Source: Actinomycetota bacterium (GTDB lineage: Bacteria; Actinomycetota; Thermoleophilia; Solirubrobacterales; Solirubrobacteraceae). Taken from it: 23,260 nt of DNA. The translations under genes were made by a program, and so were the position numbers. The number at the start of each line of letters is the position of its first letter. Position 1 is the stretch's first letter. The notes below the pieces were generated by a model, which was given only the letters and a program-made list of their open reading frames with translations, made no database searches and was not told where the DNA came from. The stretch covers positions 1-23,260 of the forward strand of contig VAXS01000113.1 in NCBI GenBank assembly GCA_005883255.1. Reading direction: 5' to 3'. Shown one piece after another: positions 1-23,260 of the stretch.

Positions 1-24
1 CTCGAGATACGAGCCGATGAACGC

Positions 25-46
25 GCGCCGACCCGCGCGTCGGCGC
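25..46. terminator. GC-rich hairpin downstream of the leftmost minus-strand operon
   Basis: Perfect 8-bp inverted repeat GCGCCGAC / GTCGGCGC with a 6-nt loop. It lies 40 bp past the stop of the transporter gene, in a stretch (1-85) where I see no gene. No T-tract follows on either strand, so it would be a non-canonical actinobacterial-type terminator. This is inference from position and symmetry. Confidence 0.4.
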
Positions 47-85
47 AGCCGCCGAGGGGCCTCTGAAGCGAGATTGGGATCTGAA

Positions 86-1060
86 TCAGTGGGAAGGGCC
101 ACCGGGCACATCGACAGTCGCGACTCTACCCGGGGTTTCGGCTGGCAAGCGCTCGTCCCTGCCAAGGAACGACCCAGAGATGGACGCGGCCGAGACGTCT
201 TCTGACTCCGCTCCCTGCAGCGCCGCCTGCGTGGGCGCCAGGCGCCAAGCGGCCGCCACCACCAGCGCGAACGCCGCGGCGTGGAGCGCCTGGAGCGGCG
301 GGCTGCCGCCCAGCCGGTCGCCGAGCACCGCGACGCCGCCCAGGATCGCGACCACGTTGGTGGCCGCGGTCATCAGCGCGATGACCGGTACGGCGCGGCC
401 CGTCTGGAGCGCCCGCTGGAAGCAGAAGAACGCCGCCACGGTGGCCAGCGCCGCGGCGGCCAGCCAGGGCGAGCGCAGGACGGCTCCCGCCCCGTGGTGG
501 TGCGCGATCGCCGTCAGCGCCTTGACCGCCATGTCCCCCGCGCCGTAGAGCACGCCGCCCGCGGCGCCCAGCGCCCCGGCGCCCGCCCGGGGCGCCGTCG
601 CGGCCAGCGCGGCGGCGAGCACGCCGGCGGCCCCCAGCGCAGCGGCGAGCGCCGGGGCGTTCACGACGGCGCCCCGGTCGGGGCCGAGGCCCGCGGACAG
701 CAGGGCGAGGGCCACCCCCAGGAGGACGACGGCTCGGCGCTCGCCGCGATCGAGGCGGTGGCCGAGACCGAGGGTGGCCAGGGGGACGGCGAGCACCAGT
801 CCGCCGGTGACGAACGCCTGGACCAGCGACAGCGGAGCGTGCGAGAGGGCGTCGACGTGCAGCGCCCACCCGCCCAGGCCCAGCGCCAGGCCCGCCAGCC
901 ACACCCGCGAGGCCAGCAGCCCGCGCAGGGTGGCGATGGGGCGCCGCGGCGTGACCGCCGGCGCGTCCGCCGCCCCGGCGTGCTGGAGCAGGAAGCCGGC
1001 GTTCAGCGCCAGCGAGGCGGCCAGCGCCAGTCCCAGGCCGAGCATCAGGCGCCCGCTCAC
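86..1060 (-). CDS. DMT-superfamily (EamA/NIPA-like) multi-pass membrane transporter
   Basis: Predicted integral membrane protein of 324 aa with about nine hydrophobic helices (roughly residues 5-25, 53-70, 78-98, 108-125, 135-154, 163-185, 197-215, 222-243 and 258-274). This is the layout of drug/metabolite transporter-superfamily proteins. The APLSLVQAF segment near residue 75 resembles NIPA-like members. I chose the GTG start at 1060 because GTGA overlaps the TGA stop of the upstream esterase gene, implying translational coupling, and because the reading frame upstream of it is antisense to that esterase. An in-frame ATG at 1045 is the alternative. The last 50 residues are hydrophilic with a less biased composition and may be a poorly conserved tail. 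The substrate cannot be read from sequence. Coupling to a lipid-type esterase and a lysyl-lipid synthase hints at an envelope role, which is inference. Confidence 0.8.
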   Translation of the reverse strand: MSGRLMLGLGLALAASLALNAGFLLQHAGAADAPAVTPRRPIATLRGLLASRVWLAGLALGLGGWALHVDALSHAPLSLVQAFVTGGLVLAVPLATLGLGHRLDRGERRAVVLLGVALALLSAGLGPDRGAVVNAPALAAALGAAGVLAAALAATAPRAGAGALGAAGGVLYGAGDMAVKALTAIAHHHGAGAVLRSPWLAAAALATVAAFFCFQRALQTGRAVPVIALMTAATNVVAILGGVAVLGDRLGGSPPLQALHAAAFALVVAAAWRLAPTQAALQGAESEDVSAASISGSFLGRDERLPAETPGRVATVDVPGGPSH

Positions 1061-2028
1061 GCCGGCACCGCCCTGATCCGGGCCGGCCGATGGCGCGGCC
1101 GATGCCCGGTCACCGAACCCGCCCGGAAGCGCAGGTCGGCGTAGCGCAGCATGTGCGGGATCTGGTCGCGCCACAGGCGCCAGGCGTGGTGCCCCGGGTA
1201 GAGCGCGAAGCGCACGTGGCCGCCCACCGCCTGAAGCTCCTGGCCAAACTCCGCGACCCGAAACCGGCCCGGGTCGCTGGTTCCGGTGTACAGGAAGGCC
1301 TGCAGCGGCTGACGGCGCAGCGCCCTGGCCATCCCCCACGCGTAGAACGCGGGGCTGTTGCCCGCCAGCTGCGCCACCGTGGCGTGCTTGAAGGGTCCCG
1401 TCGCCCTCTGGCGGAAGTAGCCGGACCAGCTCTCGACGGTCCCGAACGTCCGCAGGTGGTGCAGCGCCAGGTTCATGGCCGCGTACCCGCCCTCCGAGTT
1501 GCCGGCGATCGCCCGGTGAGCGCGGTCGGGGATCGTGGGCCAGGTGGCGTCCACGGTGTGCACCACGTCGAGCACGTAGTCCTCGAAGCGTCCCTTGGGG
1601 GTGTTGGCCCACTCGGTGTCGTCGCGGAACGTGTCGCCGTGTCGCCCGCTGGGCATCACCACCAGCATCGGCCCGATGGCGTGGGCGGCGATCAGCCGGT
1701 CGAGCGCGACTCCGAGGTCGCCGGCATTCAGGAACAGCGCGGGGAATCCCGGGGAGCCGTGCAGGAGGTAGAGGACCGGGAAGCGTTTACCGGCGGCTGA
1801 GAGGCGGTCGTAGCCTGGCGGCAGGTAGATGATGTACTCCTGCCGCTTGCGCAACGCCGGCGAATACGCCCACTCGGTCACCGCGCGCCCGCCCACCACG
1901 CCCTGGGGGTCGCGCGGCGGCGCGAACCCGCGATAGGTGTAGTAGTGGCTGGCATAGGACTCGACGCCCCACCCGCCCAGCGCCAGCCACGCCAGCGCCA
2001 GCGCCACCAGCGGCGCGCGGCGCCTCAT
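1057..2028 (-). CDS. Exported or membrane-anchored alpha/beta-hydrolase, PF00756 esterase family
   Basis: A 323-aa serine hydrolase. Residues 1-22 are an Arg-rich start followed by a hydrophobic stretch, giving a signal peptide or membrane anchor and placing the enzyme outside the cytoplasm. Family features seen: YLPPGY (68-73), LLHGSPG (oxyanion region, 88-94), nucleophile elbow GNSEGG with Ser178, probable acid Asp252 (GTSDPGRF), and His281 in GHHAW. It is clearly homologous to the esterase at 4289-5200, sharing AIAGxSxGG, AMNLALHH and SWSGYF. The ATG at 2028 gives a clean signal sequence with strong third-position GC. Its stop overlaps the transporter GTG. It lies downstream of an MprF-like synthase gene on the same strand, separated by a short opposite-strand gene. 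Known hydrolases such as AhyD of Enterococcus and PA0919 of Pseudomonas remove amino acids from aminoacyl-phosphatidylglycerol; a similar role is a reasoned guess. Trehalose-ester or other ester substrates are also possible. Confidence 0.85.
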   Translation of the reverse strand: MRRRAPLVALALAWLALGGWGVESYASHYYTYRGFAPPRDPQGVVGGRAVTEWAYSPALRKRQEYIIYLPPGYDRLSAAGKRFPVLYLLHGSPGFPALFLNAGDLGVALDRLIAAHAIGPMLVVMPSGRHGDTFRDDTEWANTPKGRFEDYVLDVVHTVDATWPTIPDRAHRAIAGNSEGGYAAMNLALHHLRTFGTVESWSGYFRQRATGPFKHATVAQLAGNSPAFYAWGMARALRRQPLQAFLYTGTSDPGRFRVAEFGQELQAVGGHVRFALYPGHHAWRLWRDQIPHMLRYADLRFRAGSVTGHRPRHRPARIRAVPA

Positions 2029-2505
2029 GTCCTGGCCCGCCTGGGCCGCGGCGCGCTGGGGGTCGCCGTCACCGTCGTCGCGACCGCCGCCGGCGTCGGC
2101 TGGCTGTACCTGCTGTTCCAGTGGGGCGCCCTGGACGCGGGGCCGCACGTCAGCGGCGCCCTGCCGCTCCAGCAGCTGGCGGGGAACGAGGCCCAGCCGC
2201 TCCTGCGCGTGGCGGTGGCCTGGCTGCCGGCGGGCGTGGCGGCGGGAGCGGCGCTCACCGCGCTCACGCGCATGGGCTGGGTGGCGCGGGCGGCGGTGGT
2301 GGCGCTGGTCTCCTGGCCGGTGCTGTTCGCCAGCGGCGCGATCTCCGACGCGATCGCGCTCAACGAGCGCCTGGACCAGCACCTCGGTCCCCAGCTGCGC
2401 AGCTCCGGCACGTGGGTGGCCGTGGGCCTGATGGTCATCGGCTCGCTCCTGACCGCGCGAGCGGACGCCGCGCGGGGGCGGGCGCGGGCAGCCACCTGGC
2501 GCTGA
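1945..2505 (+). CDS. Small multi-pass membrane protein of unknown function, start uncertain
   Basis: From about 2029 to the TGA at 2503-2505 this frame has nearly 100% G/C in third positions and encodes about four hydrophobic helices (around GALGVAVTVVATAAGVGWLY, LLRVAVAWLPAGVAAG, ARAAVVALVSWPVLF and WVAVGLMVIGSLL). I therefore take it as a real gene. The start is a problem. The only standard upstream start is GTG at 1945, but codons 1945-2028 look antisense (Gln/Arg-rich) to the esterase signal peptide. CTG at 2032 or 2041 would fit the coding signature, and the next GTG, at 2209, would lose helix one. An ATG at 2027 is one frame off, so a one-base error just after it is possible. The 3' end overlaps the convergent lysyltransferase gene by 71 bp. 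I do not recognise a family. It sits inside the esterase/synthase cluster. Confidence 0.6.
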   Translation: MAGIGLDAPPAQRQPRQRQRHQRRAAPHVLARLGRGALGVAVTVVATAAGVGWLYLLFQWGALDAGPHVSGALPLQQLAGNEAQPLLRVAVAWLPAGVAAGAALTALTRMGWVARAAVVALVSWPVLFASGAISDAIALNERLDQHLGPQLRSSGTWVAVGLMVIGSLLTARADAARGRARAATWR

Positions 2506-4156
2506 GCGGCCGGCTGCGCGGAGGGCGGAGGTAGGCCTCGGCCTGCAGCACCCGCAGGGCGGCCAGCGGCAGGTGCGTGCGCCGGCCGTAGATCAGGTAC
2601 CGCGGTCGCCAGCTCGGGAAGAACTTCTCGTTGAAGCGCACCAGGCGCTCGAGCTGGAAGCGCCCGCGGACCGCTCCCAAGCAGGCCCGCAGCAGCCGCT
2701 GGCGGCGGTTGAGGGCGGCGGTCGCGGCCATGATGTGCGCGAAGCCGGCGAAGTTGAGGCTCACCTCATCGCAGTTCCGCGCCCGCGCGTGCTCCAGCGC
2801 CGCCACCACCATCGCCTCGTTGAGTCCGTTGGGCTCGTCGTCGAGGCGGCGCATGCAGTCCAGGGAGAGCCCGCGGCCGTACTCGACGAAGCGCAGGAAG
2901 GCCCTCAGACGGCCGGCGGGATTGCGGGCCAGGACGTAGATTCCGCCCACGTCGCCGCCGGCGCCCCACAGGCGCCCGAGCGTCATCGCCCACCCCTGGA
3001 TGCGCGGGCGGCTGGCGCGCCAGGCCCGCTCCAGGGCGTCCAGCTCGTCCACCGTCGCCGGGTCGAGCTCCGGGTCCGACACCACCTCGACCGTCCAGCC
3101 GTGGCGGGCGACGCGGTTGACCGACTGGCGGACCTTGCGGATGGGCCGGCCCTCGAGCGAGAAGCGGCGGGGGTCCACGACCGCCTCGTTGCCGATGTGG
3201 ATCGTCCGCAGCCCGATCCGCTCGTACTCGGCCAGGTGGGCGGCGGAGGCCGCGGTCACCACGACGTCCCAGCCCCGGCGCACGGCCAGCCGCTGGAAGT
3301 CGGCCAGGATCGGCGCCGCGCTGCCGGGTGGGCCGATCGGGTCGCCGGACACCACGGCGGTGTCCCGCAGGGTCCGGTAGGCCAGGACCCCGCCGTGGGC
3401 GAAGTGGTAGGCCTTGTCCTCGCGCAGCGCGAACGGCGCCAACGAGTCGTTGCCGTGCCCGGCCACCAGGCGCGCCGCCGCCGCGTGGTCCGAGGGCGAG
3501 TGGCCGTCGTCGGCCGGTGCGGGCCGCAGGAGCTGGTAGACGAAGAGCGCCCCGGCGCCCAGGCCCACCAGGGCCAGGGCGTCGAGGCCCAGGCCGAGCG
3601 GCGTGGCCGGGTTTCGCGCGGCCGACTGCAGCCGCCCCGCCGCCTCGGCGGCCAGCGCCGCGCCGAGGCCCGAGGCGCGGCTCGTGAGCAGCGTGGCCGC
3701 GGTGGCCACCACGTAGGCGGTCGCGACCGTGCCCAGGGCCACGCTGCCGGCCAGGAGGCCGGGCCGCGCGTCGGATCCCCGCGGGAACGCCCGCCGCGTG
3801 GCCAGCAGCAGGCCGGCGAGCCCCACCGCCGCCACCGTGGGGGCGTCGGACAGGTCGCGCGAGAGCCGCACGATCGCCACCGTGCACAGCACCCCGATCG
3901 TGGCCTCGGCCGCCCGGCGCTTGCCCTGCACCAGGCCGCGCGCCAGTACCAGCAGCCCGCCGCCGGCGGCGATCGCCAGAAGCCGGGTGAAGCAGACCGA
4001 GCGCACGGGGGCGTTGAGCGACATCTGCCCGTGCCAGGGGTCCACGCGCGCCAGCGCGCCCAGCAGCGTCAGCGCCCCGGGGAGGGCGACGACCGCCGCG
4101 ACGCCCGTGCGCCACGCCCGTGCGAAAGCCGACCGTCGTCGGGCCGCGCGGTCCAT
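2435..4156 (-). CDS. MprF/LysX-type aminoacyl-phosphatidylglycerol synthase (TM region plus LPG_synthase_C/DUF2156 domain)
   Basis: A 573-aa protein. Residues 17-210 contain about six hydrophobic helices. Residues 225-530 form the GNAT-like lysyltransferase domain that moves an aminoacyl group from aminoacyl-tRNA to a membrane lipid head group, lowering surface charge. Recognisable family motifs: GDPIG (271-275), RKVRQSVNR (340-348), the CMRR...PNGLNEAMV block (434-450), VSLNFAGF (465-472, the actinobacterial LysX style) and FNEKFFPSWRPRYLIYG (508-524). It has no fused lysyl-tRNA synthetase domain, unlike mycobacterial LysX, and the membrane part is shorter than the 14-helix MprF flippase. 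It probably synthesises the lipid but may need another flippase. The Pro/Arg-rich tail after residue 540 is antisense to the membrane gene at 1945-2505. Amino-acid specificity (Lys, Orn or Ala) cannot be told from sequence. Homologous esterases lie on both sides. Confidence 0.88.
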   Translation of the reverse strand: MDRAARRRSAFARAWRTGVAAVVALPGALTLLGALARVDPWHGQMSLNAPVRSVCFTRLLAIAAGGGLLVLARGLVQGKRRAAEATIGVLCTVAIVRLSRDLSDAPTVAAVGLAGLLLATRRAFPRGSDARPGLLAGSVALGTVATAYVVATAATLLTSRASGLGAALAAEAAGRLQSAARNPATPLGLGLDALALVGLGAGALFVYQLLRPAPADDGHSPSDHAAAARLVAGHGNDSLAPFALREDKAYHFAHGGVLAYRTLRDTAVVSGDPIGPPGSAAPILADFQRLAVRRGWDVVVTAASAAHLAEYERIGLRTIHIGNEAVVDPRRFSLEGRPIRKVRQSVNRVARHGWTVEVVSDPELDPATVDELDALERAWRASRPRIQGWAMTLGRLWGAGGDVGGIYVLARNPAGRLRAFLRFVEYGRGLSLDCMRRLDDEPNGLNEAMVVAALEHARARNCDEVSLNFAGFAHIMAATAALNRRQRLLRACLGAVRGRFQLERLVRFNEKFFPSWRPRYLIYGRRTHLPLAALRVLQAEAYLRPPRSRPLSARWLPAPAPARRPLARSGASR

Positions 4157-4288
4157 GGCCGGGAGGGTGCGCTCGAAACCTTTTCCCAGCCCAATCCCAG
4201 GATTGAGCCTGATCGCGGAATTGTTGAGTTCAAGTTAGGGGCGCGGTCCAGGCCGCCGCCACCGCACCACCGGGCGGCCGCGCGCGTC
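4157..4288. promoter_or_regulatory. Divergent promoter region with small palindromes
   Basis: This 132-bp gap separates the divergent synthase and esterase genes. Its centre (about 4174-4240) is noticeably AT-richer than anything nearby. It contains CAATCC-CA-GGATTG (4192-4205) and TTGA-GT-TCAA (4224-4233), both short dyads suitable for a regulator shared by the two genes. No clean -35/-10 pair or Shine-Dalgarno could be assigned, so operator status is a suggestion only. Confidence 0.4.
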
Positions 4289-5200
4289 ATGTCAGAGGTG
4301 CGCTCCCACCGTCCGGTCCTGCTGCTCGCCACCGGCCTGGCGATGCTCGGGCTGGTCGGCACGGCCGGCGGGTCCCCTGCGCGCGGTCAGGTCGTGACCC
4401 GCACCCTGTGGTCGGCGGCGCTGGGGCGGCGCGAGCGCGTGGTCGTATACCTGCCGCCCGGCTACTCCGGAGCGCGGGCCGCGCGGTACCCGCTGGTCAT
4501 CCTCCTGCACGGCGTGCCCGGCCGCCCGGAGGACTTCGTGACCCACGGCGTGGTGGCGCGCATCGATGCGCTGATGGCAGCCGGGCGCATCCCGCCGTTC
4601 GTGGCCGCGATGCCCGCCGGCGGGGACCGGCCCACCGACGACAACGAGTGGGCGGACTCCGACCTGCGCCCCAGCGAGCGCTGGGAGACCTACGTGGCCC
4701 GCGACGTGGTCGGGTTCCTGCAGTCCCACTACCGGGTCCGGCGCGACGCGGCGGGGCGGGCGATCGCGGGCGAGTCGATGGGCGGCTTCGGGGCGATGAA
4801 TCTGGCGCTCCACCACCGCAACGAGTTCGGCGCCGTGGCCAGCTGGTCGGGCTACTTCAACGCCAACACGCCCAGCGTGCACAACCCCTCCTCTCCCGCC
4901 GGCCGCGGCTACTCGCCCCAGCACTACGTCAGCCGGCTGCGGCCGTCGCTCGCCGCCTGGCACCCGGCCATCGACTTCTACGTGGGCGGGAACGACCGCT
5001 TCGCCGCCGAGAACGCGACCTTCGATCGCACGCTGACGGCGCTGCACGTGCCGCACGGCTTTCGGATCGTGCCGGGCGCCGGCCACGGCTGGGCGCTGTG
5101 GACGTCGCAGCTGAACCGGGAGCTGGGGTTCCTGGAGAGCGCGCTGGCGGGGACGCCGGGCGGGCAGGCCGCGCCGGGCGGCGGCACGGCGGCCGGCTAG
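4289..5200 (+). CDS. Secreted alpha/beta-hydrolase, PF00756 esterase family (paralogue of 1057-2028)
   Basis: A 303-aa serine hydrolase with an N-terminal export signal (hydrophobic residues 9-27, small residues following). The triad is visible: Ser163 in GESMGG, Asp236 in GGNDR, His266 in GAGHGW, with YLPPGY at 54-59 and the oxyanion motif LLHGVPG at 72-78. It shares many blocks with the esterase at 1057-2028 (EWA, AMNLALHH, SWSGYF), so the two look like ancient duplicates flanking the synthase gene. The ATG at 4289 is the first start that yields a signal peptide; the long open frame upstream is antisense to the synthase. Its C-terminal tail (Gly/Ala-rich, 288-303) runs into a hairpin shared with the convergent crotonase gene. 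Likely acts extracytoplasmically on ester bonds. An aminoacyl-lipid substrate is inferred from context only. Confidence 0.87.
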   Translation: MSEVRSHRPVLLLATGLAMLGLVGTAGGSPARGQVVTRTLWSAALGRRERVVVYLPPGYSGARAARYPLVILLHGVPGRPEDFVTHGVVARIDALMAAGRIPPFVAAMPAGGDRPTDDNEWADSDLRPSERWETYVARDVVGFLQSHYRVRRDAAGRAIAGESMGGFGAMNLALHHRNEFGAVASWSGYFNANTPSVHNPSSPAGRGYSPQHYVSRLRPSLAAWHPAIDFYVGGNDRFAAENATFDRTLTALHVPHGFRIVPGAGHGWALWTSQLNRELGFLESALAGTPGGQAAPGGGTAAG

Positions 5201-5207
5201 CGGCCGC
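5189..5207. terminator. Bidirectional hairpin holding two convergent stop codons
   Basis: GCGGCCG (5189-5195) and CGGCCGC (5201-5207) form a perfect 7-bp stem, extendable by a G-T and a C-G pair. The 5-nt loop is GCTAG. The palindrome CTAG (5197-5200) in the loop is the TAG stop for both the plus-strand esterase and the minus-strand crotonase. No T-tract is present. Symmetry and position suggest a two-way terminator. Confidence 0.55.
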
Positions 5208-5862
5208 TGAACTCGGGCTGGCGCTTCTCGGCCAGGGCGCGCGCGCCCTCGGAGTAGTCCTGGCTGCGTGCGCACAGCTCCTGGACGGTGACCTCCTGCT
5301 CCAGCGTGGCGGCCAGCGCCGGCTTGGCCGCCGCGTCCATCACCCGCTTGGCGTGGCCGATCGCGATCGGGGCGCACATGATCAGCTCCTTCGCCCGGCC
5401 CAGCCCGACCACCGCCGGCAGCCGGGATGAGCCGCCCACGTCGGGGATCAGGCCCACGCGAGTCTCCGGAAGCCCCAGCATCGCGTCCTCGGCCGCCACC
5501 CGCAGGTCGCAGGCCAGCGCCAGCTCCAGCGCGCCGCCGATGCAGGCGCCGTGCACCTGGCATACCGTGGGCTTGGCCATCTCCTCGCACAGGTTCCAGG
5601 TCTCGAGGATCTCGCGGCGGAAGGCGCGGAGGTTCTCGGGCGCCTGGGAGAGGCCGACCAGGTCGGAGAAGTCCATCCCCGAGGAGAACATCGGCCCCTC
5701 GCCCCGGATCACCACGCAGCGCACCTCCGGGTCGTTGGCCGCGGCCTTGAGCGCGACGCCCAGCGCCTGGACCAGCTCGCCGTTCAACGCGTTGCGCTTC
5801 TCGGGGCGGTCGAGGACGACGTGGCGAACCGGGCCGCGATCCTCGGTCTGCACGATGGGCAT
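5197..5862 (-). CDS. Enoyl-CoA hydratase/isomerase (crotonase) with apparent internal deletion
   Basis: A 221-aa crotonase-fold protein; the family is usually near 255-260 aa. Seen in order: DRPEKRNALN (18-27), oxyanion-forming SSGMD (60-64), the HGACIGGALELALACD block with Glu113 in the first catalytic-glutamate position, and LPETRVGLIPDVGG with Glu133 in the second. Right after GRAKELIMCA (155-164) the sequence jumps to PIAIGHAKRVMD. The usual segment (RxIxAxEAxxxGLVNxVV...LAxxLA), about 38-40 residues, is missing in frame. Catalytic residues remain, but a helix-rich packing segment is lost, so stability or trimerisation may be impaired. The start ATG at 5862 is 7 nt downstream of a TAGGCT -10 box, consistent with a leaderless mRNA. 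It is divergent from the dehydrogenase gene, and both fit beta-oxidation. Confidence 0.88.
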   Translation of the reverse strand: MPIVQTEDRGPVRHVVLDRPEKRNALNGELVQALGVALKAAANDPEVRCVVIRGEGPMFSSGMDFSDLVGLSQAPENLRAFRREILETWNLCEEMAKPTVCQVHGACIGGALELALACDLRVAAEDAMLGLPETRVGLIPDVGGSSRLPAVVGLGRAKELIMCAPIAIGHAKRVMDAAAKPALAATLEQEVTVQELCARSQDYSEGARALAEKRQPEFSGR

Positions 5863-5869
5863 GTCGCGG

Positions 5870-5887
5870 AGCCTACTCGGCTAGGCT
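5870..5887. promoter_or_regulatory. Back-to-back leaderless promoters of the crotonase and dehydrogenase genes
   Basis: AGCCTA-CTCGGC-TAGGCT is an inverted repeat. Read outward it gives TAGGCT on the minus strand (5875-5870), 7 nt before the crotonase ATG, and TAGGCT on the plus strand (5882-5887), 9 nt before the dehydrogenase ATG. The whole intergenic gap is 34 bp with no Shine-Dalgarno on either side. The two -10 elements are only 6 bp apart, so polymerases could not occupy both at once. No -35 consensus is evident. Confidence 0.6.
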
Positions 5888-5896
5888 GCCCGGCCG

Positions 5897-6673
5897 ATGG
5901 CGGAGATCGGGAAGGTGGGCGTCGTGGGCTGCGGCCTCATGGGCCACGGCATCGCGCAGGTGGCGGCGGAGGCGGGCTACGAGGTCGCGGTGCGCGAGGT
6001 GGACGACGCCACGCTCCAGAAGGGGCTGGGGAAGATCGAGAAGCAGCTGGCCCGGGCGGTGGAGAAGGGGCGGGCCGAGCAGGCCGACGCCGACGCGGTG
6101 CGCGCGCGCATCCGTGGCTCCACCGACTACGCCGACCTGGCCGAGTGCGACCTGGTGATCGAGGCGATCACCGAGGACCTCCAGCTCAAGCTCGACATGT
6201 GGCGCGAGGTCGATGGGATCGTCAAGTCCGAGGCGCACTTCGCCACCAACACCTCCTCGCTGCCGGTGGTGGACCAGGCGGTGGCCGAGTTCACGGGCTC
6301 CCTGGGCAAGCTCGCCGTCCCAACCCGCGACACCGCCGGGTTCGTCGTCAACCGGCTGCTCGTCCCCTTCCTGCTGGACGGCATGCGGGCCTACGAGGAG
6401 GGCGTGGGCTCGATCGCCGAGATCGACGAGGCCATGAAGGCGGGCGCCGGCCACCCGATGGGGCCGCTGACGCTGTCGGACTTCGTCGGCCTGGACACGC
6501 TGGGCTCGATCTGCGACGTGATGTTCGAGGAGTTCCGGGAGAAGCGCTTCGCGCAGCCGCCGATCCTGCGCAAGATGCTGGCCGCGGGGTGGTACGGCCG
6601 CAAGAGCGGGATGGGCTTCTACGACTACTCCGGCGACGCGCCGGTCGAGAACCCCGGCGTCGCGCGTTCCTAG
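5897..6673 (+). CDS. 3-hydroxyacyl-CoA dehydrogenase, missing the catalytic His/Glu segment
   Basis: A 258-aa homologue of 3-hydroxybutyryl-CoA dehydrogenase, whose members are about 280-295 aa. The Rossmann NAD site GCGLMGHG (11-18) is intact, as are NTSSLP (118-123), GFVVNRLLVPF (148-158), the C-terminal HPMGPLTLSDFVGLD block and GRKSGMGFYDYS. Between NTSSLPVVDQAVA and EFTGSLGK (junction near residue 130, base 6286) I expect about 39 further residues carrying the family HFFNP and LVEV motifs, with the catalytic His and its Glu partner. They are absent with no frameshift. As written the enzyme should be catalytically dead. Start ATG 5897 follows TAGGCT by 9 nt. Intact members catalyse oxidation of 3-hydroxyacyl-CoA with NAD+ in beta-oxidation or butyrate/PHB pathways. 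Confidence 0.9.
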   Translation: MAEIGKVGVVGCGLMGHGIAQVAAEAGYEVAVREVDDATLQKGLGKIEKQLARAVEKGRAEQADADAVRARIRGSTDYADLAECDLVIEAITEDLQLKLDMWREVDGIVKSEAHFATNTSSLPVVDQAVAEFTGSLGKLAVPTRDTAGFVVNRLLVPFLLDGMRAYEEGVGSIAEIDEAMKAGAGHPMGPLTLSDFVGLDTLGSICDVMFEEFREKRFAQPPILRKMLAAGWYGRKSGMGFYDYSGDAPVENPGVARS

Positions 6674-6702
6674 TCGGACCGGCCCGGCGCCGCCCGGCGG
6701 GG

Positions 6703-6708
6703 TAGTCT
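6703..6708 (+). promoter_or_regulatory. -10 element TAGTCT, leaderless-type
   Basis: TAGTCT ends 8 nt before the ATG at 6717 of the membrane protein gene, and no Shine-Dalgarno lies between. It is 30 bp past the dehydrogenase stop, so the membrane gene may have its own promoter even though it is co-oriented with that gene. Confidence 0.5.
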
Positions 6709-6716
6709 GCGCGGCG

Positions 6717-7763
6717 ATGGCGACCGTGGGAGGAACGTCGGGCGCGCGCAGCGTCGGGTTCCTGCGTCCCGAGCCCGACCGGCTCCAGCTGGTGGCCGCC
6801 GGAGCCATCCCCCTCACGATCGCGCTCCTGATGGTCAACGTCCGCTTCGACGGCGTGTGGGGCCGCGGCGTCCTGCTGGTCCTGACGCTGCTCGCCGCCG
6901 TCGTGGTGTTCGGGCCCGGGATGGCGGCCGAGCGCGAGGACGAGCATCCCGCGCCCGCCCAGACCGCGCTGCTGGTCGCCGGCCTGGCGCTGGTGGCGGT
7001 GGTGCTGTTCCGGCTGGCCCAGGTCTTCGGAGTCGACCACCCGCTGCGGGCCTCGGGCACGCTGTTCTGGACGACGGTGCTGTTCGCGGGGATCGCGGCG
7101 GTGCCCGCCTGGGGCCCGCGCAACTCGCCGGTGTGCGCGCTGATCGAGGTCGCCGCCGGCGGCGTGTCGCTGCTCGCCTTCGTCGACTGGGTGTTCGATC
7201 CGCACGGGCCCACGACGTCGCGCTGGATCCTGCTGCTGCTGATCGTCATCTACGCGGCCGCGTACTCGCGCGTGCGCGCCGAGCGGCCCCGCCACGGCGT
7301 GCAGATCGTCAACGCCGCGGGCCTCGCGGCGCTGGTGCTGATCCTCTCCTTCGCGGGCGCGTTCCTGCCCTTCGGAAGCGGCGGGAGGTCCAGCACCTGG
7401 TGGGAGCTGGTCGTCCTCGCCGCCGGGCTCGGCCTGCTGGCCTACGCCGTGCTGGAACGCGAGCGCGGCCCCGGCTACCTGTCGTTCGCCGTGCTGGTGG
7501 CGTTCGCCGTGGAGGCGGGAGTGCGCAGCCCGTCCGGCGCCTCGCTGGTGGGCTGGCCGCTCCTGCTGCTGATCGTGGGCGGCGGGGTGCTCGCGCTCGG
7601 ACTCCGACCCTGGGCCGCCACGCGCCGACCGGTCGCCGTCCGGCCGCCCGAGCCGCCGCCGCCTCCGGTCACCCCGCCGCGCGCGGCACCGGACGAGGGG
7701 GAGACCCGCCCGCTCCCGCCCACCGGCGAGTCGCCCACCGAGCCGCAGCCGCCAGTCGGCTAG
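6717..7763 (+). CDS. Ten-helix membrane protein of unknown function with Pro-rich tail
   Basis: A 348-aa protein with about ten hydrophobic segments (approximately 25-42, 50-68, 83-103, 113-131, 140-158, 169-184, 196-216, 228-246, 255-268 and 278-296). The cytoplasmic-looking C-terminal tail (303-348) is rich in Pro, Arg and Glu. I recognise no catalytic motif or named family. The short acidic loop AAEREDEHP lies near residue 70. Third-position GC is high throughout, so it is a genuine gene. It lies between the dehydrogenase and the carboxyltransferase genes, each with its own apparent -10 box, so proximity need not mean shared function. It could be a permease-like or scaffold protein; no function is proposed. 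Confidence 0.8.
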   Translation: MATVGGTSGARSVGFLRPEPDRLQLVAAGAIPLTIALLMVNVRFDGVWGRGVLLVLTLLAAVVVFGPGMAAEREDEHPAPAQTALLVAGLALVAVVLFRLAQVFGVDHPLRASGTLFWTTVLFAGIAAVPAWGPRNSPVCALIEVAAGGVSLLAFVDWVFDPHGPTTSRWILLLLIVIYAAAYSRVRAERPRHGVQIVNAAGLAALVLILSFAGAFLPFGSGGRSSTWWELVVLAAGLGLLAYAVLERERGPGYLSFAVLVAFAVEAGVRSPSGASLVGWPLLLLIVGGGVLALGLRPWAATRRPVAVRPPEPPPPPVTPPRAAPDEGETRPLPPTGESPTEPQPPVG

Positions 7764-7776
7764 CGCCGGGCGCTCA

Positions 7777-7782
7777 TAGACT
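7777..7782 (+). promoter_or_regulatory. -10 element TAGACT, leaderless-type
   Basis: TAGACT ends 9 nt before the ATG at 7792 of the carboxyltransferase gene. It lies in a 28-bp gap with no Shine-Dalgarno. Same geometry as the sites at 5882 and 6703. Confidence 0.5.
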
Positions 7783-7791
7783 CCGGCGGCC

Positions 7792-9312
7792 ATGAGCGAT
7801 CTGGCCTCTGCTCTAGAGCGCGCGCTGGCCGGCGGTCCCGAGCGCCATCGCGAGAAGGCGGCCCGGCAGGGGAAGCTGCCGGTCCGCGAGCGGGTGGCCC
7901 GGCTGCTGGACGAGGGCTCGTTCGCCGAAGAGGCGCTGCTGGCCAGCTGGGACCAGGACGGGCTGGGCGCCGACGGCGTGGTCACCGGTCTGGGGACGGT
8001 GGACGGCCGGCCGGTGGCGGTGATGGCCAACGACCCCACGGTCAAGGCGGGCTCCTGGGGACCCAGGACCGTCGAGAAGATCATCCGCATCCAGGAGCGG
8101 GCGATGGTCGAGCGGGTGCCGATGGTCTACCTGGTGGACTCGGCCGGCGCCCGGATCACGGAGCAGGTCCAGATGTTCCCGGGGCGCCGCGGCGCCGGGC
8201 GCATCTTCTACACCCAGGTGAGGCTCTCGGGCGTCGTCCCGCAGGTGTGCGTGCTGTTCGGGCCCAGCGCCGCCGGCGGCGCCTACATCCCCGCCTTCTG
8301 CGACGTGGTGATCATGCGCGACGGCAACGCCTCGATGTACCTGGGCTCGCCCCGGATGGCCGAGATGGTGATCGGCGAGAAGGTCACGCTGGAGGAGATG
8401 GGCGGGGCGCGGATGCACACCGGCGTCTCCGGCGTCGGGCATCTGCTGGTGAAGACCGACGAGGAGGGCATCGACGCCGCCCGCCGCTACCTGAGCTACT
8501 TCCCCAGCCACTGGGAGTGGCAGCCACCGCTGGCCAAGCCCCGGGAGCCCGCCTCGGACAGGCCCATCGCCGAGATCGTCCCCGCCGACGAGAACAAGCC
8601 CTTCGACATGCGCCTCCTGCTCGACGCCGTGCTCGACGCGGACTCGTTCTTCGAGGTCCACGCGCGCTGGGCCAAGGAGCTGATCGTCGGGTACGGCCGG
8701 CTCAACGGTCGCCCGCTGGGGATCGTGGCCAACCAGCCCCAGGTCAAGGGGGGCGTACTGTTCGTGGACTCGGCGGACAAGGCGGCCCGCTTCATCCAGA
8801 CCTGCAACGCCTTCGGCCTCCCGTTGCTGTTCCTGGCCGACGTGCCGGGGTTCATGATCGGCACGGCGGTGGAGCGCCAGGGCATCATCCGTCACGGCGC
8901 GAAGATGATCAGCGCCGTCTCGGAGGCGACCGTTCCCAAGGTCTCCGTGATCGTGCGCAAGGCCTACGGGGCGGGGCTCTACGCGATGGCCGGGCCGGCG
9001 TACGACCCCGACTGCTGCCTGGCTCTGCCCACGGCCTCGATCGCGGTCATGGGCCCCGAGGCGGCCATCAATGCGGTCTTCTACAACCAGCTCCAGGCCA
9101 TCGACGACGCCGAGGAGCGGGCGCGGCGCACGGACCAGCTGCGCCGCGAGTACGCGGCCGACATCGACATCCTGCACCTGGCCTCCGAGCTGGTGGTCGA
9201 CGCCGTTGTTCAGCCCCAGGATCTCCGCGCGGAGCTGGTCCGGCGCTTCGCGATCTACGCCGGCAAGCGCCGCGACTGGCCCGACAGGCGCAACCCGATC
9301 ACGCCGGCCTGA
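7792..9312 (+). CDS. Acyl-CoA carboxylase, carboxyltransferase (beta) subunit
   Basis: A 506-aa carboxyltransferase of the propionyl/methylcrotonyl/acetyl-CoA carboxylase family, full length (about 505-530 expected). It moves carboxyl from carboxybiotin to an acyl-CoA. The duplicated crotonase-like fold is visible. The N-terminal half has VYLVDSAGARITEQ (112-125) and the oxyanion loop SAAGGAYIPAFCD (159-171). The C-terminal half has FLADVPGFMIGTAVE (347-361) and the second oxyanion loop RKAYGAGLYAMAG (389-401). The GGAYIPA motif is shared with MCC-like and PCC-like members. Substrate choice depends on a few pocket residues that I cannot assign with confidence. No biotin carboxylase or biotin carrier gene is in the window, so its partner must be elsewhere. 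The nearby acetoacetyl-CoA synthetase would fit leucine or short-chain acyl-CoA metabolism. Confidence 0.92.
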   Translation: MSDLASALERALAGGPERHREKAARQGKLPVRERVARLLDEGSFAEEALLASWDQDGLGADGVVTGLGTVDGRPVAVMANDPTVKAGSWGPRTVEKIIRIQERAMVERVPMVYLVDSAGARITEQVQMFPGRRGAGRIFYTQVRLSGVVPQVCVLFGPSAAGGAYIPAFCDVVIMRDGNASMYLGSPRMAEMVIGEKVTLEEMGGARMHTGVSGVGHLLVKTDEEGIDAARRYLSYFPSHWEWQPPLAKPREPASDRPIAEIVPADENKPFDMRLLLDAVLDADSFFEVHARWAKELIVGYGRLNGRPLGIVANQPQVKGGVLFVDSADKAARFIQTCNAFGLPLLFLADVPGFMIGTAVERQGIIRHGAKMISAVSEATVPKVSVIVRKAYGAGLYAMAGPAYDPDCCLALPTASIAVMGPEAAINAVFYNQLQAIDDAEERARRTDQLRREYAADIDILHLASELVVDAVVQPQDLRAELVRRFAIYAGKRRDWPDRRNPITPA

Positions 9313-9348
9313 AGCATCAACTTTTCACAAAGCGGGGCGCGTCGGAGG

Positions 9349-9382
9349 TAGCGTCGGACGGACACCGCTTCTACGGAAGGAG
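9349..9382 (+). promoter_or_regulatory. Leadered promoter and Shine-Dalgarno of the SnoaL-like gene
   Basis: TAGCGT (9349-9354) is a plausible -10, and GGAAGGAG (9375-9382) is a strong ribosome binding site 5 nt before the ATG at 9388. This contrasts with neighbours that lack any Shine-Dalgarno. The segment CTTTTCACAA at 9321-9330 is locally AT-rich and may contribute to the promoter, but its spacing to the -10 is long. Confidence 0.5.
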
Positions 9383-9387
9383 ATCGC

Positions 9388-9804
9388 ATGGCCCAGCAAG
9401 ATGTAGAGAACACGCGGGCCGCATACGAGGCGTTCGGGCGCGGCGACGTGATGGCCGCCATCGAGGCCTTCGCCGACGACGTCGAATGGTGGACGTCGGA
9501 GTCGCTCCCCAACGGCGGCCTGATCCGGGGCAAGGACAACGTGCTCGATGCGTGGTCGCAGATCCCCAACTACGCGACCGAGTTCGCCGTCCACCCCGAC
9601 CAGATCGTCGAGTGCGGGGACATGGTCGTGGTCCGGGGCCACCAGCACATGAAGACGAAGGACACGGGCGAGTCCTACGAGGGGCCGTTCGTGCAGATCC
9701 TCGAGATGCGCGATGGGAAGGTCCAGCGCGCCGAGTTCTTCGAGGACAGCGGCAAGGTCCTGGAGGCCCTGGCCGGCCAGAACATCGAGCTCGGCGTCGC
9801 CTGA
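9388..9804 (+). CDS. SnoaL/NTF2-like fold protein
   Basis: A 138-aa single-domain protein with the SnoaL-like/NTF2 pattern: an N-terminal helix (NTRAAYEAFGRGDVMAAIEAF), DDVEWW, a middle GxIRGKDNVLDAW segment, beta-strands MVVVRGHQHMKT and a final strand ending VQRAEFFEDSGKVLEAL. Such proteins are small cup-shaped enzymes or ligand binders (ketosteroid isomerase-like, polyketide cyclase-like). The fold is easy to see but the substrate is not. It is probably cytoplasmic, with no signal peptide. A strong Shine-Dalgarno fixes the start. The DedA gene follows on the same strand after 52 bp containing a hairpin and a palindrome, so it may be monocistronic. Confidence 0.85.
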   Translation: MAQQDVENTRAAYEAFGRGDVMAAIEAFADDVEWWTSESLPNGGLIRGKDNVLDAWSQIPNYATEFAVHPDQIVECGDMVVVRGHQHMKTKDTGESYEGPFVQILEMRDGKVQRAEFFEDSGKVLEALAGQNIELGVA

Positions 9805-9826
9805 CGCCGCCCGGGTGAGAGCGGCG
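9805..9826 (+). terminator. Possible hairpin terminator after the SnoaL-like gene
   Basis: CGCCGC (9805-9810) and GCGGCG (9821-9826) form a 6-bp stem with a 10-nt loop immediately after the TGA. No T-tract. GC richness makes chance hairpins common, so this is weak. Confidence 0.3.
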
Positions 9827-9840
9827 GCGCCGGCCCGGGG

Positions 9841-9855
9841 CGTCACCATGTGACG
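9841..9855. promoter_or_regulatory. Perfect palindrome CGTCAC-CAT-GTGACG just before the DedA gene
   Basis: Six-bp perfect arms with a 3-nt spacer, ending 1 nt before the GTG start at 9857. It resembles an operator or a translational-control hairpin that would mask the start. No Shine-Dalgarno or TAnnnT box is obvious for this gene. Function is inferred from position and symmetry only. Confidence 0.4.
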
Positions 9856-9856
9856 G

Positions 9857-10453
9857 GTGCCGCTCGCCCTCCTCTCGATTCCCCGGAACCTCGGGTACGT
9901 CGCGCTGGCCGCCCTGGTGGGCACCGAGGCCAGCGGCGTGCCCGTGCCCGGCGAGACCGCGCTGATCACCGCGTCGGTCCTGTCCTCGGACGGGAAGCTG
10001 GCCATCGAGGCGGTGATCGCGATCGCCGCGGCGTCGGCCATCGTCGGGGACAACATCGGCTACCTGCTGGGCGCCCGCTTCGGCCGGCGGTTGCTCACCC
10101 GCCCGGGGCGGACCTACGAGCACCGGGTGCGCGCGCTGCGCCGCGGCGATGAGCTGTTCGCCCGCCATGGCGCCAAGGCGGTGTTCTTCGGACGCTGGAT
10201 CGCCGGCCTGCGGGTGTGGGCGGCCTGGCTGGCCGGCATGACCAGCATGCGCTGGCCCACGTTCCTGGTCTGGAACGCGCTGGGCGGCATCGCCTGGGCG
10301 CTCTGGTTCGGCCTGCTGGGCTACTTCGGCGGGGCGGCCGCCGCCCACGTGGTCGAGCGGGTGGGCATCGGAGCGGGGATCGCCGTCGTCTCGGGCGCGC
10401 TGATGCTCTACGTGGGGATTCGCTGGCGGCTGCGCCGGCGGGCCCGGCGCTAG
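9857..10453 (+). CDS. DedA-family (SNARE-associated/VTT domain) membrane protein
   Basis: A 198-aa membrane protein. Family landmarks: the re-entrant-loop motif GTEASGVPVPGETALITA (22-39) containing the key PxPGE sequence, GDNIGYLLGARFG (64-76), then FFGRWIAGLRVWAAWLAGM (110-128), matching the DedA FxGRFxPxxRxxxxxxAG pattern with the important arginines, and a last helix at 172-188. DedA proteins are proposed to act in undecaprenyl-phosphate or phospholipid translocation and in membrane homeostasis. The GTG at 9857 is the first start in frame. Residues before the PxPGE motif are short, as is common. Stop TAG overlaps a CTAG. Confidence 0.88.
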   Translation: MPLALLSIPRNLGYVALAALVGTEASGVPVPGETALITASVLSSDGKLAIEAVIAIAAASAIVGDNIGYLLGARFGRRLLTRPGRTYEHRVRALRRGDELFARHGAKAVFFGRWIAGLRVWAAWLAGMTSMRWPTFLVWNALGGIAWALWFGLLGYFGGAAAAHVVERVGIGAGIAVVSGALMLYVGIRWRLRRRARR

Positions 10454-10467
10454 GCGCGCGCGAATCG

Positions 10468-10503
10468 GGTATACCTCCCGCGGACGATCCCGGGCAGGGG
10501 AGG
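10468..10503 (+). promoter_or_regulatory. Promoter -10 and Shine-Dalgarno of the secreted beta-propeller gene
   Basis: GGTATACC (10468-10475) holds a TATACC -10-like hexamer in an otherwise GC-rich gap. GGGGAGG (10497-10503) is a good ribosome binding site 7 nt before the ATG at 10511. This gene therefore has a leader, unlike the synthetase gene that follows it. Confidence 0.45.
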
Positions 10504-10510
10504 CAGGAGA

Positions 10511-11932
10511 ATGACGCACGCTGTTCGTCGGGTGGGAGGCCTCGCGGTGGCCAGCCTCGTCGCGCTCTGGCTGCTGGTCGGGATGGCGGCGGCGCAGCCG
10601 GGCAAGCCCAAGCCCCCCCGGCACTCCCCGCCGCCGGCTGCGCCCACCGCGGGCACGGCCGGGAGCTTTTCCTACGGCGAGCTGCGCGGCGACACGGTGG
10701 GCGCCTCGGGCTGCGGCGACAACGTCGCGGCCGAGCCGGCCATCCACGTCTCGCCCGCCTCCGACGTGTTCCTCAGCTCCGAGCGCGGCCTCAGCGGCGG
10801 CACCGACGTCTGGCGTGGCCTGGGCGCGACGGGGGGCTCCGGCGCCTCGGGCTGCGGCCTCGAGTACCGCGGGCAGCCCAACGCCGTCGCCGGCACGGGC
10901 GCGTCCGGCGGCGACACCGACCTGGCGATCGCCAGCGCCCCCAACGCGCTGGGCAACCTCAACGTGTACGTGGCCAGCCTCAACCTGGCCTCGGTGGCGG
11001 TCGCCCACTCGGGCGACCGCGGCGCCACCTTCGCCAACGTGCCGGTGGTGGGCGGGCTGCCCGGCGACGATCGCCCCTGGATCGCCGCCTACGGGGCGAG
11101 CACGTCGCTGCTCACCTTCCACGACATCGCCACGGACAACATCGACGTCCTGCGCTCGGACGACGGCGGCAGCACCTACGTGCAGCGCTCCCGGGTCATC
11201 GACGACACCGACTACAAGGCGCAGGCCAACGAGCTCGGAAACCTGGTGATCGACCGCCGCAATCCCACGGCGGGCGGGTTCTGGGCCTACCAGTCGTTCG
11301 TGGCGCCCTCGGATCTCAACGGCTCCGACTACAACGAGGCGTTCCTGGGCGTCTCCGACGACGGCGGCACCACCTGGTCGGTCAAGCCGATCCCCTGCAG
11401 CACCTCGGGCACCGGCCTCGACCACATCTTCCCCAACGTCTCGGTGGCTCCCGACGGCGAGCTCTGGTACGCGTGGTCCGACGACCGCAACGTGTTCACC
11501 GCCCACTCCTCCGACCACGGCGGCACGTGGACGTGCTCCGGGCCGGTGAGCACCTCCAGCGCGCAGGCGGTGATGCCCTGGCTGGTCGCCACCTCGGCCG
11601 GCGTCGACCTCGTCTACTACGGGTCGCCCACCGCGCCGGGCCCGCACTCCAGCCAGACGTTCTACGTCTACTTCGTCCAGGACCCGACGAGCACGCCCAG
11701 CGGCTGGGGCAGCCCCCAGCAGCTGATGCCCGTCCACCAGGGCGAGGTGTGCGAGGGCGGGTTCGGCTGCAACAGCGGGCGGCAGCTGTTCGACGACTTC
11801 GGCGTGGACACCGACCCCGCCGGCTGGGCGCACATCGCCTTCTCGCACGACGCCCCGAACCTGGGCGGCTCCGGCTCCTACACCGGCTACGCCGTGCAGA
11901 CCGGGGGCACCCAGGTCGGCGCGCCCAACTGA
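10511..11932 (+). CDS. Secreted Asp-box (BNR/sialidase-like) beta-propeller protein
   Basis: A 473-aa exported protein. Residues 1-28 form a signal peptide (Arg-containing start, hydrophobic 11-24, MAAAQ cleavage region), followed by a Pro/Lys-rich linker (30-48). Four Asp-box motifs (S/xDxGxT[WYF]) are visible: SGDRGATF (167-174), SDDGGSTY (216-223), SDDGGTTW (282-289) and SDHGGTW (334-340). Their roughly 50-65-residue spacing is typical of a six-bladed propeller. Several Cys residues (68, 115, 296, 342 and others) may form disulphides outside the cell. I see no RIP motif or sialidase arginine triad, so sialidase activity is not supported. A binding or structural role, or another glycan activity, is equally possible. 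The start is fixed by the Shine-Dalgarno and signal peptide. Confidence 0.85.
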   Translation: MTHAVRRVGGLAVASLVALWLLVGMAAAQPGKPKPPRHSPPPAAPTAGTAGSFSYGELRGDTVGASGCGDNVAAEPAIHVSPASDVFLSSERGLSGGTDVWRGLGATGGSGASGCGLEYRGQPNAVAGTGASGGDTDLAIASAPNALGNLNVYVASLNLASVAVAHSGDRGATFANVPVVGGLPGDDRPWIAAYGASTSLLTFHDIATDNIDVLRSDDGGSTYVQRSRVIDDTDYKAQANELGNLVIDRRNPTAGGFWAYQSFVAPSDLNGSDYNEAFLGVSDDGGTTWSVKPIPCSTSGTGLDHIFPNVSVAPDGELWYAWSDDRNVFTAHSSDHGGTWTCSGPVSTSSAQAVMPWLVATSAGVDLVYYGSPTAPGPHSSQTFYVYFVQDPTSTPSGWGSPQQLMPVHQGEVCEGGFGCNSGRQLFDDFGVDTDPAGWAHIAFSHDAPNLGGSGSYTGYAVQTGGTQVGAPN

Positions 11933-11952
11933 TCCGCCCGGGTTTCGCCGCG

Positions 11953-11958
11953 TAGAAT
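11953..11958 (+). promoter_or_regulatory. -10 element TAGAAT, leaderless-type
   Basis: TAGAAT ends 9 nt before the GTG at 11968 of the acetoacetyl-CoA synthetase gene, with no Shine-Dalgarno between. It lies in the 35-bp gap after the propeller gene. Confidence 0.55.
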
Positions 11959-11967
11959 CGGCGCTCC

Positions 11968-13941
11968 GTGAGCGACCTGGCCACCGCCGCGCGCGGCGAC
12001 CTGCTGTGGGAGCCGTCGCAGGAGGTCGTGGAGCGCGCCACCTTGACCCGCTACCTCCGCTGGCTGGAGTCCGAGCGGGGCCTGCGCTTCGACGACTACC
12101 AGGCGCTGTGGCGGTGGTCGATCGACGACCTCGAGGCGTTCTGGGCCACGATCTGGCACTTCTGCCAGGTGCGGGCCGCCGCCCCCTACGAGCGCGTGCT
12201 CGAGCGCCGGGAGATGCCCGGCGCCCAGTGGTTCTCGGGGGCCGCGCTCAACTACGCCGAGAACGTGTTCGCCGCCGCCCGCGGCGACGAGCCGGCGATC
12301 CTGGCGCGCTCGGAGAGCCGGCCGGACCTTCAGCTGTCCTGGGCGGAGCTGCGCGAGCAGGTGGCGCGGGCCGCCGGCGGTCTGCGCGAGCTGGGGGTCG
12401 GGCGGGGCGATCGCGTCGTCGCCTACCTGCCGAACGTCCCCGAGACCGTGGTGGCGTTCCTGGCCACCGCCAGCCTGGGCGCGGTGTGGTCCAGCGCCGC
12501 GCCGGAGTTCGGCGCCCGCAGCGTCATCGACCGCTTCGGGCAGATCGAGCCCACCGTGCTGCTGGCCGTCGACGGCTATCGCTACGGCGGGCGCGATCAC
12601 GACCGCCGCGAGACCGTGGCCGCCCTGCGGGAGGCGATGCCCGGGCTGCGGGCCACGGTGGTCCTCCCGTACCTCCAGGACGATCCGGCGGTCGACGACG
12701 CGCTGACCTGGGACCAGATGCTGGCGGCGGGAGACGGCGCGTTGGCCTTCGAGGCCGTGCCGTTCGACCACCCGCTGTGGGTGCTCTACTCGTCCGGGAC
12801 CACCGGCCTGCCCAAGGCGATCGTCCAGGGGCAGGGTGGCATCCTGCTCGAGCAGCTCAAGAAGGGCCACCTGCATCTCGACCTGCACCCGGGCGACCGG
12901 ATGTTCTGGTTCACCACCACCGGCTGGATGATGTGGAACTTCCTGGTCGGTTGCCTGCTGCCGGGCGCCACGATCCTGCTCTACGACGGCGACCCCGCGC
13001 ACCCCGATCTCGACGTGCTCTGGGACTACGCCCAGGACTCGGGGATGACGTGCTTCGGCACCAGCGCGAGCTACATCGCCAGCTGCCTCAAGGCCGGGCG
13101 CTCGCCCCGGCGCACCCACGACCTCTCGGCGCTGTGCAGCGTGGGCTCCACGGGCTCGCCGCTGGCGCCGGAGGGCTTCCAGTGGGTCTACGACGAGGTG
13201 AAGCCCGACGCCTGGCTGTTCTCCACCAGCGGCGGCACCGACGTGTGCACCGCCTTCGTGGGCGGGGTCCCGACGCTGCCGGTGTACCGGGGCGAGCTGC
13301 AGGGGCGGGCGTTGGGCGCGGCGGTGAAGGCGTTCGACGAGGAGGGCCGCGAGGTGGTCGACCGGGTGGGCGAGCTGGTGATCACCGAGCCGATGCCCTC
13401 GATGCCGCTGTTCTTCTGGGACGACCCGGGTGGGGAGCGCTACCGCGAGAGCTACTTCGACGTCTACCCGGGCGTGTGGCGGCACGGCGACTGGATCGAG
13501 ATCACCTCGCGCGGCACCGCCGTCATCTACGGCCGCTCGGACTCGACCATCAACCGCCAGGGCGTCCGGATGGGGACCAGCGAGATCTACCGCGCGGTGC
13601 TGGCGGAGCCGGAGCTGGTGGACGCGCTGGTATTGGACGTGCCCCGCCCCGGCACCGAGGGATGGATGCCACTGTTCGTGGTGCTGGACGAGGGCGCCGA
13701 GCTCGACGACGGGCTGCGCGACCGGATCCGCCGGCGGATCCGCGCGGACGTGTCGCCCCGGCACGTGCCCAACGAGATCTACGCGGTGGCCGAGATCCCC
13801 CGCACCCTGTCCGGCAAGGTGCTGGAGGTGCCGGTGAAGAAGATCCTCACCGGCACCCCGCCCGACCAGGCGGCCAGCCGCGACTCGCTGGCCAACCCGG
13901 CCGCGCTCGACTGGTTCGTGGAGCTGGCGCGGCGCCTCTAG
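11968..13941 (+). CDS. Acetoacetate-CoA ligase (acetoacetyl-CoA synthetase)
   Basis: A 657-aa full-length ANL-superfamily enzyme (family about 650-670 aa) that activates acetoacetate with ATP and CoA to acetoacetyl-CoA in the cytoplasm. Seen: N-terminal ACS-type cap (LTRYLRWLESERGL), WFSGAALNYAENVF (88-101), P-loop YSSGTTGLPKAIVQ (274-287), FTTTGWMMWNFLVGCLLPGA, the adenylate-binding STSGGTDVCTAFVGG, WRHGDWIEITSRGTAVIYGRSDSTINRQGVRMGTSEIY spanning the hinge, and the C-terminal catalytic Lys617 in TLSGK. ALNYAEN and the GGTDVC motif distinguish acetoacetate ligases from acetyl-CoA synthetases. The GTG start follows TAGAAT by 9 nt. Its TAG stop shares the CTAG at 13938-13941 with the convergent gene. 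Likely role: ketone body, PHB or leucine-derived acetoacetate use. Confidence 0.92.
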   Translation: MSDLATAARGDLLWEPSQEVVERATLTRYLRWLESERGLRFDDYQALWRWSIDDLEAFWATIWHFCQVRAAAPYERVLERREMPGAQWFSGAALNYAENVFAAARGDEPAILARSESRPDLQLSWAELREQVARAAGGLRELGVGRGDRVVAYLPNVPETVVAFLATASLGAVWSSAAPEFGARSVIDRFGQIEPTVLLAVDGYRYGGRDHDRRETVAALREAMPGLRATVVLPYLQDDPAVDDALTWDQMLAAGDGALAFEAVPFDHPLWVLYSSGTTGLPKAIVQGQGGILLEQLKKGHLHLDLHPGDRMFWFTTTGWMMWNFLVGCLLPGATILLYDGDPAHPDLDVLWDYAQDSGMTCFGTSASYIASCLKAGRSPRRTHDLSALCSVGSTGSPLAPEGFQWVYDEVKPDAWLFSTSGGTDVCTAFVGGVPTLPVYRGELQGRALGAAVKAFDEEGREVVDRVGELVITEPMPSMPLFFWDDPGGERYRESYFDVYPGVWRHGDWIEITSRGTAVIYGRSDSTINRQGVRMGTSEIYRAVLAEPELVDALVLDVPRPGTEGWMPLFVVLDEGAELDDGLRDRIRRRIRADVSPRHVPNEIYAVAEIPRTLSGKVLEVPVKKILTGTPPDQAASRDSLANPAALDWFVELARRL

Positions 13942-15149
13942 CCGACCACGTCCGCGCCCAGGTCCTCGTCCAGGGCGGCGACCAGCGCCAGGCCCAGCTC
14001 CAGCGCCGCCCGCAGCGCGGCGGGGTCGAGCCGCTCCGGGAGGTCCGTGGACTGCCGGGCGCCGCGGGGCCAGGCCGGGTCCTCGCGGCAGCCCACGGCG
14101 ATCGCCGGCCAGCCCGCCACCCGGGCCCGCCAGGCGGCGCCGGGCCCGCGACCGCGCCGGGGAGCCGCCTGGAGGTGGCGCTCCTCGGCCGCGACCTCAC
14201 CCGCAAGGGCCACCAGCCGGGTGTGCAGGCGCAGCGGGACCAGCGGCCCGTCGCTCACCCACCAGCGCGGGGTGCCCCGAGCGCAGGCGCCGACTTGCAG
14301 GACGGCCGTCGCCTCCGGGCGCCAGCGGCCGCGGCGGGCGCGCACGAACTGGCGCATCCCCAGCGAGGGGCCGTCGCCCGCGCCGGCCAGCACCAGCTCC
14401 ACAGCCAGGCGCCGCGGCGGCGCCAGGTCCAGCGCCCGGGCCAGCGCGATCGCCACCGCCGCCCCGCTGGCCGGCTCGGCGGCCCCGGGAACGGGCGACG
14501 AGAGCGCCACGTCCACGAACAGCGCGAGCGCCGCCAGCAGACCCAGCGTGGGCAGCAGCTGGAGGACGTCCAGCCCGGTCCCGCCGGCGCCGCCCAGGCG
14601 CGCGCCCGCGGCGGCCGCGACCAGGGCCAGCGCCAGCGCCAGCCAGGCCAGCGGACCCGGCAGCCGGCCCCCCGCGGCCCCCTGCGCGCGCGCCACCGCC
14701 CGGCGCACGCCCTCGCGGAAGACCAGCCCGGAGCGCGGCGCGTCGTAGTGGGCGCAGATCACCAGCCGCACGATCCGCTCGCGTCCCGAGGCCGTGGCCG
14801 CGGTGGGCGGCGACACCACGTTCTGGGTCGCGCGCTCCGGCGTGACGCGACGCACCAGGTGCACGAGGCCCAGGCCGTCGAGCGCCAGCGACAGCAGCGC
14901 GGCGCCGGCGACCGCCAGCCCGGCGGGGGCGCTGGCCACCGACACCAGGCTGGCGGCGACGCCCAGCGCGGCGTGCAGCGCGTGGACCAGCGGCCAGTGG
15001 GGACGGACCCAGTGAGTCTCAAAGCGCGCCTCGCGACCGGCGGCCGCCAGCACCTCGCCCAGCCAGCGCGCGGCCCGGCGCTCGGAGTCGGTCCCCGGGG
15101 CGCGCCCGGGAAAGCGCGCGAGGCCGGTGGCGATGTCGATGGGTTCCAT
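13938..15149 (-). CDS. Membrane M28-like peptidase homologue with degenerate metal site
   Basis: A 403-aa protein. The N-terminus (ARFPGRAPGTDSERRAARWL) and the core CAHYDAPRSG (132-140; His134 and Asp136) match the M28 zinc aminopeptidase fold. Four hydrophobic helices interrupt it (about 54-72, 76-98, 167-184 and 196-217). The usual second-metal motif DNASG reads EPASG (225-229), the usual catalytic GEE segment reads GAGDGPSLG (256-264), and the late His ligand segment reads PRGARQSTD, without His. At least three expected ligands are missing, so I predict no metalloprotease activity. A binding or regulatory role, or a divergent hydrolase, is possible. Start ATG 15149 is the first with good coding signature. 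No Shine-Dalgarno is evident; AATGAT about 11 nt upstream is a weak -10 candidate. Convergent with the synthetase gene. Confidence 0.75.
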   Translation of the reverse strand: MEPIDIATGLARFPGRAPGTDSERRAARWLGEVLAAAGREARFETHWVRPHWPLVHALHAALGVAASLVSVASAPAGLAVAGAALLSLALDGLGLVHLVRRVTPERATQNVVSPPTAATASGRERIVRLVICAHYDAPRSGLVFREGVRRAVARAQGAAGGRLPGPLAWLALALALVAAAAGARLGGAGGTGLDVLQLLPTLGLLAALALFVDVALSSPVPGAAEPASGAAVAIALARALDLAPPRRLAVELVLAGAGDGPSLGMRQFVRARRGRWRPEATAVLQVGACARGTPRWWVSDGPLVPLRLHTRLVALAGEVAAEERHLQAAPRRGRGPGAAWRARVAGWPAIAVGCREDPAWPRGARQSTDLPERLDPAALRAALELGLALVAALDEDLGADVVG

Positions 15150-15194
15150 CGCGGGCGGGGATCATTCCAAGAGCGGGGGCGGCGCCGGCCCCGT

Positions 15195-15200
15195 TACGCT
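15195..15200 (+). promoter_or_regulatory. -10 element TACGCT, leaderless-type
   Basis: TACGCT ends 8 nt before the ATG at 15209 of the amidase gene. It lies in the 59-bp divergent gap with the M28-like gene. There is no Shine-Dalgarno, only a C-rich run. Confidence 0.45.
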
Positions 15201-15208
15201 CCCCCGCC

Positions 15209-16621
15209 ATGGACGCCGCCGACCTCGCCTTCGCCGGCGTCGCCCGCCAGGCCGAGCTGGTGCGGGAGGGCGAGGTGACTCCGCGGGAGCTGGTCGAGCT
15301 GTGCCTGGAGCGGATCGCCCGGCTGGATCCGCAGCTCAACGCCTTTCGGATCGTGTACACGGAGCGGGCGCTGGCCGAGGCCGACCAGGCGTCCGCGCGC
15401 CGGCGCGCCGGCGGGGAGCGGCCGCTGCTGGGCGTGCCGGTGGCGATCAAGGACAACGTCGACGTGGCCGGCGACGTCACCACCCACGGGACCAACGCCT
15501 TCGGCCCGCCGGCCCGCGAGGACTCGGAGGTGGTCCGCCGCGTGCGCGCCGCCGGGGCGATCGTGATCGGACGGACGAAGGTGCCGCCGCTGTGCGCCTT
15601 GACCTGCACCGAGTCACCCACCTGGGGCGTGACCCGCAACCCCTGGGACCCGGCGCTCACGCCCGGGGGCTCCAGCGGCGGGTCGGCGGCGGCGGTGGCG
15701 GCGGGGCTGGTGCCCGCCGCGCTGGGCAGCGACGGCGCCGGCTCGATCCGCGCCCCCGCGGCCTACTGCGCGCTGTTCGGCCTCAAGCCGCAGCGCGGCC
15801 GGGTGCCGCTCAGCCCGCTCCCGGAGCACTGGCACGGCATGACGGCGGTGGGCTGGCTGGCCCGGAGCGTGCTGGACAGCGCGCTGCTCTACGACGCCAC
15901 GCTGGGGCCGGGGCCCGCGGACCGCGACCGGCCGCAGCCGCCGGCTCGCCCGCTGGCGGAGGCGGCGCGCACCCCTCCCGGCCGTCTGCGCGTCGGCTGG
16001 TCGCTGGCGGTCCCGCCCGGGACCGTGGGCGTGCGCACCGCGGACGCGGTCCGGGCGGCGGTGCTGGACACGGTCGAGCTCCTGCGCGGCCTCGGCCACG
16101 AGGTGGCCGAGCGCGATCCCGACTACGGGCTGGCCTCGGTGTCCTCCACCACCCGCATCCTCCGCGGGATCCGCGACGAGGCGCTCACCCTGTCTCACCT
16201 CGACCGCCTGGACCGGCGCTTCCGCCAGCTCTCCGCGCTGAGCGGCCTGATCTCCGATGGGCTGCTGGCCCGCGCCCGGGCCGCCGAGCCCGCCAACACG
16301 GCGCGCATCAACCGCGTCTTCGCCGACTGCGATGTCCTGGCGATGCCCGTCTACCCGGAGCTGCCGTTCCCCGTCGGTCGGTGGGAGGGACGCAGCCTGG
16401 CCATCACCTTCGACGGCAACGCGCGCCTGATCGCCTACACCACGCCCTGGAACCAGACCGGTCAACCCGCCGCCTCGATGCCCGCGGGCTGGACGGAGGA
16501 CGGCCTGCCCCGCTCCGTCCAGCTGGTGGCCCGGCCCGGGGACGAGGCCACGCTCCTGTCGCTGGCGGCCCAGCTCGAGGCCGAGCGGCCGTGGGCCGAT
16601 CGCCGCCCGGCCGTTTCGTGA
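15209..16621 (+). CDS. Amidase-signature family enzyme
   Basis: A 470-aa amidase-signature hydrolase. The Ser-cisSer-Lys triad is visible: Lys81 in PVAIKDN, Ser155 in TPGGSSGGSAAAVAAG and nucleophile Ser179 in GSDGAGSIR. The GSDxGGSIR motif carries Ala177 for the usual Gly, a mild change next to the nucleophile. LFGLKPQRGRVP and the C-terminal NQTGQPAASMPAG block are typical. Family members hydrolyse amides (acetamide, indoleacetamide, peptide amides, nylon oligomers) or act as GatA. Without a GatB/GatC neighbour, a free-standing catabolic amidase is more likely. The last TGA overlaps the GTG of the next gene (GTGA, 16618-16621), implying translational coupling with the phosphatase. Start ATG follows TACGCT by 8 nt. 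Confidence 0.9.
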   Translation: MDAADLAFAGVARQAELVREGEVTPRELVELCLERIARLDPQLNAFRIVYTERALAEADQASARRRAGGERPLLGVPVAIKDNVDVAGDVTTHGTNAFGPPAREDSEVVRRVRAAGAIVIGRTKVPPLCALTCTESPTWGVTRNPWDPALTPGGSSGGSAAAVAAGLVPAALGSDGAGSIRAPAAYCALFGLKPQRGRVPLSPLPEHWHGMTAVGWLARSVLDSALLYDATLGPGPADRDRPQPPARPLAEAARTPPGRLRVGWSLAVPPGTVGVRTADAVRAAVLDTVELLRGLGHEVAERDPDYGLASVSSTTRILRGIRDEALTLSHLDRLDRRFRQLSALSGLISDGLLARARAAEPANTARINRVFADCDVLAMPVYPELPFPVGRWEGRSLAITFDGNARLIAYTTPWNQTGQPAASMPAGWTEDGLPRSVQLVARPGDEATLLSLAAQLEAERPWADRRPAVS

Positions 16622-17406
16622 CGGCCGCGGAGCCCGAGCTCGAGGAGCTGCTCGCCTTGGCCGAGAGCGCCGCGCGCGCGGCGGGCGCGGTGCTGCTCGA
16701 CCGCTTCGGCGCCCCCGAGCGCGAGGTGCAGGCCAAGAGCTCGCCCACCGATCCGGTCTCCGAGGCCGACGTGGCCGCGGAGCGGACGCTGCGCCACCTC
16801 ATCGGGCGCCACCGGCCGGGCGACGCCGTGCTGGGCGAGGAGGAGGGCCAGGAGGATGGGGGCGAGACCGGGCTGCGCTGGATCGTCGATCCGCTGGACG
16901 GGACCGTGAACTTCCTGTTCGGGATCCCCCAGTGGGGCGTGAGCGTGGCCTGCGAGGACTCGCACGGAACCCTGGTGGGGGCCGTCCACGACCCGCTGCG
17001 GGGCGAGACCTTCGCCGCCCGGCGCGACGGACCGGCCATGCTCGACGGCGAGCCGGTCGCCGGCTCGCGGCGCACGGACCTGGTCACCGCGCTGGTGGCC
17101 ACGGGCTTCGCCTACGACGCGTCGGTGCGGGCCGCCCAGGGCCAGGTGGCCGCCCGCGTCCTGCCCCGCGTGCGCGACCTGCGGCGGCTGGGCAGCGCGG
17201 CGCTGGACCTGGCCTGGACCGCCTGCGGTCGCTACGACGCCTACTACGAGCGGGGGCTGAACCCGTGGGACCTGGCCGCGGGCGCGCTGATCTGCGCCCG
17301 GGCCGGGCTCGAGGTGCACCCGCTGCCCGCGTCGGGCGAGCTTCCGGGCGGCGTGGTGGCGGGGCCGCCGGCGCTCGCCGGGCCGCTGTTGGAGCTCGTG
17401 GGATGA
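16618..17406 (+). CDS. Inositol-monophosphatase-family phosphatase
   Basis: A 262-aa Mg2+-dependent sugar/inositol phosphatase, full length (family about 260-270 aa). Metal-site motifs: GEEEG (73-77; Glu74/75), WIVDPLDGTVNFLFGIP (88-104, with Asp91, Asp94, Gly95, Thr96) and the C-terminal WDLAAGALICARAG (217-230, with Asp218). The SEADVAAERTL segment (48-58) and LGSAALDLAWTACGRYDAYYE (191-211) are also typical. It may dephosphorylate myo-inositol-1-phosphate or a related sugar phosphate (histidinol phosphate phosphatases of the same fold exist). The GTG start at 16618 overlaps the amidase stop as GTGA, so the pair is co-translated. The long open frame upstream in this phase is antisense or out of frame to the amidase and not coding. 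Confidence 0.9.
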   Translation: MTAAEPELEELLALAESAARAAGAVLLDRFGAPEREVQAKSSPTDPVSEADVAAERTLRHLIGRHRPGDAVLGEEEGQEDGGETGLRWIVDPLDGTVNFLFGIPQWGVSVACEDSHGTLVGAVHDPLRGETFAARRDGPAMLDGEPVAGSRRTDLVTALVATGFAYDASVRAAQGQVAARVLPRVRDLRRLGSAALDLAWTACGRYDAYYERGLNPWDLAAGALICARAGLEVHPLPASGELPGGVVAGPPALAGPLLELVG

Positions 17407-17438
17407 TGTGAGGGGCAAGAACGCCGGGCCGGCCACGT

Positions 17439-17444
17439 TAGGGA
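17439..17444 (+). promoter_or_regulatory. Possible -10 element TAGGGA
   Basis: TAGGGA lies 7 nt before the ATG at 17452 of the diguanylate cyclase gene, in a 45-bp gap with no convincing Shine-Dalgarno. The last base departs from TAnnnT, so this is weaker than the other sites. Confidence 0.3.
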
Positions 17445-17451
17445 CGACGAC

Positions 17452-19353
17452 ATGAGCGGACGGGATGGTCGCGGCCACGACCTGCGGGTGCATGCCCGCT
17501 CGCTGGCGCTGCTGTACGCGGTGGGCGGCCCCTTCGTGGTGCTCACGACCAGCCTGTACCGCCCGGCCGGCCGCGACGAGGCGGTGCTGTACGCCCTCGG
17601 GGGCGTGGCCTACCTGGCGGCGCTGCTCCTGCGCGTCGCCTCGCGCTGGATCCCCGGCTGGGCCTATCCGCTGCTGGTGGCCCTGGGCACGCTGCTGATC
17701 ACGGTGGGCATCGACGCCTCGGGCGACGGCGCCAGCGCCTACGCGGCGCTCTACATCTGGGTCGCGGTCTACTCGTACTACTTCTTCCGCCGCTGGCAGG
17801 CGAACCTGGAGGTGGCGCTGGCGGGCCTGGCCTACGGGCTGGTCCTGTGGCTGGGACCGAGCTCCTCCGGCCCCGCGGCCCGCTGGGCGCTGACGATGGG
17901 CACGATCGCGGTGGCCGGCCGGCTGGTGTCCAGCCTGGTGGACCAGGTCCGGGCGCGCGCCGCCGAGGCTGCCGCCCGGGCCGAGGGCCTGCGCGAGGCC
18001 GAGCGGCGCACGCGGGCGATCATCGACACCGCGAACGACGGCTTCGTGGCCATGGACGAGCAGGGCCGGGTCGTGGCCTTCAGCCCGCGCGCCGAGCAGA
18101 TCACCGGCTTCGCGGCGGCGGAGGTCTTGGGCCGGCCCCTGGCGGAGACGCTGCTTCCGGCGCGGCTGCACGCCGGCTTCCAGCACGAGCTCTCGGGCTT
18201 CCTGGACACCGGCCGAAGCTCGCTCGTCGACCGGCCGATCGAGTTCGTGGGAGTGCGCAAGGGAGGCGAGGAGTTCCCCGTCGAGCTCACGGTGGCGCCT
18301 CTGCGCGACGGCGAGCGCTGGGTGTTCAATGCGTTCGTGCGCGACATCTCGGAGCGCAAGCGCGCCGACCGGGCGATGCGCGAGCACACCGAGGACATCG
18401 CTCGGATCTCGGACGTGGCCCGCGACCTGTCCGGCGTGACCGACGCCCATGCCGCCCGCCCGGCGATCTGCAAGGCCGCGCGGGAGCTGGGGGCGGCCAA
18501 GGTGGCGATCCTGTTCGAGCCCGATCCCAAGGGCCAGGAGCTGATCTCGACGGCGATCGCGGGCGCCCAGATCGAGCAGCTCCACCTTCCGTTCACGGCG
18601 GCGCCCACGGGCGCCGGCACCGCGTTCTCCTCCGGACGGCCGCACTTCGTCACGGACACGATCGGGCACGGCGGCGTGGCGCAGCCGGTGCGCGATCAGC
18701 TGGGGGTGATCTCCGCGCTGTGGCAACCGGTCCTGCGCAACCAGGTCCCCATCGGGGTCCTGAGCCTGGGCTGGAGCGAGCGGGTGGAGGAGGTGAGCGA
18801 GCGCGTGCGGTCGCTGATGGCCCTGCTGGCGGCGGAGGCGGCGGTGGCGATCGAGCGCGCCGACCTGCTGGCCCGCCTGGAGGCGGTCGCCCGCACGGCC
18901 GACCTCACCGGCCTGGCCAACCGCCGGGCCTGGGACGAGCACCTCCCCCGCGAGCTGGCGCGCGCCCGCCGCGAGGAGCGCCCGCTGTGCGTGGCGATGC
19001 TCGACCTCGACCACTTCAAGGAGTACAACGACGAGCGCGGCCACCAGGCGGGCGACCGCCTGCTCAAGCAGGTGGCCTCCACCTGGCGCGAGATGCTCCG
19101 CCCCAGCGACCTGCTCGCCCGCTACGGGGGCGAGGAGTTCGGGCTGCTGCTTCCCCACTGCCCGCTGGAGCGGGGGCTGGACGTGGTCGAGCGCCTGCGC
19201 GGGCACACGATCGCCGGCCAGACCTCCTCGGCGGGCGTGGCCGCCTGGGACGGCGAGGAGCCCGCCGACTCGCTGGTGAGCCGCGCCGACGCCGCGCTGT
19301 ACGAGGCCAAGAAGAGAGGCCGCGACCGCGCGGTCCCGGCGCCGCCGGCCTGA
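17452..19353 (+). CDS. Membrane PAS-GAF-GGDEF diguanylate cyclase
   Basis: A 633-aa protein that should make cyclic di-GMP from two GTP. Order: four to five helices (about 18-33, 47-62, 68-87, 97-112 and 118-135, then 145-163), a short coiled linker (165-188), a PAS domain (187-305, ending VRDISERKRADRAM), a GAF domain (about 325-470), then GGDEF (478-622). The catalytic loop is RYGGEEF (557-563), so the enzyme should be active. RPSD (550-553), exactly five residues before GGEEF, is an intact RxxD inhibitory site, predicting feedback inhibition by cyclic di-GMP. DLTGLANRRAWDEHL, MLDLDHFKEYNDERGHQAGD and SRADAALYEAKKRGRDR are standard. No EAL domain is attached. The stop lies 17 bp from the 3' end of a convergent tRNA-Leu. 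Confidence 0.93.
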   Translation: MSGRDGRGHDLRVHARSLALLYAVGGPFVVLTTSLYRPAGRDEAVLYALGGVAYLAALLLRVASRWIPGWAYPLLVALGTLLITVGIDASGDGASAYAALYIWVAVYSYYFFRRWQANLEVALAGLAYGLVLWLGPSSSGPAARWALTMGTIAVAGRLVSSLVDQVRARAAEAAARAEGLREAERRTRAIIDTANDGFVAMDEQGRVVAFSPRAEQITGFAAAEVLGRPLAETLLPARLHAGFQHELSGFLDTGRSSLVDRPIEFVGVRKGGEEFPVELTVAPLRDGERWVFNAFVRDISERKRADRAMREHTEDIARISDVARDLSGVTDAHAARPAICKAARELGAAKVAILFEPDPKGQELISTAIAGAQIEQLHLPFTAAPTGAGTAFSSGRPHFVTDTIGHGGVAQPVRDQLGVISALWQPVLRNQVPIGVLSLGWSERVEEVSERVRSLMALLAAEAAVAIERADLLARLEAVARTADLTGLANRRAWDEHLPRELARARREERPLCVAMLDLDHFKEYNDERGHQAGDRLLKQVASTWREMLRPSDLLARYGGEEFGLLLPHCPLERGLDVVERLRGHTIAGQTSSAGVAAWDGEEPADSLVSRADAALYEAKKRGRDRAVPAPPA

Positions 19354-19364
19354 GCGGTCAGCGT

Positions 19365-19465
19365 GTCAGTGCGGCGGGTGGGATTCGAACCCACACGCCC
19401 TTGCGGGCAGCGGCTTTTGAGGCCGCCGAGTCTGCCATTCCTCCACCGCCGCGGGTGGCACTGAC
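19365..19465. repeat. 8-bp inverted repeat bracketing tRNA-Leu(CAA)
   Basis: GTCAGTGC (19365-19372) and GCACTGAC (19458-19465) are perfect reverse complements on either side of the tRNA. The left copy covers the last tRNA bases plus trailer and the right copy lies in the leader. In the precursor RNA the leader could pair with the CCA-proximal 3' end, competing with or extending the acceptor stem and possibly influencing end processing. Confidence 0.5.
19370..19452 (-). tRNA. tRNA-Leu (anticodon CAA)
   Basis: 83 nt. Acceptor GCGGCGG pairs with CCGCCGC, discriminator A. D-arm GAG...CTC, anticodon stem GCGGC/GCCGC with loop CTCAAAA (anticodon CAA, reads UUG). The long class II variable arm (TGCCCGCAAGGGCGT) is typical of leucine, and the T-arm is GTGGG-TTCGAAT-CCCAC. 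The CCA end is not encoded. Minus-strand -10 TATAGT lies just upstream. Confidence 0.96.
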
Positions 19466-19469
19466 TATA
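19464..19469 (-). promoter_or_regulatory. -10 element TATAGT of tRNA-Leu(CAA)
   Basis: On the minus strand TATAGT ends 11 nt before the first base of the tRNA, giving a predicted leader of about 4-5 nt. It is the closest match to the TATAAT consensus in the window. No -35 consensus was found. Confidence 0.5.
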
Positions 19470-19477
19470 GGGACGGG

Positions 19478-20011
19478 CTAGGCGGTCGCGGGACGGCGGG
19501 GGCCGCCGCCGCCCTCGTCGTCGAAGGTCATGCCCGGCTCGTAGTGCTGGCCGTCCGGGACCTCGACCTCGACGTTCCAGGCCTGCTGGAACCCGCGCAT
19601 CGAGAACGCGATCAACAAGAGCTGCACGGGGATGATGATCAGCGTCACCAGCCCGACCACGCTCTCGTTGAGCGCGGGCGACGTGAATCCGCTCTTGTCG
19701 CGGTCGAACCACTCGGGCCCGGCGATGGCGGCGAAGATGCCGAGGATGATCGCCAGGGCGGCGGCGAGCGGGAGCACGCCCCGGTTCCAGCGCGCCACGT
19801 AGAACGCCATCACCAGGTAGACCAGCATGTAGGCGATCTGGATCGCCTGCATCCCCGCCAGCTTCGACCAGCCGCCCACGGTCACCACGAACACCAGGAA
19901 CGCGCTCGCCAGGAGCAGCAGGATGACGACGGCCTTCGTCGCCTTCGAGGCCGCCTTCTCCCGATTCGGGCGCTCGATGTGGTACCCCTCCCTTACCTCC
20001 GCCTCAGGCAT
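19478..20011 (-). CDS. Small four-helix membrane protein of unknown function
   Basis: A 177-aa protein: a charged N-terminus (1-25), four hydrophobic helices (about 26-45, 54-72, 79-97 and 116-137), and an acidic then Gly/Pro-rich C-terminal tail (144-177) likely in the cytoplasm. I recognise no domain. I chose ATG 20011 because TATGTT (minus strand, 20027-20022) lies 10 nt upstream like other leaderless-type promoters here. The in-frame ATG at 20026 would fall inside that -10, and one at 20053 reaches toward the tRNA. The gene is enclosed by two tRNA-Leu genes that point away from each other. The Arg-Trp-Asn-Arg loop at 73-77 and a conserved-looking PEWFDRDKSGF loop (99-109) are the only distinctive features. 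Confidence 0.78.
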   Translation of the reverse strand: MPEAEVREGYHIERPNREKAASKATKAVVILLLLASAFLVFVVTVGGWSKLAGMQAIQIAYMLVYLVMAFYVARWNRGVLPLAAALAIILGIFAAIAGPEWFDRDKSGFTSPALNESVVGLVTLIIIPVQLLLIAFSMRGFQQAWNVEVEVPDGQHYEPGMTFDDEGGGGPRRPATA

Positions 20012-20021
20012 GGCGGCACTC

Positions 20022-20027
20022 AACATA
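20022..20027 (-). promoter_or_regulatory. -10 element TATGTT, leaderless-type
   Basis: Minus-strand TATGTT ends 10 nt before the ATG at 20011 of the small membrane protein. The only purine-rich stretch between is GAG, too weak for a Shine-Dalgarno. It supports the internal ATG as the true start. Confidence 0.4.
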
Positions 20028-20062
20028 CAAGCTCGCTGCGTAGCGCGCAGCACTTCAGCGGG

Positions 20063-20148
20063 GCGGGCGTGGCGGAACTGGCAGACGCGCCGGCCTTAGG
20101 AGCCGGTGGGCCACCCGGCCCTTGGGGGTTCGAGTCCCTCCGCCCGCA
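20063..20148 (+). tRNA. tRNA-Leu (anticodon UAG)
   Basis: 86 nt. Acceptor GCGGGCG pairs with CGCCCGC, discriminator A. D-arm GCG...CGC, anticodon stem CCGGC/GCCGG with loop CTTAGGA (anticodon TAG, reads CUA and other CUN). Long variable arm and T-loop TTCGAGT are present. CCA is not encoded. A CTGCG/CGCAG 5-bp hairpin (20036-20050) lies just upstream. No clear -10 was assigned. Confidence 0.96.
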
Positions 20149-20175
20149 CTGTCCAGTCCACGCGCTGCGAGGGAC

Positions 20176-20181
20176 TAAGGT
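20176..20181 (+). promoter_or_regulatory. -10 element TAAGGT, leaderless-type
   Basis: TAAGGT ends 6 nt before the GTG at 20188 of the phosphatase gene, 27 bp after the tRNA. No Shine-Dalgarno is present, so the mRNA would begin at or next to the start codon. Confidence 0.5.
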
Positions 20182-20187
20182 TCAACC

Positions 20188-22401
20188 GTGGCGAAAGCCG
20201 CGGAACTGGGAAGGGAGGGCACCGCCGGGGAGGCCCAGCGGCTCGCCGCGGTCATCGAGAACAGCGACGACGCGATCATCACCAAGGATCGCGACGCGAT
20301 CATCACCAGCTGGAACCCCGGCGCCGAGCGGATCTACGGCTACACCCCGGAGGAGGCGATCGGACAGTCGATCGGGATCCTGATCCCCTCCGACCGCGCC
20401 GGCGAGGAGCGCCGGATCCTCGATCGGATCCTGGCCGGCGAGCGCATGGACCACTATGAGACCGAGCGGGTGACCAAGGACGGTCGCACGATCAGCGTCT
20501 CCATCACCGTCTCGCCGCTCAAGGACGCCGAGGGCGCCATCGTCGGGGCCTCGGTCATCGCCCGCGACGTCACGGCCCGCCGGCGCCTCCAGCAGGCACA
20601 GCGGTTCCTCGCCCAGGCGGGCGCGCTGCTCGATCGCTCCCTGGACCCGCGCGAGACGCTGCGGAGCGTGGCCGGCCTGGCGGTTCCCGACGTGGGGGAG
20701 CTGGCGGTCATCGACCTGGTGGGCGACGACGGGAGGATCGAGGGAGCGGTCGCCGCCGTGGCGGCCGACCCGGAGAACGCGAAGCTGCTCGAGCGCCTGC
20801 GGCGCGAGTATCCGCTGGACCCGGACGGCTCCCACCCCGTGGCGCGCGTGCTCCGCTCCGGGCGCTCGGAGGTGCTGCCCGAGCTGCCCGACGAGACGCT
20901 GCGCGAGATCGCGCAAAGCGACGAGCACCTGGAGTTCATGCACGTCCTGAATTACCGGTCGGCGCTGGTGGCTCCGCTGCAGGCGCGAGGCCGCACGCTG
21001 GGCGCGCTCTCGATCCTCCATCTGGGGGAGGGCTCGTACGGGACCGAGGACCTGATCCTGGTCGAGGAGCTGGCGCGCCGCGCGGCCCTGGCCTTCGACA
21101 ACGCACGCCTGTACGTCGAGCTCGCCCGGCTGCGCGAGCTCGATCGGTTCCTGAGCGAGGCCAGCAAGCTGCTCAGCGCCACCCTCGATTACGAGGAGAC
21201 GCTGCGGCGCGTCGCCGAGCTGGCGATTCCCGACTTCGCCGACTGGTGCGTGGTCGACGTCCGCGCGCCCGGGGGCGATGTGGAGCGGGTGGCGCTCGCG
21301 CACCGCGATCGCGAGCGCGTCGCGATCGCGCTGGACATCGAGCGTCGGTATCCCAGCCGGCCCGAGGACGAGACCGGCGCCCAGGCGGTGATCCGCACCG
21401 GCAAGTCGGAGATCTATCCCGAGATCACGGATCTGATGCTGGTCGAGGGAGCCCGCGACGACGAGCACCTCAGCGCCCTGCGCCAGCTGGGGATGACGTC
21501 GGCGATGCTGGTCCCGATCGTGGCTGGTGACCGGACGGTGGGGGCGATCACCCTGGTCTCCAGCACGCACGGGCGCCACTTCGGCCGGGAGGACCTGGGT
21601 CCGGCCGAGGAGCTGGGCCGCCGGGCCGGGATCGCGATCGAGAACGCCCGCCTGTACTCGGATCGCAACCGGGTGGCGCAGACGCTGCAGGCCAGCCTGC
21701 TCCCGGAGGGGCTGCCGCACATCCCGGGCGTCGAGCTGGCGAGCAGCTTCCGCCCGGCCGGCGACGGCCTGGAGATCGGCGGGGACTTCTACGACGTGTT
21801 CCCCGCGGCCGGGGAACGCTGGATGGCGGTCATCGGCGACGTCTGCGGAAAGGGGGCCGCGGCGGCCGGGCTGACTGGGCTCGCCCGCTACACCCTGCGC
21901 TCGCTGGCGCTGCGCGATCCCGCGCCCGGGGAGGTGCTGGCGCAGCTCAACGAGGCGGTGCTGCGGCACTCGGAGTCCGAGGAGCGCTTCGTCACGGTGC
22001 TGGCCCTGCTGCTCGAGATGAAGGGCGACCGGGCGCTGGTGCGCATCGCCGGCGGCGGGCATCCGCATCCGCTGCTGGTCCGGGCCGGCGGCGAGGTGGA
22101 GGTCGTTTCGGTGGCCGGCGTGCTGGTGGGGATGTTCCCTGACGCCCGCTACGAGGAGCGCGAGCTCGAGCTCGGGCCCGGCGAGGGCCTGTTCCTCTAC
22201 ACCGACGGGCTCACCGACGCCCAGGCGCCCGAGCGCGTCCTCACCGCCCAGGACGTGGCGATGGCCATCGAGATGGCGGGCGCACGCACGGCCCGCGACC
22301 TGGTGGCCGCCGCCGGCGGGCTGGCGGACACGGCGGGAGAGGTGGGGCCGCGAGACGACATCGCGATCCTCGCCCTGCACATGGCGGGCAAGCCCGCCTG
22401 A
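20188..22401 (+). CDS. PAS-GAF-GAF-PP2C (SpoIIE/RsbU-type) serine phosphatase
   Basis: A 737-aa soluble sensor phosphatase. Domains: PAS (about 15-132; AVIENSDDAIITKD, WNPGAERIYGYTPEEAIGQ, ending VIARDVTARRRLQ), GAF1 (about 140-308), GAF2 (about 320-490), then the PP2C-like SpoIIE domain (515-733). Metal-binding residues are in place: GGDFYD (Asp533), GDVCGKG (Asp551), YTDGLTDA (Asp672) and PRDDIAILAL (Asp723/724). Such enzymes dephosphorylate anti-sigma-factor antagonists (STAS proteins) in partner-switching control of stress sigma factors. No STAS protein or anti-sigma kinase is in the window, so the partner is unknown. There are no transmembrane helices. The two GAF domains share FADWCVVD/GELAVIDL-type motifs and look like an internal duplication. 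GTG start 20188 follows TAAGGT by 6 nt. Confidence 0.92.
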   Translation: MAKAAELGREGTAGEAQRLAAVIENSDDAIITKDRDAIITSWNPGAERIYGYTPEEAIGQSIGILIPSDRAGEERRILDRILAGERMDHYETERVTKDGRTISVSITVSPLKDAEGAIVGASVIARDVTARRRLQQAQRFLAQAGALLDRSLDPRETLRSVAGLAVPDVGELAVIDLVGDDGRIEGAVAAVAADPENAKLLERLRREYPLDPDGSHPVARVLRSGRSEVLPELPDETLREIAQSDEHLEFMHVLNYRSALVAPLQARGRTLGALSILHLGEGSYGTEDLILVEELARRAALAFDNARLYVELARLRELDRFLSEASKLLSATLDYEETLRRVAELAIPDFADWCVVDVRAPGGDVERVALAHRDRERVAIALDIERRYPSRPEDETGAQAVIRTGKSEIYPEITDLMLVEGARDDEHLSALRQLGMTSAMLVPIVAGDRTVGAITLVSSTHGRHFGREDLGPAEELGRRAGIAIENARLYSDRNRVAQTLQASLLPEGLPHIPGVELASSFRPAGDGLEIGGDFYDVFPAAGERWMAVIGDVCGKGAAAAGLTGLARYTLRSLALRDPAPGEVLAQLNEAVLRHSESEERFVTVLALLLEMKGDRALVRIAGGGHPHPLLVRAGGEVEVVSVAGVLVGMFPDARYEERELELGPGEGLFLYTDGLTDAQAPERVLTAQDVAMAIEMAGARTARDLVAAAGGLADTAGEVGPRDDIAILALHMAGKPA

Positions 22402-22481
22402 CGCCGCCTCACCCCTCCACAATCCGACGATCCCCCCTGTGCGGGCGTCAAGGCCCCGGATAACGGGCCGATACCAAGCAC
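22402..22481. other. Intergenic gap with a small hairpin before the last GGDEF gene
   Basis: 80 bp between the phosphatase stop and the ATG at 22482. GGCCC (22452-22456) and GGGCC (22465-22469) form a 5-bp stem with CGGATAAC in the loop, followed by GATACCAAGCAC before the start. I see no Shine-Dalgarno and no match to the cyclic di-GMP-I riboswitch. TAACGG or TACCAA could serve as a -10, but neither fits well. Confidence 0.35.
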
Positions 22482-23260
22482 ATGCCGGCCACGCAGGGCC
22501 AGACGCCCGCCTCGGCACCCCGCCGCGCGGCGCGGGCGCTGCGCGGCGCGCTGGCGCGCAGTCCCGACCCGTACGCGGGCGCCAACCTGGACCTGGTCCG
22601 GCGGCTGGGCGCGGTCATGCTCGCCTTCACGTTCGTGCTGGCCGCGGCGCTGCTTCCGCTCGCCCATCCGACCGACCACATCGGGACCACCGGCTGGGCG
22701 GTCGCCTCGGCGACGCTCGCCGTGCTCTCCGCCGGGGCGGTGCGGCTGGCGAAGCTGCGCGAGCTGCGTCCCGACGAGGCGCTGGCCTGGTGCTACGCCG
22801 CGCTGGTGGCGATCGCGGTGCTCGTGTGGTTGACCGGCGGGCGGGACTCGCCCTACTACTCCCTGGTCCTGGTGTGGGCGGGCTACACGGGCGCCTCGCA
22901 CCCGCCGCGCCGGGTGGCGGTGTTCCTGGTGGCGCTGCTGGCGGCGGGGCTCTCGCCGCTGCTCTACGAGTCCCTGAGCTCGGCCACGATCGGGAGCTTC
23001 GTGGTCCGGGTGGCCGTATGGGGCGTGTTGACGGTGATGGCGAACGCCTGGTCGCAGAGCGTGCGCAACCAGCGCGCGGCGCTGATGGCGGGGGCGCGGG
23101 AGGCGCAGGACGAGGCCCGGGTCGACGCGCTGACGGGGCTGGGCAACCGCCGGGGGTTCGACGAGTCCCTGGGCCGGCACATGAGCCTGGCGCGCCGGAC
23201 GGGGTCGCCCCTGAGCATCGTGGTGGCGGACCTCGACGACTTCAAGACGATCAACGACAC
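22482..23260 (+). CDS. Membrane GGDEF protein, 3' end cut by the window
   Basis: An open frame from ATG 22482 runs to the window end without a stop (259 complete codons). About six helices are seen (roughly 42-60, 70-88, 103-118, 125-138, 145-161 and 169-188), with the signature [15 protein letters not shown] at 118-132 seen in many membrane-sensor diguanylate cyclases. A short linker (190-212) leads to the start of a GGDEF domain: [16 protein letters not shown] (215-230) and [13 protein letters not shown] (247-259), the first metal-binding Asp region. The GGDEF loop and I-site lie beyond the window, so activity cannot be judged. Same strand as the phosphatase. Together with the cyclase at 17452 it indicates local clustering of second-messenger genes. 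Confidence 0.9.

Follow-up and report, generated by a model that had tools for sequence, protein, structure and literature searches.

Five adjacent genes occupy the beginning of the window (the whole stretch of DNA analysed, 23,260 nucleotides), coding for a DMT-like transporter, two esterases of the same family (EstA and EstB), a small membrane protein (SMP) and an aminoacyl-lipid synthase (Syn) (Table 1). The sequence-only reading had described an LPG_synthase_C protein between two same-family esterases, and both the coordinates and the families were confirmed: Syn scored 211.5 bits against PF09924 (Pfam cut-off 27.5), which places it in LPG_synthase_C, and EstA and EstB scored 76.6 and 103.2 bits against PF00756 (cut-off 22). 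EstB also matched the Pfam family Hydrolase_4, below that family's cut-off. The small membrane protein noticed between EstA and Syn is present as well. Its start is uncertain; it overlaps the 5' end of EstA (by 84 bp for a start at GTG 1945) and the 3' end of Syn (by 71 bp). The transporter had been regarded as coupled to EstA, and the two genes do share the bases GTGA at 1057-1060. It is DMT-like by sequence yet weakly typed, because its scores for NCBIfam DMT_1 (NF038012, 35.6 bits, cut-off 50) and Pfam NIPA (PF05653, 16.1 bits, cut-off 26.2) both fall below the cut-offs. EstB is divergent from Syn and does not share an operon with it. No sigma-70-like site was found in a promoter scan of 1-6000.

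Table 1. Genes and residues of the locus; catalytic residues are putative and were placed by alignment.
Feature	Position	Strand	Basis or remark
DMT/NIPA-like multi-TM transporter	86..1060	-	4-nt overlap of its start with the EstA stop
EstA, PF00756 esterase with a probable membrane anchor	1057..2028	-	Pfam match, alignment, modelled helix 5-33
EstA putative triad His281	1186..1188	-	alignment; 44/44 EstA rows
EstA putative triad Asp252	1273..1275	-	alignment; 43/44 EstA rows
EstA W201-S-G-Y204 motif	1417..1428	-	44/44 EstA rows
EstA putative nucleophile Ser178 (GNSEGG)	1495..1497	-	alignment; 44/44 EstA rows
EstA E139-W140, part of module-esterase signature	1609..1614	-	44/44 EstA rows
EstA juxtamembrane motif, residues 25-38	1915..1956	-	Y25, Y32, R33, G34, P38 invariant (32 aligned sequences, picked as relatives)
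SMP, small protein, four hydrophobic segments	1945..2505	+	family without Pfam model; homology from 2035
Syn, TM domain and LPG_synthase_C aminoacyl-lipid synthase, without flippase half	2435..4156	-	PF09924
EstB, PF00756 esterase, N-terminal hydrophobic segment 8-29	4289..5200	+	divergent from Syn
EstB putative nucleophile Ser163	4775..4777	+	alignment
EstB putative triad Asp236	4994-4996	+	alignment
EstB putative triad His266	5084-5086	+	alignment

Syn has 573 aa, with PF09924 as its sole Pfam domain. The N-terminal flippase half of MprF is absent, the model NF033480 giving 195 bits against 600 and being matched from profile position 317 on. A LysRS domain was also absent from Syn in the Pfam scan, and the LysX model NF002821 gave 241.8 bits against a cut-off of 742. 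The same genome codes for a second synthase, which is fused to LysRS and has a DMT-like sequence directly upstream. In our trees, which were quick, carried SH-aLRT support only and contained some duplicate rows (L240 is the window again, and several LysRS-fused rows are one place twice), the Syn clade was separate from 16 of 17 LysRS-fused rows, and 40 of 41 EstA-linked synthase rows fell into two clades, each with a support of 100, outside the LysRS-fused clade. On this phylogeny, Syn and the LysRS-fused paralog of its own genome are members of different subfamilies. The predicted fold of a homolog in which SMP and Syn are fused is that of the MprF synthase domain, and the part beginning at residue 142 corresponds to MprF beginning at about residue 332.

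SMP had no Pfam family at E 0.001 among the 27 members scanned; the best candidates, MARVEL (0.0023, 2 members) and DUF5134 (0.0032, 1 member), were rejected. The idea that SMP is a shadow reading frame was rejected, because in-frame fusions of its family with the synthase occur in 28 loci. In these fusions SMP occupies the position of the flippase half in MprF. The fold matches of the fused homolog are dominated by the synthase domain, with zero rows for SMP, and are uninformative on the SMP fold.

Both esterases had been taken to be exported. For EstB this is supported by its hydrophobic segment, while the N-terminus of EstA is below the hydropathy threshold used. The membrane anchor of EstA is nevertheless probable from its predicted N-terminal helix (residues 5-33) and from the N-termini of relatives, L095 among them, which are more hydrophobic. 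The predicted fold of EstA is an alpha/beta-hydrolase, for which CE1 hydrolases, namely feruloyl and related carbohydrate esterases, are the nearest folds. In the alignment, the module motif set was present throughout the EstA and EstB rows and in none of the outside rows; E139 occurred in 4 of 69 outside rows, and WSGY in none of those 4. In the tree, the module esterase group has 88 rows, and 81 of them come from genes with a synthase no more than 6 kb away. In a third esterase clade, EstC, Ser178 is retained by 10 of 11 rows, all 11 carry His at the Asp252 position, and His281 is not conserved. This altered triad would rule out equal activity of all the esterases. Where names are given among the best 120 listed homologs of EstA, they are mostly enterochelin esterase-like enzyme, a label that the gene context argues against.

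The set is a real, recurrent arrangement in a soil-type actinobacterium. Co-occurrence in actinobacterial genomes had been suggested as a check, and it bore the association out: of the 399 genomes of the class, 36 gave strong EstA matches (E <= 1.3e-44), 38 in all, and within 6 kb of them lay Syn in 36 cases, SMP in 35, DMT in 32 and another esterase in 29. The two matches without Syn lie close to where their contigs end, at distances of 830 and 367 bases. At most five candidates were scored per genome in this search, and at most three in another genome search; absences in both are soft. Similarly, 45 EstA genes had Syn (43), SMP (40), the transporter (36) and another esterase (29) within 6 kb, in wide loci picked for the presence of a synthase or EstA; only the 38 matches were picked from the EstA side alone. 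Where at least 5 kb was available on each side (n = 20), Syn was found in 20, DMT in 19, SMP in 18 and another esterase in 15. The chance of meeting a synthase within 6 kb is below 1%, by arithmetic, not simulation, assuming a genome of ~3 Mb with one or two synthases. Natural fusions were also found of EstA, DMT and SMP (2 loci) and of DMT and an esterase (2 loci). A two-component system does not belong to the core, since only 5 EstA loci contain a matching response regulator.

Among 79 EstA-profile loci in named genomes, Syn accompanied 11 of the 12 closest, the twelfth breaking off inside SMP. The other 67 are more distant, and just 2 of them have Syn within the stretch examined. The cultured Patulibacter medicamentivorans I11 (locus L140) has all five parts, together with a response regulator and a kinase. 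Ten genomes of family f35, which are presumably mycolata, contained 17 synthase places; nine stretches of 11-13 kb were examined (2 LysRS-fused), and an esterase was found in one (L293). LGFP repeats, by which mycolata genomes were to be picked out, were positive in 60 of 326 genomes and in a Methanosarcina control.

Taken together, the five genes may form a dedicated envelope-lipid aminoacylation module with outward transport and esterase processing, to which we give a probability of about 0.45, somewhat short of even odds. Homology, recurrent linkage, natural fusions, triads placed by alignment and predicted folds support it. On the cytoplasmic side, Syn would load a membrane glycerolipid, either DAG or PG, with an amino acid from aminoacyl-tRNA. 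Most likely this amino acid is one other than lysine, given that the genome codes for a LysRS-fused synthase besides Syn. In place of the missing MprF flippase half, SMP together with the DMT transporter would carry the aminoacyl lipid to the outer face. There EstA, anchored in the membrane through its N-terminal helix, might receive the aminoacyl group on Ser178 and hand it on to another acceptor, for example PG. Such a transfer to a second acceptor has been proposed for PesT, a PF00756 esterase beside a non-LysRS synthase. EstB, separately exported, may act on the same lipid or on the product, by transfer to another acceptor or by hydrolysis. A bolder proposal, which we consider rather unlikely, casts the module as a tRNA-dependent line for amino-acid export. 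In it, the synthase would load a lipid carrier, SMP and DMT would be a new aminoacyl-lipid flippase, and several dedicated transaminoacylases would serve different outer-envelope acceptors (lipids or wall polymers), resembling the Dlt/D-alanine system but fed by tRNA.

The sequence-only reading, in which the esterases reset the lipid by hydrolysis, is partly supported. It is still a tentative possibility of some weight that the two esterases work as AcvB/AhyD-like hydrolases and strip the amino acid from the lipid, with different specificity or timing. The predicted fold of EstA, the CE1 hydrolases nearest to it in fold and the aligned triads of EstA and EstB are consistent with it, and AcvB interacts with its own synthase and hydrolyses Lys-PG (PMC13197417). 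However, a single hydrolase would be enough for a reset, yet two or three esterases from separate clades accompany the synthase. VirJ has its own Pfam family, and at the level of Pfam domains EstA and EstB gave no VirJ-type match. Moreover, the esterase of the nearest actinobacterial arrangement reportedly serves to make a second lipid. Aminoacyl transfer seems at least as likely as reset, because that nearest known arrangement is AlaDAGS with PesT.

The esterases could also act on other envelope acyl esters, such as acylated glycans, with the module merely coordinating envelope properties. The feruloyl-type folds and the enterochelin esterase-like names would suit this, but the linkage of 36 of 38 EstA matches to a synthase, the fusion of esterases to DMT and SMP and the restriction of the motif set to EstA and EstB make it quite unlikely. 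Chance neighbourhood of functionally unrelated genes is barely credible. The distribution is patchy, the set being missing from the one same-genus genome, and genus g15 keeps EstA relatives mostly in genomes without a synthase. However, gene order and fusions recur in several families, including records named Acidimicrobiaceae and Streptosporangiaceae, and together with the linkage counts (36/38 and 43/45) this contradicts chance.

Short actinobacterial synthases are without the MprF flippase half, and for the passage of their lipids across the membrane the proposed module supplies SMP and the DMT transporter as two concrete candidates; fusions tie both to the synthase and the esterases. In addition, several distinct clades of the esterase partner have arisen and stay with the synthase. 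The presence of all parts in cultured P. medicamentivorans opens the question to genetics and lipidomics. No paper on a multi-esterase module was found in the open-licence literature searched.

Several known systems share parts of this arrangement. LpiA/AcvB of Agrobacterium tumefaciens also joins an aminoacyl-lipid synthase to an exported alpha/beta hydrolase; AcvB has two alpha/beta domains, against a single PF00756 domain in EstA and in EstB, and the window synthase, unlike that system, is missing the flippase half (PMC13197417). LysX resembles Syn in its short TM domain and LPG_synthase_C (PMC10580965). Syn differs from LysX in having no LysRS domain, a score below the LysX cut-off and a place in another clade. 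The synthase domain and adjacent TM half of MprF (7duw, 7f47, 9goe) align with the SMP-Syn fusion homolog, but Syn is without the N-terminal flippase half, and SMP stands in that place in the fusions. Antigen 85/PS1 mycolyltransferases gave a weaker fold match to EstA than feruloyl esterases. They belong to the same fold class, for which acyl transfer outside the cell is feasible. The closest known arrangement is AlaDAGS and PesT of Corynebacterium glutamicum, where the esterase is reportedly needed for a second aminoacyl lipid. A similarly placed esterase in G658 shares 27% identity with EstA across 230 aa (E 7e-9). The window likewise has an actinobacterial synthase without LysRS adjoining a putative esterase, but modules of its type contain one to three esterases together with the SMP family and a DMT transporter.

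All five genes of the set proposed by the sequence-only reading, namely two PF00756 esterases (EstA and EstB), a putative aminoacyl-lipid synthase (Syn), a DMT-like transporter and a small membrane protein (SMP), were confirmed in the window. The EstA and transporter genes share 4 nt. Between Syn and EstA, the antisense SMP gene extends into each of its neighbours, so it would be nested within an oppositely read operon.

Coordinates and strands of the module genes in the window
Feature	Position	Strand	Status
DMT-like transporter	86-1060	-	gene confirmed
EstA	1057-2028	-	gene confirmed
SMP	1945-2505	+	gene confirmed
Syn	2435-4156	-	gene confirmed
EstB	4289-5200	+	gene confirmed

The window spans all of contig G000:C168. 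The genome that it comes from is incomplete (72.4%) and falls in family f1 together with G213. One contig of G213 is that of Patulibacter medicamentivorans I11 (Thermoleophilia, Solirubrobacterales), as the stretch L098 from G213 has sequence in common with record L140. Elsewhere in the window, a VTT-domain (DedA-like) membrane protein (9857-10453), of a family tied to lipid transport, lies 4.7 kb from EstB. The 3-hydroxyacyl-CoA dehydrogenase (5897-6673) and enoyl-CoA hydratase (5197-5862) appear short, their best stretches covering positions 1-120 of the 180-position NAD-binding profile and 6-156 of the 251-position hydratase profile, respectively, and these genes may carry internal deletions. 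Two tRNA-Leu genes (caa, 19369-19452; tag, 20063-20149) lie on opposite strands, 0.6 kb apart.

The conserved co-occurrence of the five families in relatives, which the sequence-only reading had proposed as one of its checks, was borne out. In a search of 399 genomes of the class, EstA as query matched 38 places in 36 genomes at E <= 1.3e-44. All were fetched and profile-scored for neighbours within 6 kb; Syn was present at 36, SMP at 35, DMT at 32 and another esterase at 29. The two places lacking the synthase lie 830 and 367 bases from a contig end, and SMP is still present at one. Neighbours were also counted for the 45 EstA genes in wide loci collected from both the synthase and the esterase side, with 8 duplicates dropped (Syn 43, SMP 40, DMT 36, another esterase 29); at L092 and L094 SMP is there too, overlapping the Syn match. 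Among the 20 EstA genes with at least 5 kb on either side, the counts were 20 for Syn, 19 for DMT, 18 for SMP and 15 for another esterase. When genes of 55 loci were clustered freely, the commonest synthase companions were esterases (22 loci) and DMT (21), followed by response regulators (14), an MFS transporter (13) and kinases (12). At L070, L071, L072, L073, L099 and L109, synthases without module esterases have a same-strand MFS transporter 2-5 kb upstream.

Gene order varied. Syn> SMP< EstA> was found in 7 of 14 loci of f1 and f2, with DMT> next where the contig continues; other loci have EstA> Syn> DMT> or Syn> EstA> DMT>. Family f7 and records named Acidimicrobiaceae and Streptosporangiaceae have EstA> SMP=Syn> DMT>, where = marks one fused frame, and many f7 loci add one or two esterases. 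SMP=Syn forms a single frame in 28 loci, and EstA=DMT=SMP in L095 and L097, the latter a 1200-aa frame (5389-8988) running on into a beta-lactamase-family domain. In L103 and L106 DMT is fused in frame to an esterase of a third clade, EstC. Thus every kind of part is joined to another kind somewhere. In the EstC clade (L103 7098-7994, L106 11446-12291 and nine further rows) the catalytic Asp is replaced by His and there is no conserved catalytic His; judged by these residues, EstC is possibly a pseudoenzyme retained in the module.

The window Syn matches PF09924 only and scores under the LysX and MprF equivalog cut-offs. The synthase tree (115 rows) has 41 EstA-linked rows. Of these, 40 are divided between a clade of 15 rows, which includes one row without EstA in reach, and a clade of 26 rows, both with support 100; the 41st is a second synthase in L260. 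Sixteen of 17 LysRS-fused rows form a separate clade (support 100), including the second synthase of the window's genome (G000:C142, L039 2058-6266), a fusion with LysRS first and LPG_synthase_C second. PMC10580965 describes many Actinobacteria, notably the Corynebacterium-Mycobacterium-Nocardia group, as having an AlaDAGS-like paralog alongside LysX. The window Syn would, by analogy, be the non-lysine paralog of two.

Of 11 Thermoleophilia places with LysRS-fused synthases, 4 have DMT-like sequence nearby, among them the window's genome (L039 2263-2790, directly upstream). Such sequence was seen at none of the 10 places in f35 that have long synthase frames, two of which were checked for LysRS; most loci in this survey had only ~1.5 kb of flank. 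The presence of DMT-like sequence near LysRS-fused synthases is weakly consistent with a general role alongside flippase-less synthases.

The distribution of the module was patchy. In G001, from the window's genus, an EstA search at E 1e-20 gave no match, and the sole synthase is LysRS-fused. Nine genomes of genus g15 (among them G015, G330 and G301) carry EstA relatives; PF09924 had no match in eight and a partial match on a different contig in one. The g15 relatives L155 and L268 sit within an EstA clade (support 98), yet lack the module-esterase motifs. An EstA profile scan of named genomes gave 79 loci, with Syn in 11 of the 12 closest, the remaining one stopping within SMP; among the 67 more distant loci, only L152 (Ktedonobacteraceae) and L183 (Leucobacter) had Syn within the stretch covered. 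Single-esterase loci were also seen. In family f30, probably Streptomyces (genome sizes 6.1-9.9 Mb), nine loci have one esterase divergent from the synthase, and these esterases group in a clade separate from the module esterases. G658 comes from a family regarded as mycolata. At its locus L293 a 432-aa PF00756 esterase, with 27% identity to EstA over 230 aa, sits immediately upstream of a synthase that gave no LysRS match; the remaining eight fetched loci of that family showed no esterase.

Taken together, the module genes probably act together on an aminoacyl lipid (probability near 0.85). The full mechanism, in which EstA would transfer the aminoacyl group, is put forward by analogy and tentatively, at slightly under even odds. 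That the esterases perform hydrolysis only is a somewhat less likely alternative. We favour transfer because the nearest known arrangement, that of Corynebacterium glutamicum, fits it: in that species (Smith, 2015) the synthase reportedly produces Ala-DAG, and Ala-PG additionally requires the upstream esterase. Among open-licence papers, our literature search listed none on a stable multi-esterase set of the present kind. The sequence-only reading had not recognised the two-esterase arrangement. That such synthases can be partnered by an exported esterase or hydrolase is already known; what appears new is the stable set, in which two or three esterases accompany the synthase along with a DMT transporter and a new small membrane protein.
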